IMG/VR virus record: IMGVR_UViG_3300035180_002574
Location: 62,001 to 126,000 of that record
DNA from: a virus
DNA: 64,000 nt
Reading direction: 5' to 3' (one strand)
Positions 1-64,000 of the stretch are shown piece by piece. The number at the start of each line of letters is the position of its first letter. The stretch's first letter is position 1. The notes under the pieces were generated by a model, which saw nothing but the letters and a program-made list of their open reading frames with translations, made no database searches and was not told the origin of the DNA. The position numbers and the translations under genes are program-made.

Positions 1-1413
1 TTTACCGGCATCTTTTATAATACTGCTAAGGTATTCATGATTTTTCTCTTTAGCAAAAGAGAAAATAGGGAAAGCACCTCGTTCTTTTGCCATAATACAA
101 GAAGATGTATGAGCTCCAACAGCTAATGCACGATAGATTTCGCCAGTCTTACTTATAGATTCTTCTGATCCATATTTGATATTCAATGCTGCTAAAGCAT
201 CTCCTAAAGCAGTAATACCTAAACCAGTGCGGCGCCCGCTGACATTCATGGCACGAATTTTATTCCACAAATTCAACTCAACCGCCTTCACCTCTTCTGG
301 CTCTTTGTCGGCTTTAACTTTAGCAATGATCTTATCAATAGATTCAATTTCTAAATCAATAACATCATCCATTAATCTTTGAGCAATAATTGTGTGTTCT
401 TTGAACAGTTCAAAATCAAAATATGCATCTTTGGTAAATGGATTTTTGACGTATGATAATAAATTCAATACTAATAGGCGGCACGCGTCATATGCTGGTA
501 GAATAATTTCTCCACAAGGATTAGTAGATACTGAGTTGTGACCTTCCTCAGCATAAATATCTGAAGGAGTATTCTTTTTAACATTGTCCCAAAATAAAAG
601 ACCTGGCTCTGCTGCAGACCAAGCAGCATCTATTATCATATCCCAAATTTCTTTAGCCTTTACTGTCTTTACAACTTTCGCTTCTTCTAAAGATAAATGA
701 GCTGGCCAGCGCAAAGTATATTCGGAATCATTTTTAACCGCCATCATAAATTCATCAGTTAATCTGATTGAAATATTGGCACCAGTTACTTTGGTGAGAT
801 CGCGTTTGATCTTAATAAACGTTTCGATCTCTGGATGATTTACAGAGATCGTTATCATTTCAGCGCCACGGCGCCCATTTTGGGCAACCTCTCTACAGGT
901 ATTGCTAAATCTTTCCATGAACACAGCAATGCCGTCGGTGGTTTTTGCAGCGTTATTAGTGATAACGTTTTTAGGACGAATACCGGAAATATCTAATCCA
1001 CAACCGCCGCGACGCTTCATAATTTGAGCAAGTTCTTGATCTGCAAGCATAATTCCGCCATAAGAATCAAACTCATCAGAATGAACTCCTTGAATTACGA
1101 AGCAATTGGAGAGGCTTTGCAATTGATATGGATTACCAATTGCAGACATAGGGCTGCCTTGTGGAACTATATATTGAAAGTTTTTAATCAAACCAAATAT
1201 CTTCGATTCCGTAAGTGGATTCGGATATTTCTTTTCAATACGTGCAAATTCTTTTGCGAGACGATGATGCATATCATCAGGTGTTAACTCTAAGAAAACT
1301 CCCTGTTGATTTTGTAGCGCATACTTATCTACGAAAACTTTCGCAGCAAACTCATCTCCACCAAAATACTTTGTCGATGCCTCTAAAACCTGAGAATAAG
1401 TGTATCCCTTCAT
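1..1413 (-). CDS. nrdJ: Class II (adenosylcobalamin-dependent) ribonucleotide reductase, 3' end cut by window edge
   Basis: This enzyme reduces ribonucleotides to deoxyribonucleotides for phage DNA synthesis. I translated 471 residues from an ATG at 1413; the frame is open to base 1, so the C-terminus lies outside. Visible landmarks are SNCFV (Cys104, candidate first active-site cysteine), a long conserved core from KRRGGCGLDIS (133-143) through GRRGAEM (180-186), and NPCGE (298-302), whose Cys300 is the expected thiyl-radical cysteine. Runs such as AQRLMDD and GRRTGLGITALGD are typical of B12-dependent rather than class I enzymes. No NrdB-like radical subunit is seen nearby, which fits class II. 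An in-frame ATG just upstream (1424) runs into a stop, so 1413 is the only sensible start. The ribosome binding site (GGTGA) is weak. The gene follows the sigma-factor gene by 43 bases. Confidence 0.9.
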   Translation of the reverse strand, partial: MKGYTYSQVLEASTKYFGGDEFAAKVFVDKYALQNQQGVFLELTPDDMHHRLAKEFARIEKKYPNPLTESKIFGLIKNFQYIVPQGSPMSAIGNPYQLQSLSNCFVIQGVHSDEFDSYGGIMLADQELAQIMKRRGGCGLDISGIRPKNVITNNAAKTTDGIAVFMERFSNTCREVAQNGRRGAEMITISVNHPEIETFIKIKRDLTKVTGANISIRLTDEFMMAVKNDSEYTLRWPAHLSLEEAKVVKTVKAKEIWDMIIDAAWSAAEPGLLFWDNVKKNTPSDIYAEEGHNSVSTNPCGEIILPAYDACRLLVLNLLSYVKNPFTKDAYFDFELFKEHTIIAQRLMDDVIDLEIESIDKIIAKVKADKEPEEVKAVELNLWNKIRAMNVSGRRTGLGITALGDALAALNIKYGSEESISKTGEIYRALAVGAHTSSCIMAKERGAFPIFSFAKEKNHEYLSSIIKDAGK

Positions 1414-1456
1414 AATTCACCCATGAGAATTAAGTCCTGTACTTAAGATAAAATGT

Positions 1457-2086
1457 TTATATTTTAATGTGATCTTTCATTAATGAAAGGGCACTATTAA
1501 TAACCTTCACGCAATGAGGTCTCGATATGTTTAGCTTCTTACAGATTTTGTTTATGGACATCGGTTTGTCACCATCAAACCCATAAGCTAATTCAATAAT
1601 TTCTTTCTGCTCATCAGAAAGTAAAGCAGTTACGTTTTGTATTGCCGCATTAACTTGCACATCTTCCAATTCGAGATCAGGGCAATGCCTCTCCTCAATC
1701 AAAGTGGGCATAACTGCTTCTTTATGTGGAGCGTTATTTTTTGCCACTTTTAATGGATATCTAATTGTTGTATGTAAATTGGCACTTCTAGAGATTCTCG
1801 TATCAATATACTTGTGAGCCCACCAGAAGAAAGACCCCTTCTTTGGGTTGTAGTTTGCCATAGCCTTAATAAGGGCTTCAAAGCCCTCTTGATTCAAGTC
1901 GTCATAGTTAGAGAAGGCTTTATAACGACCAGTCTTCATACTTACTAGGTATTTGAATTTTTCAATGCACAACTGTTCGTGTTTCTTTAATTCAAGCGCA
2001 ATTTTGTCGTTGCATTTTTTCTTATTGAAATCTCTCAATTCAATAAGTTTAATCATTAATTCTTGTGCTTCTTGTTCTGTTAACAT
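1457..2086 (-). CDS. Phage-encoded sigma-70-family RNA polymerase sigma factor
   Basis: This is a predicted small sigma factor that would redirect host RNA polymerase to phage promoters. The 209-residue protein has a region-2-like block at about 62-102 (YDDLNQEGFEALIKA, then a FFWWAHKYIDTRI segment, matching the core-binding and -10-binding helices). It has a region-4-like helix-turn-helix at about 156-205 (LSDEQKEIIELAYGF, then SINKICKKLNISRPHCVKV). Regions 1 and 3 are reduced, as in ECF-like and phage late sigma factors. The start ATG at 2086 is preceded by AGAGGAAAG. It sits between a zinc-ribbon group and the ribonucleotide reductase gene. Which promoters it serves cannot be told; late structural genes are a reasonable inference by analogy with T4 gp55. 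Confidence 0.85.
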   Translation of the reverse strand: MLTEQEAQELMIKLIELRDFNKKKCNDKIALELKKHEQLCIEKFKYLVSMKTGRYKAFSNYDDLNQEGFEALIKAMANYNPKKGSFFWWAHKYIDTRISRSANLHTTIRYPLKVAKNNAPHKEAVMPTLIEERHCPDLELEDVQVNAAIQNVTALLSDEQKEIIELAYGFDGDKPMSINKICKKLNISRPHCVKVINSALSLMKDHIKI

Positions 2087-2153
2087 CTATTCTTTCCTCT
2101 AATTGAAGTAAAGGATATACTTAATTATTGATACTCAGTTTTGCGGCGAAATG

Positions 2154-2309
2154 TTACTTGTTTATCTCTTCTTCAAGGAGTTCAATCACCGATTCAATGG
2201 TTGATTTAGTAATCTCTGGGTCATCAAGAGACAAGATAAATTTTAGAAGCCCCACAACTTTCTGGAGCTTCTGATTGCGTTCGCTTTGTTTGCTGGCTTT
2301 CTTCGCCAT
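2154..2309 (-). CDS. Small hypothetical protein (51 aa), translationally coupled to the FmdB-like gene
   Basis: I do not recognise this protein. The frame runs from an ATG at 2309 to a TAA at 2154. It begins MAKKASKQSERNQK, then continues with a helical, acidic stretch ending LLEEEINK. Its ATG shares one base with the TAA of the upstream zinc-ribbon gene (TAATG), a common coupled arrangement in this genome. The residue pattern (basic start, amphipathic helix, acidic end) looks like real coding sequence. It fills most of the space between the sigma-factor gene and the zinc ribbon, leaving a 67-base leader for the sigma gene. Confidence 0.6.
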   Translation of the reverse strand: MAKKASKQSERNQKLQKVVGLLKFILSLDDPEITKSTIESVIELLEEEINK

Positions 2310-2500
2310 TACGAATATCCCTCACGAGCCCAACCGCCGCCAGTTAATATAAAAGCCCCATTAGATGCAATCAATCTGGTTACTTTTTTTGGCACCAAAC
2401 CCTCTTCCTTGCATTTTGGACATTCTTCTAATTGTTCTGACATAGAGTGAATTTCTTCAAATTCGCCATGCAATTCACAATGATAAACATACGTCGGCAT
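2309..2500 (-). CDS. FmdB-type small zinc-ribbon protein
   Basis: This 63-residue protein has the layout of the FmdB/CxxC_CxxC_SSSS putative regulatory family. It starts MPTYVYHCELHGEFEE, then has a CPKC pair (27-30) and the family's basic-hydrophobic block KKVTRLIAS, ending in a GGGW turn. The first zinc half-site is CxxH (C8, H11) rather than the usual CxxC. FmdB proteins are small predicted zinc-binding proteins of uncertain role, and none is assigned here. The ATG at 2500 follows GAGGAAAA, a strong ribosome binding site. A second related protein lies directly upstream at 2573-2881. Confidence 0.75.
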   Translation of the reverse strand: MPTYVYHCELHGEFEEIHSMSEQLEECPKCKEEGLVPKKVTRLIASNGAFILTGGGWAREGYS

Positions 2501-2534
2501 TTTTCCTCAAATAAGGTAGCAATATCCACTGTTT

Positions 2535-2562
2535 AAGATAATTACGAAACTTTGTGTGTCAA
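2535..2562 (-). promoter_or_regulatory. Candidate sigma-70-type promoter
   Basis: In the 72-base gap upstream of the FmdB-like gene, the minus strand reads TTGACA (2562-2557), a 16-base spacer, then TATCTT (2540-2535). The -35 is a perfect consensus and the -10 matches at four of six positions. It would drive the zinc-ribbon, small gene, sigma factor and possibly the reductase. No transcription start was measured. Confidence 0.4.
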
Positions 2563-2572
2563 TGATGGATTA

Positions 2573-2881
2573 TTATCTTTTTTTTCTACGATCCATACGC
2601 GTCTGTAAATCGTGATAACGAGACTCTCCTAACATATTAGCATACACCTTGTCAGATTTTTGCATATCCTTTTTTAATTGCTGAGTGTCTGATTTAACCT
2701 TATCAATGAGTTCCTGTCCGGTTAACTCTACTGTACCGGGAGTAGCACAACTAATTAATCTTTTCACTTCTGTGTCATTGCCGTCCTCTTTGCATTTTGG
2801 ACAATGAGTTAAAACAGTAGTAATTGAATGTACTTCTTCAAACTCACCGTGGACTGGACATAAATAATCATACGTTGGCAT
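2573..2881 (-). CDS. FmdB-like zinc-ribbon protein with helical C-terminal extension
   Basis: The first ~60 residues are clearly related to the neighbouring 63-residue zinc ribbon: MPTYDYLCPVHGEFEE, CPKC at 28-31, then VKRLISCATPG. The extra ~40 C-terminal residues are charged and probably helical (VKSDTQQLKKDMQK onward), ending in RRKKR. The first metal half-site is again CxxH. The ATG at 2881 overlaps the TAA of the upstream gene (TAATG) and has AGGAG ahead of it. The pair looks like a tandem duplication followed by divergence. Function unknown; a zinc-stabilised protein-binding or nucleic-acid-binding role is only inference. Confidence 0.7.
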   Translation of the reverse strand: MPTYDYLCPVHGEFEEVHSITTVLTHCPKCKEDGNDTEVKRLISCATPGTVELTGQELIDKVKSDTQQLKKDMQKSDKVYANMLGESRYHDLQTRMDRRKKR

Positions 2882-3213
2882 TATTTGTTGCTCCTAATAA
2901 AATCATCTTCATTATCAGAAAATTGTATATCTCCAAAATCAACGGACTTATCTACATAGATCTTTATGCCTCTATAAGTGTCAAAATATCCCTTAGATAA
3001 ATCTTTGAAATTGTTAGTGAAAATAAAGCCTATATCTGTATCTTCATTGCAGGAAGATAATAGGTGAGAGAAATCTAACAAACTAATGCGAACATATTTG
3101 CTTTTATTTTCAAAAGACTGAAAAAACTCTTGCTTAGTAAAATAAATTTTATTCCATGCTTCTTGATACTCGTCACAGGAAATTTTCTTATTCCAAATAT
3201 TATTGTGCTTCAT
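2881..3213 (-). CDS. Hypothetical protein (110 aa), paralogue of the 67-aa protein upstream
   Basis: I do not recognise this protein. Its last ~45 residues align by eye with the C-terminal half of the protein encoded just upstream (3210-3413). In both, an aromatic pair and TY are followed by a basic residue, I/V-K-I/L-YV, about ten residues, then FSDNED or FAENED. The N-terminal half (to about residue 60) is rich in aromatic and charged residues. Its ATG overlaps the upstream TGA in an ATGA arrangement, so the two are probably translated together. No signal peptide or membrane segment is seen. Confidence 0.6.
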   Translation of the reverse strand: MKHNNIWNKKISCDEYQEAWNKIYFTKQEFFQSFENKSKYVRISLLDFSHLLSSCNEDTDIGFIFTNNFKDLSKGYFDTYRGIKIYVDKSVDFGDIQFSDNEDDFIRSNK

Positions 3214-3413
3214 TTCACGAAACCATATTCTTTCATAACTCCATCTTCATTTTCAGCAAAACTATATTGCCCGGGAGCCAAATATCTGGTAACATACAAT
3301 TTAACATTTTTATATGTCGAATAATGTCCGGTAAGGAGAATTGTCCTATCAGTCACATACTCCGTATCATCGCTTTTGATTTCCCTCAAGAAATCTTCCT
3401 TGAGAAGATCCAT
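3210..3413 (-). CDS. Hypothetical protein (67 aa), paralogue of the downstream gene
   Basis: This small protein of unknown function begins MDLLKEDFLREIKSDD and ends with the same TYK-VKLYV...FAENED pattern found in the gene immediately downstream. The codon before the ATG at 3413 is an in-frame TGA, so the start cannot be extended. The upstream ribosome binding site is poor. The stop TGA overlaps the next ATG. It may be a shortened copy of the downstream gene. Confidence 0.55.
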   Translation of the reverse strand: MDLLKEDFLREIKSDDTEYVTDRTILLTGHYSTYKNVKLYVTRYLAPGQYSFAENEDGVMKEYGFVK

Positions 3414-3474
3414 TCAATCAGATATTGGCATTCAAATAATCGAACTACCAACACAGATTTTGTCTAATAATATT

Positions 3475-3660
3475 TTATTCATTGTCTTCCTTAATTAAAT
3501 GTTTATCTTTTATAACAAATTCTATATCTTTTGTCCAATCATTTTTAATTGATTGTTTATATTTCTCGTTAGTAATTTCAAATACAAGAAATAGTCTACC
3601 ATCTTTTTCGTGGTACTCGATTCTAACTGCCTCGCCAACTATTTCTTCATAATTTTTCAT
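3475..3660 (-). CDS. Hypothetical protein (61 aa)
   Basis: I do not recognise this protein. It is a short acidic/basic protein starting MKNYEEIVGEAVRIEY, with alternating hydrophobic residues suggesting a small beta sheet (GRLFLVFEI), and ending in a charged tail. Its ATG lies 16 bases after the stop of the replicative helicase gene and is preceded by AAGGAAG at a usable distance. Position alone suggests co-expression with replication genes. Confidence 0.55.
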   Translation of the reverse strand: MKNYEEIVGEAVRIEYHEKDGRLFLVFEITNEKYKQSIKNDWTKDIEFVIKDKHLIKEDNE

Positions 3661-3676
3661 GACGGAGACTTCCTTA

Positions 3677-5086
3677 TTATACGTCTAATAATTCAATCTT
3701 CTGAGAAATATCATCCGGGTCTCTCATGGTAAATTCTGTCTGATCTTCTTCAACACTATTATCTAGTAAAGTTCCACACGCTAGATTCTTAATCAGGGTT
3801 CCCTTAACCAATTCACCATCACGATTCTTAATAAGATGATAAATCATGTCGGGATAATTCTTCTCATTTGGTCTGGTTTCAATTTGAATTGCAATATTTG
3901 CATTCTGTAAAATCAACGCTGAACGACCCACTCGATGCATGCCAATTCTATCTTCTGGTTCTTTGCTTTTGGCTCGGTTTAACTGAACCGCACTCAATAC
4001 CGTGCAATTGTGTACACGAGAAAATTCGTGCATCTTTTCAGAAATTTTGCCCAGTTTTAACCAGTCGTCCATGTCTCCCGTACCCTCATAGTCCATAAGA
4101 CCTAGATAGTCAATAACTACAACTTTAGGATCGTAGACCGACTTGACATCCTCATAGATCATCTCTAAGCTCTCCATGGTTGCCCCACGAGGAATATCTA
4201 CGATCTCAAACTGACTTGGATATCTATTAATAAACTTCAATGCTTTTTTTAACTTAAGAGCATCATCGTTATTCAGCTTAGCATTTCTAATCAATTTAGA
4301 TGGTGTGGAAGATAATCTTGCGAGCACACGATTTAAACAGGGTTTAAAAGGCATTTCCAAAGAGAAATATAGTACGTTCTCGCCCGGCGTAAAACCTTCT
4401 TCCATATCTATATTGTTTTGTTGAAGCCACATCTGAACAGCCATATTCATCAATAACATAGATTTACCAGAAGAAGACTCTCCGCCTATTAGAAGAAGTT
4501 CTCCGGGTCTCAAACCGTCCGTTGCGTTATCAAGAACTGAATATCTGGTTTGGATTCCTCGGTCGAAGGTTGGATTTTCCATCTTCGCATTGTATTCTTC
4601 TCGAAATTGAGGAATGGCGTCCTTCAAAGTTTTACGTTCAAATGTCTTTTTCTGACTTAAGCTTTTGATGCTTTGAACTGTACGATTGATATCGTTAAGC
4701 GTCTTACCAATATCGGCTCCTACCGGGTCAACTTTATTTAAGGAGTCTTTCATCTGAGACAATTGTCTCTCGGCGAAGCGCCTCTTAAACTTTTCTAGAT
4801 CATATTTATATTCTTTGTCATTATAGTTATGGGCTTCAAGCGCTTCCCATACTTTTTTAACATGTTCAATAAGCTTATCATTGCCGCCCTTAGATAACTT
4901 ATCGGAGATAACTCTAAGGGTTGGGAGTTCCTTATAGGTTTTTACATAGCCCACAATAAGTTTAGCAGCATTCCAAACTTCTGGAGAAAACAACCTATCA
5001 TCATACTCGTTGACAAACTCCACAGAATGTTTTTTGTTGCTGATAATTGTTTTAAGAATTGATAGGTCTAGCTCGTTAAAACTCAT
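3677..5086 (-). CDS. dnaB: DnaB-type replicative DNA helicase
   Basis: This is a predicted hexameric replicative helicase that unwinds DNA at the phage fork. It is 469 residues long, the usual size for DnaB-like phage helicases. The N-terminal ~150 residues are helical (protein-interaction domain and linker). The RecA-like motor follows, with Walker A GGESSSGKS at 201-209, Walker B VVVIDYLGL at 322-330 and motif H4 LSAVQLNRA at 364-372. FSLEMP (241-246), the H1a catalytic-glutamate region, is also present. The start overlaps the end of the upstream gene by four bases. The helicase loader lies two genes upstream, which supports the assignment. Confidence 0.92.
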   Translation of the reverse strand: MSFNELDLSILKTIISNKKHSVEFVNEYDDRLFSPEVWNAAKLIVGYVKTYKELPTLRVISDKLSKGGNDKLIEHVKKVWEALEAHNYNDKEYKYDLEKFKRRFAERQLSQMKDSLNKVDPVGADIGKTLNDINRTVQSIKSLSQKKTFERKTLKDAIPQFREEYNAKMENPTFDRGIQTRYSVLDNATDGLRPGELLLIGGESSSGKSMLLMNMAVQMWLQQNNIDMEEGFTPGENVLYFSLEMPFKPCLNRVLARLSSTPSKLIRNAKLNNDDALKLKKALKFINRYPSQFEIVDIPRGATMESLEMIYEDVKSVYDPKVVVIDYLGLMDYEGTGDMDDWLKLGKISEKMHEFSRVHNCTVLSAVQLNRAKSKEPEDRIGMHRVGRSALILQNANIAIQIETRPNEKNYPDMIYHLIKNRDGELVKGTLIKNLACGTLLDNSVEEDQTEFTMRDPDDISQKIELLDV

Positions 5087-5466
5087 AGAGATCCTTTGCG
5101 AAATGAGCCGACAGGCACTTTTGTCGTAACTTCTAAATCTATTGTTTGGGTTGTACCAGCGCGCATATTTTTTATATTTCTTTTCTCTTGAAATTCTTTT
5201 ATTGTTTCAATAACAGAAACGCTATCTTCATGTATATTAATGTCGGCAGATTTTGCTAACTCTGCAAATTGTAATGCTGACATTTGCGAAATTATCATAG
5301 CAGCCACAGTAAGTTCAGGGCATCCAGAACCCGTCTTAGTGAGCTGACCAACATCTCCGTCCTCTGTAATAAATTTGCAATCACAAGGCTGCTTAGTATA
5401 CGAACAATGATGGGCGGCTAATTTGCAAAGATTTCTTACTAATTGATTTTTGCCTACGCTATACAC
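5083..5466 (-). CDS. Hypothetical cysteine-containing protein between helicase and loader
   Basis: I do not recognise this protein. Two starts are possible: a TTG at 5499, overlapping the loader gene by 32 bases, and a GTG at 5466. I prefer the GTG because it follows the loader stop directly and has AGAAGG at a good distance. The resulting 127-residue protein has a cysteine cluster near its N-terminus (HHCSY, QPCDCKF, GSGCPEL), which could bind a metal or an iron-sulphur cluster. A helical middle and a polar tail follow. It overlaps the helicase start by four bases, so it is probably part of the replication operon. Function unknown. Confidence 0.6.
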   Translation of the reverse strand: MYSVGKNQLVRNLCKLAAHHCSYTKQPCDCKFITEDGDVGQLTKTGSGCPELTVAAMIISQMSALQFAELAKSADINIHEDSVSVIETIKEFQEKRNIKNMRAGTTQTIDLEVTTKVPVGSFRKGSL

Positions 5467-5467
5467 A

Positions 5468-6172
5468 TTACGCCTTCTTCTTTCTAAAATCTTCTCCAAG
5501 AACCGGGAATATCTTTAAGTAACCGCGCATTAAACTGTCTACACTTGCCTTGAGAGGTCCATTGAAACTCTCGACAACATTTGGGCTGTTGGTACACATT
5601 AAAGTTGGGAGTTTGTTCTGGCTCCGAGTTCTAAAAACACTCTCCAAACTTCGGGCATACAAATCTGCCGCATTTTCTGATGGCATGAATCTTGGGTCAA
5701 ATTCATCAATAACCAAAAAATCTACCATCGCCAATTCTCTTTTGGCTAAGTATTTATCTTCACCATACCCACCCGTCATTACACTAACAATATCGCTTAA
5801 AGAAGTATAAAGGCAAGTAAATCCTTTTTGGCAAGCCTTCTTGAGAATGCAAGTAACCGTCATAGTTTTACCTAAACCATGACCTCCCGCAAAGCAAATA
5901 GAAGATCCTGTCACATATGATTGTTTAAGATCCGCAATATACTCTTTATACTTAGCCATAAGTCTTGGGTCTCCTTGAAAATCTTTTTCCATTTTCAAAG
6001 TCCAATATTCAAATGGAATATTGCTTTCAGCATATCTGTTCGCCGCAATTAGTTTATAATGTTTGGCTTCTTGTGTATCCTCGCTCCCCTCAATTGTAGA
6101 AATAAAATCCTGCAACTTTCTAGTTGGAATATTATTTAGTGCTCGGCTTCTTGAAAAGTCCCGGATATCCAT
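5468..6172 (-). CDS. DnaC/IstB-type AAA+ ATPase, probable helicase loader
   Basis: This 234-residue AAA+ ATPase has the size and layout of DnaC-type loaders, which place the replicative helicase on DNA. Walker A is GGHGLGKT at 96-103, Walker B is FLVIDEFD at 152-159, and a sensor-like TLMCTN follows near 200. The ~90-residue N-terminal part would contact the helicase. The ATG at 6172 follows AAAGG and overlaps the previous gene by 41 bases. The neighbouring dnaB-type gene makes the loader role likely, though IstB-like transposition helpers share the fold; no transposase is nearby. Confidence 0.85.
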   Translation of the reverse strand: MDIRDFSRSRALNNIPTRKLQDFISTIEGSEDTQEAKHYKLIAANRYAESNIPFEYWTLKMEKDFQGDPRLMAKYKEYIADLKQSYVTGSSICFAGGHGLGKTMTVTCILKKACQKGFTCLYTSLSDIVSVMTGGYGEDKYLAKRELAMVDFLVIDEFDPRFMPSENAADLYARSLESVFRTRSQNKLPTLMCTNSPNVVESFNGPLKASVDSLMRGYLKIFPVLGEDFRKKKA

Positions 6173-6560
6173 ATTCTACCTTTCTTACGTCTCCGACCTC
6201 ATGGCTACGAAGTCTGTTAACTATATCTTCCCGTTCTCGCCTATTCAATTCCTGACGAAGCTCGGCTAACATTTTAATTCGATCGGGAGCATCACTGGGC
6301 AAATCAAACGTTTCTTCAATTTCGCTTTTGACTATCGGCTGAGGGCGGGGAACGCTTTTCTTCTCTTTAAGAATCTCTTGTCCGCTGAAAAATACTTTAA
6401 TAACAGAAATTTCTTCGGAAGGTCTTAAAATGATAACTTTACCTTTTTCATCTTTTCTTGAAAGAGTTAATCCAGAGCTATCAAGCTCCTCAACCACTCC
6501 AGATATTACCCAGCCATTCTTTAGCAGGCACTCAACATATTGCCCCTTTTCTATTTTCAT
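6132..6560 (-). CDS. Hypothetical protein with an Sm-like (LSm/Hfq-type) N-terminal fold
   Basis: The first ~55 residues (start MKIEKGQYVECLLKNG) have the alternating beta pattern of Sm-like proteins. A KNGWVISGVVEELD strand-turn-strand is followed by a GLTLSR strand and a final IRP-to-VIKV strand. The remainder is proline- and charge-rich with a helical segment near 95-125 (MLAELRQELNRREREDI). This is an unaided fold guess, not a database hit. The ATG at 6560 follows AGAGGA and overlaps the upstream TGA. The 3' end overlaps the helicase-loader start by 41 bases, an unusually long overlap here, suggesting coupled expression with the loader. Confidence 0.65.
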   Translation of the reverse strand: MKIEKGQYVECLLKNGWVISGVVEELDSSGLTLSRKDEKGKVIILRPSEEISVIKVFFSGQEILKEKKSVPRPQPIVKSEIEETFDLPSDAPDRIKMLAELRQELNRREREDIVNRLRSHEVGDVRKVEYGYPGLFKKPSTK

Positions 6561-7162
6561 ACAATCCTCTCCAGGACTTCTTTATCAAAACCTTCTTGTT
6601 CTGCTTTCCGAAAAGCTTCATTTAATGCTTCTGGCATATCGCTCATTTGTGACAGGAATGCTAGTTCGCCATAATTAGTAATGGTGACTCCAGCTTGTTG
6701 AAAAATAATTTTATATTTATCTGGCAACGGAGTTGATCTATCTACATTTAGATTCTTCTTGCCTTTTAATAGGACATTAATCTTATAGTCGTTTACTACT
6801 CCCTCGACCGTCATGAATGAAATTGAGGTTAATCTTCTTTTCGCCTTAATCACTTTGTTTTCATAAATCCATTCAATGTATTCTTTTAATATTTTAGGAT
6901 TAGCTGATAACATGGATGCCAGCTTTTTTATTTGAAAAACCTCAAATGATTTTGTTGGGGAAGGATTATTGAACTTGAATTGATACTTAACATTATATGT
7001 GTCATAGTATTTTTTACAAAAATATCCTAACAAGTGTGCAGGTCCCCATTTTTCAATTTCTAAAAAATTTATTTCTTCAAACTTATCAAAAAATTTTTTA
7101 TATTTTTCATTAGGCAAATCTGTTAATTTGCCACCCACATTATCATCTTTATTTTTAATCAT
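6557..7162 (-). CDS. Hypothetical protein (201 aa) in the replication cluster
   Basis: I do not recognise this protein. It is 201 residues, mostly helical and lysine-rich, without a signal peptide, membrane segment or obvious catalytic motif. A conserved-looking patch is EKWGPAHLLGYF (about 37-48), followed by an aromatic- and lysine-rich segment to about residue 75. Placement directly upstream of the Sm-like protein and helicase loader, with an ATGA overlap, suggests a role in DNA replication or recombination. A single-strand-binding accessory or initiator role would be pure inference. Confidence 0.6.
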   Translation of the reverse strand: MIKNKDDNVGGKLTDLPNEKYKKFFDKFEEINFLEIEKWGPAHLLGYFCKKYYDTYNVKYQFKFNNPSPTKSFEVFQIKKLASMLSANPKILKEYIEWIYENKVIKAKRRLTSISFMTVEGVVNDYKINVLLKGKKNLNVDRSTPLPDKYKIIFQQAGVTITNYGELAFLSQMSDMPEALNEAFRKAEQEGFDKEVLERIV

Positions 7163-7165
7163 AAA

Positions 7166-7957
7166 TCATCCCTTATGGCGAATTTTACATACACCATCTA
7201 AAATATTTTGTTTTGCAGATAATGGTCTCAGATTTTCTAAAGCCCAACAGTTTTTAAAACTATCATCATCTATAGAAGTATATTTGAAAGTTGAATGAGG
7301 GATGATATGATCTATCTGCCAAGTCCAAGTTGACTGATCATTATCATCCCATGATGAAATTTTATAAGAACCATAATTAAACCAATTCATCCATGGTTCA
7401 AATTGTTTTTCTAAATGAATTTTAAGATCTTCTATAGAATATGGAAGTGCAGAAATAATAGATTTATTATTTTTTGAACCATTATTTTCTTTTAAATGAA
7501 TACATATAGCAGTTGATAATCTGGATCGTAATTTGAATTTTGGATCTACTATTTTCCTAGCTTTAGAATAATTTTTCTGCTTAACACTAATAGTATTTTT
7601 ATTTTTAATTCTATATTCTTTGTAATATAATCTCATTTTTTCTTTATTATCATCTCTATATGATTGATAATATTCATTAAGCTTTTCTTTATTTGCTATT
7701 GCATATTTTCTATTTCGCTCATATTCTTTATCTTTATTATTTTCGTAATAAGATTTCCTATATTTACTTAAATTTTCTTTATTTTTTTTGTAATATTGTT
7801 TGGTATTATTTTTAATTTTAAGTACATTATCTTTTTTGTATTTATTAGTTCTTTCGCAATAGCATTTTTTACATGTTTTTTGCCTGCCGCCATCAGATCT
7901 TAAATAAAATTCAGAAATATCTTTTGACATTTTACATATTTTGCAATCTTGATTCAT
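7166..7957 (-). CDS. Free-standing HNH endonuclease with zinc-finger N-terminus
   Basis: This is a predicted selfish DNA endonuclease. The N-terminus carries two cysteine pairs (CKIC at 5-8 and CKKC near 31-34), the zinc-finger style common in phage HNH proteins. A long lysine/tyrosine/asparagine-rich helical spacer follows (about 40-150). The C-terminal nuclease core has WQIDHIIPHS, then ENLRPLSAKQN. I chose the ATG at 7957 because GAGG lies six bases upstream; the longer TTG start adds four residues. The gene is lower in complexity and richer in A/T than its neighbours and sits between replication genes. A shorter paralogue lies at 22430-23071. No interrupted gene or intron is evident around it. 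Confidence 0.85.
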   Translation of the reverse strand: MNQDCKICKMSKDISEFYLRSDGGRQKTCKKCYCERTNKYKKDNVLKIKNNTKQYYKKNKENLSKYRKSYYENNKDKEYERNRKYAIANKEKLNEYYQSYRDDNKEKMRLYYKEYRIKNKNTISVKQKNYSKARKIVDPKFKLRSRLSTAICIHLKENNGSKNNKSIISALPYSIEDLKIHLEKQFEPWMNWFNYGSYKISSWDDNDQSTWTWQIDHIIPHSTFKYTSIDDDSFKNCWALENLRPLSAKQNILDGVCKIRHKG

Positions 7958-7994
7958 ATTTAACCTCAAGTTAAATGCAATAATATGTATAGGT

Positions 7995-9494
7995 TTACTT
8001 TTTTCTCCACTTAACTGATGATGGAAGTTTCACATCAAATCCGTCTTCAGAACTATAGATTTTATATCTAGTTTTAGAGTGCTCTAGCAAGAATGGAGCC
8101 TGATCTATAAAATCAACTACGACAGCATTTTTCTTTGATTCATATTTTCTAATAACTCTTCCAACTCTCTGCAATGCTTTTACGGTAGATTTTCCGCCAC
8201 AAGCAATTACTAATCCAGATAAGCTTGGGATATCTACTCCAATATCAAAAATTCTAGATGCTAATATGCAATCTATTTTATGGTCTAATAGGTCTTTCTT
8301 AACTTTTTCTCGTTCATCTTTATCATTTTTACCATCAAGGATGGCGCACTTCATATGTTGTTTAAAAGTATCGTATAAAATCTTTCCGTGTTTTAAGCTA
8401 TTGAATAGGACCAAGGTTTGATAACCTTTGTCAACCATAGTTTTGGCAGCATCTAAAACTAATCCATTACGTACATCATTCTCAACCACATACTTCTTGT
8501 ATATGGATGGATACGATTTTTCTAATTCATATGGATATGGTGGAACGACTCTGAACCTAATTAGAGGTTGAGCTAAAAATCCGCCTTTGATTAGGCGAGA
8601 TGCGGAAATGTTAACAATATATTTTCCCAAAATGGCTTCTATAAGAAGATCCGCGCCATCATCTCTCCAAGGGCTTCCGCTTAGTCCATATAAATGTTCG
8701 GCAGATGAATGTTTGAATATTTGTTGAATAGTTTCACAGGCAGACATGTGGCATTCATCAATGATGTGAACTTTAGCTTCCCTCATCATCTTATTAATGT
8801 CAGTGTATTTGTTCTTGTTTAATGATTCTTCGTCATCATCTCCATCTAATAGAATGGATTTCTTATCCATACCAATGGCTTGACCTATTGTCCAAATGCT
8901 AGCTATGTTGATATCATGTATCTCACATTTACCATCACCTATAATACCAATAGGCTCATCAAAAATTTCAGAAAAAAATTGATGAAACTGATACAATAAA
9001 TCCTTGCCAATAACATAAATAATTGTCTTTTTCCCAAATTTTGCGGCAATTAATGCCGCAATTAGTGACTTGCCTCCACCCGTAGCTACTTTAATAATTC
9101 CTCGATCATTTTTGTCAACCGCGTCTAAAGTTTCTAATTGGTAGGGGTACGGAGATTTGTTTAGCTTTTCTAATTTGGGCAATATATCTTTTGGATTTCC
9201 CGTAGATTTGGGGGATCTTTTATCTATAATTTCAAACTCTTTTCCTGCATCAGAATAAAATTCTTTTACCCTATCTAATAGTCCGGTAGCAAATTGGAGG
9301 GTTGGGGTAAGCAATTTTTTCATCCCATCCCATTTAACAAACTCTCCATCTCTATTAAAAAACCCCCTGTAAGCAGCGGTGTGTTCCGCTCCTTGAACTT
9401 TGAAGGAAAGATGTTTATCGAGCGCCAGGATATGATCTAAATCAGATTCTTCTGTAATTTGGCAATTGTTATTTCTAATCGTTATTTTTGTCAT
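7995..9494 (-). CDS. UvsW-like superfamily 2 DNA helicase
   Basis: This is a predicted ATP-dependent DNA helicase of the UvsW/XPB-like SF2 group, likely acting in recombination-dependent replication and fork remodelling. In 499 residues it has an N-terminal ~115-residue accessory domain, motif I ATGGGKS (137-143), motif II DECH (246-249) and motif III LSGSP (271-275). C-terminal motifs V (SRIFDIGVDIP) and VI (QRVGRVIRKYE) follow. Length is close to T4 UvsW. The ATG at 9494 lacks a clear ribosome binding site and follows a strong inverted repeat (9503-9542), so its expression may be controlled at the RNA level. Confidence 0.88.
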   Translation of the reverse strand: MTKITIRNNNCQITEESDLDHILALDKHLSFKVQGAEHTAAYRGFFNRDGEFVKWDGMKKLLTPTLQFATGLLDRVKEFYSDAGKEFEIIDKRSPKSTGNPKDILPKLEKLNKSPYPYQLETLDAVDKNDRGIIKVATGGGKSLIAALIAAKFGKKTIIYVIGKDLLYQFHQFFSEIFDEPIGIIGDGKCEIHDINIASIWTIGQAIGMDKKSILLDGDDDEESLNKNKYTDINKMMREAKVHIIDECHMSACETIQQIFKHSSAEHLYGLSGSPWRDDGADLLIEAILGKYIVNISASRLIKGGFLAQPLIRFRVVPPYPYELEKSYPSIYKKYVVENDVRNGLVLDAAKTMVDKGYQTLVLFNSLKHGKILYDTFKQHMKCAILDGKNDKDEREKVKKDLLDHKIDCILASRIFDIGVDIPSLSGLVIACGGKSTVKALQRVGRVIRKYESKKNAVVVDFIDQAPFLLEHSKTRYKIYSSEDGFDVKLPSSVKWRKK

Positions 9495-9502
9495 GATAAA
9501 GT

Positions 9503-9542
9503 AGTACCGGATTAATATACCTTTACGTATATATCCGGTACT
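9503..9542 (-). promoter_or_regulatory. Strong hairpin between endolysin and UvsW-like genes
   Basis: A perfect 10-base inverted repeat (AGTACCGGAT / ATCCGGTACT, 9503-9512 and 9533-9542) extends inward by another six pairs (ATATAC / GTATAT) after a two-base bulge, with a CTTTAC loop. In the direction of transcription it is not followed by a T-run, so it is a poor intrinsic terminator. A regulatory, mRNA-processing or protein-binding site just upstream of the helicase start is more likely. Confidence 0.6.
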
Positions 9543-9565
9543 CTTTTCTCGACATTTTTTAATGA

Positions 9566-10279
9566 TTATGGCTGGGCGACAATCGATGCAATTGCGCTTG
9601 CTAAAGCGTTATCCTGACCCGAATGTAGGTTAAGAATCAATGTAGTAAGATCATTAGAAGAGCCTCTAAATACGTTATGATCCACAACACACTTGATGCC
9701 CGGAACATGATATAAAGATCCGCCTGGGGCAGCAACGTCTCCGGACTTTTGCCAAATTAACCAACCGCTTCCTTTCCAAATGGTTGGAACAAAATTATCA
9801 GGATTAGTTACATATCCTGCCAGCCATAAAGGATACTTTTGTAATGTGGCGGTTACGGTGGGATCTACCTTACCAGCATATTGATTAAAGAAAGGTCCTC
9901 CCGTGTAAACGAAAGGAATCTTTCCAGACCTATTCTCTACCGTTTGTAACCAGGTCAAAACCCACTTAACAAATACCGCTCCAGAAAGAGTTGATTGCTC
10001 AATGTCTAAGGCTAAGAAATCAAATGGAGTTAATTGCCCTACCATATCTAAAAAGAAGTTGGCTTCTTTAACTGGGTCGTTTTGAGTTAATCCATAATGA
10101 TATGTCCCGCGAATTAGTCCGGCATCTTTAATGCCGTTCCAATTATTATGAAACTGAGAGTCAACAATATTCAATCCTTGCGTAGCTTTTGCCGCCGCAA
10201 AACTAACTTGATTAGAAGCAGCCACTGCCTTCCAATCTACTAACCCTTGTGGATATGCAACATCAATCCCATCAATCAT
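9566..10279 (-). CDS. GH25 (Chalaropsis-type) lysozyme, probable endolysin
   Basis: This is a predicted muramidase that cleaves peptidoglycan at lysis. The protein begins MIDGIDVAYPQG, the usual GH25 opening, and carries the catalytic DxE as LALDIEQS (Asp92, Glu94), with Asp6 and a YTGGPFF strand also matching the family. I chose the ATG at 10279 (237 residues), preceded by GAGGA; the TTG at 10303 would add eight basic residues not typical of the family. The GH25 domain fills about 205 residues and leaves a short tail without a recognisable wall-binding repeat. No signal peptide, so a holin would be needed for export. It could alternatively be virion-associated, but it is far from the tail genes. 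Confidence 0.88.
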   Translation of the reverse strand: MIDGIDVAYPQGLVDWKAVAASNQVSFAAAKATQGLNIVDSQFHNNWNGIKDAGLIRGTYHYGLTQNDPVKEANFFLDMVGQLTPFDFLALDIEQSTLSGAVFVKWVLTWLQTVENRSGKIPFVYTGGPFFNQYAGKVDPTVTATLQKYPLWLAGYVTNPDNFVPTIWKGSGWLIWQKSGDVAAPGGSLYHVPGIKCVVDHNVFRGSSNDLTTLILNLHSGQDNALASAIASIVAQP

Positions 10280-10344
10280 GCTTCCTCGTCTTCTTTGAAC
10301 CAAAAACTTTGTATGTCAGAGATTTTAAAATAATGGAGTTTTGC

Positions 10345-10485
10345 TCACTTATCACCAAGGATTAGCCAGGTACAACTATCAGCAGTTCCAACAATGGTTC
10401 CTGGATGCACAGTATGGCTTCCAACCATTACTAAGCACACTTCTTTTCCTTTTAAATCTACGTCATGCCAAAAATTAAATTTCAT
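10345..10485 (-). CDS. Small hypothetical protein (46 aa)
   Basis: A short frame runs from an ATG at 10485 to a TGA at 10345, between the zinc-ribbon protein and the endolysin. It starts MKFNFWHDVDLKGKEV and continues as a small, probably beta-rich protein ending CTWLILGDK. The residue mix looks like coding sequence, but the ribosome binding site is weak and length alone gives little support. Function unknown. Confidence 0.5.
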   Translation of the reverse strand: MKFNFWHDVDLKGKEVCLVMVGSHTVHPGTIVGTADSCTWLILGDK

Positions 10486-10495
10486 AGTTCTAATC

Positions 10496-10900
10496 TTACT
10501 TATAGTTTATTTTACACCTGCGATTAATGCCTTCTGGTTTTTGATCGTTAGATGATTTGAATGCCCATGTTTTGCCACGGCTTCTCAAACATTTAGGACA
10601 TAAGGTAATGCACATTTCATCAGAGAAATATTCGCCATCTGATTTTTCATTTTTATGAAAGCGCACGTTTGTTGAATATATTCTCTGCCTGGTTCTAAAA
10701 ATGTTATTACCCGGAATAGATGACATCATAGATGATGATGCGAAAGATCTAATTCTACGGCGCCGCGGCGCCATTTTGTATGTCCAGAAAAACATTCGAG
10801 TGATCGTGGATCCAGATAATTGTATCTTAGATCCGCATAACGGACACCTAGATTTTGCACCAAAAGTTGAAGATAATGTTATTTCTGTTTTACTTGTCAT
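10496..10900 (-). CDS. Hypothetical zinc-ribbon-like basic protein
   Basis: I do not recognise the family. Two cysteine pairs frame the 134-residue protein: CPLC at 19-22 and CPKC at 101-104, a plausible single zinc site. Between them is a very basic stretch, MAPRRRRIRSF, followed by serine-rich sequence. That suggests nucleic-acid binding, as inference only. The ATG overlaps the stop of the tubulin-like gene in an ATGA arrangement, so the two are likely co-translated. The codons for APRRR create an unusual GC-only palindrome (10759-10772). Confidence 0.6.
   Translation of the reverse strand: MTSKTEITLSSTFGAKSRCPLCGSKIQLSGSTITRMFFWTYKMAPRRRRIRSFASSSMMSSIPGNNIFRTRQRIYSTNVRFHKNEKSDGEYFSDEMCITLCPKCLRSRGKTWAFKSSNDQKPEGINRRCKINYK
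10759..10772. repeat. 14-base GC-only perfect palindrome
   Basis: GGCGCCGCGGCGCC reads the same on both strands and stands out in an AT-rich genome. It lies inside the zinc-ribbon-like gene and encodes part of its basic patch, so codon content may explain it. Confidence 0.7.
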
Positions 10901-12261
10901 TTTCTACGATCCACGACTCCACTTACCAATTTACCAAACGATGAGGACTTGGCTGCAATTTTTTCTTTAATCTTCTGTGCTGCAGATACCGTTTCATTGG
11001 TGCCCGTATCAATCTGAAGATTGAGATTTCTCTGCTCATCTTTACCCTTAACGGCTTGCATGTGCTCATGAGCATCTTTTTTTAACTGAGTTACTCGTGA
11101 TTCGGGCAATCCCAAACCAGTGAACAATGAATAAACCTTAACAACAGGATCAGGAATATCTATCGTATAGATTCCTTTAAAAACTCCTTTTGGAGTACCG
11201 CACTGATCATTGATCATAGCTAACGCATATGTAATACTAGAACTTGGAATTTTTGACCAAACTTCTTTATTTGCCGCGATAATGACACCAACATATTTGG
11301 ACTGCTTAAGATCAAAACCGCCAGCCAACAAGTTCCCATTTAGATTATTAACGACAGCCTCAGCAATGGCTGTGTCCTCTGCATAATTATCTACGGTTAA
11401 TTCTCCGTAAACTGTCAAGCCCTCGCCGTCGGTAAATAACTTACCCCATTCCATAGGATCTAATCCTTTGACAGATGATGGCATAGAGGACAATGTATTG
11501 AAAGAATCAATTGGATCAACAATTGCCTTATTAGCAATCCCATAAAATTCTACCTGGCTTACATTAGCATAAATAGCTTCAATCTTAGCATTGTCTACGA
11601 CAATAAGATTGTTAACCTTTTTTGTCTGAGTTAACTTAGCTAGCTTAGATAATGTTTCAAGAGCATTTGCTTTGGTTTGGGCGTCTTCCGTATCCATTGG
11701 AAGAACCGTGATAACAACCAATGGTTTGCCTTGCTCAGCAAGAAGGTCAACCAAAGTCTCACAAGATCCGGCTCCAGAGCCGCCTCCCAAGCTAAGACAA
11801 AGAACATTTACTTGTGCATTTGATAGCTTATCATTAACTAATTGTGCAATTTCTCCACGATGAGCTTCGGCAGCAGCTTTACCAATTTCAATTTCTTTGG
11901 CGGCGCCTCCCAAACCATATTCTAATAATAATTTGTTTGAATCTGGGACATCAATAAACTTCAAATCCTGCATAGCGGTATTGATGACTATCGAATCATA
12001 ACCTAACTTATAGAAGGTTTCTGCGATACGTGATCCAGCCTGACCAGACCCAACGACACCTAATGCTAGACTTCTTTCCTTCTTTGTTACGATTTTAGCT
12101 GACATATTGTTCTCCTGCTGTTTCGCCTGACTTTTTGCTTTTAATGCGGCAAGTTTGCTCAAATCAATTGAGTCTTCTGATTTTTTTACTTCTGAATTGG
12201 AAACATCATCCACTAATTCTTCTTTTGATTGATTTTCTTCTGTTACTGACGTTGCACCCAT
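10897..12261 (-). CDS. Phage tubulin/FtsZ-family GTPase
   Basis: This is a predicted filament-forming GTPase. Of 454 residues, the first ~64 are a charged extension. The tubulin/FtsZ nucleotide-binding fold follows: T1 loop GSGQAGSRI (71-79), the signature T4 loop GGGSGAGS (159-166), a T5-like region around PMDTEDA (188-194), and a T6/H7 region around residues 228-241. LDPMEW (257-262) could supply the T7 catalytic acids (Asp258, Glu261). The C-terminal tail is basic and helical, ending DRRK. Phage tubulins (PhuZ, TubZ) position replicating DNA or the phage nucleus in the host cell; that role here is inference. The start follows AGGAG. On the minus strand TATAAATA lies ~26 bases upstream, but that 8-mer is common here. 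No TubR-like partner or centromere repeat is seen nearby. Confidence 0.85.
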   Translation of the reverse strand: MGATSVTEENQSKEELVDDVSNSEVKKSEDSIDLSKLAALKAKSQAKQQENNMSAKIVTKKERSLALGVVGSGQAGSRIAETFYKLGYDSIVINTAMQDLKFIDVPDSNKLLLEYGLGGAAKEIEIGKAAAEAHRGEIAQLVNDKLSNAQVNVLCLSLGGGSGAGSCETLVDLLAEQGKPLVVITVLPMDTEDAQTKANALETLSKLAKLTQTKKVNNLIVVDNAKIEAIYANVSQVEFYGIANKAIVDPIDSFNTLSSMPSSVKGLDPMEWGKLFTDGEGLTVYGELTVDNYAEDTAIAEAVVNNLNGNLLAGGFDLKQSKYVGVIIAANKEVWSKIPSSSITYALAMINDQCGTPKGVFKGIYTIDIPDPVVKVYSLFTGLGLPESRVTQLKKDAHEHMQAVKGKDEQRNLNLQIDTGTNETVSAAQKIKEKIAAKSSSFGKLVSGVVDRRK

Positions 12262-12299
12262 TAAATTCTCCTAAATAAAAATTTTCTATTTATAATATA

Positions 12300-13259
12300 T
12301 CACTTTAAAAACCATTGATTTGCTAAATACCACGAAATACATTGCTCAATTCCATCTTTAAACTTATACTTTGGTTCCCACCCTAAAGATTTAATCTTTG
12401 AAGAATTGATACTATATCTGAAATCATGCCCCGGTCTATCTTTGACAAATTCAATTAAATCATGTCCTTTGCCCATTACATTACAGATCTTTTGAACAAC
12501 CTCTATATTTGTATATTCTTGATTTGCCGTAATATTATATGTTTGATTGTCTTCGCCTTTATTAAGGACCTCCAATATGCCGGAGCAATTATCAAATACA
12601 TGTGTCCAATCTCTAATCTGTAGCCCCTGACCGTAGATAGGTATCTTTTGATCGTTTAAAATGCATTTTATAATCTTGGGGATGAACTTCTCCATTGTTT
12701 GCCTTGGTCCATAATTATTGGATGACCTAGTAATGTTATAAGTTAGTCCATAACTTTGATGAGCTGCCTTTACCAATAATTCTCCGGCTGCTTTGGATGC
12801 CGAATAAGGATTTCTAGGATTAAGTGCGGACTCCTCAGACCAAGGAGGATCAGATTCCTTGGTTAATTGACCATATACTTCATCTGTAGATATGTAGATC
12901 AATCTCTCGACATTATGTTTAATGCAGGAATTGATTATTGTTTGCGTTCCTAGCACATTGGATGTGATAAATGAGTTCGGCTCTTGAAGGGAAGAGTCTA
13001 CAAAAGTTTCCGCCGCCCCATGAATAACAATGTTAGGTTGCTCAAATTTGAAAATCGTATCAATAATATGTTGATCTCGGATATCTGCCACATAGAATAT
13101 ATGACTTTTGTTTATGTAGAGAGAGTTTTTGAACTTAGGGTCCACCCTATCCACACTGACGAATTGGTATGGTTGTTTTTCATAAATAGCTTTTCTAATG
13201 AAATTTCCAAAAATAAAACCACAAGTGCCAGTTATTAAAACTTTCTTATTCATTATCAT
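12300..13259 (-). CDS. rmlB: dTDP-glucose 4,6-dehydratase-like SDR enzyme
   Basis: This predicted NAD-dependent sugar-nucleotide dehydratase would make activated 6-deoxysugar precursors for the neighbouring glycosyltransferases. The Rossmann start is VLITGTCGFIFGNF, where the third Gly of GxxGxxG is replaced by Phe. The RmlB-type active site is clear: STDEVYG, then the YSASKAA Tyr-x3-Lys pair. QIRDWTHVFDN and GHDFRY also match the family. At 319 residues it is slightly short for RmlB (about 330-360). I chose the ATG at 13259, overlapping the DUF1653 stop as ATGA; an ATG at 13253 is also possible. UDP-glucose epimerase-like relatives cannot be fully excluded, but the TDE motif favours a dehydratase. 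Confidence 0.8.
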   Translation of the reverse strand: MIMNKKVLITGTCGFIFGNFIRKAIYEKQPYQFVSVDRVDPKFKNSLYINKSHIFYVADIRDQHIIDTIFKFEQPNIVIHGAAETFVDSSLQEPNSFITSNVLGTQTIINSCIKHNVERLIYISTDEVYGQLTKESDPPWSEESALNPRNPYSASKAAGELLVKAAHQSYGLTYNITRSSNNYGPRQTMEKFIPKIIKCILNDQKIPIYGQGLQIRDWTHVFDNCSGILEVLNKGEDNQTYNITANQEYTNIEVVQKICNVMGKGHDLIEFVKDRPGHDFRYSINSSKIKSLGWEPKYKFKDGIEQCISWYLANQWFLK

Positions 13260-13526
13260 CCATTCAATGCATTCCAAAATGTGACTAAAATCTCTCTAGA
13301 CTCTTCTTCACTTATTTTTGAAAATCTAGGGATCTTGTTTCCGTCCAGTTCTACCTCATCTAAGAACATAGATGAGGGGCGCACCCAATAGGCGCATGCT
13401 CCCCAATTGTCATCCACATATAACGCCCTATACATGACCATGTTGTCAAGATTTTCTGAGTGTTTTTGCAATACCCAATACCATATATAAATTACCTGTA
13501 TAGTGGCGATAAACTCCTTGAGTCAT
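13256..13526 (-). pseudogene. DUF1653-family protein split by a single-base frameshift
   Basis: Two frames together make one complete DUF1653 protein. The ATG at 13526, with a good AAGGA site, opens MTQGVYRHYTGNLYMVLG followed by IAK. The second frame then carries HSENLDNMVMYRALY, YWVRPSSMFLDEVE and KIPRF, the family's hallmark run. The switch falls in a run of five A on the minus strand (13463-13467); removing one A gives a continuous 89-residue protein of normal family length. As written, the first frame stops soon after. This may be a real broken gene, a sequencing error in a homopolymer, or, less likely, programmed frameshifting. DUF1653 function is unknown. Confidence 0.75.
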
Positions 13527-13529
13527 TTA

Positions 13530-14357
13530 TTATTCCTTGTATAAATTGTATTTGGTGCTAGTTTCATATAGCTCCCTATCAAGAACTGCTTTATTTGTCC
13601 ATTTATCTCTTAAGAGAGTAAGGTTGTGATTCATAAATAATTTATTGGCGGGATTCTTTTTAAGAGAGGCGCTTTCTTCATGAAAGATATTAGTTTTTCC
13701 ACAATATACAATTTTCTTTTTAAGATTATGCTTAATGGATAAACAAAAATCTACATCATCAAATGCCCAATGAAACTTTTCATCCATTCCATGGATTCCG
13801 GACTTATTTGTCGTACAAACTTCTTTGAAATATCCGGCTCTAGTTAAAAGAACAGCTCCAGTTACTACCTGAAATTCCCTATTTTTTTCTGCATTGCTAT
13901 CAGACTTTTCATTAAGCCTATAGTGAATAGGGGCATTATATCTAGAATCAAATACTACTCCAGCGTGTTGTAGTTTATCAGTTCCAGTAAACAACAGACG
14001 GGCGCCAACCGCTCCCACCGCCGAATCACTTTCTAAAATCTTTTTCATGGAATGAATTGATTTTGTATCATTTATAATGATATCATTATTCAATAACATT
14101 ATCATATCATCATCTTTAGGATTTGCTTCTTTGAAGAGGAAGTTTACTCCTTCTGAAAAGTTTTGAGAATTATTATGGTAAGGAATAACCTTGATGTTTT
14201 CTTTCCATTGAGACGCCATTTCTAGAGTATTATCTCTAGAGGCATTATCCTTGATAAGCCAAGTATAATCCAAATCATGCAAAGCCGGAATAAGAGATTC
14301 TTTTAATTTAGATAGTTTCTCTGCGCCATTCCAGGTTAGGGTTAATAGATAAAGCAT
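13530..14357 (-). CDS. Family 2 glycosyltransferase
   Basis: This is a predicted GT-A-fold glycosyltransferase that moves a sugar from a nucleotide donor. In 275 residues it shows the GT2 opening (MLYLLTLTWNGAEKL), a nucleotide-binding IKDNASRDNT, a metal-binding LLNNDIII (DxD-like region) and an acceptor-side FDDVDFCL acidic cluster. The pattern resembles rhamnosyl- and other deoxysugar transferases, consistent with the nearby dTDP-glucose dehydratase. No membrane segment. Three bases separate its stop from the broken DUF1653 gene. The acceptor (virion protein, host surface or DNA) is not known. Confidence 0.82.
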   Translation of the reverse strand: MLYLLTLTWNGAEKLSKLKESLIPALHDLDYTWLIKDNASRDNTLEMASQWKENIKVIPYHNNSQNFSEGVNFLFKEANPKDDDMIMLLNNDIIINDTKSIHSMKKILESDSAVGAVGARLLFTGTDKLQHAGVVFDSRYNAPIHYRLNEKSDSNAEKNREFQVVTGAVLLTRAGYFKEVCTTNKSGIHGMDEKFHWAFDDVDFCLSIKHNLKKKIVYCGKTNIFHEESASLKKNPANKLFMNHNLTLLRDKWTNKAVLDRELYETSTKYNLYKE

Positions 14358-14376
14358 TTTGTCAGCCTTTTAATTG

Positions 14377-15381
14377 TTATAAACCTACTTTTATAGTTGC
14401 CATTACTGCCACTTCGCCACCAGTACCTACCTGAATAGATGGACCAATATATAAGTTGTTCATGAGTGGAATGTGTTTACCTACGTTATACGCAAAAGGA
14501 GTGAATGAAAACTGTGGGGTTTTACTAACCATACCATAACCAACGCCCAATTCTAAAACAGAAAAATCTGGTTGTTTTTTGAACTGTCCGTAACTCATAA
14601 TTCCTACGCTAATATTTGGAGTAAATTCAGCGTGAAGTGGTGAGGTAAGCGAAACTCCCGCATCTATTCCCATAAATAATCTCGGATTCCACCAAGACCA
14701 TTTTGGTTCTGGATACTCTTGTTTTGTTTCTGCCTTTGAAATAGGCACCACATAGGTTTTACCATCAACTGTGACGGTAAACTTATTGTAGAAATAAGTT
14801 CTTTGGTTCTCGTCCGTACCAACAACTGATGAGACCGAATATTCTCTTGCTTTAATATCTATATTCCAAGGGTCCTTTTGCCAGGCTGAAAAACCTACAG
14901 AACCAATTGGTACTTTTTGATCTCCGAACTTTTCGTTCAAAGATAGATTCTGTTGCGCTTTTAAATATCCATAAGGATCAACATTAGGGCATACCGTTCC
15001 GTCTGGACATACTGGATCTGGTTGTGGATTTGGGTTAACAGGTCCAGTATTGGTGGTTGGAATATGGTTTCCAATTTGAGGATTACTTATAACGGTTACA
15101 ACATTAACCGCCGCAACCTCTGCATGAAGTTTTTTTAAATCATCCTGAATAACTTTAATATTTACGCCATTATCTTTAATGAACTGATCGATGTCTTTTT
15201 TTGTAGCGTATTCATTTTGACTGCGAACTATACCGTCAGCCAACTGTTTTTGTGCAACTACATGAGTCTCTATTGCTTGTTGGCGATTAGCAATTTCTAT
15301 TTGTTTGTAAATAATAAATGACAATAATCCAACAATTAACATTGTTCCTAAAGCAATTAGGATTTTATTTCTAAGAGACAT
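14377..15381 (-). CDS. Membrane-anchored protein with coiled coil and beta-rich C-terminal domain
   Basis: I do not recognise the family. From the ATG at 15381 (334 residues) the order is: a transmembrane helix at about 5-25 (ILIALGTMLIVGLLSF), a coiled-coil-like segment to ~85, and a proline/asparagine-rich linker with two cysteines (CPDGTVC). A ~190-residue C-terminal part follows, with alternating hydrophobic strands resembling a small outer-membrane-type barrel. This topology would place the C-terminal domain outside the cytoplasm. A spanin-like or envelope role is possible, and superinfection control is another guess. A longer GTG/TTG start overlapping the Fpg gene seems less likely. Confidence 0.65.
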   Translation of the reverse strand: MSLRNKILIALGTMLIVGLLSFIIYKQIEIANRQQAIETHVVAQKQLADGIVRSQNEYATKKDIDQFIKDNGVNIKVIQDDLKKLHAEVAAVNVVTVISNPQIGNHIPTTNTGPVNPNPQPDPVCPDGTVCPNVDPYGYLKAQQNLSLNEKFGDQKVPIGSVGFSAWQKDPWNIDIKAREYSVSSVVGTDENQRTYFYNKFTVTVDGKTYVVPISKAETKQEYPEPKWSWWNPRLFMGIDAGVSLTSPLHAEFTPNISVGIMSYGQFKKQPDFSVLELGVGYGMVSKTPQFSFTPFAYNVGKHIPLMNNLYIGPSIQVGTGGEVAVMATIKVGL

Positions 15382-15395
15382 TTTTGTACGCTTTC

Positions 15396-16226
15396 TTACA
15401 CTTGCAAAGCAGGGCACCAATGAATTGTTCTGCCTTCGGGAGTAGTTTCTGATTTAATTTTGTTTCCTAGTGGATCAATCTTTTTCCCATAGACTTTGAA
15501 TTGGCTAGAATATTTGCCTTCTGCGCCATAAGCAGTCTTATAGGTTTGAATTGTGGCTCCCTGGTAATTATATGACTCATGCATTACATTTTTGATGGAC
15601 TCACATATTAAATCTATTTCAGATGATGATAAAGAGCTGCACGATCGCCACGGAGAAACCTTTGCTTGATATAACGCTTCGGCTCGAATGTAGTTACCTG
15701 TGCCTGAAAAAATATTCTGATCCAATAAAACCTGACCAATTGGCTTGTTAGATTTTGAGAGAGTTCTCTTTATCCATTTTTCATAATCTGTATATGAATC
15801 TCGAAATGGATCCCAACCCAACTCACTTATCTTGTCTAATAATTTATTTTGTCCTTTAACGAATTTAATAGTTCCAAAATGTCTGGGATCATTAAAGAAT
15901 AATGATTTTATTTCTTTATCATCTTCATAAAAGACTTCCAGGCAGGGATGTTTCCCCTCGGTGGGGGACCATTGACCAGTCATACCAAAGGTACAGTACA
16001 TATACCAATCATTATCAAATGACCAATACATAAATTTACCATGAGTTGAAATATCTTTCACTATAACTGGACCAGCCGATACTTCTTTCAGAAAATATTG
16101 AAGACCAATAATTGGATCATGAGCATATCGAGAATTTGGTGCGGCATGAGCCGTAATCATTCGCTTCCCTTTAATCAAAGGGAAAATCAAAGCCGCACTT
16201 AATCTTACTTCGGGACCTTCGGGCAT
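15396..16226 (-). CDS. mutM: Fpg/Nei-type DNA glycosylase with degenerate zinc finger
   Basis: This is a predicted base-excision-repair enzyme that removes oxidised bases and nicks the abasic site. The ATG at 16226 gives MPEGPEV, with the catalytic Pro2 and Glu3 of the family. The GTG at 16238 would bury Pro2 and is rejected. Lys64 lies in THGKFMYW, matching the family's conserved lysine. The helix-two-turn-helix segment is SGTGNYIRAEAL. The C-terminal finger keeps GRTIHWCP but has lost its other cysteines, so it probably cannot bind zinc, as in the zincless fingers of NEIL1-like enzymes. At 276 residues the length is normal. It lies inside the glycosyltransferase cassette. Confidence 0.88.
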   Translation of the reverse strand: MPEGPEVRLSAALIFPLIKGKRMITAHAAPNSRYAHDPIIGLQYFLKEVSAGPVIVKDISTHGKFMYWSFDNDWYMYCTFGMTGQWSPTEGKHPCLEVFYEDDKEIKSLFFNDPRHFGTIKFVKGQNKLLDKISELGWDPFRDSYTDYEKWIKRTLSKSNKPIGQVLLDQNIFSGTGNYIRAEALYQAKVSPWRSCSSLSSSEIDLICESIKNVMHESYNYQGATIQTYKTAYGAEGKYSSQFKVYGKKIDPLGNKIKSETTPEGRTIHWCPALQV

Positions 16227-16240
16227 TTTGCAATACACTC

Positions 16241-16378
16241 CTATATGAAAGCAATTAATTTATGCATTTTTAATAAGAAGTCGTCAATAAAATCTTGAGC
16301 TTCTTGAATTGATTTAAAGCTCAGCGGTTTATCATCCACCATCAATGGGGAGCATTTCCCCCAAAATGGCTTAACCAT
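16241..16378 (-). CDS. Small hypothetical protein (45 aa)
   Basis: The frame runs from an ATG at 16378, with GGAG just upstream, to a TAG at 16241. It starts MVKPFWGKCSPLMVDD and continues as an amphipathic helix (IQEAQDFIDDFLLKM). The same frame stays open about twelve codons further upstream with protein-like sequence (VYFVGELEF) but has no standard start there, so it may be the 3' part of a longer decayed gene. Function unknown. Confidence 0.45.
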   Translation of the reverse strand: MVKPFWGKCSPLMVDDKPLSFKSIQEAQDFIDDFLLKMHKLIAFI

Positions 16379-16414
16379 AAACTCCAGCTCGCCAACAAAA
16401 TATACTTGAAATAC

Positions 16415-16595
16415 TTAATTTTTCCAATAATCAGTTCGTATTAATCTTACACCCGACCTAACGCCACCATACAAATAATTCTCGTGATTTTCTCCAGACA
16501 AATCACCGTACCACTCATCTCTATATCCTTATAGAGGTGGCTTCGCGTTTCCATTCAGCGAGTGTAAATTTTCCAATTGTTATTTCTTTTGCCAT
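16415..16595 (-). pseudogene. Small gene of unknown function, apparently broken by one extra base
   Basis: An ATG at 16595 overlaps the end of the glycosyltransferase gene and opens MAKEITIGKFTLAEWK, ending at a TAG at 16521. One base further along, a second frame carries GYRDEWYGDLSGENHENY, then a GGVRSGVRL stretch, ending at a TAA at 16415. The total span is 181 bases, one more than a multiple of three. Deleting one A near 16530 joins the two into a 59-residue protein. The second half reads like genuine protein (many Gly, Tyr, Asn and Trp), but I do not recognise the family. Confidence 0.5.
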
Positions 16596-17317
16596 TTGTT
16601 TACAAAAATCTGTCTAGCCCGCTTATACAATTGATAAGTGTTCAACTGTTGACTGGTTTGTTTTCCAAAATGGACAACCGGAATATCCACCACCTGCATG
16701 GGAATTTGTAATTCGCGTGCCCTGAATGATAGATCAGTATCTTCAAAATACGCCAACCCAAACTCTTCAGAGAAAATTTGTGGCGGAGGCGTATAATCAT
16801 GAATCAAAAGAGGATTTCTTGGAATTTCTAATTTACTCCAAACATCTTTAGAAGCTGCCAAGCACCATCCCGACATATAGGATTTTCCATCAAGCACTTT
16901 ATTGGCTTCTTGAACGAAATTCAAATCTTTATCTAATTGACCCATGGTTGGTCCGACCAACCCATTCCCACACTTTTCAATCAATTTTTGAGTCCACGTT
17001 GTGTGGTCTGCGCGCACGCGAATATCGTTATTCAAAAATAATACATTAGGCGCACTAGCTAAAGCGTAACCCTCGTTACACGCCACGGCAAATCCTTGAT
17101 TTGCTGGAAGTCTATGATAGACGATTGCCTCGTTATCATGAAGATTTTCTTGTGTTACGTCTATGCTTCCATTATCAACTACAATGATCTCATGATTTTT
17201 AGGAAGTTTGAATAGGTCAGTTAAGCAGGCTTTGGTAAAATTCCATTTATTGAATACTGGAATCACGATAGATAATACTGGGTTCTGACGCATAGCCATA
17301 TCTGTAATATGCTTCAT
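16580..17317 (-). CDS. Family 2 glycosyltransferase
   Basis: This is a second predicted GT-A glycosyltransferase, 245 residues. Motifs are VIPVFNKWNFTKACL at the N-terminus, IIVVDNGSID for nucleotide binding, LFLNNDIRV as the metal-binding DxD-like element, and AYFEDTDLSFRA as the acidic acceptor-site cluster. It is closer in layout to rhamnosyltransferase-type GT2 enzymes than to processive synthases, and has no membrane helices. Its ATG follows the stop of the GT4 gene directly, so the two are probably coupled. Acceptor unknown. Confidence 0.85.
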   Translation of the reverse strand: MKHITDMAMRQNPVLSIVIPVFNKWNFTKACLTDLFKLPKNHEIIVVDNGSIDVTQENLHDNEAIVYHRLPANQGFAVACNEGYALASAPNVLFLNNDIRVRADHTTWTQKLIEKCGNGLVGPTMGQLDKDLNFVQEANKVLDGKSYMSGWCLAASKDVWSKLEIPRNPLLIHDYTPPPQIFSEEFGLAYFEDTDLSFRARELQIPMQVVDIPVVHFGKQTSQQLNTYQLYKRARQIFVNKWQKK

Positions 17318-18460
17318 TTATTTACATAGTCCCACAAATTGTTCAGCCACTTTTCTCCAGGTAAAATTGGGAAGAAGTTCTTGCATTTTTGGAGAAAATT
17401 TTTTGTGATAATCGCCATAATTCTGAATTAAATCTTTCAGCTTGGTGGCAGCCTCGTCTACATAAGGATCATACGCGCGCGCGTAGGGAGACGGCTCCCA
17501 ATATTGCATTTTCAAATCGGCTCGAATCTCTTTGCCGCCAATCAATATTGAGTTGTCATCATTCATGTATTCTAATTGACCGCCATAACGAGGAGCAACT
17601 ACCACCTTATTGGCGGCGAAGCCCTCTAATCCTGGCATCCAGAAACACTCGGCGTGTGCCATAGTATAAACCACGTCGCATGCGTTGTAAAGGGGCTCGA
17701 TGTCCGTAATAAATTGGTCCAGAATTTCTACGTCTGCGTGATTTTTAAATTTTGCCTCCCATTTGTTAAAAATTTCTCCGAATGGGATATTGAATTGCGA
17801 GTTGGGTCCTTTCTTAGATATTTTAAGAACCAAACAAACATCATCTTTTTTTGTAAAAGCTTTACCGTAAGCTTCCAATAAACCAGGAATGTTTTTTCGC
17901 AAATGCGGCTGCGCAATATTGGCTAATATTTTATATTTTTTTGTTGTTTTTAGTGGATATTTTCCAAGATTTTGAAATCTATCTAAATGAATTCCGTGAG
18001 GAATTACTATTTGCCGATCTTCTGGAATTCCGTTTTCCACAAATATATTTTTAGAAAACTGAGAGGAAGGAACCACTTTATCTATAGAAAAAGCAGCTTT
18101 AGCAAAACCCTTCGGTAAAACTGTTGTTTCATAATTCCAAATACCAAATCTATTATTGTTACCTCGAATAAAATAATTAGGGAAATTTACCATGGCAGTA
18201 TATGATAATTGCATATCATAAGTTGATGATAGTTTAGAGGTAATTCTGTCCTGGAAAAACTTAGGCGTCATTGCCCTAAAATCTTCTTCTTCAGCGAACC
18301 CTCTCAAGTTTGCTTTAAGATCTTCCGGAAAATGAGTAATACCATTAGTAGAAAATAAATCCACATCATGACCCATATGGATTAATTCTCTGGAAATATT
18401 TTGAGCAACCACGCTCCACGAATGATTTTTGCCTAAAAATCCAAACCAACAAATTTTCAT
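17318..18460 (-). CDS. GT-B glycosyltransferase, family 4-like
   Basis: This is a predicted retaining glycosyltransferase of the GT-B fold. In 380 residues it opens MKICWFGFLGKNHSW, has a mid-protein linker (KILANIAQPHLRKNIPG) beginning the C-terminal Rossmann domain, and shows the family EX7E motif as ECFWMPGLE, which contacts the donor nucleotide sugar. The domain order and length are normal for GT4. It is the first gene of the glycosylation cassette in transcription order and lies 50 bases after the 1308-residue fibre gene, so virion-fibre glycosylation is an attractive inference. Confidence 0.85.
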   Translation of the reverse strand: MKICWFGFLGKNHSWSVVAQNISRELIHMGHDVDLFSTNGITHFPEDLKANLRGFAEEEDFRAMTPKFFQDRITSKLSSTYDMQLSYTAMVNFPNYFIRGNNNRFGIWNYETTVLPKGFAKAAFSIDKVVPSSQFSKNIFVENGIPEDRQIVIPHGIHLDRFQNLGKYPLKTTKKYKILANIAQPHLRKNIPGLLEAYGKAFTKKDDVCLVLKISKKGPNSQFNIPFGEIFNKWEAKFKNHADVEILDQFITDIEPLYNACDVVYTMAHAECFWMPGLEGFAANKVVVAPRYGGQLEYMNDDNSILIGGKEIRADLKMQYWEPSPYARAYDPYVDEAATKLKDLIQNYGDYHKKFSPKMQELLPNFTWRKVAEQFVGLCK

Positions 18461-18510
18461 ATATACCTGCCCAACGTTAGTTATAACAACGGGCGGGATT
18501 TCGTATTGTA

Positions 18511-21500
18511 TTAATTTGCGTAATGAACGGTTAGTCTTGCCATCTTACATACGGCGGTACTTGCCACATTTGCCGTGCTTAATATAACTTCATAAATATG
18601 ACCAGAAGTTAATTGTGAGTATAAATTAAGAGACTGAACAAATGTTGGGGAAGTATTTGTTGTGCTTAATATGGTGCTTGGACCGGCACTTAAATTCAAA
18701 TATGAGGCAGATGTAATATCATATAATTGTATTTGCGCCGCGTTAGCTCCCGTAGTCTCTAGGATAACTTCGAGAACAATAGAAGAAACTTGAGTATTAA
18801 TTATGTTGGATGTATCATAAATTAAAGCTCCAATTGTTGTTGGAACGGCAAATGATTCATTAAATACACCGGCAGCCCCGTAAATATATAATGGATTCTT
18901 ATATGTAAACGAAGAGTCTAACTTGCCAGAAGCATTCGTTTTAATAACTTTATCAGCGTCTGCAGCTCCAGTTGTATGATTTATTGCAAAGAAAATATCC
19001 GCAGCAAATTGATAACTTAAACTACTTCCATTGCTTGTTAATACAGTCCCAGTTGGTCCGACTTTATTTAATCCAGTTCCGCCATGAACAATAGGTAATA
19101 CCCCAGTAATATCTCCGCCCAAATCGACTAATGCGGATGGTCCGCCTACAGCCGCCCCACTAAATACGCTGATTAACTCTAGCATATTCTGTACTTTTGT
19201 AGAATCAACAAACAATGGTTGGTTGTTAAATCCGCCTTTTTTCAAGAAAATATTGATTTGTAATTTAGTACTTAATGTTGGGTGAACTGCGTCTTGGAAT
19301 AAATTAGTAAAATTAAGTGTTAGCAATCCGGTTGCATAATCAACGGATACTCCCATTTTCCCATCAACAATGGCGCCGTAATAACCATCAGGACTTAACC
19401 CATTTGTGTTTGGAGAAAATGACTGTACAGAAACTGAGAACCTGACCTGATCTTTTGCTAAAGCATCTGTTGTTACTAGTGAACAATCAGCAAATTTCAT
19501 TGCTGGGAAGCCAAGTTTAGTTAATCCGGTAAGTAAACCACTTCCATCTAATGTTGAAGCAATGAAATCTTCGACAACATTAAGTGTCTTTTCAGTTCCA
19601 TAAAAACCATCCGGGATTTCTAAGACTATTGTTCCAACCTCAAAGTCTACCTTGTAAAAAGATCCATCTTGTCTTTGAAGTTCGCCACCATCTCCTATTA
19701 TTAGATTATCTGGGATGTAATAATTTGTACGCCCCTTATCAAAAGCTGGCTTGGTGGGGTAAAAATTACATATAATACCATCTAAACTGCAAGAATTTTT
19801 TACAAATCCAGATGGAGAACTAAAAATGGATGGGACTAATTTTGGATTAGAGTTACTTACAACCAAATAATCATTCCATGATAATTGTTTTTCAATTAAA
19901 ATAGGAACAGGAGACGTATAAAAATCATGGCTTACAAAATATCCATCTGCCAAGAAGATGTCTGGACTGGTATGTAATCCAGCAGATCTGCCCGTACCAA
20001 GAGAAGTATAATCATCTACTCTGTCTATGAACTTCTCTAATGTAAATCTAACTACTTGAAACTTCGTGCCTATCTTAGTATATGGGTTCGTAGAAGGGGC
20101 GGGATATGTTGTGCCTGGTGAGCTAGAGAATGGAACTCTTTTTATGTACTCGTTTAATAAATAACCATCATTATACGTAATATGGAAATCGCCATCAATA
20201 TCGGCTCTCAACATTTGATTGAATGTCTCGCCATTTAGATAAACTTTTCTAAGAGTGATGACGCCAGAAAGCAGATCGCTAGAAATGATATCAAATCCAC
20301 CAAAATTTTCTACTGGAAGTGGAGTTAAGATAACTAACTTCAATGTACCAAGACCAATAATAGTGCTAAAATCTACTGAAGCACTGGTGAACTGACCTAA
20401 TCTTGGATTGTTTGGATTAGCAATTAAAATACCATCTGTGCCTTGAGCCCAAATAAGATTAGTAGCAGGATCTACGACCTGAAATCTGACAGAATAACTA
20501 TTAACAAATGGTTTTGTATAGGTAGAATATCCGTTAATAAAAGTAGTGGTACTATAACCGTCCGTAGTTACCGAACTATCAAGAGGCAGACCTTTATTTA
20601 AGTCATATCCAATATAAGTATTTAATAGATCAAGATCGGTCGTATCAATGATGCCGTCGCCATTAACATCACCAACAATCATAGAGCAAAGTCTAGCGTC
20701 CGCTATTCTATAAAAAACAGATATATTATTTGCATCTGGATAAATCTTAGCACCTACAAACTCGCCATTCAACAAATGAGAGGCAAGACTATTAACTGAT
20801 GTATCAAATCTTCCGACGTCTGTTGGGTCATCCACTAATCTAATGACCATTTCATTATCAACAATGGTGGCACTATATAATTTCGCCGTTATTTGAGCCG
20901 AAATTGAATCAAAAAACTTAATATTCTGATCTGAAATAGCCCCAATTAATAGTGGGTCTGAGGCTTTTTGAAGATTTGTAATATCAAGGGCGTTTAATAA
21001 AGATATCTGTGGCTCGGATTGTTTTATGGAATAAACATTTTCACCAGTGCGCTGATCTGGTATTAATCCGCTTTCTTGAGTAATTGCTGCAACTACGCCT
21101 CTAAAAACGTCGTTTCCATAGAATGATATGTTTCGAACACAATTGTCAATGTTGCTTTGAGTTGAAGTATCTTCAACTATCTTTGGAATAGTAACACCAA
21201 CTCCTGCGTCATAGGCTTGCCCGTCAGTTACCTTGGCGGCGTCTGTATAAATTCTAAACCATAAATCTTCATCTGGTAAATCTACCCACAGAGATCCTGT
21301 GAAAGTAGTTATTCTGGAATTAGATACTCTATCATTTCCAACCGCCAATAAGATATCACTTTTGTTAGCTGAACCAGAACGCTTAACACAAATAGCATAA
21401 TAATTACCAACTGTGAGACCACTCTTGCCAGCTATTGGACTATTACTAAATACAAAATCAATTGGCTGAGGAACAGAATCTAAAACTAATCCAGAAGATA

Positions 21501-22437
21501 GTAACGAGCTGTAATTTATGCTGGTTTGAGCGACTGGGACATTATTGGGCGCGAAATCTATTGGTAAGTTAGGTACTATATCGGTTGGACATTCAATATT
21601 CGATTGAAGAGGATATACGCTAACAATCAAATCACCATTCCAAACTAAATCAGAAGGATTATCCAGATTTCTAACTGAAAGAAGTAATGTTATTTTTTGT
21701 ATGTTATCAGTTGATGCTTGAAATTTTTGACCTATTTGAGTGGTGACATCTCCATTTAAAAGAACTTTATTATCTTTCTCCGCAGTAAAGATACTTAAAT
21801 TATCGATGTTGTAATATGGTAGGGCAGTTTTTAATAACGTTTGTAACGATGCGGTTCCACTAACAAAGAAGTCTCTAAAAAATAAATTTGGTTCAATATC
21901 TTGAGCCAACATCAAGGCGCTTCTGGACAATGTTATTGGCTTGGCTTCTTTGATAGTTATTTTTCCGCCAAGATTAAATGAAAGATCAGGATCGCCCAAC
22001 AAATCGTTAAATAACAAAACTAATATTTTGGTAAAATGTCTTGTACTTACCTGAATTTCATTTGTATGAAATACGAATGTTTCATATTGAAGATTAGATT
22101 GGAAATCAAGACCAATGATAGCTACCTTAATAGTCTTATTACCGGCAACATTAGATCCCGATAATTCAATTTCCAATTGATTTCCCAAATCATTATCGGC
22201 TGGCTGATTTTGCGCACTAATTGCAAGACCATCTAAAAATCCAGATACTAAAGTTGAATCAAATAAGACCGCTTGCTCTAAAACCTCTGGTAAAACACCA
22301 TTTCCTATATGATTATTAATGATGCCAGCCTGTATTGTATCATTATGTTGTTGCTCGACTGTAAGGTCAGTATCACTAACCTGTCTTCCATCAAACCAAA
22401 TGTTAGAGGGAGCGCTAACTGGGATGCGTTTAGTCAT
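18511..22437 (-). CDS. Large tail fibre or baseplate-fibre protein with two dockerin-like calcium loops
   Basis: This is a 1308-residue predicted virion protein. The N-terminus (MTKRIPVSAPSNIWFDG) is of a type seen at the attachment end of large fibres. At about 586-607, GDVNGDGIIDTTDLDLL is a textbook dockerin/EF-hand-like calcium loop. A second, ADIDGDFHITYND, lies near 740, with ~110 residues of beta-rich sequence between. The C-terminal third contains GDITGVLPIVHGGTG, a glycine-containing element common near fibre tips, followed by a beta-sandwich-like end. It overlaps the HNH gene by eight bases and precedes the glycosyltransferases. Adhesion is the probable role; the receptor is unknown. 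Confidence 0.75.
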   Translation of the reverse strand: MTKRIPVSAPSNIWFDGRQVSDTDLTVEQQHNDTIQAGIINNHIGNGVLPEVLEQAVLFDSTLVSGFLDGLAISAQNQPADNDLGNQLEIELSGSNVAGNKTIKVAIIGLDFQSNLQYETFVFHTNEIQVSTRHFTKILVLLFNDLLGDPDLSFNLGGKITIKEAKPITLSRSALMLAQDIEPNLFFRDFFVSGTASLQTLLKTALPYYNIDNLSIFTAEKDNKVLLNGDVTTQIGQKFQASTDNIQKITLLLSVRNLDNPSDLVWNGDLIVSVYPLQSNIECPTDIVPNLPIDFAPNNVPVAQTSINYSSLLSSGLVLDSVPQPIDFVFSNSPIAGKSGLTVGNYYAICVKRSGSANKSDILLAVGNDRVSNSRITTFTGSLWVDLPDEDLWFRIYTDAAKVTDGQAYDAGVGVTIPKIVEDTSTQSNIDNCVRNISFYGNDVFRGVVAAITQESGLIPDQRTGENVYSIKQSEPQISLLNALDITNLQKASDPLLIGAISDQNIKFFDSISAQITAKLYSATIVDNEMVIRLVDDPTDVGRFDTSVNSLASHLLNGEFVGAKIYPDANNISVFYRIADARLCSMIVGDVNGDGIIDTTDLDLLNTYIGYDLNKGLPLDSSVTTDGYSTTTFINGYSTYTKPFVNSYSVRFQVVDPATNLIWAQGTDGILIANPNNPRLGQFTSASVDFSTIIGLGTLKLVILTPLPVENFGGFDIISSDLLSGVITLRKVYLNGETFNQMLRADIDGDFHITYNDGYLLNEYIKRVPFSSSPGTTYPAPSTNPYTKIGTKFQVVRFTLEKFIDRVDDYTSLGTGRSAGLHTSPDIFLADGYFVSHDFYTSPVPILIEKQLSWNDYLVVSNSNPKLVPSIFSSPSGFVKNSCSLDGIICNFYPTKPAFDKGRTNYYIPDNLIIGDGGELQRQDGSFYKVDFEVGTIVLEIPDGFYGTEKTLNVVEDFIASTLDGSGLLTGLTKLGFPAMKFADCSLVTTDALAKDQVRFSVSVQSFSPNTNGLSPDGYYGAIVDGKMGVSVDYATGLLTLNFTNLFQDAVHPTLSTKLQINIFLKKGGFNNQPLFVDSTKVQNMLELISVFSGAAVGGPSALVDLGGDITGVLPIVHGGTGLNKVGPTGTVLTSNGSSLSYQFAADIFFAINHTTGAADADKVIKTNASGKLDSSFTYKNPLYIYGAAGVFNESFAVPTTIGALIYDTSNIINTQVSSIVLEVILETTGANAAQIQLYDITSASYLNLSAGPSTILSTTNTSPTFVQSLNLYSQLTSGHIYEVILSTANVASTAVCKMARLTVHYAN

Positions 22438-23071
22438 ATTTATTGCCTTTTAAATTGTTTTGCTTAGAAGATAATGGTCTTAGATTCTCTAATGCCCAAC
22501 ACCTCGTAAAACTATCATCGTCCATAGAAATATACTTAAAAGTAGAGTGCGGAATAATATGATCTATCTGCAATGTCCATGTTGACTGATCATCATCATT
22601 CCATGTTTTATAGTTATATCTACCCCAATTCGACCAATTCATCCATGGCTCGAATTTATTTTCTAAATAATCTTTTAACTCATGAATTGTATATGGCAAT
22701 TTGGATATTGAGTTTCCGTTCTTAGAAGAATTATTTCTTTTTAGTCTGCACCAAATAGAGTTCGATACAATGGCTCTTAAATTAAATTGCCTATCTATTT
22801 TTTTTCTATTTTTTTGATAAGCAAGATTTTTGCTATTTATTTTAATCTTATTATTTTGATAGTAAACTATAGATGATGCTTGTATCTTTTCTTTATTGTT
22901 TGTTTTGTAATTGAGCACTTTTTGTGCTATATACTTTTTATTTTCTAAATAATATGTTCTCTTATAATTCTTAATACACGTTTTGCAAACGCCAGATTTC
23001 CTATCTAATTGAGATTTAGAAAAATCTGAATCATTTTTAATAGTAAAGCATTTGGCGCACTGTTTTGTCAT
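22430..23071 (-). CDS. Free-standing HNH endonuclease (second copy)
   Basis: A 213-residue paralogue of the HNH endonuclease at 7166-7957. It has the same architecture: paired cysteines (CAKC at 5-8, CKTC near 29-32), a Lys/Tyr/Asn-rich helical spacer and a nuclease core with LQIDHIIPHSTFKY and ENLRPLSSKQN. It is inserted between two giant virion-protein genes and overlaps the downstream one by eight bases, so it has been fitted into the structural operon without visible damage. The seven-base gap to the upstream gene leaves little room for its own promoter. It probably spreads by cleaving genomes that lack it. Confidence 0.85.
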   Translation of the reverse strand: MTKQCAKCFTIKNDSDFSKSQLDRKSGVCKTCIKNYKRTYYLENKKYIAQKVLNYKTNNKEKIQASSIVYYQNNKIKINSKNLAYQKNRKKIDRQFNLRAIVSNSIWCRLKRNNSSKNGNSISKLPYTIHELKDYLENKFEPWMNWSNWGRYNYKTWNDDDQSTWTLQIDHIIPHSTFKYISMDDDSFTRCWALENLRPLSSKQNNLKGNKYD

Positions 23072-23078
23072 AGTGTTC

Positions 23079-26000
23079 TCATCTAGTATATTGTATAAAT
23101 ACCCTACTATTGGCTGGCTTTAGAGTTTTTATCAACTTTTCCAGCACCTCTTGTACTTTCGTACTGCTATTAACTATACCGAAAGAATCTAAAATATTAA
23201 TTGAAAAATCGAAATTACCATTTGCGCTATTCTTAAGTGTTGTAAAGTCATTTACTTTTACAACTGACTCAGAAAAATCAAGCAAATATGTGGTATAAAG
23301 ATCTGGCGTAACTGGGAAATTCATATCAATATTACTACTATAATTGACATCGATAGACTCTCCATAAGGAGCATATAGGGGTCTGGAAATATTGCTTATT
23401 CTAAAGTTATCCAATAAGCTAAAAACCGGATAACTTTGATTATATTGAGCGCCAATAACTAATTGATTTATTGGGTCTTTAAATCTAATGTTATCAGTAA
23501 TAACATACCCGTCTCCAGTTGTTGACGATCCAAATAATATTGGGAAGTCACCAAATAACAAGCTGCTACCAAAAACAGAGGCAGTATATTCGTACCCATC
23601 TACAAACAGTCGCATTTCATCCTGTCCAAGCCCGCCATTGAATTTATAAGAAGCTTTTACTCGGTGCCATGTACCCTTGACCCATCTCGTAGGAGCACGT
23701 ACTACAAAGTCCTTGCCAGAGGCTGAAACGCCAAAATTGATATATCCAAATTCATCTTTATAAATAGAAATCCTGTCTCCCTGAATTCCTTTTGGAAGAT
23801 AGGTGACTTTAACCACCGAATTTTGCGATGGAAGCTTTCTGCCTAATCTAATTATCTGGGAATTTAATTTATTTTTATTTTCGATTGGTTGATAGGTAAC
23901 TTCTAACAATAGTGTGTTTTGAGGGAGGGTGTTTCCTAAATAAATTGTTTTACGATCATCTCCAATAGAGCCGCTACCGAAATAATCCTTCTCTGAAAAA
24001 TCCCCAACTATTTTTACCGATATTATTTGTAAAGCGGGTTTTGAGACAACAACCATACTATTTGTAATGCTTGTACCTTCTTCCTGTATAGCATTCTGCG
24101 TATCAATTTCTAAATTACCACCAGCAAAATAATCAAGGGTAGGATCTCCGGCAGCCAAAACAACTTTTAGTATTTTGCCGGCAGGCGAGCTTATTTTAAC
24201 GGAAACATTATTAATACTCGTTACAGTTTCAGTGACAGCTCCGTATGCGTCAAAATAAAATCTATTATTTGGATCGTTGCCGGTATCAAATAATGGTGAG
24301 GTCCAGAACTCAATAGTTCCTTCTTTTCTAGTATCTAATATTCCATCATTAGATACTATTATTGGTTCATCAAGCAATACCAAACTGTTTCCAAAGTTAT
24401 CATTTACTGCTAATGAAGATTCAAATTGATTTTTGATTTCTCCTACCCTAACATAATGATCGGCTTGGTTAACGAAAGGAAAAGTTTCAAAATCAAGCAT
24501 CATCAATGTATTTGAGTCTTTTGCAACCGTTTTCAATGAGTTAAAATTTTTAGTAATTGATTTTTGATTTGCAGGTATTGTTTCACCAACCCTGGTATCT
24601 GTCAACATAGTTGAATACAAATAAGTTTCGTCAATTACGCAATTAGCATTGTTATTGCCGAACATATCATGACCCAAATGTGCCCTAGTATTATTTTGCG
24701 GGTTCATACGGATACTAGTGTAGGTGAAATATTCTATGTCATAGAATCCTGCTGACAAATAAAATGGCTTTCCTGGAGCATTTGCTTGTTCTAATGTGAA
24801 GAATCCATTTTGTAAACCACTTCTATAAGAAGATACATTTAATATTTGATATACTCCATTAATAAACACCGGCACGTTTCTATCAAGATATAAAGACTTA
24901 CGGTCCGCTGAAACTCCAGTTATTTTGTAATATCCGGCAGCCGCGCCTGGAGAAGTTATGAATAAATAATTGCCATTTACAAATTCGCTAAATAATTTAG
25001 AGTTATCACTTACCTGTGCAGAACCCGAGGAGTACAAATCATAGCCCGCATTGATCACATAACTATATTGTATCGTTGGGTAAATTAAACTTGACTCGTT
25101 ATGCGTAACCGGATATTTTTCTTTAATAGTAACAGATAATGCACCGCGTAAAACATTAATTGGTTTTGCAATCACGCTAATATAGTTCACGTAACTATAT
25201 GAATTTGCAAAATTTAATGTACCATAATTAGTAAATAAAATAGTTTCTGTGACGGTAGTGGCACCCACTATACCATGAATAGTGACGTGAACCGGTGTAG
25301 AAAAATCCGTATTACTACCATTGATAGTTGCTGATAATGTTCTTCCGGTGGTAGAAGAAATTGGTTGTGATGCTGGCAAATTATCTGAATAGAACACTCC
25401 CCCGGAATATGTTGAGTTAGATGAGCTAATCAATGTTGGAGGAAGTATTATTTTATTAATGTTCACTGCATCCAAGGATATTGGAGCAGGCATTCTTGTC
25501 ATTAAAACATTTTCATAGCCATCTGCCCAAACATAATATTGTCTCTTTATTTTTCTAAAATTAAGACCTAAAGTTCTCAAAATTACAAGATCATTAGCAT
25601 ATATGTTATTTGATAACACCAATAGATTATTGTTATTTACATCTTTAGAAACGCTGTATGATGGTCTAACAGCGCGCATACCTGGAATTTCCTTTTCCGT
25701 ATTAGGATAAATATGATAGGTAGCATTTGATAAAGATAGCGTTACATTATCTAATAATGTTAATGAGGTTCCAGAAACCTGAACTATTGTAAATATCTTT
25801 TGCAATCCAGGGGCATCTATTCTTAAAGAATATCCCGGCAATACATTATTAGTTGAAAAGTTTGTTCCAGATGATGTAACTACATTAGTTCCAGCAACAG
25901 TAAATAAATCATTGTTATTTAATGCCGAGCTAATTGTGCTAACAGTTATATTTGTCGCGATATCTATTTCAGAAGATACATTAATTGCCGTTCTATTTAC

Positions 26001-29000
26001 AGAAAATCTTCCATTAGTAATTGAAAGAGGCATCACAGAAGATAAAGTCAATGATTGTCCACTTATTGATGATATGGTATATCCTGACGGAGAGAATCCA
26101 GTCTCATCAATAAATATGGTATCGCCTGAAGAAATATTATATGCGCTAAAATTAATGGATGAAGTTACTACTGAGCTTCCAACAGAGGTTACTAAATCTA
26201 CAGAACCTACAATATCTGCCGTGATTAATCCAACTATTTCTTCTGGATCAACCGTTCTATATTTTTCATGAAGAAATGGCGATAAGTTTTGACCATATTT
26301 AATGATATTGGGGACTTCAAATCCATCGATAAATAAGTGCATTTCATCTTTATTATTTATAGTATTAAGCTTCCAAGAAGCTGCAACAAAGTGAGGATCA
26401 CCTATTTTCCAAGCAGAAACATCTGCACTTATATGATAAGATGATTGGTCTTTATCATATACTCTAAAGTTTAAATAACCACTAACATCTTTATAGATAG
26501 ACAATCTTGATTTTGATTTATCTTGACCAAAATCTAATAAATAATGTTCGACATCAGCAATGAAGGTTATTCCTTCATTTATCAATGGAATGCTATTTAT
26601 TGTAAGCGTCACTCCACTAGTTGTGGTTAATATGTGTACATTGGGAGGGGTTGGAAGATTAAAGCTTTTAGAGTCATAAATTTTGCCATCAGTATTTATT
26701 TTGATTTTATAATTTCCGGCAGTAGTAACATATCCGTCTAAAACTTCAATAAACCATCTATTAAATAACCCAGATGGATCTTTATCATAATAAATGAATA
26801 CTCCATCTTTATTTGTATTCGGTTTCCCGAAAGAAACAGATTCCTTACTAATAGAGAAAATATTTGAATTTGGATGAGCTTCTTCTGATCCAATAAAAAT
26901 TTGTAATGGATTTATTGGTAAATTGTTTCTAATGATATTGAAAGTTAGAGAGGCATCATTATCCAGTCCATTCCATTGTGGAATTATCCATTCTTCAAAA
27001 GTGCCCTCTTCTATCCTTATATTAGAATTAACTGGGAATTGTATGGACTGAGAATTGGAATTAACTAATACTCCGTTTCCAAATTTACCAGGCACCAACT
27101 CAAATGATCCGTTTGTAGTAATTTGCTCGGGAGTTAATAAACTTGTGCCCAATGTCCAACCTTGGAAGACAGATTCAGAAATAACTGGTTCTATGTGAGA
27201 TATGGTTTGCCCAATATTTTTCATAGCAGTTATGGTTGGACCTTTAATAAAGGAAGATAGTGCTGCATATAATGCATCACGATATCTCTCTCTATCAAAA
27301 TCAATATCAAAATTAGTTAGTTGTGGTATGTTTATTAGAGTCCCAAAGTTTTTTAATAAAGCATCTCTTAAGGCGCCAACCTTATATGATACATAATATG
27401 TTGTTCCAGCAGGAAGATTCTTGTTCTTTCTAAAATCTATTACGTTATCTCCGTATTCATAACTTACAATAATTTCATCCGCAACATATGTATAATCAAC
27501 AAACAAATCTCCTCGATTATAATCTACAATCACGCGAGATAGGTTATTGATTGTAAAACTGTAAACTACCGATACCAGGTCTCCAACATTTGGAGAGTTA
27601 ACGCCAGATAACACTAACTTAACTGATTCTCCGGGGACGATGACGCCAGAATTATCCCATAACTGAGCGGAATCTGAAGTTCTAACAACAGAAACTGAAT
27701 ATGTGATGTTTGGAGATAATGAAGTGAAATTTTCATTCAATACTATGAAATAATTTGTCCCGTCGTATGCTACTACATCAAATGATTGTTTTGTTATTGT
27801 GCCTACGGAGATATTAAATCCACTACTCGTGCTACTGACAGAAAAATTTATAGGATGAAGATTATTTAACAGATCCTGATATTCATATAATCCTCTTACA
27901 GATTTTATCTGGTTAGTAATCCCAGCTATAAATCCTGAATCTAAGAAAACTCCGACATTAGAATTATACAATTGATAATTTGTGGTGCTATTATTTAACG
28001 TCAATTCATCACTATATTCCAATACTTCTGGAATTATTTGACCTTCATCAAAAGAGGTATAAGAAAAAGACTTATTTTTATTTGACAGCGCATTAATGCG
28101 ATAGAAAATATCTTCTACGCTAATTATATGCGCAGATTTTGGAACAATAATATCATTTTTGTATGATATTGTTCCAATATCCGATCCCTGTGTACTAGAT
28201 ACTGCACAGTACACTATTCCATTAGAATAATCAATCATATAATCGCCAACATCGACTAATCTATTGATGTTGCTTGATTCGTTCTGATCTCTATCAAACC
28301 ATCTTTCAGACTTAAATACATTAGAGTAAGAGAAAAATACGCTTGTATTAAATGCAAATCCAATTGTATCTTCAGAGGCTGATACTATTGTGTTATTCTT
28401 CAATAATATTTTAAATATCTTTGTAGAGGATAGGTTTACTAGTGTAGAATTAACAAATAATACTTCATTGACCACATCATTAAATGAAGCTCTTTCTCCT
28501 GTTGTAGATTTTATATTTGGAGGATTGTGATAAGAGTAATAAATTTTATTATCATTCCATCTTGTTAGCGAATATATTTCTCCAGTTGTTTCATTATATA
28601 TTCTGAAAACGTTAGTGATCGGTGATTTAGCGGTTTTGAAAGCATTAAGAGCAACTTGATTGTTACCAACTCTTTCGGTTAAAATTTCCGTATGTAATGC
28701 GGCACTATAATCCGTGTCAGGAACAAGCACTCGTTCATAATTAAATTCAATAGTGCCCGGGAAATCTAATAAACTTCCTAAAGGAAGCGCAACTATTTCT
28801 TTTAAATCAGAGTCATAGACAAAATCTATTTCGGACTTATAATTAAACTTATAATTATAAGTAGCAACCGGAGGGAAAGGTCCAGTTCCATCTCTAGAGA
28901 TATCTGAGCCATATACGTACACAGTGCCAGTGGCATAATCAATAGAATATTGCCCAGGCATTGCTGGTAAAGAATTAATTCTAAACGGTATTTCTGTTGC

Positions 29001-30179
29001 AAAAGCCGAATGAGATAGTGTGGGATTATTGGCGTCTGTAAAAATTACTCCGCCAATGGTAGATATAGCCCCAGAAGAATCAATGATTGGTGCATGTTGC
29101 AAATTGAATATGTTAATGATTGGAGGCAATACTTCACGTATAGATTTTAGATCTGTATATACCTGAACTGAAGTATCATCAATTACTCTTCCCAAATCTT
29201 TAGATTCATACTTAGCTTCTACTCTAACAAGCGAATGAATCGAAAAGTTTGAGTCTTGTAAAATCCTATCATTCAATTTTATTTGATTATCACCTAGTGT
29301 TACATAAGTAGAGGCGTAGCTTTGATCATATCTTGAATTATTTATTTGATAACCAAGCGCATTAATATCATACACATATTCTGGAACAAGAGCTGATTGC
29401 ACAAATGTTAAACTTACCAATTTAGTAACCGGCTGATTACTAAGGTTCAATATTAAATTATTAATATTGAATTTGCCAAGCTCGTCCACCGAATCAATTG
29501 ATAATACTTCTGTATTTACTTGTTTTTGCAGGGTGACTGGAGATGACCCAAAGAAATCGTAGCTATCAGTTAGAGTAACTTTTGCTTGTGTTGGAGAAGT
29601 ACCCACTCTAATTATTTCATAAGCACTTTCTTCATTTAATCTATCAAAAGGACCATCACTACGAATTTTTTGCTCGTCTATTATAGTATGAGTAAGATAA
29701 TTTTCATTTACACTTTGCTTAATATCATAAAGTGCTTTTGATAGAACGGTTGATAACGCATTTAGATATTTACTAACTAATGTGTTGGGATCATCAAAAT
29801 TATAAATATTATCATGAAAATATGATTTTAAATAGTTGGAAACTGGATTATCTGATTCAAGCGGACCGTTTATTAAATACTTATTAGAGATCCCATCTTC
29901 AACAATTATTGCATCACCATTTATAGAAGTAAACTTATGATTCGTTAAAGAAATAAACTCTAAGTTATAAACTGCAAATGGGGTCAGTGGCTGACAAGTT
30001 ATAGATAATGTTGCTCCCAATATTTTTAATTGCAATACTTCTGGTATTGGAGTATTGAGCCCATCAGGATTTATCTTAACATTGGATGTTACCAAATTAG
30101 TAGTTAATGATGATGTAAAAACAACATCAATAGTGGTACTACTAGTTACATCTACGCTGACTATTCTTAGATTTTGCAT
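23079..30179 (-). CDS. Giant baseplate/fibre protein with LamG-like domains
   Basis: This 2366-residue virion protein follows the J-like baseplate gene (one-base overlap). It is mostly beta structure. Two concanavalin/LamG-like domains are recognisable at about 1056-1300 and 1948-2266 by the repeated pattern GTFEEW or GTIEFW, SIYKD, then DEMHLFIDGFE or DEMRLFVDGYE. Between them (about 1330-1500) are tandem beta modules of the form NFS...GDTIFI...ISGQSLTL. These domains often bind carbohydrate. The length is exceptional for a single phage tail protein. It is probably a peripheral baseplate component or long fibre; the N-terminal ~150 residues are probably the baseplate-attachment part. Confidence 0.7.
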   Translation of the reverse strand: MQNLRIVSVDVTSSTTIDVVFTSSLTTNLVTSNVKINPDGLNTPIPEVLQLKILGATLSITCQPLTPFAVYNLEFISLTNHKFTSINGDAIIVEDGISNKYLINGPLESDNPVSNYLKSYFHDNIYNFDDPNTLVSKYLNALSTVLSKALYDIKQSVNENYLTHTIIDEQKIRSDGPFDRLNEESAYEIIRVGTSPTQAKVTLTDSYDFFGSSPVTLQKQVNTEVLSIDSVDELGKFNINNLILNLSNQPVTKLVSLTFVQSALVPEYVYDINALGYQINNSRYDQSYASTYVTLGDNQIKLNDRILQDSNFSIHSLVRVEAKYESKDLGRVIDDTSVQVYTDLKSIREVLPPIINIFNLQHAPIIDSSGAISTIGGVIFTDANNPTLSHSAFATEIPFRINSLPAMPGQYSIDYATGTVYVYGSDISRDGTGPFPPVATYNYKFNYKSEIDFVYDSDLKEIVALPLGSLLDFPGTIEFNYERVLVPDTDYSAALHTEILTERVGNNQVALNAFKTAKSPITNVFRIYNETTGEIYSLTRWNDNKIYYSYHNPPNIKSTTGERASFNDVVNEVLFVNSTLVNLSSTKIFKILLKNNTIVSASEDTIGFAFNTSVFFSYSNVFKSERWFDRDQNESSNINRLVDVGDYMIDYSNGIVYCAVSSTQGSDIGTISYKNDIIVPKSAHIISVEDIFYRINALSNKNKSFSYTSFDEGQIIPEVLEYSDELTLNNSTTNYQLYNSNVGVFLDSGFIAGITNQIKSVRGLYEYQDLLNNLHPINFSVSSTSSGFNISVGTITKQSFDVVAYDGTNYFIVLNENFTSLSPNITYSVSVVRTSDSAQLWDNSGVIVPGESVKLVLSGVNSPNVGDLVSVVYSFTINNLSRVIVDYNRGDLFVDYTYVADEIIVSYEYGDNVIDFRKNKNLPAGTTYYVSYKVGALRDALLKNFGTLINIPQLTNFDIDFDRERYRDALYAALSSFIKGPTITAMKNIGQTISHIEPVISESVFQGWTLGTSLLTPEQITTNGSFELVPGKFGNGVLVNSNSQSIQFPVNSNIRIEEGTFEEWIIPQWNGLDNDASLTFNIIRNNLPINPLQIFIGSEEAHPNSNIFSISKESVSFGKPNTNKDGVFIYYDKDPSGLFNRWFIEVLDGYVTTAGNYKIKINTDGKIYDSKSFNLPTPPNVHILTTTSGVTLTINSIPLINEGITFIADVEHYLLDFGQDKSKSRLSIYKDVSGYLNFRVYDKDQSSYHISADVSAWKIGDPHFVAASWKLNTINNKDEMHLFIDGFEVPNIIKYGQNLSPFLHEKYRTVDPEEIVGLITADIVGSVDLVTSVGSSVVTSSINFSAYNISSGDTIFIDETGFSPSGYTISSISGQSLTLSSVMPLSITNGRFSVNRTAINVSSEIDIATNITVSTISSALNNNDLFTVAGTNVVTSSGTNFSTNNVLPGYSLRIDAPGLQKIFTIVQVSGTSLTLLDNVTLSLSNATYHIYPNTEKEIPGMRAVRPSYSVSKDVNNNNLLVLSNNIYANDLVILRTLGLNFRKIKRQYYVWADGYENVLMTRMPAPISLDAVNINKIILPPTLISSSNSTYSGGVFYSDNLPASQPISSTTGRTLSATINGSNTDFSTPVHVTIHGIVGATTVTETILFTNYGTLNFANSYSYVNYISVIAKPINVLRGALSVTIKEKYPVTHNESSLIYPTIQYSYVINAGYDLYSSGSAQVSDNSKLFSEFVNGNYLFITSPGAAAGYYKITGVSADRKSLYLDRNVPVFINGVYQILNVSSYRSGLQNGFFTLEQANAPGKPFYLSAGFYDIEYFTYTSIRMNPQNNTRAHLGHDMFGNNNANCVIDETYLYSTMLTDTRVGETIPANQKSITKNFNSLKTVAKDSNTLMMLDFETFPFVNQADHYVRVGEIKNQFESSLAVNDNFGNSLVLLDEPIIVSNDGILDTRKEGTIEFWTSPLFDTGNDPNNRFYFDAYGAVTETVTSINNVSVKISSPAGKILKVVLAAGDPTLDYFAGGNLEIDTQNAIQEEGTSITNSMVVVSKPALQIISVKIVGDFSEKDYFGSGSIGDDRKTIYLGNTLPQNTLLLEVTYQPIENKNKLNSQIIRLGRKLPSQNSVVKVTYLPKGIQGDRISIYKDEFGYINFGVSASGKDFVVRAPTRWVKGTWHRVKASYKFNGGLGQDEMRLFVDGYEYTASVFGSSLLFGDFPILFGSSTTGDGYVITDNIRFKDPINQLVIGAQYNQSYPVFSLLDNFRISNISRPLYAPYGESIDVNYSSNIDMNFPVTPDLYTTYLLDFSESVVKVNDFTTLKNSANGNFDFSINILDSFGIVNSSTKVQEVLEKLIKTLKPANSRVFIQYTR

Positions 30180-33100
30180 TATCTGGTCTCGGTGTTAACG
30201 ATTATTGTATTTGGAGCAAGGTACTCGTCACCTTGAGCTTGGACACTTAATACCTGTCCAGCAACTCCGGTCTTGTTAAAATAAACTATTCTTGCTCTAG
30301 CCACTCCCTGAACTGATTGAGCGACGTTAATTAATGTAGGATTATCTATAATAGTGCCCATTTGAGAGGTTGTCATGGCAGTTATTAATTTATCTTTAAC
30401 AGATTGCACTACGGATGTTGCTGAATTCTTAAAACTATCAGTAAGAACTATGTTCAAAGTTAGATCCAGCAAAACTTGCTTTGCGCCCCTGACTATAACA
30501 TCAGCATTTATCGGTCTATTATTTTCTATTGCAAAAGTGACGGCAGAAATTAACTGATTATAATTAAACCTTATAGATATTCTTTCATTTTGTTTCGGCG
30601 CAAGATATCTATAGAACACAGTATATCTTGAACCTAAACTTGGCTGATTAAATGCGGTTAATGTTATCTTAGTAGCTTGTGATGTTTTGAATCCGCTAGA
30701 CACATAAACTCTATTAACTAAAACAAACTTTTTATTGCTATAAAGGGCGCCATTACGAGTATAAGATAAACTTTCACTGTCATTATCAGTTACATAATAA
30801 AAAGTAACTCTTAATTTATCTCCAATTTTAGGCAAATTAACTATATCAGTATTTAAAGTATTATTTACAGTATTTGGTAAAATAAAATCAAAAGATGTTA
30901 ATGTGCTATCTGATAATTCTTCATTTAAGTACAATAAATTATTTTGTACTTTTGTATTTTTAACATCATACGTTGCAGTGACCTCAAGCACTTCGTCGCT
31001 ATTAGCACTAACCGTTACTACTTTTTCTAATTTAGCAATTTTGGCAAGTCTAATATTGGAAGGAATTGTGGCGGCAGAGTTCAATCCTAATGATTTCCTT
31101 ACTGCCTCAGCAAGATTAAGTTTCAAACCCGTATTTGTTGCCGTGAAAACTACATCAGTGCCTTTGGCAATTGTGGTTCCAGCAATTGTTATTACCCCCG
31201 TATTTACTGTTTGATCGGTGGTGGTAGAAATCAGTCTTGCAGACCCCTTGCGCAAATTGTTGATGTTAAAAATCATTACATAAACTAAATCATTCGGTAA
31301 AGCAGCGGCTCCAGCCGGTAACAATAACTTATTATTTACAATATCTATTGTTCCATTATAATTCCAAACCTCTTTTCCATCTATTACTCTTAAAATACAT
31401 ACTTGATCTTGGGTAATATGATCTAAAATATTTTTTATTGTTATAATGTTCGTGAATGGATTATATGCAATGATATCATAAACGCCATTATTATTTGGAT
31501 CATTGGCTTGAGAAATCTGTATTTTCTTTCCAAGAATATCATTAAGAGTATTGAAGTTTGTACTTAAGCTAGTAATGCTTCCAACACCATTAGATACGCT
31601 CATATATCCATCTGTTACCGAAAACAACGAAATATTGGTGTTTGGTTCAATTATTTTGAAATTCAGTCCTGAAAGCTGATTCGTTAAATAATTAATAGGC
31701 ACATAAAGCCTTTTAGTAGTTGGATCTTGAAGCAAATTATTTAACTTAGTAGACAACATTTGGTTGCCAAAACTAAATGGCTGAAATCTTCTCACATCCT
31801 GAGCATAATAAATTACCAATACCCTATCATTAACCGCAGGTGAATTAAATCCGCTCAATATAAGATGATAATTTCCACTAATGCCAGTGGTTATGCTACC
31901 AACATTATCGCTATTCCATAATAATTTTCCATCAGTTAATCTAACAATAGCCACAACTGATGAAGGAGCGAAGATAAAGTCATTTGCCACTAATGAGGTT
32001 TCTACATAATATTGATTGCTTAAATTCTTTTGAACAATCAAATTTTCGCGGCGCGAAATATTAGATATACTGAAATTAGTAAATCCATTATTATTAGATA
32101 ATGAAAATCCATTACCAGCCCTACTAATTGGTATGCTAGTTATTGCGGAGGAAACTAAATCAGTAACTGAAGCAATATATGTGGCAAGTAATACAATACT
32201 ATTTGCTGATGTGTGTATAGAAGAAGACGGAATGGTAATTTGAGTTCCATTACTACTACCAACTCCACTTACATTATTGAAAACATCTGTATTGTTTATT
32301 ATTGCTGTGGCGTAATCTCCTGCCACAGCAGTCGTATCACTTGGAAGTATAATGGTAACATTATATAAGACATTAATTCCCACAACATTTGTATTGTTAG
32401 TAAATGATCCGTCATTTTGTGCAGTAACATATATTTCTGAGTTGGAATTTTTTAAAGTGACTGATTTGATAGAAGTTGCAGGGAAAGCGAGATTATTTAA
32501 AGTTACCGACAATCTATTTACAAATATTCCGGAAGTTACTTTCACTACTGGAGCATCTACCTCTACAAACTGTTCTATTGAGACCACAGAATTAATGTTG
32601 TGAGAAGCCGTACCGACAAAAAAGTTCCCTCCACTGTTGGTAAATAAAATTCTTTCATTCTTAATTGATGAAGAGTATCCCCAATCTACGCTATCATTAA
32701 CTGTTCTTGGATTATAAGTATGTGTCAATCCATCATAATCTGCATATTGATCATAATCAACAACCCAACTATAATCTACCTGTAATAGGTCACTAGATGT
32801 TGGGAGAGTATTTCCAGAAATTTTTATTCTACCTGTAGTATTGAAAGTTCCGGTTTTATCTGGATTTTGATCTGCAACTAAATATCTTTCTCCCGTATTT
32901 ACATTAATAACTCGTGTTACATTGGTGGCTGGAGTATGAAGTAACTGTATAATAGATCTATCAGACGTTAACTTACTATTCTCGTTTGTTATTGAGATGT
33001 TTTGTGTAACCTTAGGAATCTCTAAAACATCAGAAAAAGTTGTAGAATCTTGACCGTTAAACTGACCTTTTATACGATCTTCATTAAATGAAACATTATT

Positions 33101-34270
33101 ATTTATCCATACGATTTTATCAAATCCCCATGGGCTTCCAGAATAAACTCCAGTATCTTTAACTAGATCATAATTACCAGATACTCTGCCAAATGAATCA
33201 ACGGATTTTGGTGCAAAATTACCGCCACTCAATGATCCGGTTACTTCTAAGATTTCATTAACTGGTTGAGAAGGCAATACGCCGTTTGCAATATTTTCAA
33301 CCCTTCTCTTATTTATTGTTTTCCCGGAGTCTCCAGGAATTTGTCCAAGAACAACATCATTTTTGGAGTTAGTTGGGTCGTTATTATTACTTTTATCTAT
33401 GTATATATATGAATCTGAATCTTCAACTAACGTTGAGCCCAGTGCTACGATATCTACTTTACCGCCAGACCCTTCCGATACAATAATTAATGAGCCATCG
33501 GCATTCTGTTTGGTAACAGTGCCATCTCTGGTCATAAGCGGGTTGCCGGGCTCAATAACAGCTACATCAGAGACCCCGGAAACACTCAAAGCAACATTCA
33601 AATAACCCAATGCTGTACCAACACTTGAACCGTTGAAAGACGCTAGTATTCTGTTTCGGAAATTAACATCGCTTTCTTGATCCACACCACCAGTAAATCC
33701 ATTGATGTTGGTAACATTTGAAACACCACTAATAGAAGTCCTAGATAATGCATATTTCCCGATATTACCAATTGAACCCGGACTACTTGCGATGACTGTT
33801 ATTTCTACAGCATATTGATCTGATATTCCAGCGAAATCTAGTTGGTCCCTATATTTAGCAGCTACTGATTTGTAAAAGTTTATTGAATTTGGATCAACGG
33901 TAGCTCCGTTAGCTACTTTAAAGGTAAAATTGTTATTGGCGTAAACTATATCACCCTTATTAATTGGAATGGTGGCGTTTATACTAGAAAACGTCATTAA
34001 AGCAACTCCGCTAGAAGACGCTGCCGACTTTCTAATAACTCCAAAATTCCTTGCCAACTTATCGAGATCGGAACCAACCACTAAACGCAATGATTGCTTG
34101 TTTGATGAGTCAGACAACTGATCATATAATAAAGCTACCTGAGATGCAACTCCATCAATCATCAAATCTCTAGCTACAGTTCCAGGCTTAGTATCTAAAT
34201 CTGGCTGATTTATTTTATAAAAGTCTAACAGACTATTAATAATTTCGTTTACGCTACGAATTGTTACCAT
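30179..34270 (-). CDS. Baseplate J-like (wedge) protein with large insertion
   Basis: This is a predicted baseplate wedge subunit of the phage Mu/P2 gpJ and T4 gp6 group. The N-terminal ~250 residues carry the family layout: RSVNEIINSLLDFYKI, a helical ARDLMIDGVASQVALLYD, and FTGGVDQESDVNFRNRIL. A typical C-terminal segment (NADVIVRGAKQVLLDLTL) closes the protein. Between them about 900 residues of beta-rich sequence are inserted, making the protein 1363 residues instead of the usual 300-650. One inserted block (about 890-950) closely resembles a block in the sheath protein. It follows the gp25-like wedge gene, the usual order in contractile tails. Confidence 0.85.
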   Translation of the reverse strand: MVTIRSVNEIINSLLDFYKINQPDLDTKPGTVARDLMIDGVASQVALLYDQLSDSSNKQSLRLVVGSDLDKLARNFGVIRKSAASSSGVALMTFSSINATIPINKGDIVYANNNFTFKVANGATVDPNSINFYKSVAAKYRDQLDFAGISDQYAVEITVIASSPGSIGNIGKYALSRTSISGVSNVTNINGFTGGVDQESDVNFRNRILASFNGSSVGTALGYLNVALSVSGVSDVAVIEPGNPLMTRDGTVTKQNADGSLIIVSEGSGGKVDIVALGSTLVEDSDSYIYIDKSNNNDPTNSKNDVVLGQIPGDSGKTINKRRVENIANGVLPSQPVNEILEVTGSLSGGNFAPKSVDSFGRVSGNYDLVKDTGVYSGSPWGFDKIVWINNNVSFNEDRIKGQFNGQDSTTFSDVLEIPKVTQNISITNENSKLTSDRSIIQLLHTPATNVTRVINVNTGERYLVADQNPDKTGTFNTTGRIKISGNTLPTSSDLLQVDYSWVVDYDQYADYDGLTHTYNPRTVNDSVDWGYSSSIKNERILFTNSGGNFFVGTASHNINSVVSIEQFVEVDAPVVKVTSGIFVNRLSVTLNNLAFPATSIKSVTLKNSNSEIYVTAQNDGSFTNNTNVVGINVLYNVTIILPSDTTAVAGDYATAIINNTDVFNNVSGVGSSNGTQITIPSSSIHTSANSIVLLATYIASVTDLVSSAITSIPISRAGNGFSLSNNNGFTNFSISNISRRENLIVQKNLSNQYYVETSLVANDFIFAPSSVVAIVRLTDGKLLWNSDNVGSITTGISGNYHLILSGFNSPAVNDRVLVIYYAQDVRRFQPFSFGNQMLSTKLNNLLQDPTTKRLYVPINYLTNQLSGLNFKIIEPNTNISLFSVTDGYMSVSNGVGSITSLSTNFNTLNDILGKKIQISQANDPNNNGVYDIIAYNPFTNIITIKNILDHITQDQVCILRVIDGKEVWNYNGTIDIVNNKLLLPAGAAALPNDLVYVMIFNINNLRKGSARLISTTTDQTVNTGVITIAGTTIAKGTDVVFTATNTGLKLNLAEAVRKSLGLNSAATIPSNIRLAKIAKLEKVVTVSANSDEVLEVTATYDVKNTKVQNNLLYLNEELSDSTLTSFDFILPNTVNNTLNTDIVNLPKIGDKLRVTFYYVTDNDSESLSYTRNGALYSNKKFVLVNRVYVSSGFKTSQATKITLTAFNQPSLGSRYTVFYRYLAPKQNERISIRFNYNQLISAVTFAIENNRPINADVIVRGAKQVLLDLTLNIVLTDSFKNSATSVVQSVKDKLITAMTTSQMGTIIDNPTLINVAQSVQGVARARIVYFNKTGVAGQVLSVQAQGDEYLAPNTIIVNTETR

Positions 34271-34285
34271 GTTTTATCCTTAGAC

Positions 34286-34717
34286 TTATATTGTAGATAC
34301 CCTAAATGCTGTGGTAATTGGTTTAAGACCTTTTGTTAACGCTTTGATTTTTACATCTATAAACCTAGGGTCTATTTGATTCCTATTTACAGATATATCT
34401 AAAATGGCGCTAATTTGTTCATCTGCGCTTACTCTTTGTAGAGATTTTACCTGTAATTCCTGTAGGGATTTAAGATTATCCAAAGCTGTATTTAATTGAG
34501 ATTTAGAAATTTGAATAAGAACCGAAGTATTTTGAGGAGACCCGATAATAGTTCTAGACAAAAAAGAGCCATACCACGGAAACATGGGATTAGACCCAGC
34601 TGTGGTTAAGCACATCTTCAAAATATCTTGAATTAACTTCTCGCTATCTTGAACTGTTCTTAGATCCCCGTCCTGAATAACTAAGTCTCTATTAATAATT
34701 TTGAGATCAAAAGACAT
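34286..34717 (-). CDS. gp25-like baseplate wedge protein
   Basis: This 143-residue protein has the opening and central helices of the GPW/gp25 family of baseplate wedge proteins: MSFDLKIINRDLVIQDG, then SEKLIQDILKMCLTT and MFPWYGSFLSRTIIG. In contractile tails gp25 joins the wedge to the sheath. It lies directly upstream of the J-like protein, as in most myoviruses and R-type tailocins. The T4 name comes from its lysozyme-like fold label; no lytic activity is implied. Confidence 0.85.
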   Translation of the reverse strand: MSFDLKIINRDLVIQDGDLRTVQDSEKLIQDILKMCLTTAGSNPMFPWYGSFLSRTIIGSPQNTSVLIQISKSQLNTALDNLKSLQELQVKSLQRVSADEQISAILDISVNRNQIDPRFIDVKIKALTKGLKPITTAFRVSTI

Positions 34718-34779
34718 CCAACATTCTCCTACTCTTCTGGTATGTCGGATTATTAGATAAACCGGGGATTTATTGGGTA

Positions 34780-36501
34780 TTAAGAACCGGCTACTTGAAT
34801 TTGATCTTGATATAATTTATCCATTAAATTATAGAAATTACAAACATGTTCCATAAAAGAATTTTGCGCTTGCTTGATTGATGCTGGATAGGTGGATGGA
34901 GCTACTAATAACGCTAACTCATCTTTTGTAAATCCCAAAGCATTTTGCATTCTTTCTTGAGCATCCGCATCTAAAAACCCGAGTAGATCACCTTTAGGCA
35001 TAATATACAATGCTCCAGTTATGGCAATTACATCACATAAACCTAAACCACTATACTCTCCCATTATCATTTCAACAATTTGAAGAGATCTTGCCGCCTT
35101 TTCCATAGCTTTAGATCTTTGAGAGGTCAAATAATCTAAATTTTGCTGCGCTAAATCGCCTAGAGCAGTGTTATTATTAGCCCCGAATGTTCCATTAGGT
35201 TTGGTATTTTTCCCAGTATTTAGAACATTAGGACTTCCTTTAGCTTTATTTCCCTCATTAGAATATTTATTCAAAAGATTTTTAACAACAGCCCTCATTA
35301 TTTCGGCGTCTAGTTCTGTAACCAACTCACTATGATTTTGATAAAAATCTTTTGATATAAATACATCGTGAGATTTAGAGCCACCTTCAGGACCAATGGT
35401 ACTTGGAATTGGAACCCAGTAATACAGCCCCTGCACACTTTTAATAACATCCTGAGCTTCTACTAATTTTTCAATCATGACTCTACTTAAATTCAAAAAG
35501 TATGAAAATTGATTCTTTTCTGACATGGTTAAATTATTAGACATATCCATCGCTCTTTGCAACGTATCCTCATCTTTAATAGCATCTAAGGTGGTTGCCA
35601 AATTAACTACGAATTCTTGACTGGACCCCGCATCGGAAGCAAAACTACCTGCAGTAAACCTATTTCTAATTATTGTTTCTAACAATGGCGGATTTAGGAT
35701 TTTTTCATCGGATAACTTAGCGTAGGTCTCATCCGGCACAAAAGGCACAACTATCCTATTTTCTGCTGGAGAAATAGAAAAATCTATTATTGGATCAACC
35801 ATAAATGGTCTAATATAATGCGCCTGCTTTTTCAATATAGCTATGGTTTTATCTCCCGGACCATAACCATCTACATTCGTATAATTTTCCAACCTAATAC
35901 TGTCGTTAGTTCCAACAATAGATTCTAAAACAATATTATATTGTTGGTCTTTTAATTCAAAGTCAAATGCGTCCGCGTTTTGCATATGATCATTAAATTT
36001 CCTAACATTGGTTCCAGACAAAAGTGACAACACTCCGGCATCAATGCTGTTTTGTAAAGAAAATATCCTCATTAGTTCATTAGTATATTTCTCTCTAGCA
36101 AGCGATATCGTGCGGAATTTATCTCCAACATTATTAGCAATGTTAAGTTTCTGCGCATTATTTATAGTTTTCTTTTGCGTTCTGCCAGTAACATCATGTC
36201 CAGGATTATAATAAGAAGTTTGATCCTCCGCTACCACCGGGAATCCAAGTAAACGAAAAAATGCATGGCAACGACTTTCTTGTACTAATAGTTCTGGCTT
36301 AACCGCAGAGTTAATAGTTAAATACTTATCATTATCAAATTTCACTAATTGAGAGATGCTAGAAATATTGACCTTGCTTTTAATCTTATCTATAGATGAA
36401 ATAAAGGCTTGATAGATATCATCTATATTAAAATCATTTACGTCAAAATTTTGAGCATCCAAATAATTAGATTGATTTAGGATATTGTTTATATCAGTCA
36501 T
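34780..36501 (-). CDS. Virion structural protein of unknown function in the baseplate cluster
   Basis: I do not recognise a named family. The 573-residue protein is largely helical, with SRCHAFFRLLGFPVV near residue 77 and a polar, asparagine/glycine-rich stretch at about 425-455 (NTGKNTKPNGTFGANNN). Its position between the multi-helix virion protein and the gp25-like wedge, with a one-base stop/start overlap, argues for a baseplate or tail component. A 62-base gap separates it from the wedge gene; I see no terminator there. Confidence 0.6.
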   Translation of the reverse strand: MTDINNILNQSNYLDAQNFDVNDFNIDDIYQAFISSIDKIKSKVNISSISQLVKFDNDKYLTINSAVKPELLVQESRCHAFFRLLGFPVVAEDQTSYYNPGHDVTGRTQKKTINNAQKLNIANNVGDKFRTISLAREKYTNELMRIFSLQNSIDAGVLSLLSGTNVRKFNDHMQNADAFDFELKDQQYNIVLESIVGTNDSIRLENYTNVDGYGPGDKTIAILKKQAHYIRPFMVDPIIDFSISPAENRIVVPFVPDETYAKLSDEKILNPPLLETIIRNRFTAGSFASDAGSSQEFVVNLATTLDAIKDEDTLQRAMDMSNNLTMSEKNQFSYFLNLSRVMIEKLVEAQDVIKSVQGLYYWVPIPSTIGPEGGSKSHDVFISKDFYQNHSELVTELDAEIMRAVVKNLLNKYSNEGNKAKGSPNVLNTGKNTKPNGTFGANNNTALGDLAQQNLDYLTSQRSKAMEKAARSLQIVEMIMGEYSGLGLCDVIAITGALYIMPKGDLLGFLDADAQERMQNALGFTKDELALLVAPSTYPASIKQAQNSFMEHVCNFYNLMDKLYQDQIQVAGS

Positions 36502-38660
36502 TATTCAGAACCTCCTGCATCTGCAAGATCAGATGCATCTCGACGAGGTGCTTGACCATCTGATTCATCACCGATTGCTCTATTAACGACATTGATTCCG
36601 TCAAGAGTATAGATAAACTTATAATCGAACGTTTGCAATGTATGTGTTGGAGGAGTAGTAATATCTGTAGGTAAAGTATTGGTACAAAAAATGTTATTAT
36701 CAAAAGAAATCATCAACTGACCAGATCCAGCTTTATCGCTAGTTAGATCCGCCGTAAAAAATTGATATCCATCATAGGAAAACTTAGATAAGGTTCCAAA
36801 TGTTGGATATCCAACAATTCTATTAGCTAAATTGGCAGCAACGCTTGACGGTAAATTTCTAGTTAGGTTTATTTGGTTCCTATCTCTAATATCAACACTA
36901 ATTTTTATTGGCAAGCTGGTGAATTGTATGGAAGGGTTTCCAGAAAATGTGCTATTACATGCATCGAATCCGATACCAATTAGACTTAATAAAGAATTGC
37001 TGGCATCATCTTTCAATTTATTTAGACAAGCATTTATTGTGGCTTGAAATGTTGCCAAGCCTGATACAGTTAAATCATTTCTGATAGCGGTCATTGCAGT
37101 ATTTAAACACTCAAGGGCTTGAGTTGGATTTGGAAATGCATCAGAATTCATGAAATGCAAAAGCTCTTGTAATTTAAGAGCGGCATCGCCGGCAAACATT
37201 TGATTAATGAATGTTCTATTTAACGCCAAATCTGGATGACATCCTAAAGTAACTAGATTTTTATTGATCAATACCTCAATACTTGGTTTGAAAGTATATT
37301 CAACATCATTAACAAATGCATATCCATCCGTTGGGTGAAGAGTCGGGGAATTATCAACATATGTTGGGAAATGCAAGAAATTCTCAATGCGCGCTTGGGT
37401 TCCTATTTGCGTAATACCGTCTGCGGCAAATCCTAGTAATGGAGTAACTCCATCATCCTCAAAACCAAATCCGCCTACTAAGTTTAAAGAACCGTTAGGC
37501 ATACTAACCGCACTATTATCATAACCGCTATAATAGGCATTTGGAGCGTGTGTAACAATACAATTATTGAAACGAATCCATCTTGTAGGACCTAATCTGC
37601 CATTCCACTGTGAAGGATTATACAACACCCTGATATCTACCAAATACGGGGCTTGTTTGGTTGGCGTAGAAGAATTATATGCCGAATCAGTTGGGAAAAA
37701 CACAGGTTTTGGATATGTTGTAATATCATATCCGTCAACTATGTTAATAAATCTCTGGGCTATATTTTGTGATGTATCAAAAATTTGCCAGCTTTCGTTT
37801 CTTACCGTAATAGTAAAGAAAGAGCTAAAAGCAGGGCTTTGTTGTACGGCATTGTAATATTGTAATGTTCCAGTGACTCTAGTATACGGCTGCTTAACTA
37901 TCTCTGGGCATACATCTGAGGTACTACAACCGTCCACGTTAGATGGATCAGAGCTATCACATGGGGGAATAGGAAAATTTAGCTTTAAAATATCTCTGAT
38001 TGCCTCAATCAATATATTGAAAAAAGAAAAAATAACAAATAGATTTTGAAACATACATAACATTGCACCAAGCTTTTTAGCTATTGCTAGCACAGAATCT
38101 TGGTTTGCAATTTGTATAGCTTTATTGAGTGCCAAAATGTTTCTAAGCATAGCTTTAACTAAAATAGCAACCTGTTCGATTATATATTCAACTAAAGCTA
38201 TCAATAGCATAAGTATAGAAATAATCATGACTATTATCGCAAACACCGGAAATAAAGCCAAGAATTGAGGCAAACAATTTCTAAATAATCTAGTCATTGC
38301 CCTAACCATTTTAAATGGATTAGGAATAGAACATAACACTTCTATAATACAAATGATAAGATTTAATGCTGGTAAGAAAAACTTATATAGCATTAAAAAT
38401 GGCATAAATTGGTCTAGTAATTTCATAATGCCATCGAACACATCTTTTCCAAAATTTGGATTTAATGCTGGTTTTAAAGTGCCGGGAGGAATAATAAATT
38501 GTAATTTATTTAAGATATCCAGCAAGTCTTCTGGAAAACCATCTGGGAACGGGCTAATATTTGGAACATTTGGAGAATAAGGAACTCCAAAACCAGGAAT
38601 GGGAGGTCCACTTGGCACAGTAGTCGTATCAATTGTTACATCGTTTGGTGAACAGGGCAT
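36501..38660 (-). CDS. Virion protein with several hydrophobic helices
   Basis: This 719-residue protein lies in the baseplate cluster and is unusual in carrying strong membrane-like helices. After a proline-rich start, three hydrophobic blocks occur at about 72-112 (FLPALNLIICIIEVL), 129-168 (FAIIVMIISILMLLIALV) and 193-221 (FVIFSFFNILIEAI). The remaining ~480 residues are soluble and beta-rich, with scattered cysteines (for example CDSSDPSNVDGC). A possible role is insertion into the host membrane during DNA entry. That is inference; I do not recognise the family. Confidence 0.65.
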   Translation of the reverse strand: MPCSPNDVTIDTTTVPSGPPIPGFGVPYSPNVPNISPFPDGFPEDLLDILNKLQFIIPPGTLKPALNPNFGKDVFDGIMKLLDQFMPFLMLYKFFLPALNLIICIIEVLCSIPNPFKMVRAMTRLFRNCLPQFLALFPVFAIIVMIISILMLLIALVEYIIEQVAILVKAMLRNILALNKAIQIANQDSVLAIAKKLGAMLCMFQNLFVIFSFFNILIEAIRDILKLNFPIPPCDSSDPSNVDGCSTSDVCPEIVKQPYTRVTGTLQYYNAVQQSPAFSSFFTITVRNESWQIFDTSQNIAQRFINIVDGYDITTYPKPVFFPTDSAYNSSTPTKQAPYLVDIRVLYNPSQWNGRLGPTRWIRFNNCIVTHAPNAYYSGYDNSAVSMPNGSLNLVGGFGFEDDGVTPLLGFAADGITQIGTQARIENFLHFPTYVDNSPTLHPTDGYAFVNDVEYTFKPSIEVLINKNLVTLGCHPDLALNRTFINQMFAGDAALKLQELLHFMNSDAFPNPTQALECLNTAMTAIRNDLTVSGLATFQATINACLNKLKDDASNSLLSLIGIGFDACNSTFSGNPSIQFTSLPIKISVDIRDRNQINLTRNLPSSVAANLANRIVGYPTFGTLSKFSYDGYQFFTADLTSDKAGSGQLMISFDNNIFCTNTLPTDITTPPTHTLQTFDYKFIYTLDGINVVNRAIGDESDGQAPRRDASDLADAGGSE

Positions 38661-38681
38661 TATACTCTTTTATATATCAAC

Positions 38682-39035
38682 TTATTTAGATTCTCCAGGT
38701 AATTTAGGCTCTCTAGGACCTACATTGCCCTCTACGGACAATGCTTCTTCTACATTTGCTACAACGACTCGTGTTAAATCTTCTATAAATTCATCTAGTT
38801 TTTCAACATCTACATTATTTATGTTATGGTATTTGATTACATTAGATGCAGCAACCCATAAATTTTTGTAAACATCCTCTTCCATTTCACTAGAACTATA
38901 TTCTTTTTCAACATCTTCTGGTCCGGCAGCTAGAGCCTCTGTTAATCCTCCAGCTAATTTCAATAGTCCCTGTTCATGCGCCTCTTCTGCCTGAAGAGTT
39001 AATCTTTCAAAAATAATATGATTAAACTTTTTCAC
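38682..39035 (-). CDS. Hypothetical small helical protein (117 aa)
   Basis: An acidic, helical protein starting MKKFNHIIFERLTLQAEE and ending in a proline-containing tail (REPKLPGESK). No motif is recognised. It lies between the spike and the multi-helix virion protein with short gaps, so it is probably a minor virion or assembly protein. Confidence 0.55.
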   Translation of the reverse strand: MKKFNHIIFERLTLQAEEAHEQGLLKLAGGLTEALAAGPEDVEKEYSSSEMEEDVYKNLWVAASNVIKYHNINNVDVEKLDEFIEDLTRVVVANVEEALSVEGNVGPREPKLPGESK

Positions 39036-39044
39036 AATAACTCC

Positions 39045-41060
39045 TTATATAGATCCGCCTCGTACTTTATTCACAAGCCTGTCTTGCAAGATTAAGCTTT
39101 CTGCATTAACACTTATATTTCCATCCGCAGAAAAAGATATGTTTTTATTTGAATGAAACGCCATATTTCCTGGAGAAATGATAGATAAATTACCGCTATC
39201 ATCAACTCTTATAAGAGTGGCAAATCCGCCCTTATTTAATATGCGAATATCTAGCGAAGCTCCAATTTGCCCATTATTTAAGCTAGAAAATCTACTATCT
39301 GTAGAAACTCCAAATCCACCTATTTGCCAAATCACATTACCATCCATAGATACTACTGCACTGTTATTGTTACGATCTCTTCCTATATTCGCAACAATAC
39401 CTCCAGCCGTATCTAACCATAAAGACTGCCTATCTATAGTGTTGGCTCCAATATTAAGCTCTAAAGAGCCATCAAGATTAATTGATCCGCTCCTACCGCC
39501 AGCATTAGCATTATCTCCAGAAACGTTTATTTTATTACTTACGACATTTGTAAGAATTGGAATATCTGCTGTTTGAAGTGGAAAAACAGGGAAACCCCAT
39601 TCGTTTGGATATGCTAAACGGTCTAATGATTGATGAGCGTAGCATGTATTCAAAATATCATGATACACTGTACCATGCTTGATATGAACTCCAGTTATTC
39701 TATCGATAGGAGCGCCATTAGCCCCATCATTAGATAAGACAATAGAACCTCTTTCAGTATTTGTAGTTACACCATCATTGATTAAATTAATAGATGGTGC
39801 GGCAAAAGAATCGTGAAGAATATCTAAATTATCTTTTCTAAAAATTAATTTGTTTGGATTATTGTTATCCTCGTCTCCAGTTGTTGAATAATTTTCATAC
39901 CTGGTTAATAAAGAAATGTTTCCTCGTTCAGAGGATGCCGGAACATTAATTTTAAATTGACCCTCTTTATCAATATCAAAAAAGAACCTACTTCTATTTC
40001 TGGCGTAATCGGAGTTTGAATTAATATCTGGAAGAGTTAATTGATTAGTTGTTGAGCTTATCAAGTCTTTTCTAGCATTTATTTCAAAATGAAATGCTAT
40101 ACTTTTTCTTTCTAATTCCTTAATAGCTAAAAAGGCACTCTTTTTATTATCTCCCTTAAGAGTTATCGTATCTTTACCAACTGGTAATGGGACGCGATTG
40201 ATATCTAAAATGTTTCCAAAGATATCAACAACCGTTCCCTTTACCGTCTCCATTAAATGGTTTGGGTAGGCAAGAGTAAGGCTTAATGTATCTGCTCTGC
40301 TTAATCTTCTATTTGGAAATGTAAAGTTTGTTTTGGTTGTATTACTAGTTCCATAAAACAAAGATTCGGTGTAATCATCATTAACTGCGGAGTTATTATT
40401 GAACTCATAAACTAATTCTCTGTTTTCAACAAACGCCGGATTCTTGGCGGGACCCGAAACTAAAGAGTTTGTTTTTACTGTCGGGTCTAGTCCAATAATA
40501 TCAAATTTAGAATCATAAATATCGCTTGTTAATTTGGCGTTTTGACTAAAATTAGTATTGGGTTTTAGGTCTCTTTTAATCGGACCCGTTACAGATCGCG
40601 TGCCTTGAGTAAAATGATTGGAACTATCAAAATTGCTAGTAATTAAATTACTGGACGCATTAATGTGGATGAAACTATCATCATCGCCAATGATGATATC
40701 ACTAGATTTTGATAATGTAATTTTTGCATAATCACCAGCCGATATTTTAATCGTGTCAGTATCTACATCAGGAACTGCCGCTGTATTTTCTGCTAAGAAA
40801 GAAACGAAATAATTACTTCCACCATTACCCTGCCCAATAATAACTGTCGATCCCAACGTAGGAAGAGAGCCCATAAACAATCCATTATAAAATAATGGAT
40901 ATGGAATTGGTACGGGGACTGGCTTCGGGTTTTGTCCTTTGATGGCAAGATTGGTGGTCAGTTGAACCAACATTACCCCTCTGGATTTATCGTATCCAAC
41001 GATAGATCCTCTTTTTAATAAACCTACTTTCTCTTGAAAATCTTGTTTTTTATGTTGCAT
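39045..41060 (-). CDS. Baseplate spike protein, gpV/gp5-like with OB fold
   Basis: This is a predicted central spike. The first ~110 residues (KRGSIVGYDKSRGVMLVQL, a PIPYPL turn, then GSLPTLGSTVIIGQG) match the OB-fold of gpV/gp5-type spikes. A long beta-rich middle is followed by a C-terminal run of short repeating strands (NMAFHSNKNISFSADGNISV), as in beta-helical spike stems. At 671 residues it is larger than P2 gpV (about 210) and similar to fused spike proteins. It overlaps the hub gene by eleven bases, the natural partner. No lysozyme domain is evident. Confidence 0.75.
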   Translation of the reverse strand: MQHKKQDFQEKVGLLKRGSIVGYDKSRGVMLVQLTTNLAIKGQNPKPVPVPIPYPLFYNGLFMGSLPTLGSTVIIGQGNGGSNYFVSFLAENTAAVPDVDTDTIKISAGDYAKITLSKSSDIIIGDDDSFIHINASSNLITSNFDSSNHFTQGTRSVTGPIKRDLKPNTNFSQNAKLTSDIYDSKFDIIGLDPTVKTNSLVSGPAKNPAFVENRELVYEFNNNSAVNDDYTESLFYGTSNTTKTNFTFPNRRLSRADTLSLTLAYPNHLMETVKGTVVDIFGNILDINRVPLPVGKDTITLKGDNKKSAFLAIKELERKSIAFHFEINARKDLISSTTNQLTLPDINSNSDYARNRSRFFFDIDKEGQFKINVPASSERGNISLLTRYENYSTTGDEDNNNPNKLIFRKDNLDILHDSFAAPSINLINDGVTTNTERGSIVLSNDGANGAPIDRITGVHIKHGTVYHDILNTCYAHQSLDRLAYPNEWGFPVFPLQTADIPILTNVVSNKINVSGDNANAGGRSGSINLDGSLELNIGANTIDRQSLWLDTAGGIVANIGRDRNNNSAVVSMDGNVIWQIGGFGVSTDSRFSSLNNGQIGASLDIRILNKGGFATLIRVDDSGNLSIISPGNMAFHSNKNISFSADGNISVNAESLILQDRLVNKVRGGSI

Positions 41061-44000
41061 TGGATGATCCAGAGGTGGAGGAATTGGTGTTTGTAGGAGT
41101 TATTCCAACGTTAGTAAACGTTACCCAGCAATCTATTATGTATTTGAACAAACTTATTCTTAATTTATCATGCTCAACCTTTACATTACCAGAACTTCCA
41201 GAATTATCTTTTCCAGATGTTGGAGTTATTGGATTTCCACCATCGCTGGTGTTTGTTGGTGGTGATGCGCCGCCACCACTTACGCTGACTGAATTTATTT
41301 GATTTCTAGAGTAATCTATAGCCTTCTGTGACGGAGACCTAAATTCATTCTCAGAACTCATATTAACGAATGTTATTTGAACATACCCATCGCCAAGCGG
41401 AGGGGGATTATTTGCCTGTTTTGGATTATTATTTCCAACAAAAACTCCCCTAACAATATTTGCAAAATTTTTCAAATCAGGATCTGGCTGCCCCACGATA
41501 TCATCATAATATAATCTTAATTCTAACTTAGCTAAATAATTATTTCCTCGCGTATTGTTGCCATTGATAACGTTAGCTACAGTAAATAAGATATTATTAA
41601 TTACAGTACTATTCTCTTCAGATAGCGGAGTAGGTGGAACGCTATCTTGTCCTCCAACTGCACTGCCTGATTTGTTTGGATTTTCTGGTCTTACTAAAAC
41701 TCCCATACTAATATCGTCGGTTACTCCAGATTGTCTCTGTACTGTAAATGATGCAATGTCTTTGTTTTTATAAATTAGCTTACCAAATATGTCCAGAGTA
41801 GTAGGAATATATTCTCCTGGTGTATGACCATATGAAAGATCTAATTGAGTAGTAAAAGATCCCCCAGTTGCGGCATACGAAAAAGTATGAGTAACTTTAG
41901 TTACATAGAAAAGCATTCCTCTATCTTCGATGAAAACTACTTCTCCTGGCTGCATATATTCATTGCCAGAAATGGTAACGGTGCCTCTAAAAATGTTTTT
42001 TCTTGCCATGCTTAGTAACATAGTTGCAAACGGAGCGCACTGACTTACAGGATCTTTTAAGAAAGGAACGGTTATTGGAGCTGGGTGTTTTAAGCCATAA
42101 TTCCTCCACATATCGTAGTCTATGGCAACCGCAGAGGTCATGCCATTTCCAAAATTTGGAACATCTAGACCTTGAACATTATTGTCTGATTGTGAAGCAA
42201 AATCATTAATGTATCCATGAACTTCTACCATGCTATAATCTGGTGGGTTTTCCCAAATACTAATATCTCTTATCTGGCTTCTCTTAATAATATATCTACT
42301 GCCAGATCCCAGACCATAATCATCGTACCCTTCATCTTCAATCATATGTTCAAACACTTCCGGTATGTTTTTATTTCCAAACAAACCAGGAGCCATCAAT
42401 CTGTTAGCGACCTTTCCATTATCTTCATCTAGCGATTTGAATTCGTTTGCGTTTTTTAATGAAGAGTAAAGTAATTTTAATACTTTTTGTCTTTCTTTTA
42501 TCTTATCGGCAAGATCAGATGTTACCTTAAAATAATCTATTTTAGTATAGTTGGGCAATTCGGCGCCGGGCGCTGATTTTCCATTATTATATTCAAAATA
42601 TGTTCTTGGAATTCTTTGCCCAGATTTTGTTTGAATTCTAGATATTAAATCATCCACATATGAATTTGACTCAAAAGATTTAGTAGCTCCCAAAGAGCCA
42701 CCAACAGTAGATGTGTCCTTTAAAAACTTAACTAAACTATTATACCTATCCCCATTGGTATAAACAGCTTTTGTAGAAGATACTTGCTGTTTAAGTGCGT
42801 TAAAAGATTGATCTCTTTTACTGTCTTGCGTGTCTGGATTTGCCGATTTTAATAAGCTAGCTACATCTGATACAGATCCAGTATTTGCATCAGATAAGAA
42901 TAAGAAGGCGCTATCAGAGGTATTAGAAGAGGCTCCCGATCCGCTAATAAAACCTATGGCAGATTTATCGTCATTGAATCCTAATACAGCACAATCTAAC
43001 CTAATACCATCTTCTAGGATCTCTACTCTTTCTCTTAATGTTTTCAGTTGTCCATTAAATAAATCACTTAAGAATTCTGGAAATACTTGAATTCCCAAAG
43101 TTTGCTTCAAATACATCATACGATAAAACACAGAGCTTGGCATCCTATTATATTGTGGAGGACGTACCCTAATATGACCCTGCGTGTCTGCGAATACTTC
43201 AAGATTTAATAAATGAGCAACTTGCTGAATTCTTTGTTTTGTTGATGTAAACTCTTGGTTATAAAGGGCTGTTCCCCCAGCTATAGCTTTATCAAAAGCT
43301 AAAATATCATAATCTTTATCATAAAAATCATCAACAATAAATAAATTCTTGTCACTGTTAGCACGAACATCGTATGACATTCTTCTAGTTAATTGGTTTA
43401 TTTGACGTCTTAGATTCCTTCTAAACTCTGGGTCTGCCGATTGTTTAGATGCAGCGCTAGAATCTACAAATTGATTGAAATCAAATGAGGTATCATTACC
43501 AATATAACTTACATAATTGACATTTTTAGACTTGTTAATCACATCTTCAATTTGATTTTGTACGTCTTTAAGTAAAACGTCTTTTTGTGCCTTAATATCT
43601 GCCATAGTATCTGCAATGTTGACGCTAGGATCTAGAATATTAAGAACACCAAAAGTTTCTGCTTGAGAATTAAGATCTGATAATAATTTAAGATTTTCTT
43701 CAATCTTCTTATTAGCGGTAGTTATTTGATAGGTGTTATTTAATGCTTGAACATATGCTTGTTCATTTATTGACAAAGTCTTGAATGGAATAAAATTACC
43801 CCATAACATGTTGGATTTAGTTAGATCTTGTCTTAATGAAGTAATGAATGAGTGCGCCGGATTTTGTAATGTTTGCGGATCATTAGAGAAACCATGCAAC
43901 TCAACGGCAGCTTTCCAATAAGTAGCGAAGTTATAAGGCTGACCAGTTATCAATAAAGATAGAGTATTCATAATGTCTTGACCAGCAAGTGGCTCAATAT

Positions 44001-46092
44001 ATGTATTTGTGTTTCCTACTTTATTTTTATCATTCATAGATAATGAACTGCCAAACTGAGTAAATACGCCTATACCTTCTTTCCATTTGTAAACTAATCC
44101 GTCTGGAGCATAATACGTTCTAGTTAGGTTTCCAGTAATTGGGTCTATGCTTTGATCATGAACTATATTGTTGCTGGTCGCGGCATTTCCTGCATATGGT
44201 CCCGCTTTTAATTTAACTATAGTTCCTTTGGTATCGGCGCCCGAAGGGCTTAATAGATATTCATTTTCTGTTAATAATTTAGGAAGCTGATCAGAGGAAT
44301 TATTGGTAATGGTATCAAAATTTGTTTTGAATGGAGTTAGTGGATCATAAATTGCTCCATTAAAATTATCGGCGCCCGGCTTAAAATTGATTTGCCCTTG
44401 ATCGAAATAATAGGTATTGTCTCTTCCACTAACACTAACACTAAACTTGCCATCATGCCAGCTATCTCTAGCGGACTCTATTACCCCAGCTATGACATGA
44501 GTTCCTTCACGTTCATTAACGAATTGATTTCTCATAATTGCCCAAAGATAATTTGGGAAATCAGACCCTACATATATAGATTTTTCTAGTTGAATATTTA
44601 TATCACTTGGATGAAATGCTAAATTAAAAGAGCTTTTCAAATCCGTAAATGTTTTATTGAGATTTTGTAAAATACCATTACCAGTAAACATATTATTAAG
44701 ACCAGATAATAACTTATTATCGAATCTGCTTTTGGAGCTTAAATAAATATGAACAACGTCCATAGGCTGGATTATTTGTTTGCCTGCGAAATTGAATCTT
44801 AATTTTCTTCTAGCATAATTAGTATTTTTGTTATTTACTATTATGGCATTTCTTGAATTAGACTCTAATTGTATTTTAGAATAAATGGCAACGATTACTG
44901 ATTTAAAAGCGCTCAATTCGTCGCCCGATTCTAGCCCATCAAATCCTGCAACTTCTCCATCTTTAAGATATTCGTCCGCTATCGTTACACTATTAGGAGA
45001 TGATCCGCCCAATCCAGGAAAGCCCGTTCCTCCAGTAGAATCATAAGAAAATACTAATTCAATACCAGACCTTGCAATAACTGTAGTAACTCTTTGACCT
45101 AATAAAGTATCTGGGCTAACATAAAAATCAATAGCGCTTGCTTTCCTGGCAGCTCTCATTTTATTCAATCGAGCTTTATTACTGTCTATGATTTGTTCTA
45201 CGCTTGTTTGTCCAAATTGATAGCTCTTATGTTTATAGAAAGAATTTGAAGCATCACTAATTGCTTTTTCAATATCCCATTCAGTTATCAACATTGCTTG
45301 ATAGGGATCTACAATAGAAAATGAGAAACCCCCATCCATATTAGTGGATGTATTTGTAGTTAAACTGGTAAAATTAGTTATTTCGATTGTTCCAGTTCCA
45401 GTACCTAACGTAGTTTTATATAACCCATTAGGATCAGTGATCCAGGTAGTTAATTTGTTGGAAGAATTAAATGAATAGACCTTTCTCATACGATCTATCA
45501 CTTTTACTAATTTACCAAAATCCATAGTTAAAAATGGATTATTTGATCCAAACCCTCTAATTGATAATTGAGTTCCTGGTACAATACCACTACCATTAGC
45601 AAACGCATCTGTTAATGTATCGGTAATAGAAAATAAAATGGGCATCAGCTGTGCATCCAATTGACCCACAGCTGAGGATATTTTTTCTAACTTGGCAAGT
45701 TTTTCTAATGCTGCAATTTGATTAGATTTGTTTTGAAATAAAATGCGCATGGCACGGAAATAGAATTTTTCATCCCTATCCATAAAATCTGGTCTGAAAT
45801 TTTCCGCAACAGATGTAAACATTCTCTTTTTTAGAAGAATGGTTCCCGAAGGTTCTTGCATAAGAATTTCAAATTGTTTTGGATCTGTATTGTAAGGGTC
45901 TCTTCTTAGATATCCTTCTTCAACATATCTTCTTTCAGCAGACTGATCAAAATGTTGAGCAAAATCCCCTAATGAACCATACTTTTGTTGTTTTCCCGTA
46001 ACTGGATCAATAATATCCAAAGAATGGTTATTATTATCCCCCAAAGAATATTGAGAAGAAATTTGATCTGCTAATTTAGCCAAAAAACTCAT
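41050..46092 (-). CDS. Tail hub protein, gp27/gpD-like, very large
   Basis: A 1680-residue protein between the tape-measure region and the spike. Hub-like features are HVIAGVIESARDSWHDG followed by FSVSVSGRDNTYYF at about 525-555, and near 1410-1480 RGTVTISGNEYMQPGE, then FYVTKVTHTFSY. These correspond to the beta-barrel domains of gp27/gpD-type hubs that bind tube and spike. The C-terminal ~80 residues are Gly/Ser/Asn/Thr-rich. The length is about four times T4 gp27, so there are large insertions of unknown function, including helical segments near 800-880. Confidence 0.75.
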   Translation of the reverse strand: MSFLAKLADQISSQYSLGDNNNHSLDIIDPVTGKQQKYGSLGDFAQHFDQSAERRYVEEGYLRRDPYNTDPKQFEILMQEPSGTILLKKRMFTSVAENFRPDFMDRDEKFYFRAMRILFQNKSNQIAALEKLAKLEKISSAVGQLDAQLMPILFSITDTLTDAFANGSGIVPGTQLSIRGFGSNNPFLTMDFGKLVKVIDRMRKVYSFNSSNKLTTWITDPNGLYKTTLGTGTGTIEITNFTSLTTNTSTNMDGGFSFSIVDPYQAMLITEWDIEKAISDASNSFYKHKSYQFGQTSVEQIIDSNKARLNKMRAARKASAIDFYVSPDTLLGQRVTTVIARSGIELVFSYDSTGGTGFPGLGGSSPNSVTIADEYLKDGEVAGFDGLESGDELSAFKSVIVAIYSKIQLESNSRNAIIVNNKNTNYARRKLRFNFAGKQIIQPMDVVHIYLSSKSRFDNKLLSGLNNMFTGNGILQNLNKTFTDLKSSFNLAFHPSDINIQLEKSIYVGSDFPNYLWAIMRNQFVNEREGTHVIAGVIESARDSWHDGKFSVSVSGRDNTYYFDQGQINFKPGADNFNGAIYDPLTPFKTNFDTITNNSSDQLPKLLTENEYLLSPSGADTKGTIVKLKAGPYAGNAATSNNIVHDQSIDPITGNLTRTYYAPDGLVYKWKEGIGVFTQFGSSLSMNDKNKVGNTNTYIEPLAGQDIMNTLSLLITGQPYNFATYWKAAVELHGFSNDPQTLQNPAHSFITSLRQDLTKSNMLWGNFIPFKTLSINEQAYVQALNNTYQITTANKKIEENLKLLSDLNSQAETFGVLNILDPSVNIADTMADIKAQKDVLLKDVQNQIEDVINKSKNVNYVSYIGNDTSFDFNQFVDSSAASKQSADPEFRRNLRRQINQLTRRMSYDVRANSDKNLFIVDDFYDKDYDILAFDKAIAGGTALYNQEFTSTKQRIQQVAHLLNLEVFADTQGHIRVRPPQYNRMPSSVFYRMMYLKQTLGIQVFPEFLSDLFNGQLKTLRERVEILEDGIRLDCAVLGFNDDKSAIGFISGSGASSNTSDSAFLFLSDANTGSVSDVASLLKSANPDTQDSKRDQSFNALKQQVSSTKAVYTNGDRYNSLVKFLKDTSTVGGSLGATKSFESNSYVDDLISRIQTKSGQRIPRTYFEYNNGKSAPGAELPNYTKIDYFKVTSDLADKIKERQKVLKLLYSSLKNANEFKSLDEDNGKVANRLMAPGLFGNKNIPEVFEHMIEDEGYDDYGLGSGSRYIIKRSQIRDISIWENPPDYSMVEVHGYINDFASQSDNNVQGLDVPNFGNGMTSAVAIDYDMWRNYGLKHPAPITVPFLKDPVSQCAPFATMLLSMARKNIFRGTVTISGNEYMQPGEVVFIEDRGMLFYVTKVTHTFSYAATGGSFTTQLDLSYGHTPGEYIPTTLDIFGKLIYKNKDIASFTVQRQSGVTDDISMGVLVRPENPNKSGSAVGGQDSVPPTPLSEENSTVINNILFTVANVINGNNTRGNNYLAKLELRLYYDDIVGQPDPDLKNFANIVRGVFVGNNNPKQANNPPPLGDGYVQITFVNMSSENEFRSPSQKAIDYSRNQINSVSVSGGGASPPTNTSDGGNPITPTSGKDNSGSSGNVKVEHDKLRISLFKYIIDCWVTFTNVGITPTNTNSSTSGSSNAT

Positions 46093-46101
46093 TAATTGCC
46101 T

Positions 46102-46968
46102 TTAAAATGCTACATTTTTAATGTCATCCAAGTTAAATGAACTTGGAGTTCCATATTGGCTTGGACCTTGTGTCGGTGTACGATGGAATGGAAAGTAATT
46201 AGTTCTATATCCTCTTCTTTGAGTTGCAATGAATGTCATATCATAGTTCCACAAAAAATTATCAGCAGCTTCAGTGACCGTCATATTTTCAAAATAGCCA
46301 CGATACACCCAGCCACCATAATACATTTCCACTCCGAAAGCTAATTGGGCTAATGAAGTTATGTTTTGTGCGCTCAAAGTATTTTGAGGCGAATTCATTC
46401 CTAAAATACTACCCAATAAATTACTTCCGGCTGAGGACCCTGAAGTTCCACCAATAAGACCTCCTACAGCGCCCCCAATGCCATTTATTAAATTGCCTGA
46501 AAGATCTGCCGAGGCGTTGTTGGCGGCTAATGTTAATCCCACAGAATCGAAGGCATATTGTTCTGAGCGATAGATTTCATAAAGCATATTTATGCCCTCT
46601 ACGCCAGAACTACCAGTAGTGCCATTGATTGCGATGCTGGTTAAATCCTCTCCCCAATATTGTAGAGTGAATCCGCCTTTAGTTCTATCTTTAGATATAG
46701 CCTTTCTATGCGTATATATTATTCTGGATGGATTAACATACATTCTTACAATTCCAAATTCTGGAACAAACCAAGTTATTATATTTCTTTTAGTTTGACC
46801 ACTATTATAGGATGGTACCTTAGTGTATGGAAGACCATTACCATCCGCAGAAAATGTAGATGGCAATAAAAATCCATCATTTTTAAATTGATTCCGCTGC
46901 GAAGGATCAAGTGGTGTGTTATTATTAATGAAGTCTTGTGTAGCATTCAAAGAGTCTAAAATGGACAT
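46102..46968 (-). CDS. Baseplate/tail protein between tape measure and hub
   Basis: A 288-residue protein in the position of the tail-tube-initiator or hub-associated proteins of myoviruses. A conserved-looking core is VNPSRIIYTHRKAISK, then GGFTLQYWGEDLTSI and GTTGSSGVEGI. A glycine/serine-rich stretch (about 160-195) links it to a C-terminal beta domain (EMYYGGWVYRGYFENM). I assign the general role from order and this pattern; the exact T4 equivalent is uncertain. Confidence 0.65.
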   Translation of the reverse strand: MSILDSLNATQDFINNNTPLDPSQRNQFKNDGFLLPSTFSADGNGLPYTKVPSYNSGQTKRNIITWFVPEFGIVRMYVNPSRIIYTHRKAISKDRTKGGFTLQYWGEDLTSIAINGTTGSSGVEGINMLYEIYRSEQYAFDSVGLTLAANNASADLSGNLINGIGGAVGGLIGGTSGSSAGSNLLGSILGMNSPQNTLSAQNITSLAQLAFGVEMYYGGWVYRGYFENMTVTEAADNFLWNYDMTFIATQRRGYRTNYFPFHRTPTQGPSQYGTPSSFNLDDIKNVAF

Positions 46969-46984
46969 ATAAGTTCCTTATTAT

Positions 46985-49249
46985 TTAGATTTTTCCATTT
47001 ATAGGTAAGACCGCTTTTGCTTGCTCATCTTCCAAACGATCGCCGCAATTGATACAATATCCAGTTATTCTAACGTCTAATGCTCCAGAAACCGGAATTG
47101 GTCTGTCAGCAGTCATTAAACCATTATCGGCACCACCAGGAGTACCAGCTGTCGCCATTCTATTTCTAACAGCAACTGAGGTTGCAGATTTCAACCCACC
47201 ACCAGGACTATAAACTTCTCCTGCAACTTGGAAGGATTCTGCGCCACCAATCGGAGGCATGTTGGCGCCTAAAACAGCTTTTGCTTGATCCAATAATCTT
47301 TCTTCCTCCACAATAGCTTTTCTGGCAGCCGCTTGCTTTTCTTTTGGAAGAGCTTTCATCTTAGCTTTTTCAATTTCGATTTGTTTTCTTAAATTTTCAA
47401 CTTCAGCCGCCAAAGCTTTTTTGTCATTTGGAGTAACAAGTGCTGCTTGTAAATGACTAACAGTTTCAGACATATTAGTTGATAAATTATTATAAAATGA
47501 TTTGAAGTTCTGTATATTTTTGATTACACTAGCTGATCTTGTGTCTCCGACCAATCCACTTTTAACTGCAGCGGCATAATTATCAACATCAGCGCCGCCC
47601 CCGGCGGCACCTTCTCTCATAAAAGTTTTAGTAGAATTTTTTGCGCCCATAGATTCAGTTGCAAGTCCATAATTAATGACGCCTGCAGTACGTTGAGTAG
47701 ATTCCATAATAGAGCGCATAACGCTAATATCAGTGCCCATTTTTTCTTGTATTTTAGTTCCCTTATCTATACTATCGCCTAAAATGTCTTCTTTCAAAGC
47801 CCCTGGTTTAATTTTTCCAGTATCCAATCCCTTCATAGCTTCTAACATTCTATAGGCGTCCTGATCTGATTTAACCATACTACCCAAGGGACCCGATTTC
47901 ATGATTTGGATTTGTCTAGTTAGTTGGGCGGCGGCGCCTTGATTAGAAGATGCCTCATCTAGAGTAACAATGTTTCCAAGCTGTTGTCTCATTTGATCGC
48001 GCATTTTGGTTAATACACCAGTAAAATCTCCGTCGCGCATCATCTTTTCAATTTGAAATGCCCCCATTAATCCGCCAGGTCCACCAGTTTGAGCGGAAAG
48101 AAATGCTTTTTGCTGAATATTCATTCCAGCAATCGCATCTTCCATTCCTCTCATAACATCAAGGGCATGTGTTCCTGACATTCCCGTTGCTTTTAATGCT
48201 TGCACATATTCATTGGTAGCCTTAGCCAAACCTTCTGCCATCCTTGCTGATTTTTCTCCAACATCAGCAAATCGAGCAAAGGCGCCAGCAGCGCTAGTAA
48301 GATTACTTGTTACTGTCTGAAGATCTACTCCAAGATTATTTGCAACCTCTCCCATTCTGGCTGAAAATTTTAAAGCATCTTCACCAACTAAACCATAATT
48401 TTTAAAGGCTACCGTTAAATCAGATACTATTTCTTTAAAATCCCTTCCAGTTCCCTGAGATAATTTAATAGCGGCTGTTAACATATTCATGGTTTTACCA
48501 GATGTTTCTGTTACATGAATCATAGATTCAAAAGCTCCTGGAATTTTCCCTAATTCCATATAATACTTTTCAACATGTTCAGCAGACAAAAGAGTTGCTC
48601 TAGATGCCGCATTAATATAGTCGCTTTGTCTATTAACGATTTCGTTTAAACCCTTTAATTCCGGACCTGCTGCGGAAAACACCCTTCCTAAATTGCCTGT
48701 TTGGGCAGACAACGCAATGAACTCTTTTTGTAATCTAGCTGCATTATCAGCAGACAGTGCCAAACGTTCAACATAATCCATAAGTGCAGCGCCACCAGTT
48801 TTTAATTTCTCAATTGGGATAGAATGACCTAAAGTTTTAGCAAAACCAGCTAATTTAGCAATAGCTCCGCCATTTTGTTGAATGTCGTATGTAAGATATT
48901 TTAATTGCTCTGAGAATCCTGCGCCCTCTAATTGAACTCCGGAAAATGCGGCACGAACACCTATCAAACCATTAGTTAATAATCCAAATTGATTAATTTG
49001 TTGCTCATTTATGTGACCAACTTTTGCAACGTTATTCATAAAACCGGAATAAGATGTTGATAAGTTGTCCATCGCATATTTTAATTTAGAAGTAGTGTCT
49101 CCAAATGCATTTAAGAAAGAATTACTTCTAGCTAATGTATCTGAAAGTCCTTTTAATGAAGTATTGGCTTGATCTGTGGCAAGCGCATAATTCTTCATTG
49201 TAGCGACATCAGAGTCGCTCATTGTTTTGAGACCATTATCATCAGCCAT
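46985..49249 (-). CDS. Tail tape measure protein
   Basis: This 754-residue, almost entirely helical protein is encoded directly after the frameshifted chaperone gene, the invariant place of the tape measure. It would set tail length, and at ~0.15 nm per residue suggests a tail of roughly 110 nm. Helical repeats with many Ala, Gly, Thr and Met residues run through it. A coiled-coil stretch lies near 600-650 (AAEVENLRKQIEIEKAK). Unusually, the C-terminus has a small CINC pair (GYCINCGDRLEDEQ). No peptidase or lysozyme domain is seen. Confidence 0.85.
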   Translation of the reverse strand: MADDNGLKTMSDSDVATMKNYALATDQANTSLKGLSDTLARSNSFLNAFGDTTSKLKYAMDNLSTSYSGFMNNVAKVGHINEQQINQFGLLTNGLIGVRAAFSGVQLEGAGFSEQLKYLTYDIQQNGGAIAKLAGFAKTLGHSIPIEKLKTGGAALMDYVERLALSADNAARLQKEFIALSAQTGNLGRVFSAAGPELKGLNEIVNRQSDYINAASRATLLSAEHVEKYYMELGKIPGAFESMIHVTETSGKTMNMLTAAIKLSQGTGRDFKEIVSDLTVAFKNYGLVGEDALKFSARMGEVANNLGVDLQTVTSNLTSAAGAFARFADVGEKSARMAEGLAKATNEYVQALKATGMSGTHALDVMRGMEDAIAGMNIQQKAFLSAQTGGPGGLMGAFQIEKMMRDGDFTGVLTKMRDQMRQQLGNIVTLDEASSNQGAAAQLTRQIQIMKSGPLGSMVKSDQDAYRMLEAMKGLDTGKIKPGALKEDILGDSIDKGTKIQEKMGTDISVMRSIMESTQRTAGVINYGLATESMGAKNSTKTFMREGAAGGGADVDNYAAAVKSGLVGDTRSASVIKNIQNFKSFYNNLSTNMSETVSHLQAALVTPNDKKALAAEVENLRKQIEIEKAKMKALPKEKQAAARKAIVEEERLLDQAKAVLGANMPPIGGAESFQVAGEVYSPGGGLKSATSVAVRNRMATAGTPGGADNGLMTADRPIPVSGALDVRITGYCINCGDRLEDEQAKAVLPINGKI

Positions 49250-49252
49250 TTA

Positions 49253-50259
49253 TTATTCCTTTAGTTTATGTCTTCTACGACGATTGCCTTTGGACTTTTC
49301 TACCTCATGTGCATCTTTGCCAGCTTCCATAACCATGCGGGTTGATTCCTCGAATTCTTCATCAGTTGATTCGTGAGTGCCCTGGTCTAACAAACTTTTA
49401 ACAGCTTCAGGATTAAAGAAAGATCCCACTAAATATGCGTGATTTTTAGCTAGTTCCATCCGATCTTTTTGATCAGCAAGCCAATGATTGAACATGTACC
49501 ATTTCTGAACCGGATCCATATCCACTATTTTAGGATCATCTGGCGTTGTATGGAAAATTTCTTTGCAAAGAAACCATATAAATCGATGGTCCGGTTCAAA
49601 TATTATTTTTTTAGGTCTTCCAAGACCTCTTTCACGTCTTCTTCCGTCTTAAGAGAAAACTTCTCTCGTGCGGATTTAGATAATTCTAAATACTGATCAT
49701 ATAAATAATTTAATAACGATTCATCAAGCTCTTCGATGAATGACAATTTAGTTTCTAATGAGTCGGTAGCTAAAAATACGCTTATTTCTACTCCGGCAAT
49801 ATGAGTTATTGATCTGGCTAAAAATTGTTTTCTCATTTCAAATGGACCCTCAATGGTACCATCAAATTTAGACACTGCTTTGATAGTTTCGCGCATTTCT
49901 TTTCCACGAAGAGTTTGTAGGGTGAAAACATTTCCATTAATATCAACATCTTTAGTTAATTTGGTCATGCCAATCAACATTTCAATACGACGTTTAGCCC
50001 CTTCACTTATTTTTTCAATTCCTGTTCTACGCGCTTCTTTTGCTGCTCTAATTTGTTCCTCAACACGACTTACTTCAGGACGCTCCGCAACTTCTACCTT
50101 GTTTTGGAACTCTCTAATTGCACTTTCATCTAATGAAGGCATGCCACTTTGCTGCATTCTCTGATGTAAATGTTGTACTGTTTCATCTGGAATATCGATT
50201 TCTCGTAGTTGTTGACCAGAAAAATTCTTTTTACCTAACGGACTATCAAAATTAGCCAT
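49253..50259 (-). CDS. Tail assembly chaperone, frameshifted long form (gpGT-like)
   Basis: The long chaperone form is made if ribosomes slip back one base at A AAA AAA (49612-49606). Reading then continues ATA ATA TTT and stays open to the stop at 49253, adding 117 residues to the 218-residue short form for about 335 residues. The added part (FEPDHRFIWFLCKEIF, then DPVQKWYMFNHWLADQ) reads as genuine protein before any ATG, which is the main evidence. In lambda-like and P2-like tails, G and GT-type chaperones coat the tape measure during assembly; the gene order here matches. The second half has no independent well-placed ribosome binding site. Confidence 0.85.
49603..50259 (-). CDS. Tail assembly chaperone, short form (gpG-like)
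   Basis: The unshifted product is 218 residues, starting MANFDSPLGKKNFSG from the ATG at 50259, which is preceded by GGAG at seven bases. A longer TTG-type start at 50307 adds a leader crossing a terminator-like hairpin and is rejected. The protein is helical and ends EVLEDLKK on the slippery run, where the stop TAA follows immediately. It probably binds the tape measure protein during tail assembly. Confidence 0.85.
   Translation of the reverse strand: MANFDSPLGKKNFSGQQLREIDIPDETVQHLHQRMQQSGMPSLDESAIREFQNKVEVAERPEVSRVEEQIRAAKEARRTGIEKISEGAKRRIEMLIGMTKLTKDVDINGNVFTLQTLRGKEMRETIKAVSKFDGTIEGPFEMRKQFLARSITHIAGVEISVFLATDSLETKLSFIEELDESLLNYLYDQYLELSKSAREKFSLKTEEDVKEVLEDLKK
49606..49612 (-). promoter_or_regulatory. 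-1 programmed ribosomal frameshift site (A AAA AAA)
   Basis: On the minus strand the zero frame reads GAC CTA AAA AAA TAA. The seven A fit the X XXY YYZ slippery pattern exactly and lie directly before the stop codon. About 10 bases further, ACCAT and ATGGT can form a small stem around CGATTTAT. The -1 frame matches the downstream open frame precisely. Confidence 0.85.
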
Positions 50260-50279
50260 ATTTAAACTCCATAAATATA

Positions 50280-50320
50280 AAACTCCCTGCAAATATATAT
50301 ATATCAATTGCGGGGAGTTT
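50280..50320 (-). terminator. Probable intrinsic terminator or attenuator after the tail tube gene
   Basis: Arms 50308-50320 and 50280-50292 pair over 13 positions with one G-U (AAACTCCCCGCAA with TTGCAGGGAGTTT), around a 15-base AT loop. In the direction of transcription the stem is followed by a T-rich stretch (TTTTATATTT). A second copy of AAACTCCC lies 18 bases upstream (50331-50338), so an alternative pairing is possible. It would lower expression of the chaperone and later genes relative to the tube and sheath. Confidence 0.6.
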
Positions 50321-50347
50321 ATAATTATTAGGGAGTTTCGTAATTTG

Positions 50348-50986
50348 TTAGAATAACATGCCAGTTGATCCTATATCAATAAGACCGGCAGCATCCAAAG
50401 AGCCTCTTCTTCCATTTGCTCCAGTATCTGTAAGTCTTTCAATTGAAAGATTGCTGAATGGAATTCCTCTTTCACCGCCCTGTGCAACTGGAACGCCGCT
50501 ACCAGAGGTAAGTACGCTATACATGGTTTCTGCTTCCCATGTCATGTTATCGGTGATAAGCCAGTTTTCAGAGCTGTATTCATAATCAAGTCCAGTAATC
50601 CATACGTTCTTAATTACAGTAGAGATTTGATTTGCAACATCTGCCTTTTGTTTATCAATAATTACGATATCAAAAGGATATGCTTGTGATTGAACGTGTA
50701 TAAAACCACGTCCGAAAGATTCGGCGATCCTTAACCTGTCAAATCTAACTCTTCTACAGGTGCCAGTAAAATTAGATGAACTAATTGGTACTGAGTCAAT
50801 ATGACCGTCGTTTCCAACTTCATCGATCATTTTTACTGATCTTTTTTCGCTTATGTTTAAAGATTGAATTGCTCCAACAGGCGTCTTTCCTACCAAAATA
50901 AGAATGTTGGTAGAAATTGCTGTGCTAGTTTTATTAGCACCTGACCCGAAAGTCAGTGTTGATTGTGTATTTGGTGCTAAAGCCAT
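50348..50986 (-). CDS. Tail tube protein (gp19-like)
   Basis: This 212-residue protein follows the sheath gene and precedes the chaperone, the fixed place of the tube protein. The pattern fits tube proteins: an N-terminal LVGKTPVGAIQSLNISE strand pair, KRSVKMIDEVGNDG, and a central beta-sandwich with WITGLDYEYSSENW. Tube subunits stack as hexameric rings inside the sheath. A hairpin terminator follows the gene, consistent with very high expression of tube and sheath. Confidence 0.8.
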   Translation of the reverse strand: MALAPNTQSTLTFGSGANKTSTAISTNILILVGKTPVGAIQSLNISEKRSVKMIDEVGNDGHIDSVPISSSNFTGTCRRVRFDRLRIAESFGRGFIHVQSQAYPFDIVIIDKQKADVANQISTVIKNVWITGLDYEYSSENWLITDNMTWEAETMYSVLTSGSGVPVAQGGERGIPFSNLSIERLTDTGANGRRGSLDAAGLIDIGSTGMLF

Positions 50987-51003
50987 TTATATATTCTCCC
51001 TAA

Positions 51004-53769
51004 TTATAGTTGACCAAGACTTACTTTAATGTAAATGAAGTTAACTGGATAGGTTGGCTGTACTCTTACAGTGATGTTCCATTGTCTTGGATCTACATCA
51101 TCTTTCTTAACGACCAAGTCCTTATATGCAGTTAATAATCCTTGAGACGCAAGAGAATTCAATAATTGAACTGCCCTAGTATTCAAGATTGCCTGAGTAT
51201 CTGGGCTTTCTGCGGTTCCAATGAATCCTGCAAAGCCAGATCTCAAGAATTTTGCGATTCTATCTCTAATGAAAACAATAGAGATTTCTTGTTCCTCTGG
51301 ATATCCACTTTGAGTAGTTGTGATTCCCCAAACAACCCTTCCGCCACCAGAAACTGGTTGAACGGTTGTTACACCAGCTGAGGCTAATTGTTCCAAAGTA
51401 AAGGTTGAGAATTGCTTGTTTCTTAAAATAGTAAATCCAGTAAGAACCTTGTTAGTTAGAGGCTCTTCAATCTTGATTACTCCAGACAAATATCCGGCAG
51501 CAGCTGATGCAAGATAGAATCCATCGATTAAAACATTCTCGGTGCCTGCTTGAACAACTATCTGATCTGGATAGAAGTATACACATCTAAATGTATTTCC
51601 AAATGCATCGGCAACTGAGTAATTTGCTAGATCTTCAATATTTCCAGCCAAAATATCAGTAATGTTTTCGCCTTGAATTCCTTCAAGAACTCCAATATCT
51701 TCAACAGCAGCCAAAGTTGCTCCCGTCAAATTGCTTGGTGTTAATCCGTTGATTGCACCACAGAACAATACTCTTTCTTTCTTGTTCCTTATATTACTCA
51801 TCGTAATACAGTGAGTTAAAGCATTCTGGAAGATTGCACTGATGGTTTGTTTTGGAAGTGGTACAACAATATCGCATTCAACAACTTCTAATGAAGCCAA
51901 AGCGGCTGCCCATCCAGCATCGTAGAATGATGCTTCCTTTGCATCAACGATGGTAATCCTTAATCCATTTCCGTTTGGAACAACATTTTTGTTGATGACA
52001 ACATAATCACTAGTATCAGAAGGGTCTAATACTTCATATCTTAATCCGCTTTCGTTAACAAGACTCTTTTCAATAGTCACTGTATTCAATAATGGATTGT
52101 AAGATGTAATATCATACAAACCATTATTTGTAGCGGTTCCATTTATTCTGATTCTACGAGTTAGAATGTTGGAAATTGTGCTAAAATCTACTCCAGTTAA
52201 TGCGTTACTTGCAAGAGTTGCAGTTGCTGTGGTTAAGATAGCCGTAACAGAGCCGTCAGTTGCCGAAGCAAGAGGCAAGTCGGTTGATGCGTCAATTACC
52301 TGGAAAGCAACAGAGGTTTGTGTGGTGAAATCAGTAAATCCGCCGTGAGTGACATATAGTTGTCCACCAGAAACCGAATCGATGGTATAGGTTCCAATGT
52401 TTGCAACATTTTGCGCATCAATTACTTTCAAAGTCTTTCCAGCATATGTAGAATCGAAAGCGATTGAAGATCCAAACACTCCCTTATTAATAAAGGCGAG
52501 ATTACGTCCAATATGTCCATCAAATCCAGATGCAATTGTTGCTAAACTTTGTTTTACTGTATAAAAGAATGAATAACCGCCTGGGGCAGGAGTATTATTC
52601 ATGATAAAAGCATCTGTAGTTGGATGTCCAGGAGTATCTAAAGTATAATATGTTAACTTATTTGGAAGTATCTGAGTTTCTACGTTAGTAGAGTTATTTT
52701 TAACGAAGAAATGTATATTGGAATTAAAATCTGGGACAACACCAACTGGCAATGGAAAAATAAAATCGTCATCGCTGGTAGAATTGGAGTTGACAGCATC
52801 ACTTAATGTATAAGAAGTTCTTCTTGGCATTGGAGGTGCTGCCTGAACTGTAAGAATTGAAGGCGCACCATTATCAAAAGCCAATTGCGCGCCAAGTGAT
52901 AAATTGTTACTAACACTTGGGGTTCCGTGTCTCTTTAATACGTCATCCATTCCTAACATTAGGACTGGATCATTCAGGTTTGCAGAGGGAATATAGTTTG
53001 CGGTTAAACTGTCGCCTCTAACCAATACGCCGCTTGCCACTTTTATAGTAAAAGCGTCGCCCTCTCTAAATGGAGAAGTAGCTATCGACAAAACTTTAGT
53101 TTCGTCTATTGAGAAACTAAGAATTCCATTGGATACAACATTATTGTTGGCAGTCCAGATAATTGGGTTTCCATTTGCGTCTAACTTTGCTCCAGAAACA
53201 GATCCAATTGCGATAAACTTAGCGGTATCTTGAATTGGTTGATTTAATGGATTTCTTTGAACAGATACACATCTTACCGACCAAGTCTCTGGTGGAGCAT
53301 TTGGATCGACTAAAGTTAGTGAATTAATGACGCCCAATCCTACGTTTGTAGAAAGTGGTACATAAAAAGAGCCGCCCTGATCTACTAAGTGCGCTCTCTG
53401 CAACTCAACCTTGCCAGATGAGATATCGATTCTATAATCATATTTATTGCTAAATGGATTTCCATCAATTAAAGACTCTAGTCCAACCAATGATACGCCA
53501 TTTTTAAATAATGTTGTTCTATTGGAGATTAATGGAAAACTTGATAATTGAAAATGTCTACCGTCAGCACCTGTGGTTGATGTGTAGCTAGAATTCAAAC
53601 CATCTTTTCCGCCACCGTTAGCCTGTGACACGATAACTTCATCAGTTGACCCTTCACCAATTATTGCAGCTAAACGAGAACCTCCTGGAATTGCTACTCC
53701 GCGAGATTGAGTTACTACATCAGTAATAACGCTTGGTAGGATGTTTGTAGCTCCTTGTATATTTGCCAT
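51004..53769 (-). CDS. Tail sheath protein
   Basis: This is the contractile sheath subunit. I chose the ATG at 53769, which follows AAGGA, giving 921 residues starting MANIQGATNILPSVITD; the ATT/TTG-type start at 53808 adds 13 residues. N-terminal VAIPGGSRLAAIIGEGS and the C-terminal domain (VVWGITTTQSGYPEEQEI, FLRSGFAGFIGT, then VQPTYPVNFIYIKVSL) match sheath proteins, whose C-terminal arms link neighbours. It is longer than T4 gp18 (659). The extra ~300 residues include two beta modules (about 430-475 and 510-570), one of which is shared with the J-like protein. Confidence 0.88.
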   Translation of the reverse strand: MANIQGATNILPSVITDVVTQSRGVAIPGGSRLAAIIGEGSTDEVIVSQANGGGKDGLNSSYTSTTGADGRHFQLSSFPLISNRTTLFKNGVSLVGLESLIDGNPFSNKYDYRIDISSGKVELQRAHLVDQGGSFYVPLSTNVGLGVINSLTLVDPNAPPETWSVRCVSVQRNPLNQPIQDTAKFIAIGSVSGAKLDANGNPIIWTANNNVVSNGILSFSIDETKVLSIATSPFREGDAFTIKVASGVLVRGDSLTANYIPSANLNDPVLMLGMDDVLKRHGTPSVSNNLSLGAQLAFDNGAPSILTVQAAPPMPRRTSYTLSDAVNSNSTSDDDFIFPLPVGVVPDFNSNIHFFVKNNSTNVETQILPNKLTYYTLDTPGHPTTDAFIMNNTPAPGGYSFFYTVKQSLATIASGFDGHIGRNLAFINKGVFGSSIAFDSTYAGKTLKVIDAQNVANIGTYTIDSVSGGQLYVTHGGFTDFTTQTSVAFQVIDASTDLPLASATDGSVTAILTTATATLASNALTGVDFSTISNILTRRIRINGTATNNGLYDITSYNPLLNTVTIEKSLVNESGLRYEVLDPSDTSDYVVINKNVVPNGNGLRITIVDAKEASFYDAGWAAALASLEVVECDIVVPLPKQTISAIFQNALTHCITMSNIRNKKERVLFCGAINGLTPSNLTGATLAAVEDIGVLEGIQGENITDILAGNIEDLANYSVADAFGNTFRCVYFYPDQIVVQAGTENVLIDGFYLASAAAGYLSGVIKIEEPLTNKVLTGFTILRNKQFSTFTLEQLASAGVTTVQPVSGGGRVVWGITTTQSGYPEEQEISIVFIRDRIAKFLRSGFAGFIGTAESPDTQAILNTRAVQLLNSLASQGLLTAYKDLVVKKDDVDPRQWNITVRVQPTYPVNFIYIKVSLGQL

Positions 53770-53907
53770 ATTGAAATCCTTGTCACTCAGTTTGGTAGAT
53801 TGTATCATTAAAATGTAGTAATATTCATATTCTTAGAATATTATTTACTGCATTTTATTGTCTGTTTGATTCTAAACTTTATATTTTAGTCACTCAAATC
53901 CGACTTC
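53770..53907 (-). promoter_or_regulatory. 138-base gene-free leader of the sheath gene
   Basis: This is the longest gene-free stretch in the window. It is very AT-rich and contains a short inverted repeat (ATATTCT T AGAATAT, near 53826-53840) and the AAGGA ribosome binding site of the sheath. A promoter for sheath and tube is likely here by position, but I could not identify convincing -35/-10 elements. Confidence 0.4.
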
Positions 53908-54717
53908 TTACCCTTTTAGCAGCATATCAGTGATGCTAACGTCACTATTAATTGTAAGATTATTGGCAACTGGTGAGTCTGGAATGTCCAGATCCTGGAA
54001 ATCAACGGTAAAAAATATCGCGTCAATTAAATTTCCAACAGGAATTTCCCTTCGCCATTCAGTTCTTATATCTAATGTCAGAGATAGCATATATAATTTA
54101 TCACTTCTATCATCTGTTTCTGATGGAGCACCAATTTGTGGCGGTTTTACGATAATTCCGATGTCATAAAGACTATCAACCGAGATTTCAGAAAAAAACA
54201 TACCAATTAATTCTGCTAAATCGTCTCTTGCCCTTAAACTTCTTGATTTAATATCTATTATTATAGATCCTTCCCAAACTCCCGCAGTTACAAATGCTTT
54301 TGGTCTTTTTACTGTGGTACAATGACCATATCCATCTTCGTAAATAACATCTTCATATTTAACACTTCCCTTTTCTCTATTTATAGAAATTGGAACATAT
54401 TTACTTCCGCCACTTTTTACTAAAACAGCGGGGTAATGTATTCCGTCAAAACGATAATTTTCACCAATATAAAGCCTAGTGCTCAAAATAGACTCATCAT
54501 TAGGTCCAGAAGGTAAATCTGCTCCTAAAGGTAAGTCTGTATGATCTGTTGTATTAGGAAACCCCCATTGGTCTCTTGCATAATGATAATAGCTATCTTT
54601 AGAAAAATAATCTCTCAAAAATGCAATTATCATTTCTTTTGGATAAACAAGCATTGATGCTTGTACCAAATTATACAAGGAATATAGGTCTGACCTAAAA
54701 GCATTATTACTGCTCAT
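53908..54717 (-). CDS. Tail completion/neck-type protein, uncertain
   Basis: A 269-residue protein directly upstream of the sheath gene. It opens with helices (RSDLYSLYNLVQASMLVY), then a beta-rich body with WEGSIIIDIKSRSLRARDDL and a C-terminal strand pair ending ITDMLLKG. Tail terminators and neck proteins often lie just before the sheath, so that is the favoured role. No sequence motif proves it. Confidence 0.5.
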   Translation of the reverse strand: MSSNNAFRSDLYSLYNLVQASMLVYPKEMIIAFLRDYFSKDSYYHYARDQWGFPNTTDHTDLPLGADLPSGPNDESILSTRLYIGENYRFDGIHYPAVLVKSGGSKYVPISINREKGSVKYEDVIYEDGYGHCTTVKRPKAFVTAGVWEGSIIIDIKSRSLRARDDLAELIGMFFSEISVDSLYDIGIIVKPPQIGAPSETDDRSDKLYMLSLTLDIRTEWRREIPVGNLIDAIFFTVDFQDLDIPDSPVANNLTINSDVSITDMLLKG

Positions 54718-54720
54718 AAA

Positions 54721-57700
54721 TTACCACCTGTATTTTACCATAAGAGGAGATATGTAGAAGTCGGTACCAACTACAGGGTTTCTAAGATATCTAATATCCA
54801 ACGTAACGCCAATTGACTGAAATCTATTAGTTGTAAATTGATCTGAAATATCAGTTCCGCCAGGACCAGCCGTTGTAGTATCAAGAACCATTGGTATTGT
54901 TAGTGAAGTAGAATTGATTTGACGTCCATCTACCATTACTGCTACCGGAGATAAATCATTAGTAATTCCAGCATCTCTAATACCAGAACCATATGGAGGT
55001 AAGCCGGATGGTAATCCAGTGAAATAATCTAGATCAACATATAAATTACTAACAGAATATCTATTCAAAGATAAGTAAAATAATGTATTTGCGTGATTTA
55101 TATCTACGATGGATTCCCAAGGTCTTAGACCCATTTGCAATTTAACAATTCTAACATTTGCTGGAAGATATTTGTCTAGATTTTCTTGCCAACCTAATAT
55201 TTTTACTGTTGGAGTATCCGTATCGTGAATCCATAATACTGGAGATTTATAAAGACCAATAATATCAGATGCAACTTTATCTACACCTGGGGCACTTGTA
55301 ACGAAGAAGGCTCCCGGGCTATATCCAGTGGTTGTTGAGAATCCAAACTCTCCAAATAAACCTGCATTGTTTGTGATTGGGATGGATAAATAACCAGTTT
55401 GATTAATATTTCTTTCGATAATCCATCTTCTAGCGTTACTGGTTCCTAAGAAAGTGATATTAACAGTTAATTCGCTAATATCGTTGTGTACAATATCAGT
55501 AATCCATGGGCTATCAAAGAAGTTTTCAGTAATAACACCATGAGAAGATGCTCCGTCCCAAGCTGGCATATCTACGGTTCCGAAAGCAACGTAAGCTAAA
55601 ATAGTCTTTCCATTTCTGTAGATTCTATTGTGGGTTACAATATTATTGGAGCCGGATACTAAAATTCCGATGTTAGCAGGAATGCCAGATAATACGTTTT
55701 CATCCATACCTTTAACAGTATTATGGCTGATTTGACATGAGCCTTGTGAGAAAATTCCCCCATACTTATAAAGATAAGTAATTGGAGTAATAGAGGTAGT
55801 ATACCAATAACCCGCACCAATACTATTTCCAGTTATGATACATGGAGAATCTGGAACATCCGTGTCACTAGAAGACGATGCCGCTTGATGGATATTAGAT
55901 GCAACTGTTATTGCATAGCCATAGGCATAGCCACCGGTAAATCCGTAACTTCCCGTTTCATTATCATTAAAATTATCAAGATATGCTTGATCATATGCTA
56001 CAAGTGAATTATTCACTACCTGTATAGAAGAGTCTGTGGTAGTAGTTATTGCGGCATGTATCCAATTTGATCTATTCTTCGTGATAGTTACATGACCAGA
56101 AGCATATACGCACTTATTAACCGTTCTATCTCCAATAAGTGTATTAATCAGCTTGATTGGATACCAATAGTGGCCAGTGTGATCCATGGTTGCAATCAAG
56201 TGACACAAATTGTTTTCGATGATAAGATTTGACGTTTTATCATTTAATGAGTTAGGAACGATATTAATGAACTTAGTATCGGCAGAAACCCAATATCCAA
56301 TTGTTCCACAAATGTTATCTCTAATAACAACATTTTGCGCAATTAAACCTGATAGCATATTTCCGGTTGATGTTAGATCAGTTTGAGAAGTTACCAATAT
56401 CATTTGATTTCTATTGCATGTATTATTTGCAATTAATACATTAGCAACGGTTGGTCTTTGAGAGCCATCAATAGTTACCGGCGCCTTATTAATAATAGCG
56501 ATTGCTGCCGCAACATCATCCGCATTTGTTGAAACATTTAAGTTGTTGAACTTACAATTAGTAATTGTGACATTACTTAATATAGACGTATTGGTTGGTA
56601 GCTCAAAATTAATAAAACTTAATCTGAACTTGCTTCCCAATGGCGGATTATAATTAAATGTAACCCTATCTATAGTAATATCTGTTATTGTACTAGCAAC
56701 ATTACAATAAATATATCCTCTTCCAGAATTAACAAAATCTCCAGGATTATAGGTAAATCCATTTGGCAAACCATTAGCCGGATCTGCTGCATAAATATCT
56801 GGTCCAATATTTGGATCATGTGTAGAGGTAACGCTCAATCTTGATAACACAAGGTTATTTGCGCTATTAACTAAAAATTGAGAGAAATTTCCAATGAAAG
56901 AAGAATCAGTGATTCTAATTCCAGAATTTGGTACGTCAAATTCTGTTTGATGATTTATTAAGAATACGGTTCCCGGTGCTTGAGAGTCAACATATGCGAA
57001 TTCAACTTCAACATGATTTCCTTCAAACCTAAAATCTTTATTATTTCCCAATTTGAATACGGCACCAGCATCGGCGGGAACTGTATAATTAACAAAGATT
57101 GTACAATCTTTAAAAGAAACATTTTCTGAATTAGTCAAATCAATAGCTATATTTCCAGACGGAGTAGTATCTACCTGCAAATGAATTTCGCAATTCTCGA
57201 AAGATAAATTTTTTGAGCTTGGTAAAATAGCTAGTTTTTTAAGGAAATCCACCCTCATGTTTCTGATGGTGAGATTAGATCCTAAGGTAACTAATGCATT
57301 GAATGTTAATTGCGCGTTATTTTCTCCTTCAAAAATTGTTGAGTGACCAAAATCCAATATCGTATTGCTGCTGATAGTTCCTGTAAGAGAATTTGCTCCA
57401 TTAAAATTTGCAAAACTATTAAATGAATTATTATACTTAACCCAATTTATTATGGCTAGAGGATTCCTAAAATTACCCTGAGATTGTGCTAGGGTTAATT
57501 TCAATGGTAAATTACTATCAGCGTCATTAACATATCTTCTAGCATCTGTAGTCATTGAGAAAGATACATATGCTGGAAGTGGGGATGTTGTTAGCGTAGC
57601 TCCCACGATGTATAATATTGTTAAATCTTTTCTAGTATTGACGATATCTGAGAAAGTATTTGCATCAACAAAATAAGATAGCCCGGTATTTGGATTAAAT

Positions 57701-60700
57701 ACCTTCATCATTCTGTTTGGATCATTTGGCGTGCCTAACGCAACATCATGGTCTAATAATGGTTGGAATTGATATTCTCCCTTTGAGTTAACACAAAGAG
57801 CCCAGTTTATACTGTAATATGTTCCGGAATAAAACTCTTGTAGAACTGGAATTGCTAATTTAGCATCATTCATTTGAATGATCTTTCCATCTACTAGAAC
57901 TTTACCACCATTAATATGAATTTGATCGTTATGAACAATAAATGGTGATGCCGACAAATCAAAACCAGAAATTACTCCATTCATATGCAATAATTTCTCT
58001 GGCAAAGAAATATAATTCAATGCAGAAGTGCTGAGATCTTTTTCTGAAGTATTTCCAAATTGACGGGCATCTTGAAGGTATGTGATTTTGTTTGTCACGT
58101 CATTTAATTGACATGTGCTAATCATCATTACTTCATCATCTAATGATAATGAAGGAAATAATTGAATATCAATATCTTGGTTCGTGAAAGAGCTTAATAC
58201 GTCATTAGGATCAACATAAAAATCTATATAGTCATTTCCTGTGCTGTCATAGAATCTGGTGATTTCACCTTTTCTGCCGGTAGTATATTGACCATAAACA
58301 GTGTGTAGAGACCCGTCCCACTGAGTTAGCCAACCAGTATATACTCCGGTGGTATCATTATAGCTAGAAAGAGTAAGTGTAGTTTTTTGGATTTGTCCAA
58401 ACTGAAAGCCTCTTAATTTTGGAGAAACTTTGATGATATTAAATTTCGCCAATTCTGAGTGAGAATATAATGGAATTGTACCGTTCACTGTGTTAGTTGA
58501 ACCGCTAATATTCATTCTGGCGCGTTCATGAGTGAATGTTTTTCCATCCTGAGTAATGTAAACCTCTATATGTCTTTTAAATGCTGGTGGATTTGAAAGA
58601 GAAATATCGGATGCGTTTTCTTTATTAAAAGACACTGAACTGCTATCAAAATATAATGCCACACTACTTCCAATTGGAAGAGTAGCATATGGAGATAGTC
58701 CGGTAGCATGTATAGCATCATACACTACGACATCTGTAGTGGGTGTTGGCGTGCATCCAGAAAATGTTACTGATTTTATAGTAAATCTTCCAAAATCAGT
58801 TAATGACCCACTTTTATTTAACGATTGAATTACTAAAGTCTTTCCAGCTTTCAAATTAGATGCAGAAAGATCTAGAGGTATTGAGTAGGTAACTTCTACG
58901 TGCCCAGATGGTGATGGCGCGGGAACCGGGTTAATTGCAGTCACGGTTGCTGTCCAATAAACATCACCATATCCATCAATGACTTGACCAATATCTGGGG
59001 CTAGCTGATCTCTTTCGGCTCCATTTACATAATAATTGTTTCTCTTTAAAGGAACAAATAATTTGGTTGCTTGAACGGCAGCGGCTGGAGAGCCATAAGA
59101 AGTCATGTATGGAGGACTTGCAATATTAGCTCCTGTCACACCAAATCCTAACGCATCTTTTATCAATCCTGTACTTCCAGCAAAAACGTCAACAACATTA
59201 TTTGGGAAGTTTGATCTGGTAGCTGAAGTATCATATGATCCATCAGATGGATTAACAACTGCATTTAAAATTGAGAAAGCGGCATTGTTGTATGAGTCTG
59301 CTAGTTTTATTCCAAAATTACCATTATAAGAGAATGCAATGAATCTATAATTAAATCCTGGTACTCTAAAAGCATTGTTAGTTGTATTGACAATATAATC
59401 AATAGTATACTTACCTGGTGTTGTTCCTTGATTTCCAGTAATATCAATTGCTGGAAGAATAGTATATCCATCACTTGGATTACCAGTTGGATAAATTGCA
59501 AGATATAAGTTATAGTGACTACTATCTAACTGATCAGGATCAAACCAAACTCCTAGCACTTCGGCGCCTCTTGGAGAGCCGATAATTAAACTTGGAATTT
59601 CTGAGAAAGAATTGTTTGCTGGCGCAACTGCCAATACTCCATATTTATTTGGATTGACTAATGAACGATCAATTCTAGCAGTTGCGTTGGCTGTATATTG
59701 TAAATTCTTTCCGTTTATTCTAATAAGGAACTTTTTAATTAGTCCATTTTGAATATATTTTTTTTCTTTTATTAAGAAAGGAACTTCTACAGTTCCATAA
59801 TTGACTCTTATGACGTCGCCAATTTTAACCAAAGCAAATTGTGCATCAAAAGAATTGGATGACAATAAACCTGCTGGTGGCAATAGTTCTACAATATCAT
59901 CTCCCTTATCAATATCATCAAATGGCGAACTCATAGTTCCAGTGCTTAATAAGTAGGCTACTGCCGGAACAGTTTGCACCAATGCCTGACCATAACCATC
60001 CGCTGTTAAAGAAGATGATCTTGATATCTTTGAAATGCCATTACTATATAAATTTTGAATTCTGCTACCAAGCAAAAAGATACTGGAACTATCGATGAAA
60101 TCAGCAAATAATTGCAAATCATTCATTGTTTGAGGAATAGTATTAAATCTGTTCGTATTTAAAAATACTCCACTTGCAGTGTGAGCATAATTAGATGGAT
60201 AGGTAGACCCATTGTTTGTTTTAATCTTACCTATTGTTCCGAAAGGAGAGCCATCTGCAAATTGATGCGCCAATAACTCATTATTTATATCGTTTATTAA
60301 CGAATAAGATTCAGCATTGTCTCTCAATAAGCCAAATTTATTCTTTAGATATCCAGATGGATCCGAAACTAAAATATGTCTTAATTCATGGAAAAAAGAA
60401 AATCCAGAAATATGTGGCTCTAATTTTATTCCAGAGTCAGAAATCCATCCAGTGTCAATATTGATTTCTCTTGATAGGTCTCTTATGTAATTAAACAAAT
60501 CAGAAGTCCTATAATCAAGACGTAGCTTTGATTCTGGAATGCCTGCATTATCAGCAATTTGTAAGTTAGTTACAGGTAATGTAACCAATCCTAAACTGGT
60601 AATTTCTGATGGTTTAATATGACCATCTGGTTGAATAGCAACGCCAAGTCTTTCAGCGAGAGAATTCATAATACCAGGGGCACCAATTCCCATTTGCTCT

Positions 60701-60819
60701 TCTAAAGTAATTACACCTTCGCGAGTAGCATTGATCGCATCGCCACCAATTTCGTTGATGTTATCATTTACGACTGGAATGCTAGAGTCATCATCAATTG
60801 CTGCTGGAAATTTTATCAT
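54721..60819 (-). CDS. Giant tail fibre/spike with parallel beta-helix
   Basis: A 2032-residue virion protein. An N-terminal ~130 residues (MIKFPAAIDDDSSIP, then TREGVITLEEQMGIG) look like the attachment region of long fibres. From about 1150 to 1800 the sequence shows parallel beta-helix rungs: repeated short strands with asparagine ladders, for example VTITNCKFNNLN, VLIANNTCNRNQ, VVIRDNICG, IIENNLCHL and VTITKNRS. Such folds often bind or cut polysaccharide, but I see no clear catalytic site. A C-terminal ~200 residues form a separate domain. An HELRH pentamer (144-148) matches the zincin motif but may be chance. Confidence 0.75.
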   Translation of the reverse strand: MIKFPAAIDDDSSIPVVNDNINEIGGDAINATREGVITLEEQMGIGAPGIMNSLAERLGVAIQPDGHIKPSEITSLGLVTLPVTNLQIADNAGIPESKLRLDYRTSDLFNYIRDLSREINIDTGWISDSGIKLEPHISGFSFFHELRHILVSDPSGYLKNKFGLLRDNAESYSLINDINNELLAHQFADGSPFGTIGKIKTNNGSTYPSNYAHTASGVFLNTNRFNTIPQTMNDLQLFADFIDSSSIFLLGSRIQNLYSNGISKISRSSSLTADGYGQALVQTVPAVAYLLSTGTMSSPFDDIDKGDDIVELLPPAGLLSSNSFDAQFALVKIGDVIRVNYGTVEVPFLIKEKKYIQNGLIKKFLIRINGKNLQYTANATARIDRSLVNPNKYGVLAVAPANNSFSEIPSLIIGSPRGAEVLGVWFDPDQLDSSHYNLYLAIYPTGNPSDGYTILPAIDITGNQGTTPGKYTIDYIVNTTNNAFRVPGFNYRFIAFSYNGNFGIKLADSYNNAAFSILNAVVNPSDGSYDTSATRSNFPNNVVDVFAGSTGLIKDALGFGVTGANIASPPYMTSYGSPAAAVQATKLFVPLKRNNYYVNGAERDQLAPDIGQVIDGYGDVYWTATVTAINPVPAPSPSGHVEVTYSIPLDLSASNLKAGKTLVIQSLNKSGSLTDFGRFTIKSVTFSGCTPTPTTDVVVYDAIHATGLSPYATLPIGSSVALYFDSSSVSFNKENASDISLSNPPAFKRHIEVYITQDGKTFTHERARMNISGSTNTVNGTIPLYSHSELAKFNIIKVSPKLRGFQFGQIQKTTLTLSSYNDTTGVYTGWLTQWDGSLHTVYGQYTTGRKGEITRFYDSTGNDYIDFYVDPNDVLSSFTNQDIDIQLFPSLSLDDEVMMISTCQLNDVTNKITYLQDARQFGNTSEKDLSTSALNYISLPEKLLHMNGVISGFDLSASPFIVHNDQIHINGGKVLVDGKIIQMNDAKLAIPVLQEFYSGTYYSINWALCVNSKGEYQFQPLLDHDVALGTPNDPNRMMKVFNPNTGLSYFVDANTFSDIVNTRKDLTILYIVGATLTTSPLPAYVSFSMTTDARRYVNDADSNLPLKLTLAQSQGNFRNPLAIINWVKYNNSFNSFANFNGANSLTGTISSNTILDFGHSTIFEGENNAQLTFNALVTLGSNLTIRNMRVDFLKKLAILPSSKNLSFENCEIHLQVDTTPSGNIAIDLTNSENVSFKDCTIFVNYTVPADAGAVFKLGNNKDFRFEGNHVEVEFAYVDSQAPGTVFLINHQTEFDVPNSGIRITDSSFIGNFSQFLVNSANNLVLSRLSVTSTHDPNIGPDIYAADPANGLPNGFTYNPGDFVNSGRGYIYCNVASTITDITIDRVTFNYNPPLGSKFRLSFINFELPTNTSILSNVTITNCKFNNLNVSTNADDVAAAIAIINKAPVTIDGSQRPTVANVLIANNTCNRNQMILVTSQTDLTSTGNMLSGLIAQNVVIRDNICGTIGYWVSADTKFINIVPNSLNDKTSNLIIENNLCHLIATMDHTGHYWYPIKLINTLIGDRTVNKCVYASGHVTITKNRSNWIHAAITTTTDSSIQVVNNSLVAYDQAYLDNFNDNETGSYGFTGGYAYGYAITVASNIHQAASSSSDTDVPDSPCIITGNSIGAGYWYTTSITPITYLYKYGGIFSQGSCQISHNTVKGMDENVLSGIPANIGILVSGSNNIVTHNRIYRNGKTILAYVAFGTVDMPAWDGASSHGVITENFFDSPWITDIVHNDISELTVNITFLGTSNARRWIIERNINQTGYLSIPITNNAGLFGEFGFSTTTGYSPGAFFVTSAPGVDKVASDIIGLYKSPVLWIHDTDTPTVKILGWQENLDKYLPANVRIVKLQMGLRPWESIVDINHANTLFYLSLNRYSVSNLYVDLDYFTGLPSGLPPYGSGIRDAGITNDLSPVAVMVDGRQINSTSLTIPMVLDTTTAGPGGTDISDQFTTNRFQSIGVTLDIRYLRNPVVGTDFYISPLMVKYRW

Positions 60820-60870
60820 ATCTCACCATTTATGCTTGGTTTATTGTAGTTTATATATCTTATTTCAAGA

Positions 60871-61350
60871 TTATTGCTTGTTTTGGGTAGAATTATTTGC
60901 ATCTGGTGCAGAAGGGGCGACATTTGTTACGTTCTGTGGCACAGGAATAGTTGTAACTACAGATGATACTGGGTCTGGAAGAATATTAGGGTCATTTATT
61001 TGAGCATTTGGAATTTTTGATAACACAAATGAAATAATAAATGAATTTACAATTCTATATCCTAATCCAGAAAGTAATCCTCCTGCCAATCCCCAAGAAA
61101 CTCGCGCACTTGTGGCACTCATATCCACCGGGTATGGATATTTCTTGGCAATTATAGCAAAAATAATTCCAATAATTATTGGAAGAAGTGGAAGAATTAA
61201 ATCTCTCCAAAGTTTTGATTCTTTAGCAACAAATTTGTTATTGACTAGCACATACTCGGCAATTCTTCTAATTATTAAAGTAATACCAAACACTGCAAGG
61301 CAAAAAAGGACAAACTGCCACGTAAAAAGGGCTAGCAATACATTATCCAT
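60871..61350 (-). CDS. Small membrane protein, holin-like
   Basis: The ATG at 61350 follows GAGGAGATTCAG and gives 159 residues; the longer start adds ten without a good site. Three hydrophobic segments are visible: LLALFTWQFVLFCLAVFGI, LILPLLPIIIGIIFAII and LAGGLLSGLGYRIVNSFI. A polar proline/asparagine-rich tail follows. Three helices and a hydrophilic tail fit class I holins, which open the membrane for the endolysin. The endolysin gene is ~50 kb away, so this is a guess; a virion or host-membrane role is possible. Confidence 0.6.
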   Translation of the reverse strand: MDNVLLALFTWQFVLFCLAVFGITLIIRRIAEYVLVNNKFVAKESKLWRDLILPLLPIIIGIIFAIIAKKYPYPVDMSATSARVSWGLAGGLLSGLGYRIVNSFIISFVLSKIPNAQINDPNILPDPVSSVVTTIPVPQNVTNVAPSAPDANNSTQNKQ

Positions 61351-61398
61351 CTGAATCTCCTCTTCAGTTATGCAAAACAAGTAATATATGAGTAATTC

Positions 61399-62127
61399 TT
61401 ATGTGGCATCAATATAAAAGCCAGCTATCCCATAATCTGTATTACATGGCGTTATACAACCATTCCCATGATAAAAAGCGGCTAAATAATATCTTTTACC
61501 TGCCGTCATAGTTCCTGCCGGAATTCTTGCAATTGCATGACCCTGATTTGTTAAATGTAACGAAAAACTCTGCAAATTAACAAAAGAAAGATTGTCAGTA
61601 TATAATTTAAAATCAACAATCCCATCAATAAAATTAAAAGAGCCTAAAGACTGTGTCAAATTAAATTGAAAATACCCATCTGTTGCGGCTGATTGTGTAT
61701 GACTGTTATAACCATCACTAATTATATTAGATATAGATTTTTGAACAATACACCTTTGAGTGGCACTATATGATGATTTCCAAATATTGGATACACCAGA
61801 AAACAAAGCAAAAACGTTTCTATCTCCAAAAAAATATTCAGAACCATCCTCGCCCGGAATACCTCCCTGTAGATTTCCAGATACCATACTAATAGTAATA
61901 TCCGTTATCCCAGTGGAATTATCTGCTTGTCCGAGAATTTCTTTTGTATCATTGTCAATAACAAAAACTGTACCACCACTAATATAATCGCTTACATATT
62001 TTACGTGAATGGTAAATGTCATTGATTGACCACAATTAATTCCATTTGGATTATCCATAACAAATGTAGTTGTAGTACCTCTAACATTTGTCATATTTAT
62101 TTGCATGAATCCATTAATTATTGACAT
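61399..62127 (-). CDS. Hypothetical virion protein, beta-rich (242 aa)
   Basis: I do not recognise this protein. It is almost all beta strands, starting MSIINGFMQINMTNVRG, with YYLAAFYHGNGCITPCN near the C-terminus. The C-terminal ~110 residues resemble the last domain of the 1308-residue fibre (both end in sandwich-like strands with YYLA or IYEV turns). Its place between two fibre genes suggests a fibre tip, decoration or fibre-assembly protein. Confidence 0.55.
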   Translation of the reverse strand: MSIINGFMQINMTNVRGTTTTFVMDNPNGINCGQSMTFTIHVKYVSDYISGGTVFVIDNDTKEILGQADNSTGITDITISMVSGNLQGGIPGEDGSEYFFGDRNVFALFSGVSNIWKSSYSATQRCIVQKSISNIISDGYNSHTQSAATDGYFQFNLTQSLGSFNFIDGIVDFKLYTDNLSFVNLQSFSLHLTNQGHAIARIPAGTMTAGKRYYLAAFYHGNGCITPCNTDYGIAGFYIDAT

Positions 62128-62134
62128 GTGAACC

Positions 62135-63508
62135 TTAAGCGTCTGCTATGCAGACGGCTTGTATAACCATAATCCAATTAACATTAGGATAACTTCCGCC
62201 ATTAGTATATCCAGATTTAACCGTAATTGTATTTCCGGAGGAAATTATTGTAGGAGCCCCAAATAAGAAGGTGCCATGTATAGATTCACTTTCATTAACT
62301 ATATTAACTCCACCTGGAAATACTTGTACTGCGCTTCCATTCCAATAAAATGTAGCGCTTACATTTGCAGTATAAGAATCTGCCTGCCCAACAAGCTTAC
62401 CAACTAAAATAGCATCAACACGGGTAGTGGAATTAGATGGCACAGTAAAACTGTGTGTAATTGGAGTATCGCAGCTTGCTGATAAACCATGTGCTCGATA
62501 TGAATATACGTATTCTTTTGACTCTCCCCATGTGCTGGGATTTGGTATTGATCCAATTGTAAAATTGTTACCATCAGATTGTTTTATATTTAGTTTGCCA
62601 CTATTTGAGTATAGAATCGCACCACCTACTGGTGTTCCTGTAGTTGGCATGCTTGCAGCGTCTGCTATGAACATTACTAAATCGCCAGTTCCAGCCGGCA
62701 TATTAGTATTTGTTATTAAAGATGATGCGCAAAGAGAAACTATTCTACCAGAAGAGGTATCTGGTTGTATTAATTGTAAGGCTGGAGATTCACTATTAGA
62801 TAATGATAAAATTACTCCGCCTCTTTTTCTCCCCAAGGCTCCCGGTTCGCCTCCTTTTAACCAAAGATTTCCTCCAGAACCAATACCAAGACCCGTTTGA
62901 GCTTTTATTGTAAAATCAACTCCGCTTACATTGTGAGCTGGCGGAAATCCAGAACCAACAGCATCTGCCTGTGTAATTAAAGGGGTGATAAATCTTGGAT
63001 TGAATTTTATATTGGAACACAATACAGTTACAGACCCGGCGCCAGCCAAATCACCAGTAATTTGTACAATTTGTTGAACTGAATTGGTTCCTATTAAATC
63101 TCCACCAGCAGTGAAATTATTTACTGGCGCCAATGGCGACCAAGAAAAACCATCCCAAGTTAATACATTACCTACTCCTGGCGTTGAGGTATTAACTGGG
63201 TTTCCCTGTATACCAATTACCTTCTGAATGTCCGCAGTTCCTCCAAGGTCTCCGCCTAACTTTATAAGTCCTTTAACGGTGGGAGAGGCATCGGGCAAGA
63301 CCGGAGGGGAAACAAGGTATGAAATTGCTTGCACAGCTTCCTGAACGGTATGTTTTATGTGACCGTCAACCATGACGGGAGGGGACATGTCGATTTGATT
63401 TGCTGTGTGTCTAAAATTATTTCCTTGAATATGATTTTCAAAATCATATCTGTCAGTAACAAGTCTTCCTACACCTGGTTTAAAATTTGGGGACGATGGA
63501 TTGCTCAT
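62135..63508 (-). CDS. Tail fibre protein
   Basis: A 457-residue fibre-type protein. It begins with a polar attachment region (DYENHIQGN-like, DRYDFENHIQGNNF), then has repeated fibre elements LIKLGGDLGGTADIQKV, FTAGGDLIGTNS and VQITGDLAGAGSV, typical of trimeric phage fibres. A C-terminal beta domain of about 110 residues ends the protein (VYSYRAHGLSASCDTP onward). It directly follows the HxH-containing gene at the right edge. Confidence 0.75.
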   Translation of the reverse strand: MSNPSSPNFKPGVGRLVTDRYDFENHIQGNNFRHTANQIDMSPPVMVDGHIKHTVQEAVQAISYLVSPPVLPDASPTVKGLIKLGGDLGGTADIQKVIGIQGNPVNTSTPGVGNVLTWDGFSWSPLAPVNNFTAGGDLIGTNSVQQIVQITGDLAGAGSVTVLCSNIKFNPRFITPLITQADAVGSGFPPAHNVSGVDFTIKAQTGLGIGSGGNLWLKGGEPGALGRKRGGVILSLSNSESPALQLIQPDTSSGRIVSLCASSLITNTNMPAGTGDLVMFIADAASMPTTGTPVGGAILYSNSGKLNIKQSDGNNFTIGSIPNPSTWGESKEYVYSYRAHGLSASCDTPITHSFTVPSNSTTRVDAILVGKLVGQADSYTANVSATFYWNGSAVQVFPGGVNIVNESESIHGTFLFGAPTIISSGNTITVKSGYTNGGSYPNVNWIMVIQAVCIADA

Positions 63509-63515
63509 ATTTTCC

Positions 63516-64000
63516 TCAAGGAATTATTATTTTATGCGTATGACCAAGAGCAGGCTGAACAACACCATTTACAATTGAATGGTTATGACCCTGTGATACT
63601 GCTGTTGTTTGATTTATTTGAGATACTGATAAGATCTTCTCATTTATCACAATTTCATGTGTGTGCGGTGGTATTCCTAGAGAAAATCCTATTCCAGTAT
63701 TTAATTTGGAAGGGAACATACTGGTGTCTCTGAAAATTCTAACCTGATAAGCCGGATCAGTCTTTCTAATTCTTTGGGCTCTAAACTTTTGTCCGCCCAT
63801 TAGTGGTCCAAGAGTATTGTTTCTTGTAACTCCTAAAATTTCATATCTAAATTCTTCATTATTATCTTCGTCAAACAAAACAATAACATCTCTTTGCTTA
63901 ATAATAGGTGCCGCCTGCATCCAACCATCTATTGTAAACTCTGATTCTAAACCAGCCTCATATACTTTTGTTTGTTCTTCAGCCGGGCTGACACGAACCA
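63516..64000 (-). CDS. Fibre/baseplate protein with HxH repeats, 5' end cut by window edge
   Basis: The frame is open to base 64000, so the start lies outside; the visible part reads VRVSPAEEQTKVYEAG and onward for about 160 residues. The C-terminus has three evenly placed HxH motifs: PPHTHEI, GHNHSI and GHTHKI. HxH motifs bind metal along the axis of trimeric phage fibres such as T4 gp12. The preceding part (VIVLFDEDNNEEFRYEILG) is a compact beta domain. A role as a short fibre or baseplate connector is inferred. Confidence 0.7.
   Translation of the reverse strand, partial: VRVSPAEEQTKVYEAGLESEFTIDGWMQAAPIIKQRDVIVLFDEDNNEEFRYEILGVTRNNTLGPLMGGQKFRAQRIRKTDPAYQVRIFRDTSMFPSKLNTGIGFSLGIPPHTHEIVINEKILSVSQINQTTAVSQGHNHSIVNGVVQPALGHTHKIIIP

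Follow-up and report, generated by a model that had tools for sequence, protein, structure and literature searches.

Tubulin homologues of phages have been studied in two settings, as PhuZ spindles serving a phage nucleus and as TubZ proteins that partition plasmid-like prophages. PhuZ of the Chimalliviridae (phiKZ gp39, 3zbp) is encoded by large myoviruses, occurs in only 66% of the chimallin phages and is dispensable, and msRNAP is encoded by all chimallin phages (PMC10299810). TubZ is represented by proteins of Bacillus plasmids (4ei7, 2xka) and of phage c-st (3v3t, 4xcq); the c-st protein partitions a plasmid prophage (PMC7950403), and the tail of TubZ binds partner proteins (PMC5322520). 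A putative FtsZ-like protein, gp138, is also encoded by the 497-kb Bacillus phage G.

The window analyzed in this work, a stretch of 64,000 nucleotides within a 181-kb virus record, includes a gene on the minus strand for which a sequence-only reading had proposed a divergent phage tubulin/FtsZ-superfamily GTPase (Table 1). Membership of this superfamily was borne out by Pfam, by sequence matches in the PDB and by the predicted fold. The 454-aa protein matched the Pfam Tubulin domain PF00091 with 61.9 bits (E 1.3e-16, cut-off 33) and therefore falls inside the superfamily, and the GTPase domain was matched by 32 out of 32 relatives. The best PDB sequence match was the TubZ/RepX protein of B. 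cereus (4ei7, 1.3e-13); FtsZ ranked next and PhuZ much lower. An AF2 model built from 32 homologues had medium confidence (pLDDT 72, pTM 0.70), with pLDDT values lower than 50 for residues 1-33, 44-60 and 407-454 and with the ends not modeled. In a Foldseek comparison of this model with the PDB, the best match was again the TubZ 4ei7 (E 1e-24, target-normalized TM 0.79), so TubZ was the nearest to the protein by both sequence and fold when compared with PhuZ and FtsZ. Bacterial FtsZ has the fold and motifs in common with it. In a viral structure library, the match to PhuZ was weak, and the model also matched UniProt A0A6J5RW92, an entry from an uncultured Caudovirales phage named 'FtsZ Cell division GTPase'; the structural alignment spanned the full length, with 76% identity. 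This entry, known here as a database name only, is a deposited member of the same tubulin family, and no study of it was found in the papers searched.

The GGGSGAGS signature and the LDxxE T7-like loop previously read in the 454-aa open reading frame are both present, and residues G159-S166, D268 and E271 were invariant in the 32 homologues. The T7 loop is the catalytic acidic loop in TubZ and FtsZ. Other invariant positions were G71, G73 and G76 (G1 loop), N94/T95, G118-G119 and D223/N224. All these GTP-site residues align with their TubZ counterparts and most of them also with FtsZ counterparts; because of this invariance and alignment, the sequence of the active site is judged to be intact. 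Neither the profile search nor the check for lost GTP-binding geometry refuted the superfamily assignment.

Both ends of the protein were also characterized. A good ribosome-binding site, AGGAG, lies 6 bases before the ATG, and the charged N-terminal extension is thus most likely part of the protein. This extension, described earlier as having about 64 residues, comprises about 63, with a net charge of -7 in residues 1-33 and +6 in residues 34-63. In the homologue alignment, the top-residue frequency was 0.58 for residues 1-33 versus 0.83 for residues 34-57, and the AF2 model predicts at low confidence a helix at residues 34-54. The C-terminal tail is basic, as had been noted (net charge +4 over residues 406-454), and its VVDRRK tip reached a top-residue frequency of 0.87, the level of the GTPase core, despite the predicted disorder. 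The last 14 residues, which end in VVDRRK, and residues 34-57 were about as conserved as the core; ends that are conserved yet predicted to be disordered suggest binding motifs.

The name 'divergent phage tubulin' stands as far as the superfamily is concerned, and it can be sharpened to a TubZ-type rather than a PhuZ-type protein by the PF22453 match and the separate clade. The TubZ-like C-terminal domain PF22453 was marginal in the window protein (26.2 bits, cut-off 26) and was found in 32 out of 32 close relatives at E<=1e-3; the two most distant homologues that were scanned (L185 and L059) matched the GTPase domain only. The PhuZ-type C-terminal domain PF22334 was matched by none of the 32 relatives; of the two PhuZ proteins scanned, that of phiKZ matched it and that of RAY was just sub-threshold. 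A Lysinibacillus TubZ matched PF21493. A tree of 44 proteins showed the window clade as monophyletic (98/99), PhuZ (100/100) and FtsZ (100/100) as separate and TubZ as scattered. Neither a grouping of the clade with PhuZ (p 0.36) nor one with FtsZ (p 0.26) was rejected by the AU test. On sequence grounds, the type is better decided by the C-terminal domain than by the tree, whose deep branching is AU-compatible with PhuZ or FtsZ, and the window protein is assigned to the TubZ type and not to the PhuZ type. With TubZ it has in common the GTPase domain, the TubZ-type C-terminal domain, the T7 acidic loop and an unstructured tail of about 50 residues. Unlike TubZ, the window clade has an additional conserved N-terminal extension, and its gene is fixed beside the replication block of huge phages, in which integrase matches are almost absent.

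More than 80 relatives were found in IMG/VR, with 45-100% identity and in contigs of up to 481 kb, and each of the 15 phage records searched contained exactly one Tubulin-domain gene. The number of homologues, together with the low dN/dS where it can be estimated, places this gene far beyond chance. As a guard against finding only what was sought, an independent marker search was carried out with the DnaC-like loader encoded a few genes downstream. Among the 76 newly fetched loci, the tubulin gene was located within the fetched flanks in 67 and elsewhere on the contig in 3, whereas 3 loci end at a contig edge and 3 are fragments of 24-88 kb without tubulin. Tubulin was therefore present in 70 of the 73 testable contigs, a count to be read in the light of a DnaC alignment itself built from tubulin-bearing loci and of some contigs being near-copies. 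It is a near-universal core gene of the clade, in contrast to the dispensable PhuZ of the chimallin phages. Identities between the window and the relative L003 were 87% for tubulin, 48% for DnaB, 49% for UvsW and 73% for DnaC, and those with L010 were 85%, 67%, 78% and 71%, respectively. The dN/dS of tubulin was 0.027-0.044 in three pairs with dS of 1.1-1.5, the remaining pairs being more saturated. The gene is under strong purifying selection, and its rate of evolution is lower than that of the DnaB of the same phage.

No study of the clade was found in a literature search that covered few subscription papers. A tblastn search of named phages with the window protein gave no match; the only named-phage match of this tubulin family, gp138 of phage G, arose with the homologue L059 as query (26%, 3e-9). 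For the portal of the window's phage, the closest match was phage G (34%, 9e-76), and the tail sheath matched only an Eggerthella phage and phage G, so that a distant kinship with phage G is likely from these sequences. The two tubulins need not be orthologous: they are 22-26% identical and not syntenic, gp138 has the wHTH-like gp137 (98 aa) directly upstream, and orthology was discarded because a joint clade with gp138 was rejected by the AU test (p 0.0013), with caution for the long branches. In phage G (L090:7692-9119), gp137 precedes gp138 as tubR precedes tubZ in plasmids, and gp137 weakly matched winged-helix-type regulators of replication and transcription. The only cellular match, a 16.6-kb contig in an Actinomycetota MAG bin, was discarded as an indication of the host, as it is possibly a phage contig and not usable alone.

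Among the IMG/VR relatives, including those whose tubulin is about 45% identical, the gene order around tubulin was largely kept: epimerase, tubulin, 0-6 variable small genes (often a GH25 lysozyme), UvsW helicase, 201-aa helical protein, small LSm-like protein, DnaC-like loader, DnaB, FmdB-like zinc ribbon, sigma factor and ribonucleotide reductase. The replication side of the locus is constant and the sugar side variable. A zinc-ribbon protein had been proposed as a partner of the tubulin; the ATGA overlap between the two genes is real, but this Cys-rich protein is absent beside tubulin in 48 of the 50 loci, and its sole other homologue in that position, in L028, is 29% identical. The 201-aa neighbor was likewise discarded as a DNA-binding adaptor, being all-helical and lacking a PDB fold match. 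Defence-system models and Rfam gave no match.

Table 1. Features of the tubulin locus, with positions in the window.
Feature	Position	Strand	Basis
TubZ-type (by domain match) tubulin/FtsZ-superfamily GTPase, 454 aa	10897..12261	-	Pfam PF00091 and PF22453; PDB sequence match and Foldseek match to 4ei7
AGGAG ribosome-binding site of the tubulin gene	12268..12272	-	Sequence upstream of the ATG
N-terminal extension, residues 1-63: acidic variable stretch, then conserved Lys/Ala helix KLAALKAKSQAK	12073..12261	-	Alignment and predicted helix
T4 signature GGGSGAGS, residues 159-166	11764..11787	-	Invariant in 32 homologues; aligns with FtsZ GGGTGTG
T7 loop LDPME, residues 267-271	11449..11463	-	D268 and E271 invariant; aligns with TubZ FDxxE and FtsZ VDFAD
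C-terminal tail, residues 406-454, conserved VVDRRK tip, predicted disordered	10900..11046	-	pLDDT <50 for 407-454
NAD-dependent sugar epimerase/dehydratase, usual upstream neighbor	12300..13277	-	Pfam Epimerase 9.3e-54; cluster in 48/50 loci
Cys-rich 134-aa protein overlapping the tubulin stop codon (ATGA)	10496..10900	-	One homologue in 50 neighborhoods
GH25 lysozyme, frequent insertion between tubulin and helicase	9566..10303	-	Pfam 2.3e-33; 24/50 loci
UvsW-like SF2 helicase, near-constant downstream neighbor of tubulin	7995..9494	-	Pfam ResIII and Helicase_C
Conserved all-helical 201-aa protein	6557..7162	-	AF2 pLDDT 88; no PDB fold match, best E 1.2
DnaC-like AAA+ helicase loader	5468..6172	-	PHROG phrog_50 3.6e-16
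DnaB-like replicative helicase	3677..5086	-	PHROG phrog_19 2.4e-58
Sigma-70-like factor of the conserved block	1457..2086	-	Pfam Sigma70_r2 2.6e-6; PHROG phrog_351 3.8e-16
Ribonucleotide reductase large subunit, cut by the window edge	1..1413	-	PHROG phrog_84 4.1e-67

Several additional observations were made in these neighborhoods. The 142-aa protein encoded at 6132-6560 (minus strand), LSm/Hfq-like by eye at its N-terminus, is the fastest-evolving gene product of the block, with 33-35% identity where tubulin is 85-87% identical. The open reading frame of the DnaC-like loader has about 590 aa instead of about 235 in L033/L034 (15553-17331) and L085/L086 (14362-16131), which suggests an intein or a domain insertion. 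Two small FmdB-like zinc-ribbon proteins are encoded near DnaB and the sigma factor (2309-2881, minus strand) and are duplicated in many relatives. In L026, the epimerase reading frame directly upstream of tubulin has 662 aa instead of about 320 and is perhaps a fusion. A 1308-aa protein (18511-22437, minus strand), whose cluster is present in 32 of the 50 loci, matched Dockerin type I with 22.9 bits, which is exactly the Pfam cut-off. One sublineage has a GT4-type glycosyltransferase joined in frame to tubulin in an open reading frame of about 800 aa with no stop between them (L089:8888-11290, L181:2694-5099, L179:3755-6229 and L190:1489-3894, minus strand). The glycosyltransferase parts are down to 46% identical to each other, so the in-frame joining is no recent error. 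The junction has a conserved in-frame ATG with AGGA upstream, and tubulin may therefore also be made alone in this sublineage.

Genes belonging to a nucleus or to a partition system were searched for in the clade. A PhuZ-like spindle serving a phage nucleus with a shell protein too diverged to be recognized would be in keeping with the huge myovirus genomes and with the PhuZ grouping that the AU test did not reject. Against this, the C-terminal domain of the clade is not the PhuZ one, and the chimallin profile phrog_4795, identified from phiKZ gp54, gave no match in phage G or in 26 clade records, several of them fragments, a negative that a diverged shell protein could produce by escaping a sequence profile, although the controls phiKZ, RAY, USC-1 and FLC9 were all positive and the divergent chimallivirus FLC9 reached 336 bits. 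The absence of a recognizable nucleus-shell gene, noted earlier for the window, thus held up in the 26 records. In addition, the msRNAP Rpb2 profile PF00562 had no match in 12 clade records, with a positive phiKZ control, and all chimallin phages encode this polymerase (PMC10299810). A spindle of this kind is consequently rather unlikely. It also seems unlikely that the protein is a partition motor of TubZ type, which would distribute the phage genome to the daughter cells while the phage persists as a carrier or plasmid prophage and would rely on an unrecognized adaptor and a centromere elsewhere, even though the C-terminal domain, the tail of about 50 residues and the best structural match are those of TubZ, and TubZ of phage c-st has such a role (PMC7950403). 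A gene for a protein of about 90-115 aa is located directly upstream, in the position of TubR, in five plasmid TubZ loci and at gp138, whereas in the window clade no TubR-like gene was found directly upstream of tubulin; in the window this place is taken by the epimerase, with a gap of only 38 bp, and the small genes that intervene in some loci are not conserved. No notable tandem array of the kind expected for tubC centromere iterons was detected within the window, and no TubR/centromere system was seen beside the gene, in agreement with the sequence-only reading. A small downstream gene (c17, 18 of 50 loci) was discarded as TubR, with a sub-threshold DUF6897 match and no HTH profile match. 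Integrase and ParA profiles were essentially absent, with tyrosine recombinases in none and serine recombinases in one of 16 clade records, and ParA in none of 13.

Many phages target FtsZ by other means, and a mimic or decoy that co-assembles with host FtsZ or blocks it, stopping division or reshaping the infected cell, would be consistent with the superfamily relation and with the 65.5 bits obtained against the FtsZ equivalog TIGR00065. This score is, however, far under the cut-off of 295.2 bits, the protein is outside the FtsZ clade, and its tail, ending in VVDRRK, does not have the FtsA/ZipA-binding C-terminal peptide D-I-P-x-F-L of FtsZ. Phage inhibitors of FtsZ are usually small, and a slowly evolving full GTPase would be a costly decoy, which makes this explanation quite improbable. 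Very improbable too is a filament or GTPase scaffold acting on virion or sugar-modification enzymes and not on DNA; the upstream epimerase and glycosyltransferase genes and the sublineage with the in-frame glycosyltransferase point to it, but the sugar-gene side is variable while the replication side is constant, and most relatives are not fused.

We give somewhat better than even weight to a TubZ-type cytomotive GTPase of huge, apparently lytic myoviruses without recognizable nucleus genes; during lytic growth, its filament would place phage DNA or replication factories, spread them or gather them in clusters. This explanation is based on superfamily membership, intact GTP-site motifs, the TubZ-type domain, the place beside the replication block, the near-universality, the purifying selection and the lack of chimallin and msRNAP matches. 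GTP would be bound between subunits, where each active site would be completed by the LDxxE T7 loop of the neighboring subunit, and the GTP cycle would drive filament assembly and turnover. The disordered conserved ends, the Lys/Ala N-terminal helix and the VVDRRK tail, would bind a cargo or adaptor. We infer polymerization, the nature of the cargo and cargo binding by the ends, the last by analogy with the partner-binding tail of TubZ. Adjacency to replication genes is no proof of a DNA-related role; sugar-modifying genes are located on the other side. Because nucleus genes were not found, the tubulin probably moves or anchors viral DNA in some way other than serving a phage nucleus. More tentatively, and with rather less than even confidence, this would be a third phage tubulin system, a core and probably essential filament that organizes DNA or replication factories with no nucleus and no TubR and takes its cargo through the N-terminal helix and the VVDRRK tail.

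What is new here is a phage tubulin of TubZ type by its domain that is outside both the TubRC and the nucleus contexts in which phage tubulins were studied. In this clade, whose phages reach about 480 kb, one such GTPase is kept almost everywhere and is more conserved than the replicative helicase, without recognizable nucleus or partition genes, which poses the question of why a lytic phage without a nucleus needs a cytoskeleton. The N-terminal helix and the DRRK tip offer conserved handles for fishing out the cargo adaptor.
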